Shown: positions 1-34,987 of the stretch, one piece after another
How positions within the stretch are numbered: position 1 is the first letter of the stretch
How the letters are laid out: each line of letters begins with the position of its first letter
From: Fibrobacter succinogenes
GTDB taxonomy: Bacteria; Fibrobacterota; Fibrobacteria; Fibrobacterales; Fibrobacteraceae
Reading direction: 5' to 3'
Assembly (NCBI GenBank): GCA_902762305.1
Contig: CACWNW010000022.1
Coordinates: 1-34,987 of the forward strand
DNA: 34,987 nt
Made by a program: the position numbers and the translations under genes
Notes under the pieces: model-generated
Databases searched by the model: none
The model's input: only the letters and a program-made list of their open reading frames with translations
What the model was told of the DNA's origin: nothing

Positions 1-57
1 CTTTAAATCATGAAATGTTTCCAAAGCCTTGGCGATTTGATCTTCGGTAAAATGCAT
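1..57 (-). CDS. Possible start of a further minus-strand gene (partial)
   Basis: An ATG at 57-55 opens a frame that runs off the left edge and reads MHFTEDQIAKALETFHDLK, a plausible amphipathic helical N-terminus. It overlaps the last 55 bases of the RHS-like gene in another frame. Only 19 codons are visible. It is either a real downstream gene with an unusually long overlap, or the continuation of the RHS-like protein after a frameshift. No function can be assigned. Confidence 0.25.
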   Translation of the reverse strand, partial: MHFTEDQIAKALETFHDLK

Positions 58-2042
58 GATGCGTCCTCTAGTTGTGTCCAACTATTCGTCCGCATCCCCA
101 TATTATACCTTAAGCAATCGTAGCAAAAAACGTCGTCAAGTTCTGTTTTAATGAGAATATGGTTTTTTCTCGCAGAAAATCTCAAAAATTTGTCATGGTC
201 TTCTACATTTTTTAGCGTAAACTTTTTGATATCCTGTCCCCATTTCGTCCAGAATGTCGTCAAAGTCAAATTTTCTTTAACTTGATACATCATTGCATAA
301 TCCGGGCCAGCAAAAAAACCTTCCAATTTTGATCTAAAAATTGTATTATCCTCACCAGAGAAGTCCTGTTTTTTAGCGAGCTGCCAATTCTTCCCATTCC
401 AACGAATTATCCTTGCAGTGCCTTCTGTCTCATCATCATCAGTTTCTTGATTTACCGTCATGAACCATCCTGCATCACCAAATTCAACACGATCTGCAGC
501 AGGAATAGGAACCTTCTTATCCCCCGTTTCTGCAGGTTCCTTCAATTCCGTCAGCACCCACCTTCCAAGGATTCTTGTGTATAATTTCAGATAATCACCG
601 CGGTTTCCAACAAGATAAGACGTTCCATTTTCCAGGACACCCAGTCCAAATATTGTATCTAAAGGCAACTCTTCAACATGTCCCTTTCCAATCGGTTCAT
701 ATACATAGGAATATTCAACCCAGCCACAGTCTTTTCCCTTGACTTTAAAAAGAGCTCCCAAAGGATGAGCTTCAGCATTGGCATCTAGCGTATTAACATC
801 TTCTTCTTCTGTATAGTATGAGTATCGTTCATCATCAATTTGAGTCAGGTGTTTATCAAAGAACTTAACTTCGCTCAGTAGTCTTTTGACATAAGGCGTT
901 CCTTCTTTTAATGGGGTATAACAAAAAGTGATTTTTCCGATTTTTTTATCAGAATCTTTCTCACTTGGGCCATAAATATCTATTTCAGAGATATATTTAC
1001 GGTTAATCTTTTCTCTAAACATGTCGGAACCTTCATCCGACAAATCCTCATCTTCACCATTGTCATCGACATATTCCCCAAAAAAATTGCCTTCCCCCTT
1101 TTCTTTATACACAAATTCGATTCTCGCGTTATTCGAAGCGGAAACCTTTTTTAAATACGTTTCCTTTGTGTAGCTTATATCAGATTTCCACTTCTTAAGA
1201 AACCCATTGTCTTTTATTCTAAAAATGCCCGATAATTTTTCAAACACTTGCTCATATTCATAAACAAGGGTGCTTCCATCCAAGGCTTCTTCTTTAGATA
1301 TATTCCACGCTACCGGATAATATGAAGGCTGATCACCATAGCCATTTTCTAACAGACCGTATGATGCTTTTTCATTCCCTTTTTCATCTTTGTACGTCAA
1401 CCAAGCCAAATCGTATTCCGTCGCATTAGGCTTCGGCGCAGTCAAGGAATGTTCTTCCGATATGTCACCATAAATATGGACAATGCCCTCCGAATCGGTA
1501 ATTTTCCAGCCTTTTACGAATCTCCATATTTCGCCATCATCATTATCGGGAAGTTTCTGCTCATCTGTAATTCGTTCGACTTTCCAGAAAGGATGTCCTT
1601 CGAGCCACCATTTCTCTTGGACACCACCAGCATCATAGCCAAGCTGTAGACGCCATCTTTTTTCTTCAAAAATTTGATATCTGTTTCCGTCTGCGGTAAT
1701 TAAATAATACGTATCATCATCTAAAAAAGCTGAATTTTTACAGTCACAAACGATCCGAGCACGCCCAAAAGCCCAGCCTAAGCCAACAATCCCGCTTGAT
1801 CCCTCTTTATTCGGCGTACGAACTTCCTGATAAATATTACCAGAATATTTCAAAGAGAAATTGACACTCAATTGCCCGACAGAAAGCGAGGTTAAATTTC
1901 TTTGCAAGGCAACCGTACCAGACATGGGGTTTATACCCCCCTCTGGCGACATATACTTATTGAATGCATTAGTATTTTCGTTGCTTTCCGCAAAAACCAT
2001 AGAAAGCAACATAACGCAAATAAAAGAGACTTTTTTCAACAA
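3..2042 (-). CDS. Secreted RHS/SpvB-like N-terminal domain protein
   Basis: A 679-aa secreted protein. It starts at a TTG (followed by a second TTG) with AGGGG upstream. Residues 1-18 form a signal peptide (Lys-Lys, hydrophobic core, VFA cleavage site). Residues 30-100 (SPEGGINPMSGTVALQ, then SLKYSGN, then VGLGWAFG) match the opening module of RHS/insecticidal-toxin TcaB/SpvB-like proteins, where a GLGW motif follows short beta strands. No RHS/YD repeats or toxin domain follow, so the protein is short for the family. The remainder is rich in Trp, Tyr and Glu and looks like beta-propeller or beta-sandwich material. The gene is visibly more AT-rich than its neighbours, which suggests transfer or fast evolution. 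The C-terminal residues may be out of frame (see the overlapping frame at 1-57). The role is unknown; surface or secreted location is inferred from the signal peptide. Confidence 0.75.
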   Translation of the reverse strand: MLKKVSFICVMLLSMVFAESNENTNAFNKYMSPEGGINPMSGTVALQRNLTSLSVGQLSVNFSLKYSGNIYQEVRTPNKEGSSGIVGLGWAFGRARIVCDCKNSAFLDDDTYYLITADGNRYQIFEEKRWRLQLGYDAGGVQEKWWLEGHPFWKVERITDEQKLPDNDDGEIWRFVKGWKITDSEGIVHIYGDISEEHSLTAPKPNATEYDLAWLTYKDEKGNEKASYGLLENGYGDQPSYYPVAWNISKEEALDGSTLVYEYEQVFEKLSGIFRIKDNGFLKKWKSDISYTKETYLKKVSASNNARIEFVYKEKGEGNFFGEYVDDNGEDEDLSDEGSDMFREKINRKYISEIDIYGPSEKDSDKKIGKITFCYTPLKEGTPYVKRLLSEVKFFDKHLTQIDDERYSYYTEEEDVNTLDANAEAHPLGALFKVKGKDCGWVEYSYVYEPIGKGHVEELPLDTIFGLGVLENGTSYLVGNRGDYLKLYTRILGRWVLTELKEPAETGDKKVPIPAADRVEFGDAGWFMTVNQETDDDETEGTARIIRWNGKNWQLAKKQDFSGEDNTIFRSKLEGFFAGPDYAMMYQVKENLTLTTFWTKWGQDIKKFTLKNVEDHDKFLRFSARKNHILIKTELDDVFCYDCLRYNMGMRTNSWTQLEDASCILPKIKSPRLWKHFMI

Positions 2043-2071
2043 AATAACCCCTAGTTTAAAAAAACTTTATG

Positions 2072-2102
2072 GAAAGATAGACAAATGAATTACAGCACAC
2101 AA
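2072..2102 (-). promoter_or_regulatory. Promoter of the RHS-like gene
   Basis: On the minus strand, TTG (2102-2100), a 20-base spacer, then TATCTTTC (2079-2072). This fits the Bacteroidetes-type pattern TTG-N(17-21)-TAnnTTTG with the last base changed. It lies about 30 bases before the TTG start. Confidence 0.5.
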
Positions 2103-2207
2103 CCTTTTTTTTTGCATACAAAAACCGCTCTTTTTTTTATATTTTGACTGTATATGCAAGGTAATTTTGTTCAGCACAACGACTTACAACAACAGAAAAA
2201 TTTTGTT

Positions 2208-2215
2208 TATATTTG
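2208..2215 (+). promoter_or_regulatory. Candidate -7 box for the lipoprotein/ATPase/pilin cluster
   Basis: TATATTTG, an exact match to TAnnTTTG, about 150 bases upstream of the first gene of the cluster. A second, weaker box, TAAATTTC, at 2343-2350 would give an 18-base leader. Which one is used cannot be decided by eye. Confidence 0.35.
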
Positions 2216-2368
2216 AAAAAGTCTTCCTTGACGCCCCCCCCATAAGCAATATCGAATGTCGTTCACTCAGTTCCGAGCTGACAAGGGGATTCCGTCGGGA
2301 AGCGAAAATAGCCTGTTGCCCTTTTGTGCAAACTCTTTTTACTAAATTTCCCTCCAACCGGGGTTCCC

Positions 2369-2752
2369 ATGCACAAAATAATTCTCATTTCTATATTCGT
2401 ATCGTTGACCATTTTCCTTTCGGCCTGCCTCCAAGATGAAGACAGCCGCATTCCGGTGCGATACACGGTCATTGTCACCGACAAGGTTTCCGGCAAAGCC
2501 GTAAAAGAAGCGAACGTCGAACTTACAAACGAAGTGCAGGCAGCCCAGAGCCTCCAGACAAACTCCAATGGCACAGTCATCTTCCCGTCCGAAGAAAGCT
2601 ACGTGAACCAGATTATCGTTACCAAGGAAGGTTACTTCCCCAAGGATACGGTCGATGTCATCAGCAACCCCGACACCGCGCTGAACGTAATCCTGCGTTC
2701 CATAACCATGTATCTCGTCCCTGTCGATACCGCAGACACGAACAGCAACTAG
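2369..2752 (+). CDS. Small lipoprotein with carboxypeptidase-regulatory-like fold
   Basis: A 127-aa lipoprotein. The ATG at 2369 was chosen because it directly precedes a good lipoprotein signal: MHK, a hydrophobic stretch, then the lipobox LSAC with the lipidated Cys near residue 20. An in-frame upstream ATG at 2324 would bury the signal. The mature part (TVIVTDKVSGKAVKEANVEL, then TNSNGTVIFP, then KEGYFPKDTV) has the turn pattern of carboxypeptidase-regulatory-like (transthyretin-like) beta sandwiches. The stop is 6 bases before the ATPase gene, so the two are probably co-transcribed. A role as an outer-membrane anchor or pilotin for the secretion cluster is possible but unproven. Confidence 0.7.
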   Translation: MHKIILISIFVSLTIFLSACLQDEDSRIPVRYTVIVTDKVSGKAVKEANVELTNEVQAAQSLQTNSNGTVIFPSEESYVNQIIVTKEGYFPKDTVDVISNPDTALNVILRSITMYLVPVDTADTNSN

Positions 2753-2758
2753 TTCTAC

Positions 2759-4135
2759 ATGTCCTTCGAGCTAAAGAATCCGCCCCCTCAGGCTGCCCTG
2801 CGTTTCTTGACGCAAGAGCAGATGCTGCGATATTCGGCGTTACCGCTGGATTACAACGAGGAGTCCCGCATTCTTTCCGTGGCCGTAGCCGATGCCCATG
2901 ATTTCGACCTGATTAACGACATCCAAGTCTCTACCGGCGTCTTCATCCGTCCAGTCCAGGCCGACGAAGAAAAAATCGTCCAGTGGATCGGAGCCTTCGC
3001 CGAAAGGGCGGTCCCCAGTTTCGGGAACAATACCCCGGGGAGCAAGTCCAGTTCCCCCGTCATCCGCCTCGTCAACGAAATCATCTCCGAGGCAATGCAC
3101 ACGGGTGTCTCCGACATCCACTTCGAACCCGGCGAAAAAACGTTCCTTGTCCGGTTCCGAAAGGACGGCGTGCTGAAGGTGGCGCGAAAACTGCCCCTGC
3201 GTTCTATTTCAGAGGTCACCTCGCGTCTCAAGATTATGGCGAGTATCGACATCGCCGAAAAAAGGCGACCGCAGGACGGACGCATACACTTCGACGACGG
3301 GAACAAGAACGTGGACATCCGCGTGTCGGCGCTGCCCACCGACTACGGGCAGAAGATGGTATTGCGCCTTCTGGACAAGGGGCAGATTATCCACAAGCTG
3401 GATTCCCTGGGCATGACGCCCGCCCAGATCGCCATGTGCGAAAACGAGATTCACAAGCCTTACGGCATGTTCCTGATTACGGGCCCCACGGGTAGCGGCA
3501 AGACGACAACGCTCTACACGCTACTGCAGATGATCCGCAGTACAGAACTGAACATTTCCACAATCGAAGAGCCTATCGAATACAAGCTGGACGGCATCAC
3601 CCAAACTGCGGTAAACCCCAAGATTGACCTCACGTTCGCAGCCGCCCTGCGCACACTGCTGCGTCAGGACCCAGACGTCATCATGGTGGGCGAAATCCGC
3701 GACAGCGAGACGGCGGAACTCGCCATCCGCGCAGCCCTCACCGGGCATCTCGTGTTCAGCACGCTGCATACAAACGATGCTCCCTCCGCCGTGGTGCGTC
3801 TCATCGACATGGGAATCGAACCTTTCCTCGTCGCATCCGCCGTCAACTTCATCATGGCGCAGCGCCTGGTGCGCAAGACCTGCACCAAGTGCGGAGGCAA
3901 GGACCCGAACTGCCTTGCCTGCGGTGGAAGCGGCTACAAGGGCCGCATAGGCCTCTTCGAGATGATGCCTATGTCCGAGACGCTGCGCGAGATGGTCCAC
4001 AAGAACGCCACCTCCGCCGAACTCAAGAAGAAGGCCATCGAACTCGGCATGAAGACTCTGGCCACCGACGGAGCCGAAAAGGTGGCATCGGGCCTTACGA
4101 CAGAAGCGGAAGTTTCGGCAGAAGCCATCGTGTAG
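2759..4135 (+). CDS. GspE/PilB-type secretion/pilus assembly ATPase
   Basis: A 458-aa hexameric traffic ATPase that powers pseudopilus or pilus assembly from the cytoplasmic side of the inner membrane. Visible features: an N-terminal GspE-N-like segment (about 10-75), the family motif SDIHFEP near 118, Walker A GPTGSGKTTT at 242-251, the Asp box (STIEEPIEY) near 265, Walker B DPDVIMVGEIRD near 303 and the His box (TGHLVFSTLHTND) near 330. A four-Cys zinc motif lies at C375, C378, C385 and C388. It is shorter than most family members (about 500-570 aa) because the N-terminal region is reduced. No Shine-Dalgarno is evident, and translation may couple to the lipoprotein gene 6 bases upstream. 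The next three genes encode pilin-like proteins. No GspF or GspG partner lies in the window, so they must be elsewhere. GspE versus PilB cannot be settled from sequence alone. Confidence 0.93.
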   Translation: MSFELKNPPPQAALRFLTQEQMLRYSALPLDYNEESRILSVAVADAHDFDLINDIQVSTGVFIRPVQADEEKIVQWIGAFAERAVPSFGNNTPGSKSSSPVIRLVNEIISEAMHTGVSDIHFEPGEKTFLVRFRKDGVLKVARKLPLRSISEVTSRLKIMASIDIAEKRRPQDGRIHFDDGNKNVDIRVSALPTDYGQKMVLRLLDKGQIIHKLDSLGMTPAQIAMCENEIHKPYGMFLITGPTGSGKTTTLYTLLQMIRSTELNISTIEEPIEYKLDGITQTAVNPKIDLTFAAALRTLLRQDPDVIMVGEIRDSETAELAIRAALTGHLVFSTLHTNDAPSAVVRLIDMGIEPFLVASAVNFIMAQRLVRKTCTKCGGKDPNCLACGGSGYKGRIGLFEMMPMSETLREMVHKNATSAELKKKAIELGMKTLATDGAEKVASGLTTEAEVSAEAIV

Positions 4136-4141
4136 GGAACT

Positions 4142-5359
4142 ATGTTCGGCAGCAAACGCGGCTACACCCTGCCCCTGACTATCGTCATCCTCCTCATCAT
4201 CGGCTTTCTCAGTTTTTCGTTCTACGACATGGTGAAGCGGGAGCGCATGGAATCGTTCCGCAGGTACGGCAGCGCATACGCATCGCTGGAGTTCGAATCC
4301 GCCGCCAACTATGCCTTCTACCGCATGGCTACCGCAAAGGAGCCCTGGAGAACAGATTCCCTGCGGCACTCCTCAAAAGACGGCAAAATCCAGTTCATTA
4401 TCAGGCAGGTGCAGGACGGCGCATTCGCAAGGCTCACCGTCTGCAACCGGGATTCTTCCAAGACATTTTCTTCTGTTACGGGATACATTCCCAAGGCAAG
4501 GCCGGCCCTCGTTGTGACTGCGCCTCAGACGTCCGTGGCTCTGGTGGGCGACGCCAGGGTCGAAGGCGGAACCGCCCTGAAATCGGGCAGAATAAACTAC
4601 AGCACGAACTACAAGAACAGGGCATCAAAAGATGCCTTCTACGACACGGCCTTCGTAGGCGACACCCTCCCCTATTTCGACACTCTCAAGTACTATCCGG
4701 AGCTCAGCCGCAAGTCCTTCGACACGACATTCAACAGGCAGAGCTGCATTTTCGACGGAACCGACGCCCTTCCCGAAGAACTCCGCTGTGCCACGGTCGT
4801 GATGCAAGGGGATTCCAGGTGCAATGAATGCCACATCAGCGCCGACAGGATTTTCATACGTGGGCGCTCCACGCTGACTAAGGCGAACGTCATCGCCAGA
4901 ACAATTTCATTCAAGGACAGCGCCACTGCGGGCGGTTTTTTTCTGGCCCGCGATTCCATGGAAATCGACCTGAAACTGGAGCAAAAAAGCAAGATCTGGT
5001 TTTCTGTGCAAGGGCAAAGGAAGACCGAAACCGAATACGTGGGCAAGCTTTCTGTGCAAAAGTTAAAAGCCAAAAATGCAGCCCTGCTGTTCCTCGGGGA
5101 GAACTGGGACGAAACACAGAAGGGCATTCCGGTCGAAATTACAGACAAAGTAGATGTCACGGGAACGCTGGTGGCAAACGGTGTTGTCGATTTCAGGGGT
5201 AAACTAAAAGGGCACATGACGGTCTCCAATTTCTCATTCTACGAAGGAGAAACGCTCTGGCGCGGATTTTTGAAAAACGGGCAGATAAAGGGCGATACCG
5301 CGGTGCACATCCTGTTGCCGGACATCATCCATTTTGGCGGAGACCCAAGCTATGAATAG
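4142..5359 (+). CDS. PilX/GspK-like minor pilin-like protein
   Basis: A 405-aa protein beginning 6 bases after the ATPase gene. The N-terminus RGYTLPLTIVILLIIGFLSF resembles a class III signal: a basic residue, Gly at the expected prepilin cleavage point, then a hydrophobic helix of about 20 residues. The usual Glu at position +5 is absent, as in GspK/PilX-type proteins. The following segment (YASLEFESAANYAFYRM) is the amphipathic part of the pilin helix seen in PilX N-domains. The remaining 330 residues are beta-rich with paired Cys and no family that I recognise. It overlaps the next gene by 8 bases. Its probable role is as a tip or priming subunit of the pseudopilus driven by the adjacent ATPase. 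Confidence 0.65.
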   Translation: MFGSKRGYTLPLTIVILLIIGFLSFSFYDMVKRERMESFRRYGSAYASLEFESAANYAFYRMATAKEPWRTDSLRHSSKDGKIQFIIRQVQDGAFARLTVCNRDSSKTFSSVTGYIPKARPALVVTAPQTSVALVGDARVEGGTALKSGRINYSTNYKNRASKDAFYDTAFVGDTLPYFDTLKYYPELSRKSFDTTFNRQSCIFDGTDALPEELRCATVVMQGDSRCNECHISADRIFIRGRSTLTKANVIARTISFKDSATAGGFFLARDSMEIDLKLEQKSKIWFSVQGQRKTETEYVGKLSVQKLKAKNAALLFLGENWDETQKGIPVEITDKVDVTGTLVANGVVDFRGKLKGHMTVSNFSFYEGETLWRGFLKNGQIKGDTAVHILLPDIIHFGGDPSYE

Positions 5360-5720
5360 ACAAGCACTCCGCATACAAAAGAAGCGAGGCTTTTCGCTGG
5401 CAGAGGTGCTCATCAGCTTCGCGATACTCGTATCAACAGGCGTCATGCTCACCGGATTCTTGCACAAGGGCCCCATAACTCAGAAAGCACGCAACGAGAA
5501 CTACGGGCTAGAACTGGGCAAGATTTACCTGCTCACGGAAGACGTCCCTCACGACACAGTATTCGCCCATGACGACGAAAAAGGGAACCACTGGGAAATC
5601 CTTTTGAAGCATACCGTAGATGGCGACGAGATCTGCAACAGCGCGACACCCGTGCGCAACAAGGTCGACACAACCAGATCGTTGTACTATTGCCGTTACA
5701 AGGTTGGCCATGCGAAATAA
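5352..5720 (+). CDS. Type IV pilin-like protein (PilV/GspI-like)
   Basis: A 122-aa protein whose N-terminus, KKRGFSLAEVLISFAILVST, is a classic prepilin motif: Gly before Phe, Glu at +5, then a hydrophobic helix. The start ATG at 5352 sits inside the end of the preceding gene, giving translational coupling. An upstream in-frame ATG at 5334 was rejected because it would add six residues inside the previous gene for no gain. The globular part has two Cys (CNSA and YYCRY) that could form the usual minor-pilin disulfide. The stop overlaps the start of the next pilin gene by 11 bases. Confidence 0.75.
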   Translation: MNRQALRIQKKRGFSLAEVLISFAILVSTGVMLTGFLHKGPITQKARNENYGLELGKIYLLTEDVPHDTVFAHDDEKGNHWEILLKHTVDGDEICNSATPVRNKVDTTRSLYYCRYKVGHAK

Positions 5721-6093
5721 GAACGGATTCACATTGATAGAACTGGTCGTGACCATGGCCGTATCCGGGATTTTCTTCACGCTGGCCATGAACATGTACT
5801 GCAATGCGAACGGGGCCTTCGTCAACTACAAGAAATCCCACGAAGCCTATTTCGACTACAATGTCAAAAAAGCAACGGCAAACCGCATGCTAAAAGACAA
5901 TCCCGGGAAATGCGGTGACGACGGCACCTTCCATTTTTTGGGCGACACCGCGGATTCCCTGGACAAGGCATTTCCTTTCCCGGCCCCCAAATGCAAAGCA
6001 CTGGACAGGAAGCGAGCTCTTGTCTACTTTTTGGGTATTCCCGATTCCGCATCAAGAGAGCTCCTGGGATACAGCGAAATCTACCAGGAATAA
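5710..6093 (+). CDS. Type IV pilin-like protein (GspH/PilE-like)
   Basis: A 127-aa protein with the prepilin motif NGFTLIELVVTMAVSGIFF: Gly|Phe cleavage site, Glu at +5 and a long hydrophobic helix. The ATG at 5710 is chosen because it places the motif at residues 5-10; the longer open frame back to 5620 lies inside the preceding pilin gene. Cys at about 36, 61 and 94 could form disulfides. It is the last gene of the cluster, and a terminator-like hairpin follows at 6127. With the two preceding proteins it would form the minor subunits of a pseudopilus or pilus. Confidence 0.75.
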   Translation: MRNKNGFTLIELVVTMAVSGIFFTLAMNMYCNANGAFVNYKKSHEAYFDYNVKKATANRMLKDNPGKCGDDGTFHFLGDTADSLDKAFPFPAPKCKALDRKRALVYFLGIPDSASRELLGYSEIYQE

Positions 6094-6120
6094 CAGCGCC
6101 CTCCAAAACAATCCCTAAAA

Positions 6121-6154
6121 CAAAAAAGCCTCTTCCGGTTTTCCGGAAGAAGCT
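6121..6154 (-). terminator. Rho-independent terminator, mainly for the minus-strand gene
   Basis: A 12-bp hairpin with one mismatch and a TTTT loop (6127-6138 with 6143-6154). Read on the minus strand it is followed by six T. It ends the carbohydrate-binding lipoprotein gene and could also stop the converging pilin cluster. Confidence 0.75.
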
Positions 6155-6180
6155 ATAGAGGGATAGAGTATAGAACAAAC

Positions 6181-8051
6181 TTACTTGTACATGTAGCTCA
6201 CGCCGTTGGGGAACTTGACTTCGGTCATGCCATTTGTCTGCACCTGGGCTACCGATGTCACGGAACCGCCGTAGATAATCGCGTTGCCCTTGTATGTCGG
6301 CTTGAAGGCCGCATTGCTTGAGCCATAGTAGCTGTTGTTGTCGTAGGTGACGGTCGCGCACTTGGGGAGGTCCGTGGAGTAGTTGCCGAACGCGAGGAGG
6401 ACACCGCCGGTAATCACGAAGCCGGCATCCGTATCGATAAGGCCACCAGCCATGTTGGAGGAGCATCCGCCGCTACCGCCGCCCATGCCACCGCCGCCCC
6501 AGCCGCCAAAGCTGAAACCGCCCTGGTTTTCGTAGCTTTCGCCGGTAATCTCGAGAATCAGCACGCCACCTGTCATCTTTCCGGAGCCGTTCGCGTCGAA
6601 CACGTCAACCATGTTGCCCTTCGCGCTAATATAGTGGTAGCCGCCGCTCACAACGATATGGCCACCGCTCTCGCTGAACGCGGCATACTGGCCGGAATTT
6701 TCCTTCGGGCCGCCGGCACCGTTCCAGCCGTCGTTTGTCGCGAAGGTAGAAGTGATGCCACCCTCGGCGAAAATCCTGTAGGCTTCGATGCCCTCGGAAG
6801 CAGTCACCACGTTAATCGTGGAGCCCTTCAGGTACATCGCGGAGTCCGCATGGAGACCATCGTCCTTTGCATTGACCGTTACCTCGCCGCCATTCATGTG
6901 AATCTGCCAGTGGGTGTGCAGGGCATCATCGCCAGTGGACTTGACGTCAATTTTACCGCCGTCCACGTAGATGTACTTTTCGGCGACAAGGCCCTTGCCC
7001 GTTGCTGTAACCTTGACCGTAGCGGCTTCGGTGGAATCGCTGATGCGGATGTAGTTCGCCGCGTCGATACCGTCGTCCTTTGCGTTGATAGTCACGCTGC
7101 CGCCCCTGATATCGATAATGCCCTTGCCCTCGACGATGTTCTTGCATTCGCCGTTGACTTCTTCGCATTCGTCGCTCTCAAGGCCGTCGCCATTCTTGGC
7201 CGTAAGGTTCAGCGTGCCGCCCGAAATCTGGAGGCTACCCTTGCCCTTGATGGCGTTCTCTTCGGCTTCGACGGTGATGACGCCGTTCTTAATCTTGAGG
7301 TCGTTGCTGCACTGGATGCCGTTCCTGAACTTGCCCTTGACGGTCAGCGTACCCGCACCCTTGATGTTCAGGTCGTCCCTAGAATAAATTGCGGCCTTAG
7401 CGGTATCCTGCGTACCATTAATCTTGGTGAACAGGTGATTGCCGTTACCGTCTTCCACAACGTTCGTGGTGCCCTTCACCAGATGGAGGACGGCCTTGTC
7501 GGCATTCTTCACGAGGATAGGGGAATTGGAACTCTTGATGGTCGCATTGTGCAGGTAGATGCCGGTGTTGCCTTCGTTCTCGACAGCCGGAGTATTCACC
7601 ACAATCTGGAAATCAGACGATTCACCGGTGATATAGTAGGCATCCGGACAGGTCTCTTGTCTGCGATTTCGACACAGCCGTTATTGTTCTCGACGGTCGC
7701 CGTTGTGCCAGCAAGTTTCAAGAGGATCTGGGTTCCGTTCAAGGTCCTCGCGTCTTCCAGGTCGTTTTCGTCGTCGCTGGAAGAACTCACCACAGGCCCA
7801 GCAATGGAGCTGCTGGAAGTTACAGGAAACACGAGAGAACTGCTGGACTCCACGGGAACCATGGCCGAACTGCTGAGATCAACGGGATTCCAGACTGCGC
7901 TGCTCGATTCAACGGGAAATACGACTGCGCTGCTGGATTCCACAGGGGGGTAAGCTTCGCCACCAGGTTCAGCAACAGGATTATCTCCAGAACAAGCTAT
8001 CAAGCTCAGTGCTGCAGATACAGAAATTACAGATAACTTAGTTGTCTTCAT
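6181..8051 (-). pseudogene. Cthe_2159-like carbohydrate-binding lipoprotein, frameshifted
   Basis: Two adjacent frames together make one lipoprotein of about 620 aa. The first frame (8051-7596) holds a lipoprotein signal (SLIACSG lipobox) and a Ser-rich linker with repeats of PVESSS, then runs into NNGCVEIADK. The second frame, in register from about 7660 to 6181, continues as TCPDAYYITGESSDFQIVVN and carries the right-handed beta-helix repeats typical of the Cthe_2159 carbohydrate-binding family: recurring GGTLNLTAKNGDGLESD, GGSVTINAKDDGIDAA and GGEVTVNAKDDGLHAD. A Gly-rich loop follows near the C-terminus. Restoring one A in the AAG at about 7660 joins the frames as DKETCPD. Cthe_2159 itself binds cellulose and pectin-like polymers. 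The break could be a real mutation, programmed, or a sequence error. The start has a GGAG upstream. Confidence 0.85.
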
Positions 8052-8071
8052 AAATCACACTCCATTTTGGA

Positions 8072-8079
8072 CTAATATA
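8072..8079 (-). promoter_or_regulatory. -7 box of the carbohydrate-binding lipoprotein gene
   Basis: TATATTAG on the minus strand, about 20 bases before the ATG and followed by a GGAG Shine-Dalgarno. It is one mismatch from TAnnTTTG. Confidence 0.5.
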
Positions 8080-8303
8080 CACTATAATTAGGAGAATCAG
8101 GCCCAATTTCAGCAAATTCCGTTGAACGAGAAAGCAACAACTCCCGAAAAAGCGGGAACTTTCGTTCCTTCCGTCACGCAACGTTCCAAAACTTCTTGTC
8201 CGGGGTCGTTTCTGTAAACTTTTACTTGCTTCCGATGCCCACAACAGCATATCAAAACGGGGGTCAGCACGGCTCAAAATGGGGCCGCAAGCGGCTCGGT
8301 CAT

Positions 8304-8328
8304 GCCAATTGGCACTTGTGCCATTGGC
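8304..8328 (+). promoter_or_regulatory. Inverted repeat overlapping the cysS -33 region
   Basis: GCCAATTGGCAC, loop TT, then GTGCCATTGGC: a near-perfect hairpin with one bulged base. Its right arm covers the TTG that is well placed as the -33 element of the cysS promoter. It could be an operator or the 3' end of an upstream transcript. Confidence 0.4.
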
Positions 8329-8354
8329 GCAGCATTCGGGTTTTTCTATATTTG
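8324..8354 (+). promoter_or_regulatory. cysS promoter
   Basis: TTG (8324-8326), a 20-base spacer, then TATATTTG (8347-8354). This is a full match to the Bacteroidetes-type promoter pattern and the best one in the window. It leaves a leader of about 40 bases with GGAGG before the cysS ATG. Confidence 0.7.
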
Positions 8355-8398
8355 GGCGCGACTTGTGCAGGTTGCACAAGCATTTAACGGAGGCTAAA

Positions 8399-9853
8399 AT
8401 GGCTCTACAGTTCTACAACACCGCATCGCGCAAGAAAGAAGTATTCACACTCCCCGAAGGCGTCCCCGCCGTGCGCATGTACTGTTGTGGCCCGACGGTG
8501 TACCATTTCGCCCACATCGGCAACCTTCGCACCTACATTTTCGAAGACTTCCTGGTCCGTACGCTCAAGTACTACGGCTACAAGGTGAACCACATCGTGA
8601 ACATCACCGACGTGGGCCACCTCACCAGCGATGCAGACTCCGGCGACGACAAGATGGAAAAGGGCGCCGCCCGCGAAGGCAAGTCCGTTTGGGACATCGC
8701 GAAGTTCTACACCGACGCGTTCATGGCCGACTGGCACCGTTTGAACATCCAGGAACCGACCCGCTGGACGCCTGCCACGCAGCACATCCAGGAACAGATT
8801 GAACTGGTGAAGACCCTCGAAGAAAAGGGTTACACCTACCGCACGAGCGACGGCATCTACTTCGACAGCCTCAAGTTCCCGCGCTATGCCGACTTCGCGC
8901 GCCTCGACGTGGAAAACCTGCGCAAGGGCAGCCGAATCGACATGGGCGAAAAGAAGAACGCCACCGACTTCGCTCTGTGGAAGTTCAGCCCGAAGGACAA
9001 GAAGCGCGCCATGGAATGGGATAGCCCGTGGGGCGTCGGTTTCCCCGGCTGGCATATCGAATGTTCCGCCATGGCCATGAAGTACAACGGCCCGACGCTC
9101 GACATCCACTGCGGCGGTACGGACCACATCCGCGTGCACCACACAAACGAAATCGCCCAGAGCGAATGCGCCAACGGCGTCCCGTTCGCACGCTTCTGGA
9201 TGCACGGCGAATTCCTGCGCACCGCTAGCGAAGAAAAGCTCGAGGACGGCACCACCGAACAGAAGTTCGGCAAGATGAGCAAGTCCAGCGGCGAATTCCT
9301 GACGGTTTCGCTCCTGATGGACCGCGGCTTCAACCCGCTCGACTACCGCTTCTTCGCGATCGGCAGCCACTACCGCAACTACCTGAACTTCACTTGGGAA
9401 GCCTTGGAAGGCGCCAAGGAAGGCCTGAAGAGCTTGCACAAGAAGACGGACCCGCTGATTGGCAAGGCTACCGCAATTACGAGCGAAGCAGCCAAGGCAT
9501 TCCAGAACGAGTTCAAGGACGCCATCGGCGACGACTTGAACATGCCGCGTGCACTCGGCATCATGAACACGATGCTCAAGAGCGATATCGATGACGGCGA
9601 GAAGGCTGCACTCGTGGCCGACTTCGACCAGATTTTCGGCCTGAAGCTCGACGAGCCCCGCGAAGAATATGCCAAGAAGGGCGCGAACGACGGCGTGGAT
9701 GTCGCAAAGATCGAAGCACTGATTGCCGCCCGCAAGGAAGCCCGTGCCAACAAGAACTGGGCCGAAAGTGACCGCATCCGCGACGAACTCGCCGCGATGA
9801 ACGTGGTCATCAAGGACTCCAAGGAAGGCACAACCTGGGAATTCAAGGGTTAG
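8399..9853 (+). CDS. cysS: Cysteinyl-tRNA synthetase
   Basis: A 484-aa class I aminoacyl-tRNA synthetase that charges tRNA-Cys in the cytoplasm. The HIGH signature appears as HIGN at residues 39-42 and KMSKS at 292-296. Cys30 just before GPTVY, and the Cys in GWHIECSAM, are the expected zinc ligands that select cysteine. The HCGGTDHIRVHHTNEIAQSE block is typical. The ATG at 8399 is preceded by GGAGG at ideal spacing; the in-frame extension upstream to 8279 has no coding character and crosses the promoter. The length is normal for the family. It is followed by a terminator at 9889, so it is probably a single-gene transcript. Confidence 0.97.
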   Translation: MALQFYNTASRKKEVFTLPEGVPAVRMYCCGPTVYHFAHIGNLRTYIFEDFLVRTLKYYGYKVNHIVNITDVGHLTSDADSGDDKMEKGAAREGKSVWDIAKFYTDAFMADWHRLNIQEPTRWTPATQHIQEQIELVKTLEEKGYTYRTSDGIYFDSLKFPRYADFARLDVENLRKGSRIDMGEKKNATDFALWKFSPKDKKRAMEWDSPWGVGFPGWHIECSAMAMKYNGPTLDIHCGGTDHIRVHHTNEIAQSECANGVPFARFWMHGEFLRTASEEKLEDGTTEQKFGKMSKSSGEFLTVSLLMDRGFNPLDYRFFAIGSHYRNYLNFTWEALEGAKEGLKSLHKKTDPLIGKATAITSEAAKAFQNEFKDAIGDDLNMPRALGIMNTMLKSDIDDGEKAALVADFDQIFGLKLDEPREEYAKKGANDGVDVAKIEALIAARKEARANKNWAESDRIRDELAAMNVVIKDSKEGTTWEFKG

Positions 9854-9885
9854 TGATTAGTCAATAGTCATTGGTCATTAGTAAA
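9853..9885. repeat. TTAGTCA-type heptamer repeat
   Basis: Degenerate tandem heptamers (GATTAGTCAATAGTCATTGG, then TCATTAG) begin right at the cysS stop. The same pattern recurs at 13622-13712 and, more loosely, at 17278-17300. Confidence 0.55.
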
Positions 9886-9888
9886 TTT

Positions 9889-9914
9889 GCCCGCCGTTGT
9901 GCGGGCATTTTTTC
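9889..9914 (+). terminator. cysS terminator
   Basis: Stem GCCCGC/GCGGGC with a six-base loop, followed by A and six T. It stands 35 bases after the cysS stop codon. Confidence 0.85.
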
Positions 9915-10016
9915 ATTGTCATCCTGAGCTATACGAAACTTGGCAACTTGTTGCCTTAGTTGAGTTATCCTCTATGAGGAGAAGAACCGCTAGGTTCGTA
10001 GTCGAAGGATCCAGAC
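9915..10016. repeat. REP-like interspersed element
   Basis: It starts GTCATCCTGAGC and ends GTCGAAGGATCC, with a 70-base interior containing short inverted segments (CTTGGCAACTTGTTGCC; CCTCTATGAGG). This layout is typical of bacterial intergenic palindromic repeats. A shorter relative in reverse orientation lies near 12938. Confidence 0.55.
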
Positions 10017-10033
10017 CTGATTTTTCCTTTTTT

Positions 10034-10041
10034 TATATTAG
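10034..10041 (+). promoter_or_regulatory. -7 box abutting the MBL-fold gene start
   Basis: TATATTAG ends 4 bases before the ATG at 10046. There is no Shine-Dalgarno between, so the transcript is predicted to begin at or next to the start codon. Confidence 0.5.
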
Positions 10042-10045
10042 CAAC

Positions 10046-10702
10046 ATGAACATCAAGCAATTTGTCGTGAATCCCTTCGGCGTGAACTGCTTTATCCTGA
10101 GCAACGATGCCGGCGATGCGATCCTCATCGACCCGAGCGTCAGCAACGAGCGCGAAGAAGACGCTCTCGCTCGCTACATAGAGCAAAACCATTTGACAGT
10201 GCGCCACCTTCTGAACACGCACCTGCACCTGGACCACGTGCTGGGCAACGCTTTTGTCGCCCGCAAGTACGGCGTGCAGCCCGAGGCTCACGAAGAAGAC
10301 GCCTTCCTGCTTGATTTGCAAGAGGAACAGAGCCAGATGTTCGGCCTCCCGATGCGGGAACATTCGCCCGGACTCGGCAACTACCTTGCCGAGGGCGATG
10401 CCGTCGAGGTTCCCGGTATCAAGTTGCAGGTTTTCCACATCGCAGGGCACTCTCCCGGCGGCATCGCGTTTTACTGCGAAAACCCGGGCGAAGTGAACGG
10501 GCAGAAAGATGTTCCTCCCCTGCTGTTCCCCGGCGATATCATGTTCGCAGGCAGCCGCGGGCGCAGCGACCTCTTCGGCGGGGACGACGATGCACTTGTA
10601 AGCGGAATCAAGAACAAACTGCTCACGCTCCCAAAAGAGACAGTCGTATTCCCCGGACACGGGCCGATGACAAGCATTGCAGATGAAATAAGGTGGTATT
10701 AA
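10046..10702 (+). CDS. MBL-fold metallo-hydrolase (glyoxalase II-like)
   Basis: A 218-aa metallo-beta-lactamase-fold hydrolase, probably cytoplasmic. Metal ligands are visible in the expected order: H59, H61, D63 and H64 in THLHLDH, H135 in IAGHSPGG, D164 in FPGDIMF and H205 in PGHGP. The C-terminal PGHGPMTSIADE ending is typical of the hydroxyacylglutathione-hydrolase-like subgroup with no extra substrate domain. The ATG at 10046 was chosen because homologous sequence begins there (MNIKQFVVNPFGVNC); the open frame further upstream crosses a terminator and a repeat. The substrate cannot be told from sequence. The predicted transcript is leaderless. Confidence 0.88.
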   Translation: MNIKQFVVNPFGVNCFILSNDAGDAILIDPSVSNEREEDALARYIEQNHLTVRHLLNTHLHLDHVLGNAFVARKYGVQPEAHEEDAFLLDLQEEQSQMFGLPMREHSPGLGNYLAEGDAVEVPGIKLQVFHIAGHSPGGIAFYCENPGEVNGQKDVPPLLFPGDIMFAGSRGRSDLFGGDDDALVSGIKNKLLTLPKETVVFPGHGPMTSIADEIRWY

Positions 10703-10718
10703 CTTCAACAATTAATTT

Positions 10719-10746
10719 GTCATGCCCGACTTGGTCGGGCACCTCC
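10719..10746. repeat. REP-like palindrome, GTCAT...CTCC type
   Basis: GTCAT, then GCCCGAC-TTG-GTCGGGC as a perfect 7-bp hairpin, then ACCTCC. It begins 16 bases after the MBL gene stop and may also act as a weak terminator. Confidence 0.6.
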
Positions 10747-10765
10747 ATTTTCTCTTAAAAGGGAG

Positions 10766-11968
10766 ATGACAGTTGCGGGTATAGGAATGGGCGACAGTAA
10801 AACAGCAAGAATTGGGTGGATTGACGAGTTCAAGGGATTCGTCCTGCTACTCGTGTGCCTGTACCATGTGGAACAGTCGTTCCCGCAGGCGCACATGGAC
10901 ATGCTGCACCTGAGCGCGATGCGCATGTCGGCATTCTTCTTCATTTCGGGCATGCTTTTCAGCACGCGACGCTTCGGCGATTTCAAGAGCTACTTTATCC
11001 ACAAGACGCGCGTCCTGCTTGTCCCCTACATTCTGCTTTCGCTGCTGTTCCTCCTGCTAGACCCGGTGCTCTACAATTTCGCTTTGTTCCCGAAGACGCC
11101 GCGCATGACCATCATGAACATCCACCCGCATATTGCAAGCGTGTGGGACTACATCTACTGGAACCTCGCAAAGATTTTCGTGGCGGGGAAATCCTCCATC
11201 GGGTCGGGCCCGCTGTGGTTCGTGTTCACGCTCTACTCGGTGAGCCTTATTTTCTATGGGGTGCAAGCGATTGCAAACGCCCTTTCGCCGGTTTCAGGCA
11301 AGCGTTCGCGGAACAAGTCCGGAATAGCAGGCCGGATAATCATCGCAGTTGCCGCAATCGCAGGCCTCGCGGGAGGTTGGCTCCTGTACAGGCACCACAT
11401 CCGGCTGCCGCTCGGAATCGAGCGCGACCTCACCGTCCTCTTCTTCTTCGCCTGCGGGTACATCTGCAAGGGAATCATCCAGAAGCACCTCTGCGACAAG
11501 GGGAAAAACCGCATCCCCTGGAGCCTCGTCGTGGCAACGTCCGTCACGTCGTTCATCCTCTACGCGGCCACCGAAGTGCCGGACCCGAACTTCAGCATCA
11601 TGAACAACGACCTCGGGAAGAGCCTCCCCTTGTTCCTAGCGAGTTCCGCATTCGGAATCATCGGGCTTTTGACCGCCTTTATCGCCATAGACAGGATTCC
11701 CGACATCCTGCCCCTCCGAACCGCGAAGGGAATCCTCCGCAACATTTCGCGCAACGCGCTCGTGATACTCGCCGTCCACTGGTATATACTGCTCGTGATG
11801 CGTCTGCTGTTCCGCGCATCCTTCAACAAGCCGGGAATCGCCTACCTCTCCATCGCGGTTGTTGCCGCGGGCGTCATTGTCGCCATACCGCTATTCCGCT
11901 GCAAGCTCTACCGCCTGCTCGGCAAGCAGAAAATCAGCGCAAGCGAAAGCCTGAGCATCAGGGACTAG
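10766..11968 (+). CDS. Acyltransferase 3 family membrane protein
   Basis: A 400-aa integral membrane protein of the acyltransferase-3 (OafA/NodX/WecH-like) family, which O-acetylates or otherwise acylates surface sugars. The N-terminal block IGWIDEFKGFVLLLVCLYHV carries the conserved D...KG and catalytic-type His pattern. It is followed by about ten hydrophobic segments, and FFFISGMLFS matches the second family motif. The start is uncertain: the ATG at 10766 has GGGAG directly against it, which is too close for a normal Shine-Dalgarno; the in-frame ATG at 10787 is the alternative. The neighbours do not reveal the substrate. Confidence 0.85.
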   Translation: MTVAGIGMGDSKTARIGWIDEFKGFVLLLVCLYHVEQSFPQAHMDMLHLSAMRMSAFFFISGMLFSTRRFGDFKSYFIHKTRVLLVPYILLSLLFLLLDPVLYNFALFPKTPRMTIMNIHPHIASVWDYIYWNLAKIFVAGKSSIGSGPLWFVFTLYSVSLIFYGVQAIANALSPVSGKRSRNKSGIAGRIIIAVAAIAGLAGGWLLYRHHIRLPLGIERDLTVLFFFACGYICKGIIQKHLCDKGKNRIPWSLVVATSVTSFILYAATEVPDPNFSIMNNDLGKSLPLFLASSAFGIIGLLTAFIAIDRIPDILPLRTAKGILRNISRNALVILAVHWYILLVMRLLFRASFNKPGIAYLSIAVVAAGVIVAIPLFRCKLYRLLGKQKISASESLSIRD

Positions 11969-12048
11969 CGGGCCGCGCATCCCATACTCAAATTTCGCGC
12001 GCTTCTTGTAACCACATCATGCAAGCGCATTCCTCGCCGAAAGAAAAA

Positions 12049-12315
12049 TCAGAGGTAGCTCTTGTTCATGCGCGGGACTTCCGTCTCGTGCTGTTTTTTC
12101 GGCACGTACACCTTGATGGCATAGACGTTCTGTTCCGTCTCCGCAACGATGTCGCCTTCCTGCAGGTCCTCGTAGAGTTCGATTTCTATTTCCACGCCGT
12201 CGCGGGCAATGCAGCGCACCGACCGCGCCGTGAGTTCCTCGCGCAAGAGCGGGACATCGACAACCTTCTTGTAGGTTCCGTGATGTGTGGTTCCGAGAAT
12301 CCTGTTACAAAACAT
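12049..12315 (-). CDS. Small protein resembling the UreE N-terminal domain
   Basis: An 88-aa protein read divergently from gmk. The segment VPLLREELTARSVRCIARDG, then VEIEIELYEDLQEGDIVAET, then YAIKV follows the pattern of the UreE N-terminal domain (a run of Arg-rich positions, then DG.E...LP.G..L..GD.L). The nickel-binding C-terminal domain and His-rich tail are missing. No urease genes lie nearby. A -7 box, TAAATTTG, ends 4 bases before the ATG, which supports this as a real, leaderless gene. It may be a free-standing UreE-N protein or an unrelated small beta protein. The family call is tentative; the existence of the gene is more secure. Confidence 0.6.
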   Translation of the reverse strand: MFCNRILGTTHHGTYKKVVDVPLLREELTARSVRCIARDGVEIEIELYEDLQEGDIVAETEQNVYAIKVYVPKKQHETEVPRMNKSYL

Positions 12316-12319
12316 GCCC

Positions 12320-12327
12320 CAAATTTA
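12320..12327 (-). promoter_or_regulatory. -7 box of the UreE-like gene
   Basis: TAAATTTG on the minus strand, an exact TAnnTTTG match, 4 bases before the ATG at 12315. It lies 2 bases from the opposing gmk box. Confidence 0.6.
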
Positions 12328-12329
12328 AC

Positions 12330-12337
12330 TACATTTT
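12330..12337 (+). promoter_or_regulatory. -7 box of gmk
   Basis: TACATTTT ends 5 bases before the gmk ATG, with no Shine-Dalgarno between. Back-to-back with the minus-strand box at 12320-12327. Confidence 0.55.
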
Positions 12338-12342
12338 TCCGC

Positions 12343-12906
12343 ATGAAAAACAAGCTCTTCGTGATGAGCGCCGCAAGTGGCGCCGGCAAGACCACCCTCA
12401 AGGACAAGGTCATCGGGGAATTCCCAGACATCGTGTATTCCATCTCGGCAACGACGCGCAAGCCCCGCGAGGGCGAAGTCGACGGCGTGCACTACTTCTT
12501 CAAGACGAAGGAAGAGTTCGAGCAGATGATCAAGGACGATGCGCTCGTGGAATACAACCTGGTGCACGGCAACTACTACGGCACGCCCAAGTTCTTCGTC
12601 GAGGACATGCTCAAACAGGGCAAGCGCGTTCTATTTGATATAGACGTGTTCGGCAAGGTGAACTTCGACAAGGTCTACCCCGAGGCGACGGGCATCCTCA
12701 TCCTGCCCCCGAGCGAAGAAGAACTCGAGCGCAGGCTCCGCGGGCGCGGCACCGACAGCGAAGAAGTCATCCAGACCCGCCTCCACAACGCGAAAAAGGA
12801 GATGGAATTCGCGAAAACGCAGGGAAAATACGAGTTCACCATCGTGAACGACGACCTCGAGAAGGCGGCAAACGAGCTCCGGGCCATCCTCAAGGGCGAG
12901 GTTTAG
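12343..12906 (+). CDS. gmk: Guanylate kinase
   Basis: A 187-aa cytoplasmic kinase converting GMP to GDP with ATP, essential for nucleotide supply. The P-loop is SAASGAGKTTL at residues 9-19. The GMP-binding region shows SISATTRKPREGEVDG and VHGNYYGTP, including the Ser, Arg and Tyr residues that hold GMP. DIDVFGKVNF follows where most bacteria have DIDVQG. RLRGRGTDS is the lid. The length is typical (about 190-205 aa). The ATG at 12343 is chosen over a very long in-frame upstream extension because the family begins here and a -7 box stands 5 bases away. It is separated from rpsP by a terminator. Confidence 0.96.
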   Translation: MKNKLFVMSAASGAGKTTLKDKVIGEFPDIVYSISATTRKPREGEVDGVHYFFKTKEEFEQMIKDDALVEYNLVHGNYYGTPKFFVEDMLKQGKRVLFDIDVFGKVNFDKVYPEATGILILPPSEEELERRLRGRGTDSEEVIQTRLHNAKKEMEFAKTQGKYEFTIVNDDLEKAANELRAILKGEV

Positions 12907-12916
12907 GCACTAAAGT

Positions 12917-12957
12917 CGCCCGGGTCCGGGTACTGCTCCTTCGGCTCAGGACGACGC
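12917..12957. repeat. REP-like fragment
   Basis: CTCCTTCGGCTCAGGACGAC is the reverse complement of a variant of the GTCATCCTGAGC...GAAGGA element seen at 9915-10016. It is preceded by a CCCGGGTCCGGG stretch. Confidence 0.4.
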
Positions 12958-12961
12958 ATTT

Positions 12962-12994
12962 TTGGCGATTTTGACAAAATTTCGCCAATTTTTA
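12962..12994 (+). terminator. gmk terminator
   Basis: TTGGCGA pairs with TCGCCAA, with an inner TTTT/AAAA extension and a small bulge, followed by five to seven T. It lies 55 bases after the gmk stop. Confidence 0.65.
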
Positions 12995-13018
12995 TAATTT
13001 CGAATATTAATTTATATG

Positions 13019-13052
13019 TAAAGAACGGAATTTTTTACATTTCCGTCCTTTA
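13019..13052. promoter_or_regulatory. Inverted repeat upstream of rpsP
   Basis: Two 13-base arms, TAAAGAACGGAAT and TTTCCGTCCTTTA (two mismatches), are separated by an 8-base T-rich loop. The repeat ends 20 bases before the rpsP -7 box, so it could be an operator; it may instead be a second terminator. Confidence 0.4.
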
Positions 13053-13071
13053 CACACAAAGGGTTTATTTC

Positions 13072-13079
13072 TATATTGC
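13072..13079 (+). promoter_or_regulatory. -7 box of rpsP
   Basis: TATATTGC, the same octamer as in front of the BACON-like lipoprotein gene (31215). It leaves a leader of about 50 bases with GAGG before the ATG. Confidence 0.45.
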
Positions 13080-13131
13080 CCCAGCAAAAACAACAATCCC
13101 CGGTTCCCGGGAACCCCAAAAAGAGGTTAAA

Positions 13132-13569
13132 ATGGCTACTGTTATCCGTCTCGCTCGCTTCGGCAAGCGCCACAACCCGATCTACCGTGCCATCGTCATC
13201 GACAACCGCAAGGCTCGTGACGACAGCTTTATCGAACAGGTCGGTTTCTACAACCCGAACATGAAGAAGGCCGAAGTCCGCTTCGACCAGGAAAAGGTCC
13301 TCAAGTGGCTCTCTGTCGGCGCCCAGCCGTCCGACACCGTCCGCAACCTCCTGAAGCAGGTCGGCATCCTCGACTTGTTCCACGAGATCAAGGCCGGCCG
13401 TTCCATCGAAGGCAAGACCGCCACTCCGCGTGCCGAAAAGAAGAAGGCCGTGAAGCTCGGCCCCAAGGCCCTCGCCAAGATCGAAGCCGAAAAGGCTGCC
13501 AAGGAAGCCGCCGCTGCTGAAGCCGCTGCCGCCGCCGAGGCTCCTGCTGAGGCTCCCGCCGAAGCATAA
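13132..13569 (+). CDS. rpsP: 30S ribosomal protein S16
   Basis: A 145-aa ribosomal protein of the 30S body. Residues 1-85 (MATVIRLARFGKRHNPIYRA, then GFYNPN, then LKWLSVGAQPSDTV) are the canonical S16 core. The remaining 60 residues are an extension rich in Lys, then Ala and Glu (KEAAAAEAAAAAEAPAEAPA). Most S16 proteins are 80-90 aa, so this tail is long and of low complexity. GAGG precedes the ATG. In many bacteria rpsP is co-transcribed with rimM-trmD-rplS; here a strong terminator and a repeat separate it from rimM, although gene order is kept. Confidence 0.97.
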   Translation: MATVIRLARFGKRHNPIYRAIVIDNRKARDDSFIEQVGFYNPNMKKAEVRFDQEKVLKWLSVGAQPSDTVRNLLKQVGILDLFHEIKAGRSIEGKTATPRAEKKKAVKLGPKALAKIEAEKAAKEAAAAEAAAAAEAPAEAPAEA

Positions 13570-13585
13570 TCATGCTTTTCTAAAG

Positions 13586-13617
13586 AGTCCTGTGCCCCGT
13601 GCACGGGACTTTTTTTA
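13586..13617 (+). terminator. rpsP terminator
   Basis: A 10-bp stem (13586-13595 with 13601-13610, one T-G pair) and a five-base loop, followed by seven T. It stands 17 bases after the rpsP stop. Confidence 0.9.
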
Positions 13618-13621
13618 TCCA

Positions 13622-13712
13622 GTTAGTCACTAGTCATTAGTCAATGGTCATTGGCTTCTAGCCAGGCGGCAGAGCCGCGATTATTCAACTAACAACTAAT
13701 GACTAAAGACCA
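13622..13712. repeat. TTAGTCA-type heptamer repeat in inverted arrangement
   Basis: The left arm, GTCACTAGTCATTAGTCAAT, then GGTCATTGG, is answered by a right arm whose reverse complement is GGTTATTGGTCTTTAGTCAT, then TAG. The two flank about 35 bases including GCGGCAGAGCCGC, itself a hairpin. It separates rpsP from rimM. Confidence 0.55.
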
Positions 13713-13733
13713 ATAACCATATCCCGATAAGCA

Positions 13734-14327
13734 ATGTCCGACTCTCAGGAATATATCACCGTCTGCCAGCTCATGCGCACGCATGGCGTGAAGGGTTACA
13801 TCAAGGCGATGCCCCTCACCCACGACCTTACGCGCCACAAGAGCCTCAAGGACGTGCGCCTGAAGAAGACGAACGGCGAGGAACTGGACCTGCGTATCGA
13901 GGATTCCAAGCAGGCGAACGACATCTGGCTTTTGAAATTCGAAGGCTACGATACGCCCGAATCGCTCGTGCATTTCGTGAACGGCGACGTGATGATTCCC
14001 GAGTCCGAGAGGCTCCCCGCACCCGAGGGCGAGTACTACATCGACGACCTGGAAGGCTTCCGCGTCCATACGGGAGACGGCCGCGACATCGGCGAAGTCC
14101 TCTCCGTGGAGGAACTCCCGACAGTCAACGCGTTCAACATCAGGTTCGACGAGGCATTCCAGTCCGAATTCAGCAAGAAGCCGGTCTTCGCCCCGTGGAT
14201 TGACGACTGCGTACTCGATATCGACGACGAAGGCGAGTTCATCGTGTGCGACGCGGCCTACCTGAAGGCGCTCTGCCCCGAGGACCACAGTTCCGAGGCA
14301 CGCCCGGAAAGCGACGGGGAGGCATGA
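13734..14327 (+). CDS. rimM: Ribosome maturation factor RimM
   Basis: A 197-aa 16S rRNA-processing factor that binds S19 in the 30S head. The N-terminal RimM domain begins ITVCQLMRTHGVKGYIKAMP, where the G.HG..G pattern is typical. The C-terminal PRC-barrel domain includes EYYIDDLEGFRVHT and the linker LPTVNAFNI, with the FAPWID motif near residue 150. The length is slightly above average owing to an acidic tail. It overlaps trmD by 4 bases (ATGA), so the two are translationally coupled. No clear -7 box was found immediately upstream. Confidence 0.94.
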   Translation: MSDSQEYITVCQLMRTHGVKGYIKAMPLTHDLTRHKSLKDVRLKKTNGEELDLRIEDSKQANDIWLLKFEGYDTPESLVHFVNGDVMIPESERLPAPEGEYYIDDLEGFRVHTGDGRDIGEVLSVEELPTVNAFNIRFDEAFQSEFSKKPVFAPWIDDCVLDIDDEGEFIVCDAAYLKALCPEDHSSEARPESDGEA

Positions 14328-15031
14328 TGGTCATCGACTGCATCACCATATTCCCCGAGATGTTCGCACCCATGAAGCAATCCATCATGGGCCGCGCACA
14401 GGCGAAGGGCCTGCTCGAATTCAACACGGTCTACCTCCGCGACTTCGCGATAAACGACTACGGCCAGGTGGACGACGTGCCCTACGGGGGCGAACCGGGC
14501 ATGGTGCTCCGGCCCGAACCGCTCGCCGCCGCCATCCGCAGCACGGGCGTGAAGCAGGACGGCGGGAAGGTCATCTACCTCACGGCAGACGGCGTGCCCT
14601 TCACGCACAAGATCGCCGAGGAACTCTCGCACGAAAACCACCTGGTGCTCGTGTGCGGGCACTACAAGGGCATCGACGACCGCATACGCCAGACCGAGGT
14701 CGACATGGAGATTTCCATAGGCGATTTCGTGGTCAGCGGTGGCGAACTGCCCGCGATGCTTTTGAGCGATGCGGTAGTGAGGCTCATCGACGGCGCCCTC
14801 GGGAACCGCGAAAGCGGCGATACCGACTCCTTCGCGCAGGGCGTACTGGGATGGCCGGTCTACACCCGCCCGGAGGAATTCGAGGGCAAAAAAGTGCCCG
14901 AAGTGCTCCTTTCGGGCCATCACAAGAACATTTCTGAATGGCGGAAGCAGGAATCCCTGAAAAGAACGCAGGAAAGACGCCCCGACATCCTTGAAAAAAT
15001 CAAATTAAATGCTAAATTTGGCGACAAATAA
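14324..15031 (+). CDS. trmD: tRNA (guanine-N1)-methyltransferase
   Basis: A 235-aa SPOUT-class enzyme that methylates G37 of tRNAs with S-adenosylmethionine and prevents +1 frameshifting. The N-terminus MVIDCITIFPEMF is canonical. The trefoil-knot cofactor site is visible as YLTADGVPFTH, then LVCGHYKGIDDR and ISIGDFVVSGGELPAM. The C-terminal ...HHKNISEWRKQESLKRTQER ending is typical. The ATG at 14324 overlaps the rimM stop and has GGGGAGG before it; upstream in-frame sequence lies inside rimM. rplS follows after 16 bases. Confidence 0.97.
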   Translation: MMVIDCITIFPEMFAPMKQSIMGRAQAKGLLEFNTVYLRDFAINDYGQVDDVPYGGEPGMVLRPEPLAAAIRSTGVKQDGGKVIYLTADGVPFTHKIAEELSHENHLVLVCGHYKGIDDRIRQTEVDMEISIGDFVVSGGELPAMLLSDAVVRLIDGALGNRESGDTDSFAQGVLGWPVYTRPEEFEGKKVPEVLLSGHHKNISEWRKQESLKRTQERRPDILEKIKLNAKFGDK

Positions 15032-15047
15032 TTAAGAGGTACACATT

Positions 15048-15395
15048 ATGTCCCTGAACATCGAAGCAATCCATAGCGAAAACGTGAAGTCCGATGTGCC
15101 GGCCTTCCGCGCTGGCGACACCGTCACTGTCAACGTCAAGGTCATTGAAGGCACCAAGGAACGTATCCAGCCGTTCAAGGGTGTTGTCATCCAGCTCAAG
15201 AACTCGGGCGTTTCCAAGACCCTCACCGTCCGCAAGATGTCCGGCTCCGTTGCCGTTGAACGCATCTTCCCGGTGAACAGCCCCCGTATCGATTCCATCG
15301 TTCTCGACCGCGCCGGTAAGGTCCGCCAGTCTCGCATCTACTACATGCGCAACCTCCGCGGCAAGGCTGCCCGTATCGAAGAACGCGAAGCCTAA
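15048..15395 (+). CDS. rplS: 50S ribosomal protein L19
   Basis: A 115-aa ribosomal protein at the 30S-50S interface. The core FRAGDTVTVNVKVIEGTKER, then IQPFKGVVIQ, then SVAVERIFPVNSPRIDSI is unmistakable, and it ends KVRQSRIYYMRNLRGKAARI. AAGAGG stands 9 bases before the ATG. It is the third gene of rimM-trmD-rplS, and two cyclic-nucleotide-binding genes follow closely and are probably co-transcribed. Confidence 0.97.
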   Translation: MSLNIEAIHSENVKSDVPAFRAGDTVTVNVKVIEGTKERIQPFKGVVIQLKNSGVSKTLTVRKMSGSVAVERIFPVNSPRIDSIVLDRAGKVRQSRIYYMRNLRGKAARIEEREA

Positions 15396-15405
15396 TCGGG
15401 CTTCA

Positions 15406-16335
15406 ATGGGTCTTTTCCCGATGAACACGGGGAATTCCCGACAGCAGATTATCCCGCCCACGCGCCTGCGCGTGAAGGCGGGTTTTGTTGTATACTCTCC
15501 GGACTCCGGGAACCGCGAACTGGTCATCCTGGACGAAGGCGAACTCGTCGCCGTAGACAAGTCGCACGACAGCCGCGAAATCAAGTTCCGCATGCACGCG
15601 GGCGATATCGTCGGTGTAGCCTCCCTCTTCGAGAACGAGCCGTTCCGCTATACCCTCGAGGCCGCCGAGGATTCTTCGGTCACCATCATTTCGGAAGACT
15701 GCCTGGAATCCGAACTGAAGAACATCCCCATCTGGCTGCTCGCCACGCTCAAGAACCTTTCCGTGAACACACGCCTCCTCAAGGAGTCCGCACGCAAGAC
15801 CCCCGTGGAGAACACTCTGATGAGCCTCGCGGAATACTGCGCGCATCTCGAATCTGGCGTGAAGTACCCGGTCGACACGCTCATCCGCGAATTCAACTGG
15901 CTCACCCGCATCCCGCCGGTAACCATCAAGGCCGACCTCAAGTCGCTCCTGCGCCGCCACTTCATCGGGCTTTCCAAGAACGGCGAAGAGCTGCTCCTGC
16001 AGGTCCACAACGCGACGCTCATGCAGATATTCTCAGACTACCTGTATGCCCGCGAAGAGGGTCTCGTATGGGAACCGCTCCGCCTGAGCCTCCCGCAGAA
16101 GCGCATCCTGGTGCACCTCACCACGATCAAGAAAGGCGTCGAGATGGAAGCGCCCGAATGGATACGCCTGCTCAACGAGAGGGAGCTGCCTATCGACGTG
16201 GCGCAGTGGATTACGCTGCAGGATCTCGGATGCTTCAAGCAAGGGCTCTCGAACAAGTTCCATGTGGACATGGAAAAGATCGAGTACTACCTCACGGCGC
16301 TGCGCTACGATTCCAACCTGAGGGGGGCAGTCTGA
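15406..16335 (+). CDS. Cyclic-nucleotide-binding-domain protein, copy 1
   Basis: A 309-aa protein with a CRP-like cyclic-nucleotide-binding beta roll at about residues 20-105 (LRVKAGFVVYSPDSGNRELV, then ILDEGELVAV, then GDIVGVASLFENEPFRYTLE). The phosphate-binding Arg equivalent (R81) is present, but the usual GE pair is GV (G70 V71), so ligand binding is doubtful. The rest is helical; TIKADLKSLLRRHFIGLSKN could be a helix plus wing, but no standard CRP helix-turn-helix is seen. It begins 10 bases after rplS; an ATG at 15421 is an alternative start. The next gene overlaps by one base and has exactly the same length and layout, so the two look like a tandem duplicate pair and perhaps a heterodimer. 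Confidence 0.75.
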   Translation: MGLFPMNTGNSRQQIIPPTRLRVKAGFVVYSPDSGNRELVILDEGELVAVDKSHDSREIKFRMHAGDIVGVASLFENEPFRYTLEAAEDSSVTIISEDCLESELKNIPIWLLATLKNLSVNTRLLKESARKTPVENTLMSLAEYCAHLESGVKYPVDTLIREFNWLTRIPPVTIKADLKSLLRRHFIGLSKNGEELLLQVHNATLMQIFSDYLYAREEGLVWEPLRLSLPQKRILVHLTTIKKGVEMEAPEWIRLLNERELPIDVAQWITLQDLGCFKQGLSNKFHVDMEKIEYYLTALRYDSNLRGAV

Positions 16336-17264
16336 TGTTCGTCAAGGAAGGCGAATACCTGTTCCTCGAAGGCGACAAGGGCACGAGCCTAGTCATCGTC
16401 AAGTCGGGCATGCTGGTCGGCATGTCCAAGCAGCTGCGCCAGAGGCACTGGCGCAATTTCGGGCCCGGTTCCATCATCGGTGAATTCAGCCTGCTCGAAA
16501 GCAAGCCCAGGGAATACACGCTGCGTGCGGCGGAGAACAGCGAAGTCCTGTTCATCGAGCAGAAGGCGCTCCAGCGGGAACTCGAGCACAAGCCGGGCTG
16601 GTTCCAGTCCACTCTCTCGTTCCTCGCGAACCACTGCCATATCGCCGAAGAGAACTTCAAAAAAAGCAAGATAGTGCAGGCGCTCCCCGCACTGCTCTTC
16701 CTGTTCAGCAAGCACCTCATCTCGAGCGGTTCAGACAACATAACGCTCGCTGTACTCCAGAAGAAGATGCTCGTGCTGAACAACACGGAATTTTCCGAAA
16801 CCGAGAACCTGCTGCAGCTGCTCGAGGAATTCGGCATCCTGAAAATCGAGGGCGATACCGTCCGCGTGCCGAACCTGCAAATTATCCCGCTCCTGTACGA
16901 AGCGCTCCGTTACCGCGCGCTCAACAAGCAGGTATCGCCGGATATTCTTTCCATCACGGAACAGCTCGTGCTCACGGCCTTCGTGAAGGCGGTAAAGGAG
17001 AACGGCATTTCCATTCGGGGCAACAAGGCGACCGTCCCGACCGAAATTCTCAAGGCCGAAGCCAAGAAGGCAATGCACGGCGGCACGCTCACGCGACGCA
17101 TCATCGCACCGCTAATCGCAAGCGGGATTCTCGAAGCCTCGCCTGCGGGCGGCCAGTCCCCCGTACTCGACGACACCGATTCGTTCACGGCGGATTTCTA
17201 CCACATCATCGACCTGCTCGAGCTCAACCGCATTTTCCCGCTGCTCGACAAGAACCTGGTATAG
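16335..17264 (+). CDS. Cyclic-nucleotide-binding-domain protein, copy 2
   Basis: A 309-aa paralogue of the preceding gene, starting in its stop codon (TGATG). The cNMP-binding domain starts at once (VKEGEYLFLEGDKGTSLVIV) and keeps the full phosphate cassette pattern IIGEFSLLESKPREYTLRAA with G49, E50 and R59, so this copy may bind a cyclic nucleotide. Residues 110-309 are helical with a possible winged segment (LLEEFGILKIEGDTVRVPNL). There is no clear DNA-recognition helix. The ATG at 16335 was chosen because the domain begins there; further upstream the frame lies inside copy 1. The role is unknown; linkage to ribosomal genes may mean growth-linked expression. Confidence 0.75.
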   Translation: MFVKEGEYLFLEGDKGTSLVIVKSGMLVGMSKQLRQRHWRNFGPGSIIGEFSLLESKPREYTLRAAENSEVLFIEQKALQRELEHKPGWFQSTLSFLANHCHIAEENFKKSKIVQALPALLFLFSKHLISSGSDNITLAVLQKKMLVLNNTEFSETENLLQLLEEFGILKIEGDTVRVPNLQIIPLLYEALRYRALNKQVSPDILSITEQLVLTAFVKAVKENGISIRGNKATVPTEILKAEAKKAMHGGTLTRRIIAPLIASGILEASPAGGQSPVLDDTDSFTADFYHIIDLLELNRIFPLLDKNLV

Positions 17265-17277
17265 CGCCGGCTAGTTT

Positions 17278-17372
17278 ACAGTTACTAGTTATTAGTTACT
17301 AGAATTTCTAGTATCAAGAAGCCTCTTGAAATCCACGATACTAGGAACTCGGAACTTAGAACTAGGAACTCG
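17278..17372. repeat. Degenerate short repeats upstream of yajC
   Basis: GTTACTAGTTATTAGTTACT, then AGAATTTCTAG, is a run of TAGTTA-type heptamers. It is followed by tandem GGAACTCGGAACTTAGAACT, then AGGAACTCG. Both blocks lie between the cNMP gene and the yajC promoter. Confidence 0.5.
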
Positions 17373-17379
17373 TTTTTTC

Positions 17380-17387
17380 TATATTTA
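17380..17387 (+). promoter_or_regulatory. -7 box of the yajC operon
   Basis: TATATTTA, one base from TAnnTTTG, preceded by a run of T. It leaves a leader of about 35 bases with AAGG before the ATG. Confidence 0.5.
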
Positions 17388-17425
17388 CACCCGAAACAAA
17401 CATTCACCTTAAAACAAGGCTTATC

Positions 17426-17797
17426 ATGAAACTTTCCGCACTCCTCGTGACCCTTTCCTCCATTGCCGCATTCGCCCAGGAAGCTGCCGAAGCAGCCGAA
17501 CAGCAGCCGAACAGCATGATGTCCTTCTTACCGATCGTTCTCCTGTTCGTCGTGATGTGGCTCTTCTTCATCCGCCCGCAGAGCAAGGAAAGGAAGAAGA
17601 TGGAAGAAATGCGCAAGGCCCTCAAGAAGGGTGACAAGGTCATCACGACGGCCGGCATCATCGGTACCATCACCACCATCGAAGACAATTCGAACATCAT
17701 CACCGTCCGCACGGGTTCTACCACCTTCATCGACTTCGACAAGTCCGCCATCGTCCGCGTGATGAACGCCGAAGAAAAGACCGAAGAGAAGAAGTAA
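17426..17797 (+). CDS. yajC: Preprotein translocase subunit YajC
   Basis: A 123-aa inner-membrane accessory subunit of the Sec translocon. It has an N-terminal hydrophobic, signal-like stretch (residues 3-17), then the conserved transmembrane helix and basic motif FLPIVLLFVVMWLFFIRPQS, then KERKKM. The SH3-like part has GDKVITTAGIIGTITTI, which is diagnostic. The extra N-terminal signal-like segment followed by an Ala/Glu-rich linker differs from the short N-terminus of E. coli YajC. It heads a four-gene operon, with def 22 bases downstream. Confidence 0.94.
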   Translation: MKLSALLVTLSSIAAFAQEAAEAAEQQPNSMMSFLPIVLLFVVMWLFFIRPQSKERKKMEEMRKALKKGDKVITTAGIIGTITTIEDNSNIITVRTGSTTFIDFDKSAIVRVMNAEEKTEEKK

Positions 17798-17819
17798 TCC
17801 TCGAGAAGGAACAAGATAA

Positions 17820-18359
17820 ATGGCGATCCTCCCTATCCGCATTTACGGCGACCCGGTGCTCCGCAAGAAGAGCGAGCCGATTACCGAGATTACCCCGGAA
17901 CTGCGCCAGCTGGCACAGGACATGCTCGAAACCATGTACGACGCTCCCGGCTGCGGCCTCGCCGCCCCGCAAATCGGCAGGAACATCCGCCTGGTCGTCA
18001 TCGACACGGCCATCCCCGGCGAAGAGGATCCGCGCCCCTATATCATGTTCAACCCGGAATGGGAAGCCGAAGATGACGCGAAACCCGTTGACTACGACGA
18101 AGGATGCCTCTCGCTTCCGGATATCTTCTGCAACGTGGTGCGCCCGGACAAGGTCGCGGTACGATTCTTCGACATCAACGGCGAGCCGCAAGAAATCCGC
18201 AACTGCGAAGGCCTCTTCGCACGCTGCATCCAGCACGAAACGGACCACCTGAACGGGGACCTGTTCGTCGACAAGATTTCTACGGCAGACCGCACGATGA
18301 ACCAGTCCAAGCTCCGCAAGATGGCGAAAGAAACCCAGGCGAAGCTGAAGAAGAGATAG
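17820..18359 (+). CDS. def: Peptide deformylase
   Basis: A 179-aa metalloenzyme that removes the N-formyl group from nascent proteins. All three motifs are present: GCGLAAPQIG at 44-53, EGCLSLP at 94-100 (metal-ligand Cys96) and QHETDHLNG at 138-146 (metal ligands H139 and H143, catalytic E140). The length is typical. GAAGG precedes the ATG. It lies between yajC and a SpoIID/LytB gene, in the same direction with short gaps. Confidence 0.97.
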   Translation: MAILPIRIYGDPVLRKKSEPITEITPELRQLAQDMLETMYDAPGCGLAAPQIGRNIRLVVIDTAIPGEEDPRPYIMFNPEWEAEDDAKPVDYDEGCLSLPDIFCNVVRPDKVAVRFFDINGEPQEIRNCEGLFARCIQHETDHLNGDLFVDKISTADRTMNQSKLRKMAKETQAKLKKR

Positions 18360-18377
18360 CACCCCTCCGGAGTACAC

Positions 18378-19877
18378 GTGCATACGCTCCGGTCCATCAT
18401 CGCGATATCCATTTTCGCCTCGTTCGCGCCAAACGCGGTTAACGCGTTTGCGGCCGAAGATGATTTCGAGCTGCCGGATTTGCCACAGCCGCCCCAGGCA
18501 ACAACAGCGCCGGCCAGCGACACGGCAATAGATGGCGCGACAGCAGAAGTTGCACCGGCTAAAGATGCGCCTAAAGATTTTCCAGTTAAGGAATCGCCTA
18601 AAGATGCGTTTAAAGATGCGTCTAAAGGAGCGTCGGCAAAAAATGTGCCGGAACAATCGGATTACGACGGCCCCGTAAACTTCGCCCCCATCGAGGCGAC
18701 GACACTTTCCGGACCGCAGAAGGAACCGCCCGCATCCAGGCCACACAAGGCGCAGGGCAGCGGAGAAATCGTCCCGAAGAAAATACCGGAGAATTTGAAC
18801 CGCCCCCTGCAAGTAGGCGTGTTCGTCGGCGTGAAGGAACTATACCTGCGGCTCGAAGGCGAAACCATCCACATGACGGCAGCGGGCAACAAGGTGAAGT
18901 TCCAGGGCAAGGAAAACTCCGCCACGCTCGACCACAAGGAAATCCACGGCGAGGGGAAATGCATTTCCATCGCGCCGACCACACGCGAACTTTCCACCTC
19001 GTGCTATCCGGGACACTTCTACGTGAGCGCAAGCAAGGGGCTCGTGAACGCGGTGAATATCGTCGACGTGGAAGACTACCTGCGCGGAGTCGTCCCCTAC
19101 GAAATCGGCAAGCTCGACAACAGCAGGTTCAGCGCCCTCGAATCGCAGGCCATCGCCGCACGTACTTATGCCTACAAGCACTTCGGCAGCCGCGAATCCA
19201 TGGGGTTCGACGTGTACGCCGACACCAAGGACCAAGTCTACAAGGGACTCGCAAGCGCAACCCCGCTCACCGACAGCGCCGTGAAGGCAACCGCCGGGAT
19301 TGTCATGACATACGACGGGCAGTTCATCATCGCCTACTACCATTCCACCTGCGGAGGCGAAACCGAGACGCTCGCCACCTGGGAACGCCCCGACCTGCCC
19401 TACCTGCAAAGCAGGCCCGACCTGCGCAAGGACGGTACGCCGTGGTGCAGCGAATCCAGTTACAGCAAGTGGGAACGCAGGTTCAGCGACGCGGAAGCCG
19501 AGTCGCTCATCAAGAAGAACGGCAAAGAAGCGAAGGCGAAGGTCCCCGACTTCAAGAAAATCAGGAGCATCGCCATCAGGGATACGCTCCCGAGCGGAAG
19601 GATCCTCACGCTCGTCGTCGATACGGACAAGGGCAAATTCGAAGTCCGGGGCGACAGGGTCCGCTGGCTGTTCAAGAAATCCGGTTCCATTCTCCCGTCC
19701 TCGTTCTTCAGGATAGAGCACAAAAAGCAGGAATGGGTAATCACCGGCAAGGGATTCGGGCACGGAGTCGGCATGTGCCAGATGGGCGTGCGGGGCCGCA
19801 GCGCCGCAGGCCAGGACTTCGCCACCATCCTCACCCACTACTATCCGGGAATCACGCTGGAGCGTTTCGAGAAATGA
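18378..19877 (+). CDS. SpoIID/LytB-domain secreted protein
   Basis: A 499-aa exported protein starting at GTG, with CCGGAG upstream. Residues 1-26 form a signal peptide ending AFA. Residues 30-130 are a low-complexity linker with Lys-Asp-Ala/Pro-Lys repeats; this stretch is AT-richer than its surroundings. The SpoIID/LytB domain follows: NVVDVEDYLRGVVPYEIGKL-like sequence near 228, then FSALESQAIAARTYAYKHFG, then a STCGG motif and the C-terminal GHGVGMCQMGVRGRSAAGQD block. SpoIID-family proteins cut or modulate peptidoglycan glycan strands (SpoIID itself acts on denuded glycan). Outside sporulation such proteins take part in cell-wall turnover or division. Its stop overlaps the next start by 4 bases. 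Confidence 0.9.
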   Translation: MHTLRSIIAISIFASFAPNAVNAFAAEDDFELPDLPQPPQATTAPASDTAIDGATAEVAPAKDAPKDFPVKESPKDAFKDASKGASAKNVPEQSDYDGPVNFAPIEATTLSGPQKEPPASRPHKAQGSGEIVPKKIPENLNRPLQVGVFVGVKELYLRLEGETIHMTAAGNKVKFQGKENSATLDHKEIHGEGKCISIAPTTRELSTSCYPGHFYVSASKGLVNAVNIVDVEDYLRGVVPYEIGKLDNSRFSALESQAIAARTYAYKHFGSRESMGFDVYADTKDQVYKGLASATPLTDSAVKATAGIVMTYDGQFIIAYYHSTCGGETETLATWERPDLPYLQSRPDLRKDGTPWCSESSYSKWERRFSDAEAESLIKKNGKEAKAKVPDFKKIRSIAIRDTLPSGRILTLVVDTDKGKFEVRGDRVRWLFKKSGSILPSSFFRIEHKKQEWVITGKGFGHGVGMCQMGVRGRSAAGQDFATILTHYYPGITLERFEK

Positions 19878-21217
19878 GTTCCGAAAGCCCGGTCTATGCC
19901 GTAATAAGCCAGGGATGTGCCGCAAACTTCGGCGAAGGCGAACGCATCGCGCGAGCCCTTTCTGCAGGCCACCCGAATTGCCACGTAGTTTTCCGTCTGC
20001 CAGACGTTCAGGATGCAGCGAAAAGCACCCCCTCCTTACATGCGTCTGGGGTACAAGATGCTCCGGATGCAATTTACCTGAACGTCTGCACCGTGAAGGG
20101 CAACGCGGGCGCACTGAAGCTGCTGCGCACCGCATTTGAGACGTATCCGGATGTTCCGCTGTTCATTACAGGTTGCGCCCCTAAGGACTTCCGCGAAGAA
20201 GCCCTGAAGGTTACAGATAAGGTAGTATTCACGAGCTTGGAGGAGATCCCCGCCTCCGCGGGGATGACAAAACAAGCCGGGAATGACAATGGCGCCGCCA
20301 CAGGAAACACACTGCGCGAATCCCCGTTCGTGGGCATCGTGAACATCGAGGAAGGCTGCCTCGACGCCTGCGCCTTCTGCAGCACGCACCTCGTGAAGGG
20401 GCGCCTCAAGAGCTATGCTCCCGAAGGCATCGTCGAGCAGGTCCGCGGCCTCGTCGCAGACGGCTGCCTCGAAATCCAGCTGACCGGTCAAGATTGCGCC
20501 TGCTACGGGTTCGATACCGGCACGAATCTCGCCGCCCTCACACAGCGCATCCTCGTGCACGTTCCCGGCAATTACAGGTTACGCCTCGGGATGGGAAACC
20601 CGCGGCACATGATTCAATATGCGGACGCGCTTCTTGATTGTTTCCGCGACGAACGTGTCTACAAATTCGTACACGTTCCCGTGCAGAGCGGAAGCGACCG
20701 CGTGCTCAGGGCGATGAACCGCCGCCACACGGCAGAAGACTTCCGGCAAATCGCCCGCATGTTCAACACCGAATTCCGGCGCTTCACGCTCAGCACGGAC
20801 ATCATCGTCGGTTTCCCCGGCGAAACCGACGACGATTTCGCGGAAACGATGCGTCTGCTCGAAGAAACCCGCCCGACGGTCTGCAACATCACCCGCTTTG
20901 TGGCGCGCCCCGGCACGCCCGCGGCACGCATGGAACAGGACGCCGGCCTCCGCATTCCCGAGAGCGTGAAGCACGAACGCTCCGCCATCCTGTTCGACGC
21001 CTTCCAGAAAATCGCACAAGCGAACAACGCCCTCTGGACCGGCGACACCTGCGACGTCGTAGTAGAAAAACCCGGCCACCGCGCAGGCACGACCATCGCG
21101 CGGAACGAGGCCTACCGCCCGGTAGCCCTCGCCGGCGACATTCCCGCCGGTACCCGCCTCAAAGCCCGTATTACCGGTGCCGAGCCCTTCGCACTCATCG
21201 GCGAACGCCTTCCCTGA
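19874..21217 (+). CDS. tRNA methylthiotransferase, e-MtaB/CDKAL1-like
   Basis: A 447-aa radical-SAM enzyme of the MiaB/RimO/MtaB group that adds a methylthio group to tRNA. The N-terminal MTTase domain keeps its three cluster Cys (C15, C72, C101). The radical-SAM triad is C162, C166 and C169 in GCLDACAFC. A TRAM-like RNA-binding domain ends the protein (about 385-447). Within the SAM domain, GRLKSYAPEGIVEQV, LEIQLTGQDCACYG, GTNLAAL and KFVHVPVQSGSDRVLRAMNR resemble the archaeal/eukaryotic e-MtaB (CDKAL1) branch acting on t6A37 rather than bacterial MiaB or RimO. Residues 123-138 (EEIPASAGMTKQAGND) are encoded by a REP-like palindrome sitting in frame between the domains. Another non-family-looking insert lies at about 44-66. 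Both inserts avoid the catalytic residues. Confidence 0.88.
   Translation: MSSESPVYAVISQGCAANFGEGERIARALSAGHPNCHVVFRLPDVQDAAKSTPSLHASGVQDAPDAIYLNVCTVKGNAGALKLLRTAFETYPDVPLFITGCAPKDFREEALKVTDKVVFTSLEEIPASAGMTKQAGNDNGAATGNTLRESPFVGIVNIEEGCLDACAFCSTHLVKGRLKSYAPEGIVEQVRGLVADGCLEIQLTGQDCACYGFDTGTNLAALTQRILVHVPGNYRLRLGMGNPRHMIQYADALLDCFRDERVYKFVHVPVQSGSDRVLRAMNRRHTAEDFRQIARMFNTEFRRFTLSTDIIVGFPGETDDDFAETMRLLEETRPTVCNITRFVARPGTPAARMEQDAGLRIPESVKHERSAILFDAFQKIAQANNALWTGDTCDVVVEKPGHRAGTTIARNEAYRPVALAGDIPAGTRLKARITGAEPFALIGERLP
20242..20288. repeat. REP-like palindrome inside a coding sequence
   Basis: GGAGATCCCCGCCTCCGCGG, then GGATGAC, forms a strong hairpin with the ends GGAGAT/ATGAC, followed at once by GCCGGGAATGAC, the edge of a second unit. 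It is read in frame as part of the methylthiotransferase. Confidence 0.7.
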
Positions 21218-21259
21218 CAAAACTTCATTCTGAGACCGGAGCACCGCAGCCTCGCCTCC

Positions 21260-21293
21260 GTCATGCCGCAGTCGCTTGGCGACAAGGGCATCC
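21260..21293. repeat. REP-like element after the methylthiotransferase
   Basis: GTCAT, then a GTCGC-TTG-GCGAC hairpin, ending GGGCATCC. It has the same GTCAT...ATC layout as the elements at 10719 and 20242. Confidence 0.5.
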
Positions 21294-21350
21294 ACTAGCA
21301 ACACTCGGCACAACTAACACCTAAACCAAGCCCGCCTTGACGTGCAGGTA

Positions 21351-21380
21351 CAAAAAGAGCCCGGCTCAAAGCCAGGCTCT
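21351..21380 (-). terminator. Terminator of the fibro-slime gene
   Basis: AGAGCC.GGCT pairs with AGCC.GGCTCT (21356-21380, one mismatch, CAA loop). On the minus strand the stem is followed by TTTTTG. It stands 20 bases after the minus-strand stop. Confidence 0.8.
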
Positions 21381-21399
21381 TCGTTAAACAGTTTGTTCC

Positions 21400-24192
21400 T
21401 TACTTGTCCACACGGCGGTAACCGCGCGTTGTCGTGAAGGACGAACGCTGGTACGGAGCGTCGATGTACTGGAAGCCACCACCGCCCATGTAGGCACAGT
21501 AGACGTAGTGTTCCTTAATAATGGACACCTGATAGATGTACGGACCAGTTCCAATCTTGCGACCCTGCTGGGAGACCGGGTAGACCTTGACAGTCACCAT
21601 CATTTCGCCGACACCCGTCACCGGAGCGAAATTCGTACCATCGGTACAGGTATTGGAAGTGGCATTGGGCACAGGCTGCTTTTTCATCAATTCCTTAAAC
21701 AGAGCCGTATCCGTCACGCTTTCCGTGTACTGGCTGATGAAATGGCCGAGATTGTCGAACACACGGACGTTCACCATGAACGGCTGAGACGTACGGAACG
21801 AAACACTGGCGCAGCTCTCGATACCGTTCGCATCGGCATAGCAGCGGGCGACAGCCGAGGTACCAGCATTCTTGTCGCTAACCATGGCACCCGGGAAGAG
21901 CCTATCCTGGACGGTTCCTCCAGCTACACCATCAGCACCAGGAGCGGCGGCAGTAACATCGTTCCAATGTTCGTCGAGCCACTTGCTCTGGTCACCGCCA
22001 TCGATAAATGAAGGCGGAAGCGGGGTAAGCAGGAGCTCTGCAGTAGAATTGGCAGGAAGTTCACCGCCATTTGCCTTGTCGGTAAGTTCCTGGTTATTGA
22101 AGATCGGACGCACAATAGACGTATCCTTCATCTCGATAACCGTCGTCGGGTTCACGAGCAGCGAAGCAACAGCCCATTCCGGCGGATACGATTCCACAGT
22201 CTTGCCCGCCTTGGACGAAATGAACTTCGGCATTCCGTATACGACAGAAGTTCCCACAGCCATCTGTTCAGTCCACATGTTGTGGCCTTCGCTCAACTGG
22301 TCTACGTTCGGGTAGTTAAAGGCAATCTGGTCACCAGCCTGGATTGTCGATTCCTTGCCGTTCTTATCCAACAAGACGCCCTGGATATCGTACACAATAC
22401 CGTCCGCACCCTTGTCGATGACAAACTGGATGTCCTTCACATACAATCCCAAAGTATCGTATTCAACACAAGACTGTGCGGCAATATTGTAGTTGGTGCA
22501 ATGGGTCACCACAAGAGCCGGGAACGGACTTGTCGTGCTCTGGCCACCGATTTTCATCATCTCCAAGGTTTCTTCAGAAAGCTCGGTATTCAAGATAAGG
22601 CTCGTCGTCGCAACACCGTCGGTCATGGTCACTTCGGCACCGGTAACCTGCGGCTGACCATACTTGGTCGGTGCGATTTCGGCAAGGGAAGTACGGATGT
22701 ACATGTTCGAACCATCGGACTGACGGTCAGCATAGAAGAAATGCAGGTGGTGCCAGGTGTTGTCGTTCCAGGAACCGTCAGCCTTCAAATCACAGTTCTG
22801 GCCCTTTGCCGTCTGCAGTGCAAGCGGAGGAGCACCATAACCCACAGCGGCAAGCGACGGGTCGGTAACACAACCGTGACCATTCTTGGCAAGCACAGAA
22901 ATATCAACGCGGCCGGGGGTTGCAAGGTGGGTACCGCCAAGGTCCACAACGAGCACACCGTCCACAAAGATCCACATGTCGTCGTCACCAGCGAATTCAA
23001 AGACTTCGGGGTCAGGCTGGCCGGCAGAATTCACCTGGTTCTTGGAATGGTACTTGAACTTGGCATAGCCCATCATGGTAAAGCCATAATTGCGCAGGTG
23101 ACGGGGGCCAAGAACCGGATCCAAAAGCGAGGCATTATAAGCTGCATCCGGAGAACGCGGGCCACCATTTAAAAGCCAAGCCGTGCAAAGATTGGCCGTG
23201 GTATCGTTCATCATGTCCTTCTGCGTAGAGGCGTATTCGTACTCATACGGAGGGCAGAAGATGGAAAGCGTCTGCGGGCCCCACTGGTCGCACTGCTCCG
23301 TCGAGCATCCACCATTCGCGCTCGTCGCTGCATCAAGACGTATCTGCGAAATAGTATCGACGATATCGAGCGGGAAGTAGCCACCGTTACTGTAGTTATA
23401 GTCAATAGAATAGATATTCTTCGAAGAACCTGCCGTAACAACGGGCGGAAGAGAAAGGATCGTGTTACTACGCTTGGCATAGGCGTTGTCATCGGAGTAC
23501 CACTGGTCAAAATAGGTGTTGTCACACAATTCCTGAGCCTTCAAGATACGCACGCCATTGAGCATATCGATTTCGCCCGCAGCATTCGGCACGAATTGGA
23601 GATAGGATTGCACCATGCCAGGCGTGTAATACACAGGGTTCGACCAATTGACGCCATTAGTGCTGCACTTCACGCCACTGACCAGGCCGTTCTGATAAGC
23701 CTTATAACCACGCTGAGTACGCCCATTCACCCCATCCTTGCACTCACCATACTGTAGGGTATCGGCCGAAGTAACAGACTGCAAGTATGAAGGCAAGAAG
23801 TAGTTTATAGCACTGGGTTTACCATCCTGGCCAATCCATGCGCCTTGCTTAGAACGCTTGTTACCACACGTATTATGCAGGGCAATCTGGCTCCACCAAT
23901 TCACGTCATAGCCAGGAATATTCATTTTATACATGGATTCGCCACAGAGACCGGTCTCGGTAGCCCGCTGTGCGGCACTAACACCTTGACGGCACCATTG
24001 CCCTCCATTCTGGTCACCCGTACTAGCATATTCTTCGGAGAAGTTTTCAAAGTCAGGATGGTTCACGGGGAAGTCGCGAACAACAACGTCGAGGTTAGCC
24101 GCTCCAGCCACATCGGCGTGTGCCGGTGCGAAACAGACCAAACCAAAGGATACTGCCGTAAGAGCTAATCCAACTGCGATATTTTTTTTCAT
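21400..24192 (-). CDS. Fibro-slime domain secreted protein
   Basis: A 930-aa exported protein. The ATG at 24192 was chosen because it gives MKKN plus a hydrophobic signal peptide ending in AHA; an in-frame ATG 45 bases upstream would add a poor leader. GGAG lies about 12 bases before. The mature N-terminus (AANLDVVVRDFPVNHPDFEN) opens the fibro-slime module, which continues to the PA14-like core near residues 375-430 with FEFAGDDDMWIFVDGVLVVD, then LGGTH. That core is a calcium-dependent carbohydrate-binding-type fold. The C-terminal half is beta-rich with TxxS repeats and paired Cys. Fibro-slime proteins are characteristic of Fibrobacter and have been linked to adhesion to cellulose. Location is probably the outer membrane or cell surface. 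It is monocistronic, with its own promoter and terminator. Confidence 0.92.
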   Translation of the reverse strand: MKKNIAVGLALTAVSFGLVCFAPAHADVAGAANLDVVVRDFPVNHPDFENFSEEYASTGDQNGGQWCRQGVSAAQRATETGLCGESMYKMNIPGYDVNWWSQIALHNTCGNKRSKQGAWIGQDGKPSAINYFLPSYLQSVTSADTLQYGECKDGVNGRTQRGYKAYQNGLVSGVKCSTNGVNWSNPVYYTPGMVQSYLQFVPNAAGEIDMLNGVRILKAQELCDNTYFDQWYSDDNAYAKRSNTILSLPPVVTAGSSKNIYSIDYNYSNGGYFPLDIVDTISQIRLDAATSANGGCSTEQCDQWGPQTLSIFCPPYEYEYASTQKDMMNDTTANLCTAWLLNGGPRSPDAAYNASLLDPVLGPRHLRNYGFTMMGYAKFKYHSKNQVNSAGQPDPEVFEFAGDDDMWIFVDGVLVVDLGGTHLATPGRVDISVLAKNGHGCVTDPSLAAVGYGAPPLALQTAKGQNCDLKADGSWNDNTWHHLHFFYADRQSDGSNMYIRTSLAEIAPTKYGQPQVTGAEVTMTDGVATTSLILNTELSEETLEMMKIGGQSTTSPFPALVVTHCTNYNIAAQSCVEYDTLGLYVKDIQFVIDKGADGIVYDIQGVLLDKNGKESTIQAGDQIAFNYPNVDQLSEGHNMWTEQMAVGTSVVYGMPKFISSKAGKTVESYPPEWAVASLLVNPTTVIEMKDTSIVRPIFNNQELTDKANGGELPANSTAELLLTPLPPSFIDGGDQSKWLDEHWNDVTAAAPGADGVAGGTVQDRLFPGAMVSDKNAGTSAVARCYADANGIESCASVSFRTSQPFMVNVRVFDNLGHFISQYTESVTDTALFKELMKKQPVPNATSNTCTDGTNFAPVTGVGEMMVTVKVYPVSQQGRKIGTGPYIYQVSIIKEHYVYCAYMGGGGFQYIDAPYQRSSFTTTRGYRRVDK

Positions 24193-24240
24193 AAGATCCA
24201 ATCTCCACCTACTCGAAAATAGGTCTACAATATTCACCCC

Positions 24241-24248
24241 TAAATATA
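24241..24248 (-). promoter_or_regulatory. -7 box of the fibro-slime gene
   Basis: TATATTTA on the minus strand about 48 bases before the ATG, in an AT-rich stretch. Confidence 0.5.
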
Positions 24249-24396
24249 AACCAAAATTTTCGATATCATTACTTATATTTTTGTAAAATACCCTTAAACT
24301 AGGGTTTTTACGGTTTCCCGTGACTCAAAACAAAGACTTTGGACTGCCATCCAAGGTCGGAGTGCGTTTTTTTCACAAAAAATGCAGTTGCGGTTC

Positions 24397-24404
24397 TATA
24401 TTTG
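24397..24404 (+). promoter_or_regulatory. -7 box abutting the membrane-anchored protein gene
   Basis: TATATTTG, an exact TAnnTTTG match, ends 4 bases before the ATG at 24409, with an upstream T-run at 24367-24373. Confidence 0.55.
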
Positions 24405-24408
24405 GAGC

Positions 24409-25029
24409 ATGAACTGGTCCATAATTTTTGCCATTGCCATAGCCCTGCTCCTGCTGCGCGTTCTTTACCTCCGAATCAAGGCCAACAGCGTACATTCCGA
24501 ATCTTTCAAGAATATGCAGACCAAGGACCAGCTAGCAGTCCTGAAGGAATGCCTGCTGAACAACCCCTCCAGGACGAATATCGAAAATCTTTCCGATTTC
24601 GTGAAAAATCACGGTCTGGAGGCCGATTTCGGGGAGTACAAGACCTACATCGACATGCAGCTCCGGATTACGCGCCAGAAGAACGCCATCGCCGAGGACA
24701 ACGAGCTCTACGCCAAGGAATCCGCCTGGATGGACAAGCTCCGACCGCTGGAATTCGCCGAAGCCGAGGAAGCAAAATCGAGCGGGGACACGCAGGCCTA
24801 TATCGAACGCAGTCTGGAAGGGATTGCGCGCCTCTATTCGGACGAAGCCATCGTGGCCGAACTGGCGAGGCTGGTTCCAATTTACGGCAAGGCTTCGGCG
24901 CTCATTGATTCTTACCGGAAGCTCATGGAAGCGCGCGACACGAGCGGGGCCGACGACAAGTCGCTCGAAAAACTCAGGAAGCAGCGCGACGCCTGGATGG
25001 ACGACCTCCTGGTAACAGACAACGGCTGA
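24409..25029 (+). CDS. Unknown membrane-anchored helical protein
   Basis: A 206-aa protein of unknown family. Residues 2-21 (NWSIIFAIAIALLLLRVLYL) form one transmembrane helix, with a short N-terminus probably outside and a basic residue after it. The remaining 180 residues are charged and helical with coiled-coil-like stretches, and lack Cys except in KECLLNN. The ATG at 24409 is chosen over 24382 because a -7 box occupies 24397-24404, so the longer form would include the promoter. The predicted mRNA is leaderless. A repeat island follows. No function is assigned. Confidence 0.7.
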   Translation: MNWSIIFAIAIALLLLRVLYLRIKANSVHSESFKNMQTKDQLAVLKECLLNNPSRTNIENLSDFVKNHGLEADFGEYKTYIDMQLRITRQKNAIAEDNELYAKESAWMDKLRPLEFAEAEEAKSSGDTQAYIERSLEGIARLYSDEAIVAELARLVPIYGKASALIDSYRKLMEARDTSGADDKSLEKLRKQRDAWMDDLLVTDNG

Positions 25030-25031
25030 TT

Positions 25032-25221
25032 GCGGGTTGCACGCGGGTTTAGGGCCTTCCGCGGATCAAGGCTGCACGGGTGATTGCCGGCTGTTCGCGG
25101 GTTTAGGGCCGCCAGCCAAGGGACCGAACTCGGGCGACCGCGGGTCAAGCGCCGCGCGCTGGCCGATTGCGGGTTAAGGAGTGCACGCGGGTAAATCACC
25201 GCGCGCAGGCCAATCGCGGGC
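25032..25221. repeat. GCGGGTT repeat block
   Basis: Seven copies of a GCGGGT/GCGGGC core start at 25032, 25043, 25097, 25140, 25169, 25187 and 25216. Two are identical over GCGGGTTTAGGGCC, and two share GATTGCGGGTT. The block is GC-rich and begins directly after the stop of the membrane-anchored protein gene. Confidence 0.6.
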
Positions 25222-25280
25222 AATCGCGCCCCCTCCCGCAGGCAGTTTTAAACATCTTAGGGGAATTTCGGGCCCTTTGC

Positions 25281-25546
25281 AGGCGCACCAAAGGCATTTT
25301 GCAGCTTTTTGGCGGGCCAAACCCCATTTTTTCGCATTTTAGTCTGCCAAAAATTAATTTGTCTACACTACTTCCGGACGTTTTTCGAGGTTTGCGGCAG
25401 ACTAAACGCCCGAATTTCGACTTTTAGTCAGCCAAGAACACCCCATTCAGAGGCTCACTCAGCACAAAGCCACAGAAATTCCGTTACTTTGTATACAAAA
25501 CGGCAGACCAAAATGCATTTTTCAGCAACTTGGTCCGCCAAAAAGC
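25281..25546. repeat. Cluster of inverted GGCAGACYAAA motifs
   Basis: Seven copies of a motif with consensus TTTDGTCYGCCAAA occur in both orientations: minus at 25282, 25306, 25394 and 25500; plus at 25337, 25421 and 25530. One pair (25338-25348 with 25396-25406) is a perfect 11-bp inverted repeat, and another (25501-25510 with 25531-25540) pairs 9 of 10 bases around an A/T-rich GCATTTTTCAGC loop. The unit near 25282-25320 repeats that architecture. No coding frame is convincing here. Confidence 0.65.
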
Positions 25547-25660
25547 AAAAATTCGCCCGCAAAAACATACCTCAGGTGGCTTCGGGCCACATTTCAGGCC
25601 GCATTTCGGGCAACAAAAAGCGACCCGCATCAACGGGCCGCATTTAACACCGAGGACGCC

Positions 25661-25870
25661 GAACGAGCGGTCTCCCGTAAGCAACAAGGTCCTCGGGTGT
25701 TAACCGAGGGCGGTTGCGAGAGCGAACGCCGACCGGAAACGTAGCTCACGAGTCTTGCGCGAGCGGTCTCCTGTGAGCAACAAAGCCCTCGGGTGTTAGC
25801 CGAGGGCGGTTGCGAGAGCGAGCGCCGACCAAAGACGTTGTCCCAGAATCAAGCGCGAGTGGTCTCCTTA
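25661..25870 (-). repeat. 96-bp tandem repeat with terminator-like hairpin
   Basis: The 96-bp period starts at 25661 and 25757, with a truncated third copy at 25853-25867 that touches the stop codon of the DUF3078-like gene. On the minus strand each unit reads GAGACCRCTCGCGC, about 22 variable bases, GGTCGGCGCTCGC..., then a hairpin (copy 2: GCCCTCGG/CCGAGGGC, 25785-25807) followed by TTTGTT. It can therefore end transcription of the minus-strand gene. Confidence 0.75.
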
Positions 25871-26740
25871 AAACCAGCGCCAAGTGATGCCGAAGAGCAC
25901 CATCGTCTTGTACTGAGCGTCTTCAGAGAGGTCCTTATCGTAAGCCATGTCGAAGCCGACCTGGAATTCGATGTACGGGACGAGCGTCACGGAGAGGAGG
26001 TTTTCCCACTTGCCGTCGATTTCGTCGACACCCTTGAAGTTAACGAATGCCCACAAGCGGGTCTTGAAGCTTGCGACAGAGGTGAAGGCATACTTGAATT
26101 CCGTAATGGATTCAAGGCCCGGTTCGTCCTTGAACTTTTCGAACTTCTCGGTATCCGGATCGTCTGCGAAGCCGTAGCCGTTGGAAATCGTCATGCGGTT
26201 AGCAAAACCGAGGCGCTGGCTGAACATTTCATTCGGGATATAGGCAAGACCGGCGACCTGAGTTTCGTAAGCCGGATCCATGAAGCTGGAGACGGCCTTC
26301 TTCACTTCGTTGCCCTCTTCGTCTTCGCTATAGGTGTAGCCGGCGAGGAACTGCGTTTCGAAGCGGTTGCCGATGTAGGGCTTCAGGGCTTCGGTCATGT
26401 TGAAGTCGACCATAGATTCCCAGAAGATCTTATCGGAGGACTTGCGCTGACCAAGACCGTCCGTCCATGTCTTACCCAAGGCAAGATTCACGAGGTTACG
26501 CCAGTTGGCAACCTTCCACTTACCCTGCACATCGGCATCGTACGTGACGAGCCACGTGTAGTTGGACGTTCCGTCCTGCTGCCAGTTGCTGAAGTTGTAG
26601 TAGTTCCACTTTACCGCTGCAACTACATCGGCAGTGAAATTCTTGGGGAGCATGGACTCGAACATACCACCTTCCGCCATGGCAGGCGTGGCAATTGCGC
26701 AAGCGGTGGCACAAGCCAGAAGAAGTTTTTTAATCTTCAT
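25868..26740 (-). CDS. DUF3078-like outer-membrane beta-barrel protein
   Basis: A 290-aa exported protein. The signal peptide covers residues 1-22 (KIKK, hydrophobic core, AMA). The segment WNYYNFSNWQQDGTSNYTWL, then GKWKVANWRNLVNLALGKTW, matches the DUF3078 pattern, a barrel family common in Bacteroidetes. The terminal Phe (WRWF) is the usual outer-membrane assembly signal. GAGGAT stands 8 bases before the ATG. A -7 box, TATCTTTA, lies at 26803-26796. The stop is immediately followed by the repeat element at 25661-25870. Function within the outer membrane is unknown. Confidence 0.8.
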   Translation of the reverse strand: MKIKKLLLACATACAIATPAMAEGGMFESMLPKNFTADVVAAVKWNYYNFSNWQQDGTSNYTWLVTYDADVQGKWKVANWRNLVNLALGKTWTDGLGQRKSSDKIFWESMVDFNMTEALKPYIGNRFETQFLAGYTYSEDEEGNEVKKAVSSFMDPAYETQVAGLAYIPNEMFSQRLGFANRMTISNGYGFADDPDTEKFEKFKDEPGLESITEFKYAFTSVASFKTRLWAFVNFKGVDEIDGKWENLLSVTLVPYIEFQVGFDMAYDKDLSEDAQYKTMVLFGITWRWF

Positions 26741-26795
26741 ATTGTTATCCTCGTTATGGCCCTGGCTTTTACCTTCCTGGGCCGGGTTTACGTTT

Positions 26796-26803
26796 TAAAG
26801 ATA
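26796..26803 (-). promoter_or_regulatory. -7 box of the DUF3078-like gene
   Basis: TATCTTTA on the minus strand, 55 bases before the ATG. It resembles the TATCTTTC box of the RHS-like gene. Confidence 0.4.
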
Positions 26804-26887
26804 GCACTTTTGTATTTTTTGTAAATAGTCTTGGCAAAAGAGCCCGCAAAAAGCGCTTTTTTTTTCGAGTAAATGAACGAGGTTTTC

Positions 26888-26895
26888 TATAATTG
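26888..26895 (+). promoter_or_regulatory. -7 box abutting a secreted barrel-like gene
   Basis: TATAATTG ends 5 bases before the ATG at 26901, with no Shine-Dalgarno between. Confidence 0.5.
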
Positions 26896-26900
26896 AGCCC

Positions 26901-27473
26901 ATGATTACCGCCTTCAAGAGAATTCTCGTCATCGGAATCGCACTTTGTGCGGTCTTGGCGCATGCCGGTGAAACCCCACAAAAAACAGACGGCGGGGCAG
27001 CGAACGAAAACAACGGCAAGGCCGAACGCAGCACCTCTCCCTGGAAATTCGAAGTAGGCGTATCGGCAGGCGCCCTCACCCCGATAATGCTCGAAGCAGG
27101 CTTCGGCTACAAGGCGATGCACCTGCATATCGACGGTTTCGGGATATACAAGGGCGCCAACGACTTCTGGTGCGGAATCCGCGGAGGTCTCGTGTGGCGC
27201 ATCCCCCGCGACCTGCCTTTTTCCGTAGAGTTCGGCATCGGAGGCGGCTACGAATTCGCCGAAGCGCCCAACGGAATACACCAGGCCGTAAACAAGGCCA
27301 ACGAAGCCCACTACCTATACGACTTCAACTTCAAGGAGAAACTGGACATCTCCGCCGAGATGCGCATTCATTTGTTCGGATTCTTCACCCAGATAGACAT
27401 TCCCGTCTACAACATCATGGACCACGAAGCGCCCGACATGCTCTGGCGAATCGGGTACCTGGTGGAGTTTTGA
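26901..27473 (+). CDS. Secreted protein, probable outer-membrane barrel
   Basis: A 190-aa exported protein. Residues 1-22 form a signal peptide ending AHA. After a short charged linker (25-45), alternating aromatic and small residues (WKFEVGVSAGALTPIMLEAG, and FSVEFGIGGGYEFAEA) suggest eight or so beta strands. The last residue is Phe (GYLVEF), as in outer-membrane barrels. The family was not recognised. The transcript is predicted to be leaderless. A bidirectional terminator follows at 27530. Confidence 0.7.
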   Translation: MITAFKRILVIGIALCAVLAHAGETPQKTDGGAANENNGKAERSTSPWKFEVGVSAGALTPIMLEAGFGYKAMHLHIDGFGIYKGANDFWCGIRGGLVWRIPRDLPFSVEFGIGGGYEFAEAPNGIHQAVNKANEAHYLYDFNFKEKLDISAEMRIHLFGFFTQIDIPVYNIMDHEAPDMLWRIGYLVEF

Positions 27474-27529
27474 TTAATTGATAATGGATGATTGATAATT
27501 GATGATGAGGGGTGTCGGGTATGGAATGA

Positions 27530-27561
27530 AAAAATCCTCGGTTGAACCGAGGATTTTTTTT
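27530..27561. terminator. Bidirectional terminator between convergent genes
   Basis: TCCTCGG-TTGAA-CCGAGGA, flanked by A on the left and eight T on the right. It serves the secreted barrel-like gene on the plus strand and argG on the minus strand. Confidence 0.9.
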
Positions 27562-27678
27562 GAGTTCTGCGAGCGTTCTCCCGTGAGCCGTAGGCGACTC
27601 GTATCAACGAGTCGTCGCAGGCAAAAGCGAGCGCCAACCGGAGTAATTTAACACCTTAGTTTGGCGCGAGCGGTCTCA
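27562..27678 (-). repeat. Modular repeat after argG, same frame as at 25661
   Basis: Directly after the argG stop, the minus strand reads ATGAGACCGCTCGCGC, then a variable stretch, GGTTGGCGCTCGCTTTTGC, a hairpin GACTCGT/ACGAGTC, then GCTCACGGGAGAACGCTCGC. The flanks match the 96-bp repeat, but the hairpin core is a different sequence. Confidence 0.65.
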
Positions 27679-28950
27679 TTACTTATTCGGGAGCTTGACA
27701 GCCTTGCCAAAGTCGACGTTCGTCTTGTTGCCGAGCAACAGGGCGCGCGTCTTGAGCGGGAGGCCGTAGCAGCGGATGAAGCCCGTTGCGTCCTTCTGGT
27801 CGTACATGTCGACGTCGGTGAATCCACCGAGGCCCATGTCGTAGAGGCTGTAGGGGCTCTTGATGCCGGCCGGAATGATGTTGCCCTTGTAGAGCTTGAG
27901 CGTCACTTCACCGGTCACAACGCTGTTGACTTCGTTGAAGAAAGCGTCCATAGCCTGGCGGAGCGGAGTGAACCACTGGCCATTGTACACGAGGTTCGCG
28001 TACGTCATGGACATCTTCTGAGCTTCGAACAAGGTTTCCTTGTCGAGCACGAGCTGCTGCAGGCATTCGTGAGCCTTGTACAGGAGCGTGCCACCCGGAG
28101 TTTCGTACACGCCGCGGCTCTTGAGGCCGACGAGACGGTTTTCAACGATATCCAAGAGACCGCAAGCGTTCTTGCCGCCAATCTTGTTCAGGTATTCGAG
28201 GAGTTCGACAGCGCCCATCTTCTTGCCGTCGATAGCCACCGGATTACCCTTTTCGAAGGTAATCGTCACGTGGTCGGCCTTGTTCGGAGCCTTTTCGTAC
28301 GTGGCGGTGTGCTTGAGGAATTCGTACTTGTGTTCCTGTTCCGGGAATTCCAGGACGCCACCTTCGTGAGAGAGGTGCCACAGGTTGCCGTCTTCGGAGT
28401 AGATCTTCTTCTTGCTGATGCCGTTGAGCGGAATCTTGTGGGCGGCTGCGTAGTCGATAGCATCTTCGCGGCTGTGGAACGTCCACTTCGGGTCCTTCCA
28501 CGGGGCGATGATCTGGAGCTTCGGGTTCAGGGCGGCGTAGGTCAGTTCGAAACGGACCTGGTCGTTACCCTTACCGGTAGCACCGTGAGCCACAGCGTAG
28601 GCGCCTTCCTTTTCGGCAATCTTCACCTGGTACTTGGCGATGAGCGGACGGGCGAAAGACGTACCCAGGAGGTAGGTTCCTTCGTACTTTGCACCGGCGC
28701 GGACGGTCGGCCAAACGTAGTCTTCGAGGAATTCCTTCTTGAGGTCGAGGACGTAGCACTTGGAGGCACCCGTCTTGAGGGCCTTGTCTTCGAGGGCCTT
28801 GGCATCCGGGAAGTCGTTCTGACCGAGGTCGGCGGCGAAAGCGATCACTTCGCAATCGTAGTTTTCCTTGAGCCAGGGAATGATGATGCTGGTATCGAGT
28901 CCACCGCTATAGGCGAGGACTACCTTTTTCTTGGATTCTTTCTTAGCCAT
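27679..28950 (-). CDS. argG: Argininosuccinate synthase
   Basis: A 423-aa cytoplasmic enzyme joining citrulline and aspartate with ATP in arginine synthesis. The N-type ATP pyrophosphatase loop is AYSGGLDTS at residues 13-21. Further family blocks are [16 protein letters not shown] and [20 protein letters not shown]. The length is normal (about 400-440). AAAGGA stands 10 bases before the ATG. It has its own -7 box 34 bases upstream, just outside the stop of the preceding minus-strand gene, so it may be transcribed both alone and with that gene. No argH or other arginine gene is nearby. Confidence 0.97.
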
Positions 28951-28983
28951 TTTGAATGTCCTTTAGGAAAATTTTAGACTCAA

Positions 28984-28991
28984 CAAATATA
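28984..28991 (-). promoter_or_regulatory. -7 box of argG
   Basis: TATATTTG on the minus strand, an exact TAnnTTTG match, 34 bases before the argG ATG and 3 bases after the upstream stop codon. Confidence 0.6.
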
Positions 28992-28994
28992 GAA

Positions 28995-30035
28995 TTAAAA
29001 ACCTACCGCGACACCCAGGTATCCGGACAAAGCCCAGGAATCAACGGACCTGTTGAAGAAGCGCTGGAAGCCCGTTTCAATCGAAACCCATGCCGCAGAG
29101 AGGCTCTTCTTGGCCCAGGGCCAAATCGCCTGAAGGTTGTATGCGATACCCGGAGAAATCGTCAGCAGCTGAGCTCCGCCGAAATTGTATTCGTACAAGA
29201 TATTCGCTGTAGTACCGAGAATATCCCAGAACACTACACCGCCACCCAGATCCACACCGACAGAAAAACCATCCAGCGAGAACATCTTCTCGCAATCTTC
29301 CACTTCCTGTTCGGTCTCCGTAGACACTCCCGGAATCCAGCCTTCCATGTCGCGCTGGTGCCATTCATCGCGGATATCCTCAAGGTCGGTAGATTCGAAC
29401 TCAACAATCGGGCTGATATACCAGGACCAGCGTTCGTGCGGGAAATGGAACCGCACATTCATCCTGTAGCGCTGGTAGCGGACCATCATGTCGGTATCGA
29501 GGTCGCCACCGAAAAAGCGCACGTCGAATCCGCCGCTCACCCAATCGCTGTAGAAATATTCCACCTGCCCCTGCCACACCCCGAGGCAATCGCATTCCTC
29601 GGTCGGGTTGAAAAGGCCGGCCGCAAGCCCGACCAGCAAGCCGAAACCTGTATACGCGGACTGGTGCGGAAGCGGGATGCCTCCGTTTCCGCGCGAGACA
29701 GAATCCCTCTTCGCAGAGTCCTTCACTGCAACCGCAGAATCTTTCACGACGGTGTCTTTTACCGCAGAATCAGCAGCCACCGTATCTGCGGCAACTGAAT
29801 CCGACACCACGGAATCGGCCGCCAATGCAGCCGCGGAATCGCCCTCCGCGACCGAGGTATCGGGCACGAGCGAATCCACCGAAACCACAGAAGTGTCAAA
29901 TGAGGCAACGGCCGACGCATCCACGGCACCGGCAGAAGTATCGGGCAAGGCAATAGTGGAAACATCTTCCACGGCCTCAGCCGCGAAAGCGCACATGGCG
30001 AACAGGATTATCGTCACGAATATCCGCACGACCAT
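28995..30035 (-). CDS. Probable outer-membrane barrel with Ser/Asp/Val-rich linker
   Basis: A 346-aa exported protein. Residues 1-19 form a signal peptide ending AFA. Residues 25-115 are a low-complexity linker of repeated Asp-Ser/Thr-Val/Ala units (DSVVSDSVAADTVAADSAVK and similar). The C-terminal 220 residues (GFGLLVGLAAGLFNP onward) have alternating hydrophobic strands, many aromatics and a terminal Phe (GVAVGF), as expected for an outer-membrane barrel. A Cys pair, EECDC, stands near residue 148. The family was not recognised. It lies divergent from bioB and 45 bases upstream of argG. Confidence 0.72.
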   Translation of the reverse strand: MVVRIFVTIILFAMCAFAAEAVEDVSTIALPDTSAGAVDASAVASFDTSVVSVDSLVPDTSVAEGDSAAALAADSVVSDSVAADTVAADSAVKDTVVKDSAVAVKDSAKRDSVSRGNGGIPLPHQSAYTGFGLLVGLAAGLFNPTEECDCLGVWQGQVEYFYSDWVSGGFDVRFFGGDLDTDMMVRYQRYRMNVRFHFPHERWSWYISPIVEFESTDLEDIRDEWHQRDMEGWIPGVSTETEQEVEDCEKMFSLDGFSVGVDLGGGVVFWDILGTTANILYEYNFGGAQLLTISPGIAYNLQAIWPWAKKSLSAAWVSIETGFQRFFNRSVDSWALSGYLGVAVGF

Positions 30036-30082
30036 AAATTAAAAAAAAAATGGAGCCTTGGTTCTGCAAATACGGGATTTTT

Positions 30083-30090
30083 TATATTTG
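30083..30090 (+). promoter_or_regulatory. bioB promoter -7 box
   Basis: TATATTTG, an exact match, with a TTG at 30058-30060 (22-base spacer). It leaves a leader of about 25 bases with AAAGGAG before the ATG. Confidence 0.65.
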
Positions 30091-30118
30091 GGTGCGAAAA
30101 AACGAAAGGAGCAGAGTC

Positions 30119-31090
30119 ATGTCCTTTATTTCCGAGCTTAAAGATAAAGTTATCCACGGTTACGAAATTACCCGCGAAGAGGCCATCCAGCTTTTAAGTG
30201 AAGACCTCAGCGAACTCTGCGCCGCAGCAAACGAAATCCGCGAGAAGTTCCACGGCAACAACTTTGACTTCTGTTCCATCGTGAACGCCCGCAGCGGCCG
30301 ATGCTCCGAAAACTGCAAATACTGCGCCCAGAGCAGCTACTACCACACCGGCGCTCCGGAATACAAGCTCCTCAGCGCAGATGAAATCGTCGAAGACGCG
30401 AAAAAGAAAGAAGCCGCGGGCATCCCGCGCTACTCCATCGTGACCTCGGGCCGAACGCTTTCGAACCGCGACGTAGAACAGATTGGCGAAGCCATTCGCC
30501 GCCTCAAGAAAGAGACGAAGCTTTCCGTATGCCTTTCGGCAGGGCTATTGAACCGCGAGCAGTTCGACAAGCTGAAAGAAGCCGGTCTCACCCGCTTCCA
30601 CAACAACCTGGAAACTTACCGCAGGCACTTCCCCAACGTATGCACCACGCACACCTACGACGACAAGATTGGCGCACTCCAGAACGCCCTTGCCGCAGGC
30701 CTTGAAATCTGTAGCGGTGGCATCATGGGCCTCGGCGAGACGATGGAAGACCGCATCGACATGTGTCTCGACCTCCGCAAGCTCGGCGTAAAATCCACTC
30801 CGGTGAACGTACTGAACGCAATCCCGGGCACGCCTTACGAGAACCTCCCGAAGCTCACTAATGACGAATTCTGTCGCATCGTAGCGATTTACCGTTTCAT
30901 CAACCCGAAGGCGTTTATCCGGCTCGCAGGCGGGCGCGGAGTACTGGGCGACGACGGCAAGCGCGCTTTCAAGAGCGGGGCGAACGCCGCCATTACCGAC
31001 GACATGCTCACCACCGCGGGCGTCAACAGCTGCAAGGATTTCGAACTCGTGAAGGGACTCGGCTTCGAACCGCACGGTTTCCTGAACTAG
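30119..31090 (+). CDS. bioB: Biotin synthase
   Basis: A 323-aa radical-SAM enzyme inserting sulfur into dethiobiotin. The SAM-cluster triad is C62, C66 and C69 in RCSENCKYCAQS. Ligands of the second cluster correspond to C138 (SVCLSAG), C198 (EICSGGI) and R268 (FIRLAGGR). The position matching E. coli Cys97, usually Cys in the YCIV.SGR pattern, is Ser106 here (RYSIVTSGR), so the auxiliary cluster may differ. The ATG at 30119 has AAAGGAG at good spacing; the in-frame ATG at 30050 would lie before the promoter. No other biotin genes are nearby. Confidence 0.94.
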   Translation: MSFISELKDKVIHGYEITREEAIQLLSEDLSELCAAANEIREKFHGNNFDFCSIVNARSGRCSENCKYCAQSSYYHTGAPEYKLLSADEIVEDAKKKEAAGIPRYSIVTSGRTLSNRDVEQIGEAIRRLKKETKLSVCLSAGLLNREQFDKLKEAGLTRFHNNLETYRRHFPNVCTTHTYDDKIGALQNALAAGLEICSGGIMGLGETMEDRIDMCLDLRKLGVKSTPVNVLNAIPGTPYENLPKLTNDEFCRIVAIYRFINPKAFIRLAGGRGVLGDDGKRAFKSGANAAITDDMLTTAGVNSCKDFELVKGLGFEPHGFLN

Positions 31091-31214
31091 TAATACATTC
31101 TTTAGGCCTGCAAAATGGCCTATATGAAACGCTCTTTTAAATTTTTAACAAAAGAACGCATTTTCCCCTAAAAAAAAGGGATTATGCGGTATTTGTTTTT
31201 GCATCCAAACAAAA

Positions 31215-31222
31215 TATATTGC
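31215..31222 (+). promoter_or_regulatory. -7 box of the BACON-like lipoprotein gene
   Basis: TATATTGC, the same octamer as in front of rpsP. It leaves a leader of about 45 bases with AGGAGG at 31253-31258. Confidence 0.4.
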
Positions 31223-31267
31223 ATAAAAAAAGGATTCTTCAAAACAATTCACAGGAGGATTGCAAAA

Positions 31268-31720
31268 ATGAAAACGCTTCATCTCAGCCTCTTATCCCTC
31301 GCCCTAATCTTCACCGCATGCTCCCTTGACTTTGTCAGCTCCGACCCAGATGGGAAATGGGAAGAAATGAAATTGAGCAAAAAGGAAGTTCACTTCGACC
31401 ACAAGGGCGGCACCGACACCATTTCCGTGAAGAATTACAGCTCATGGTGGTTCAGTTCTGCATGCGACGGAGAATGTTCCGACGGCAATCAAATTCTTCC
31501 GGATGGTCCAGAAACAGAAAATGTAGGTTTCAACCACATCACTGGAAGCTGGTGGAGCGCCGAAGTCCTGAAGGATTCGCCAAACAAAATTGTCATTACA
31601 GCGGGCGGCGCCCTGACATGCCCAGTCGATGACTGCGACAAAGACGTTTACCCGAAAAAGGCCATTGTCAACGTGACAGCGGGCGATATATTTAGCTCCT
31701 TCACTATATATCAGGATTAG
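31268..31720 (+). CDS. Small lipoprotein with BACON-like domain
   Basis: A 150-aa lipoprotein. The ATG at 31268 is fixed by a perfect AGGAGG and by the lipoprotein signal directly after it (IFTACS lipobox, Cys near residue 18). The mature part (LSKKEVHFDHKGGTDTISVK, then SSWWFSSACDG, then KAIVNVTAGD, then FTIYQD) has the pattern of BACON Ig-like domains: a strand, a GGT turn, and a closing strand. Two further CxxxC pairs may form disulfides. BACON domains often accompany carbohydrate-active proteins in Bacteroidetes; ligand binding here is inference. The gene converges on the phosphatase gene with only three bases between the stops. Confidence 0.7.
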   Translation: MKTLHLSLLSLALIFTACSLDFVSSDPDGKWEEMKLSKKEVHFDHKGGTDTISVKNYSSWWFSSACDGECSDGNQILPDGPETENVGFNHITGSWWSAEVLKDSPNKIVITAGGALTCPVDDCDKDVYPKKAIVNVTAGDIFSSFTIYQD

Positions 31721-31723
31721 AAA

Positions 31724-32185
31724 TCAGCGTCTCGCTAATTTATCTATCATCGCATCGCAGCCTTCGTTCACGTCGTCCCAAGTCGCCCGGAAATCTCCAG
31801 TATACCAGGGATCGGCAACGTCGCGCGATTTGCCGGTCCAGTCCATCAGCAGCGAAATCTTAGACATATCATGACCTGTGCCCAATATCCAGCGCAGGTT
31901 TCGCAGGTTGTTCCTGTCCATAAGCACGATGTAGTCGTAGTATTCGTAATCCTGCGTGGTCATCTGGCGGGCATGTTTTCCACTACAGTCAATGCCGTGC
32001 GAATTCAGCATGCGCCTTGCCGGCGGGTACACGGGATTGCCGATTTCCTCGGTACTCGTCGCAGCACTCGCCACTTCGAAGCCCTCGATTCCGGCGGTTG
32101 CGAGTTTGTGCTTCATGACGAATTCCGCCATGGGGCTGCGGCAGATATTGCCATGACACACGAACAGGATTTTCACTTTTTCCAT
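31724..32185 (-). CDS. Low-molecular-weight protein-tyrosine phosphatase
   Basis: A 153-aa cytoplasmic phosphatase. The P-loop is VCHGNICRSPMAE with nucleophile C10 and R16. The general acid is D126 in DPWYTGDF. The length is typical for the family, which includes eukaryote-like LMW-PTPs and bacterial Wzb-type enzymes. Aromatic residues at the active-site rim (YEYYDY) suit phosphotyrosine. No kinase or capsule genes are adjacent. The ATG at 32185 was chosen because a -7 box ends six bases away; an in-frame upstream ATG would lie inside that box. The mRNA is predicted to be leaderless. Confidence 0.93.
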   Translation of the reverse strand: MEKVKILFVCHGNICRSPMAEFVMKHKLATAGIEGFEVASAATSTEEIGNPVYPPARRMLNSHGIDCSGKHARQMTTQDYEYYDYIVLMDRNNLRNLRWILGTGHDMSKISLLMDWTGKSRDVADPWYTGDFRATWDDVNEGCDAMIDKLARR

Positions 32186-32191
32186 ACCCGC

Positions 32192-32199
32192 CAAATATA
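32192..32199 (-). promoter_or_regulatory. -7 box abutting the phosphatase gene
   Basis: TATATTTG on the minus strand, an exact match, ends 6 bases before the ATG at 32185. GGCGGGT lies between and contains no good Shine-Dalgarno. Confidence 0.55.
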
Positions 32200-32367
32200 G
32201 CAACCGGCCTTTTTTGATTACATTTCGCAGCAGGCTCCGTCATCAAAACACGCCTACCCAATGCTGCGGCAAGGATTCCGAACCCGCGAAACGGCTCAAT
32301 TTCAAGCCCCGCGGGGTTAGTTAACTCCGTTCACAACTTTTTTTACAATTCGAGGAATCCTGCTAAG

Positions 32368-32390
32368 CAAGGAATAATGTATATTCCTTG
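32368..32390 (+). promoter_or_regulatory. Palindrome over the -7 box of the GLUG lipoprotein gene
   Basis: CAAGGAATA, loop ATGTA, TATTCCTTG: a perfect 9-bp inverted repeat that contains the candidate -7 box TATATTCC (32380-32387). It is either an operator or a leader hairpin if transcription starts upstream. AAGGAG follows at 32399. Confidence 0.45.
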
Positions 32391-32409
32391 GGAAGAAGAA
32401 GGAGTTTTC

Positions 32410-34113
32410 ATGTTCAATAAAATTATCCGCCCAGCAGCGGCCCTACCCATCGCAACCGCGATACTCTCAGCACTAATTGCCTGCGAATCACCGGTCTCGA
32501 CCGATGGCTACTCGTGGAATATTTCCAGTTCGGACAATAATTCGGGCAGCATGTCGTCGGAAAAGGATTCTCCCAAGAGTTCCAGCAGCGTCAAGGAATC
32601 AAAGGAAGTACCCGATACGGACTGCGAAGGTGAAACGGGCAAGCCCTGGAACGGGTCGACAGCCAAGAAATTCGCATGCGGTTCCGGGTCAGAGGGCAAC
32701 CCGTACGTCATCAAGACCGCCGAACAGTTGGCCAACCTTTCGTACGTCATCGGGGCTGGCGACGAAAAATACAAGGGCAAGTATTTCAAGCTCGGCGCGG
32801 ATATCATCCTCAACAAGGGTGAACTCATCGACAGTGCAGGAATGCCGCTCGACAGCACCGCAGACTATTTAAAGTGGACTCCCATCGGAAAATCGAACGA
32901 AACCCCGTTCACGGGACACTTCGACGGAAACGGTCATACCATAAGCGGACTGTTCGTCAGTACCAAAGGCATATACAACGGCCTGTTCGGATACTGCGAA
33001 TGCACCATCAAGAACCTGACGGTTGAAAACTCCTGGATAACCGGGAACGACCACTCCGGCGGAATTGCCGGTGCCATAGGCGACGGAGCTGTACTGGAAA
33101 ACATCACCGCGAAGGTCAGTGTCGTCAGCACCTACACGAATGCTGGCGGCATAGTCGGCCTAGCAGAGGGCATCTCGAACAACGTCAAGATCAATAACGT
33201 CAAAAGTTACGGTAAAGTCCGCAGCCAGAGATTCTCCGGAGGAATCCTGGGAATCGGCAGCAACGTCGAGATAAAGAATGTCAAAAACTATGCAAAAGTT
33301 ACCGGCAACCACGGTACAGCAGGAATCGTCGGTGGAACATACATCTATGCGGCGACATCAAATGCAGAAAATGTCGGAGAAATAGAAGGTTCCAGCAACG
33401 TCGGCGGCATTGTGGGGATATTCGGTGAAACCGGCACCATCAAGGAATCGAGGAACAGCGGAAAAATCAAGGGACATCTAGCCGTCGGAGGCATTCTCGG
33501 CATGGGCAAGGACATGTCCGTACAGAGCGTCGCGAACAGAGCCGAAATCACAGGCAGTTCCCGCACGGGTGGAATTGTCGGGGACGCCAGCAACCTGAAG
33601 GTAGAAGACGTATACAATACGGGAGACATCTACTGTGCCGTAAGTGCAGGAGGCATCATCGGGATGAACTGGAACGGAGTCACGAGGAACGCCTACACCA
33701 CAGGCAAGAACAAAAGCATCCCCGCCAACTTCAAGAATGTGGGGCTCATGATAGGCGTGAACGAGAGCACGACACTGGCCGACTACTACTACATAGTGCA
33801 GGAAGTTTCAGACACTACATGGAGCGCCATTCTGGACGAAGTCACCGATCCCGTACCGAAAGAAACGTCGGACTACGGTAACATCGTAGCCGTGGATACC
33901 GTAGCCTGCTGTGAAGACTACCCGATAATAATTCAACCAGCCATGAACATCGAAAAATGGGAAATTCCTGCCTTCGGGGCTAGCGACGGTGGAATTGCCC
34001 TCCCCAAGACATCCGAAGAAATGAAGTCGAAGGACTTTGTCGAACTCCTCGGTAGCGAATTCGTCTACGATTCAAAAAAGAATGACGGCTATCCTGTACT
34101 GAAATGGGAATAA
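32410..34113 (+). CDS. GLUG-repeat surface lipoprotein
   Basis: A 567-aa lipoprotein. The ATG at 32410 has AAGGAG six bases before it, and the signal ends in the lipobox LIACES (Cys near residue 24). A Ser-rich linker follows (SSSDNNSGSMSSEKDSPKSS). From residue 210 to about 440 there are six or seven GLUG-type repeats of about 32 residues, each with a GGI(V/L)G turn: SGGIAGAIG, AGGIVGLAE, SGGILGIGS, TAGIVGGTY, VGGIVGIFG, VGGILGMGK and TGGIVGDAS. GLUG repeats build an elongated beta structure in secreted adhesins and IgA-protease-like proteins. There is no catalytic domain. Likely role: surface contact. Confidence 0.85.
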   Translation: MFNKIIRPAAALPIATAILSALIACESPVSTDGYSWNISSSDNNSGSMSSEKDSPKSSSSVKESKEVPDTDCEGETGKPWNGSTAKKFACGSGSEGNPYVIKTAEQLANLSYVIGAGDEKYKGKYFKLGADIILNKGELIDSAGMPLDSTADYLKWTPIGKSNETPFTGHFDGNGHTISGLFVSTKGIYNGLFGYCECTIKNLTVENSWITGNDHSGGIAGAIGDGAVLENITAKVSVVSTYTNAGGIVGLAEGISNNVKINNVKSYGKVRSQRFSGGILGIGSNVEIKNVKNYAKVTGNHGTAGIVGGTYIYAATSNAENVGEIEGSSNVGGIVGIFGETGTIKESRNSGKIKGHLAVGGILGMGKDMSVQSVANRAEITGSSRTGGIVGDASNLKVEDVYNTGDIYCAVSAGGIIGMNWNGVTRNAYTTGKNKSIPANFKNVGLMIGVNESTTLADYYYIVQEVSDTTWSAILDEVTDPVPKETSDYGNIVAVDTVACCEDYPIIIQPAMNIEKWEIPAFGASDGGIALPKTSEEMKSKDFVELLGSEFVYDSKKNDGYPVLKWE

Positions 34114-34131
34114 ACGGTAAAACGTTTTTAT

Positions 34132-34139
34132 TACATTTC
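34132..34139 (+). promoter_or_regulatory. -7 box abutting the NlpC/P60 gene
   Basis: TACATTTC ends 5 bases before the ATG at 34145, with no Shine-Dalgarno between. Confidence 0.45.
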
Positions 34140-34144
34140 AGTCG

Positions 34145-34831
34145 ATGGCGCAACTCAAAATAACTTATGGTTTATCATTCGCAGCGTTATGCTGCGGATT
34201 ATTTTTTGGTTGCACCTTCCCCGTACGCACGGGTTATGACCGGAGCATCGGCGACTACAAGCCGTTACCCGCACAGAAAGAGCAAGTAGCAGAAACTCCT
34301 GCGGCAGACGAACAAGTCCAGGAAACCGCCAGCACAGACACATCCCTCTCGGGTACCGATTCCACGGCAGCAGAGACAAAACCGAAGCACATGAATTCTG
34401 CCGACAAGGCAAGGGCTGCCGTAAAGAAGAAGGAAGCGGAAAAGGCCGCGCAAAAATCGGTGCCTCCCACAAACTTCGAAGCATACGCCAAGGGATGGCT
34501 GGGCGCAAAATACGTCTACGGAGCTGCCAGCAAGAACAAGACAGACTGCTCCGGATACGTGATGCAGGTATATAAAGGCTACTACAACATAGCACTCGAC
34601 CACAGTGCAGCAAAAATGTACGACGATTCCCGCGGGAAAAGCGTGAGCCGCGGCAACCTGCGCGAAGGCGACCTGATATTCTTCGGCAGTTTCTGGAAAA
34701 TCGACCACGTGGGAATCTACCTCAGCGGCGACCGCTTCATTCACGCGAGTTCTAGCAGGGGCGTCGTCATCTCGAACCTGAACGAGAAATACTACAAGAA
34801 CAAGTACCAGGGCGCACGGAGATTCCGCTAG
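34145..34831 (+). CDS. NlpC/P60 peptidoglycan hydrolase lipoprotein
   Basis: A 228-aa lipoprotein. The signal peptide ends in LFFGC (lipidated C23). Residues 40-110 are a charged, Ala/Glu/Lys-rich linker. The NlpC/P60 cysteine peptidase domain (about 112-228) has catalytic C135 in KTDCSGYV, H188 in IDHVGIYL and H200 in FIHASS. Such enzymes cut the D-Glu-diaminopimelate bond in cell-wall peptides, here probably in the periplasm. The SASSSRGV stretch after the last His is typical. It begins 31 bases after the GLUG gene but has its own -7 box and may be leaderless. Confidence 0.92.
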   Translation: MAQLKITYGLSFAALCCGLFFGCTFPVRTGYDRSIGDYKPLPAQKEQVAETPAADEQVQETASTDTSLSGTDSTAAETKPKHMNSADKARAAVKKKEAEKAAQKSVPPTNFEAYAKGWLGAKYVYGAASKNKTDCSGYVMQVYKGYYNIALDHSAAKMYDDSRGKSVSRGNLREGDLIFFGSFWKIDHVGIYLSGDRFIHASSSRGVVISNLNEKYYKNKYQGARRFR

Positions 34832-34848
34832 CCACCGCACCATACAGA

Positions 34849-34877
34849 AAGAGCCTGCCCCGAAAGGCAGGCCCTTC
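34849..34877. terminator. Hairpin between convergent genes
   Basis: GCCTGCC-CCGAAA-GGCAGGC is a perfect 7-bp stem. The T-runs on either side are broken (CCTTCT; CTCTTTCT), so it is a moderate terminator for both genes. Confidence 0.55.
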
Positions 34878-34888
34878 TACTCATTGGA

Positions 34889-34987
34889 TTATTTTCTCTT
34901 GGCCCGCTTGAAGCCGAAGGTCTTCGTGGTGTTGTCGGTCGTCTTGATGACGTCGCCCGTCTCGTAGTCGGGGCCGTCTTCCTGAGT
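34889..34987 (-). CDS. 3' end of a minus-strand gene (partial)
   Basis: The last 32 codons before a TAA at 34891-34889 read TQEDGPDYETGDVIKTTDNT, then TKTFGFKRAKRK. The acidic stretch followed by a basic tail gives no family. The rest lies outside the window. Confidence 0.6.
   Translation of the reverse strand, partial: TQEDGPDYETGDVIKTTDNTTKTFGFKRAKRK

What the first reader, a model, noticed from the sequence alone, without database searches (positions are those of the whole stretch)
6181..8051. Single-base frameshift splits a Cthe_2159-like carbohydrate-binding lipoprotein
Both frames encode convincing parts of one protein, and adding one A near 7660 joins them as DKETCPD. The reading frame is otherwise open and the promoter and terminator are intact, so the event is recent, programmed, phase-variable or a base-calling error.
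Basis: seen in the sequence. Interest (0 to 1): 0.5.

Follow-up and report, generated by a model that had tools for sequence, protein, structure and literature searches.

The report
Surface carbohydrate-binding gene broken by deletion
In this gut Fibrobacter, a gene for a surface protein expected to grip plant polysaccharides has lost a few bases, so its secretion part and its binding part no longer make one protein; this looks like an ordinary, recent gene breakage, not a new mechanism.

Summary
The split is real, but it is not a single missing base. Of 61 relatives' or paralogous loci compared, 57 (40 distinct sequences) align across the junction, and all 57 have a net 10 bp more than the window at 7653/7654, minus strand. 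A 10-bp loss also shifts the frame by one. The motif around it has one length, 22 residues, in the 53 of 59 loci that show it. The loss falls in codons for invariant residues at the start of the PF14262 (Cthe_2159) domain. A one-base join would give a protein three residues shorter than the relatives', not the orthologous protein.

The deletion form is in 1 of 80 genus genomes, this one. The part after the lesion shows no relaxed selection and no stop in 490 codons, so the event is recent or, less likely, an assembly artefact. I found no slippery heptamer, RNA structure or repeat tract, so programmed frameshifting and phase variation are not supported.

Predicted outcome: a 151-aa lipoprotein stub, and a binding domain without export signal. 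Probably a recent pseudogene in one Fibrobacter draft assembly. Interest is low.

The parts
6181..8051 (-). Disrupted gene: secreted Cthe_2159-family (PF14262) lipoprotein, Fibrobacter orthologue group
7596..8051 (-). 5' frame: lipoprotein signal with lipobox LIAC, Ser-rich linker and N-terminal extension; 132 in-frame codons, then 19 out-of-frame residues and TGA
   Evidence: lipobox by inspection (motif recalled)
7653..7654 (-). Lesion: net loss of 10 bp relative to orthologues, between these two bases
6184..7653 (-). 3' frame: Cthe_2159 domain and C-terminal region, 490 codons without a stop
7596..7602 (-). Two adjacent GTG codons of the 3' frame, the second overlapping the TGA of the 5' frame; no Shine-Dalgarno sequence upstream
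7809..7946 (-). Ser-rich linker coded by degenerate repeats with a 30-bp spacing (four copies)
6127..6154 (-). Terminator-like hairpin with T-run downstream of the gene

Best explanation
A recent out-of-frame deletion of 10 bp (or a 6-bp in-frame loss plus a 4-bp loss) has inactivated a Fibrobacter gene for a surface lipoprotein with a Cthe_2159 (PF14262) polysaccharide-binding beta-helix. Shown: the split, its net size and place, and its absence in the relatives examined. Inferred: translation from 8051 gives a 151-aa lipoprotein stub that stops at the entry of the binding domain. The domain itself has no signal peptide and no evident ribosome-binding site, so it would be made poorly if at all and would stay in the cytoplasm. 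The organism would thus lack this binding protein; one other PF14262 locus is open in the genome.
For: Net 10-bp gap in 57 of 57 relatives' loci that cover the junction, 40 distinct sequences. The junction motif has one length, 22 residues, in 53 of 59 loci; the other 6 are a contig edge (L088) and matches at 44-53% identity that I read as paralogues (L097, L102, L104-L106). ATITCP is kept in 53 of 53. The deletion form occurs in 1 of 80 genomes with up to 3 mismatches; the backwards control pattern also hits 1 of 80, G036. The loss takes the codons of residues 178-180 and part of 177 (L033 numbering); 178-180 are invariant in 23 aligned orthologues, lie in strand 177-180 of the modelled orthologue and at the start of the PF14262 match. 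No relaxed selection after the lesion: omega 0.062 against the sister in the tree, L004; three-point terminal-branch omega 0.180 for the window and 0.180 for L004, other tips 0.063-0.295. No stop in 490 codons; 6.5-9.6 would be expected over the 476 aligned ones had the whole branch been neutral, which puts the lesion in about the last 31-46% of that branch at most. No RNA structure, no SD before the first internal GTGs. The second PF14262 locus is an open 598-aa frame.
Against: No reads and no second strain of this species were available, so the deletion rests on one draft assembly (57 contigs, 95.16% complete, 3.83% contamination). Absence of relaxed selection fits an artefact equally well. 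The dS values are high (0.63 and more against any relative), so the selection estimates are rough. Loss of function is not tested.
Confidence: 0.84

Rival explanations
1. Assembly or consensus artefact: the gene is intact in the cell and 10 bp were dropped in the draft.
For: Single draft genome with 57 contigs; purifying selection unchanged after the lesion; no other strain seen; deletion form unique among 80 genomes.
Against: A 10-bp loss outside a repeat is not a usual base-calling error (established knowledge). Of 17 other window proteins scanned, 13 match a curated family or domain model in one frame over nearly the whole length of the model; 2 match only part of the best model and 2 have none.
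Confidence: 0.12
2. Two-protein state by termination-reinitiation at the overlapping GTG/TGA, so that a cytoplasmic beta-helix fragment is still made.
For: The stop at 7598-7596 overlaps a GTG of the downstream frame, with another GTG just before it.
Against: No SD; the overlap is created by the shift, since the relatives checked read through in one frame (29 of 29). The product would lack its export signal.
Confidence: 0.03
3. Programmed ribosomal frameshift or phase variation.
For: Only that the two frames overlap and both are otherwise open.
Against: No slippery heptamer or repeat tract at 7640-7670 (inspection); RNA fold no better than shuffles, z +0.72; intact motif in 53 of 59 loci; the loss removes invariant residues.
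Confidence: 0.01

Closest known systems
PF14262 Cthe_2159 carbohydrate-binding beta-helix proteins (PDB 4peu/4phb)
   Same: Sequence match E 1.4e-27, 1.4e-37 with the orthologue profile; the AlphaFold model of an orthologue is mostly a long run of beta-strands. PMC6712302 (passages read) says these are beta-helix proteins that bind celluloses and polygalacturonic acid.
   Different: Here the coding sequence is broken at the entry of the domain; the Fibrobacter members are lipoproteins with a long, variable Ser- or Pro-rich linker.
Ordinary indel pseudogenes / singleton frame transitions (Antonov et al. 2013, PMC3711429; abstract and two sections read)
   Same: A frame transition not shared by relatives and without recoding signal, which that paper's figure legend calls likely indel mutation or sequencing error.
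   Different: Nothing beyond the gene concerned.

Membership tests
PF14262 Cthe_2159 | Match above the curated cut-off | tested here: met
   260.2 bits against 25.8 for the 3' frame
PF14262 Cthe_2159 | Whole domain encoded in one frame | tested here: not met
   In six frames the match starts at profile position 12 (29, where the query began at 7602); the intact orthologue L004 starts at 2
PF14262 Cthe_2159 | Binding to cellulose or polygalacturonic acid | not testable with these tools
   Needs purified protein
Bacterial lipoprotein | Signal peptide with lipobox Cys | tested here: met
   MKTTKLSVISVSAALSLIAC by inspection (motif recalled); A18 and C19 are invariant in 23 aligned orthologues
Programmed -1 frameshift gene | Slippery site, stimulator and conservation of the split | tested here: not met
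   No heptamer by inspection; z +0.72; split not found in relatives
Phase-variable gene | Simple repeat tract at the frame change | tested here: not met
   None at 7640-7670 by inspection; one search lists no short tandem array there
Recent pseudogene | Frame-disrupting lesion, intact relatives, and the same lesion in reads or sister strains | tested here: inconclusive
   First two met; reads and sister strains were not available

The most novel reading that the evidence does not exclude
The deletion is a standing polymorphism: rumen or gut Fibrobacter populations keep strains with and without this surface polysaccharide-binding lipoprotein, trading adhesion for something else, with the second PF14262 gene as backup.
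Probability: 0.07. Interest if true: 0.35.

Novelty: new member of a known kind. Interest (0 to 1): 0.12.

Why it matters
Mainly a correction: the lesion is a net 10-bp loss inside invariant domain residues, so reading it as a one-base slip would give a wrong protein. If real in the strain, one of two PF14262 loci found in the genome of a presumed plant-fibre specialist is lost, while the gene is common in the genus and under purifying selection.

Tried and rejected
Single-base error at a run of A: rejected by the alignment. Programmed frameshift: no slippery heptamer (inspection), no RNA structure. Phase variation: one search finds the linker repeats, three two-copy families of 11-14 nt (one, 7576-7589 and 7686-7699, straddles the lesion at 110-bp spacing; the other two, at 191 and 287 bp spacing, straddle it too) and two inverted pairs over 270 bp apart; none gives a 10-bp change. 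Deletion shared with a relative: 1 of 80 genomes, own only. Deletion form in viral contigs: no match. Old decaying pseudogene: omega and stop counts argue against it. One change beside the lesion, G to D, is at a position invariant in 39 of 39 other orthologues (a further locus, L092, has A there), but the other tips carry 0-4 such changes each, so one is not unusual. Microhomology at the breakpoints: none seen by inspection; a two-step 6 + 4 loss is not excluded. Literature: 7 papers hold Cthe_2159 (passages of three read); 0 papers hold Fibrobacter succinogenes plus carbohydrate-binding domain-containing plus lipoprotein; 11 hold Fibrobacter, pseudogene and frameshift, 10 listed, of which only PMC3711429 was opened.

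Weak points: the indel survey with relatives' proteins covered little of the window, because the neighbourhood is mostly not syntenic. One structure model, mean pLDDT 65.7, residues 1-143 below 50. No fold search was run.

Full report
The window is contig C22 of a 3.6-Mb draft genome in 57 contigs. Of 30 related loci with record titles, all are metagenome-assembled genomes; 29 are labelled Fibrobacter and one Fibrobacterales. The gene lies alone on the minus strand, with a plus-strand ORF ending at 6093 downstream and cysS on the plus strand upstream. A terminator-like hairpin follows it at 6154-6127. The scan found no minus-strand sigma-70-like promoter; it does not cover other promoter types.

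The split is real. Frame A starts at the ATG at 8051, preceded by GGAG at 8 nt, encodes a lipoprotein signal and a Ser-rich linker, and stops at 7598-7596 after 151 aa. Frame B is open from 7680 and ends at 6183-6181. Frame B holds the PF14262 Cthe_2159 domain, 260 bits against a cut-off of 25.8, and matches PDB 4peu/4phb. Of 80 genomes of the genus (the own included), 74 have a match; no listed match has an internal stop, but the list was cut. In the 30 best rows the window's frame is 499 aa and the other 29 are 653-745 aa. All 29 of those loci have signal, linker and domain in one frame.

In a BLASTN comparison with 62 loci, 58 cover the junction: the window's own and 57 relatives (40 distinct sequences, as 17 came in twice). 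All 57 have a net 10 bp more than the window between the bases now at 7654 and 7653. The aligner draws this as one 10-bp gap (43), as 4+6 (7), as 11 with 1 back (5), as 6+4 (1) or, in the divergent L021, as 6+3+1 (1). L002, L003, L054 and L058 gave no alignment there. A motif count gave one length, 22 residues from NNNGC to the residues after TCPG, in 53 of 59 loci from 58 genomes (L028 and L077 are one genome, so 52 genomes). The six without it are a contig edge (L088) and matches at 44-53% identity that I read as paralogues (L097, L102, L104-L106). One loss of 10 bp is the simplest event; an in-frame 6-bp loss followed by a 4-bp loss is not excluded. The deletion form is found in 1 of 80 genomes, the own one, with up to 3 mismatches allowed; the backwards control hit 1 of 80, G036.

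The place matters. The loss takes the codons of residues 178-180 and part of that of 177 (numbering of L033). A178, T179, I180, T181, C182 and P183 are invariant in 23 aligned orthologues, and ATITCP is kept in 53 of 53 loci with the motif; neighbours such as K176 and G184 vary in a few wider loci (L021, L092). In the AlphaFold model of that orthologue (mean pLDDT 65.7, about 81 in this block) residues 177-180 are a strand, one of the first of the ordered part. The profile alignment with 4peu runs through the same segment and keeps an IT-PG-Y pattern. In L004 the PF14262 match starts six residues before TCPG (position counted). The lesion thus hits the entry of the domain, in a segment without length variation among these relatives.

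How recent is it? Over 476 codons after the lesion, pairwise omega of the window with its sister in the tree, L004, is 0.062. With the 12 closest sequences by dS the median is 0.131 (0.061-0.229), and 0.138 (0.039-0.254) among those 12 themselves. Three-point terminal-branch estimates are dN 0.041, dS 0.226, omega 0.180 for the window and dN 0.042, dS 0.234, omega 0.180 for L004; the other 11 tips lie at 0.063-0.295. These are rough, as dS against any relative is at least 0.63. Had the whole branch been neutral, 6.5-9.6 stops would be expected and none is seen, so the lesion falls in at most about the last 31-46% of the branch, or is an artefact. One change at a position invariant in the 39 other orthologues lies next to the lesion; other tips have 0-4 such changes.

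Alternatives were tested. The RNA downstream of the lesion folds no better than shuffles (z +0.72), and there is no slippery heptamer (inspection). The main repeats of the 5' part are degenerate 30-bp units of the linker, 7809-7946, over 150 bp from the lesion; three short two-copy families (spacing 110-287 bp) and two inverted pairs were also listed, none at the lesion itself. The stop of frame A overlaps a GTG of frame B, but without a Shine-Dalgarno sequence, and a protein started there would lack the export signal.

Is the draft full of indels? Of ten window proteins scanned against NCBIfam, seven match a model over nearly its whole length (cysS, guanylate kinase, S16, RimM, TrmD, L19, deformylase), two match only part of the best model and one has no family. 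Of seven window proteins scanned against Pfam, six match domain models over nearly their whole length and one has none. A domain match does not test the rest of a protein. This speaks against a generally indel-rich contig but cannot exclude one local error.

Conclusion: most likely a recent, ordinary inactivating deletion in a known family, seen in one draft assembly. The genome's other PF14262 locus (C1, open frame 598 aa) has no internal stop; it was not examined further. PMC6712302 (passages) reports that Cthe_2159 proteins bind celluloses and polygalacturonic acid; that the Fibrobacter protein does so is inference from family membership. PMC3711429 (abstract and two sections read) treats singleton frame transitions as likely indel mutations or sequencing errors.

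Noticed in passing
window 7809-7946: Linker of degenerate repeats with 30-bp (10-aa) spacing, Ser-rich here; in orthologues the same region varies strongly between SSSS-type and PGxEIPG-type repeats.
   Followed up: partly
window 6634-7953 (+): A 439-aa antisense ORF covers the gene, and long antisense frames over orthologues match the same frame at about 56-61% identity; probably a codon-usage effect.
   Followed up: no
L028/L077 (G022:C21): A second, shorter match in a 285-aa frame at contig positions 877-1533 lies about 37 kb before the full copy in G022.
   Followed up: no
window 21400-24237 (-): 945-aa protein with no Pfam match at E 0.001; looks like a fibro-slime-type secreted protein (name recalled, not tested).
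   Followed up: no
window 6181-9853: Neighbourhood is poorly conserved: of six relatives sampled (24-40 kb each), only G070 showed cysS beside this gene at 50% identity or more.
   Followed up: partly
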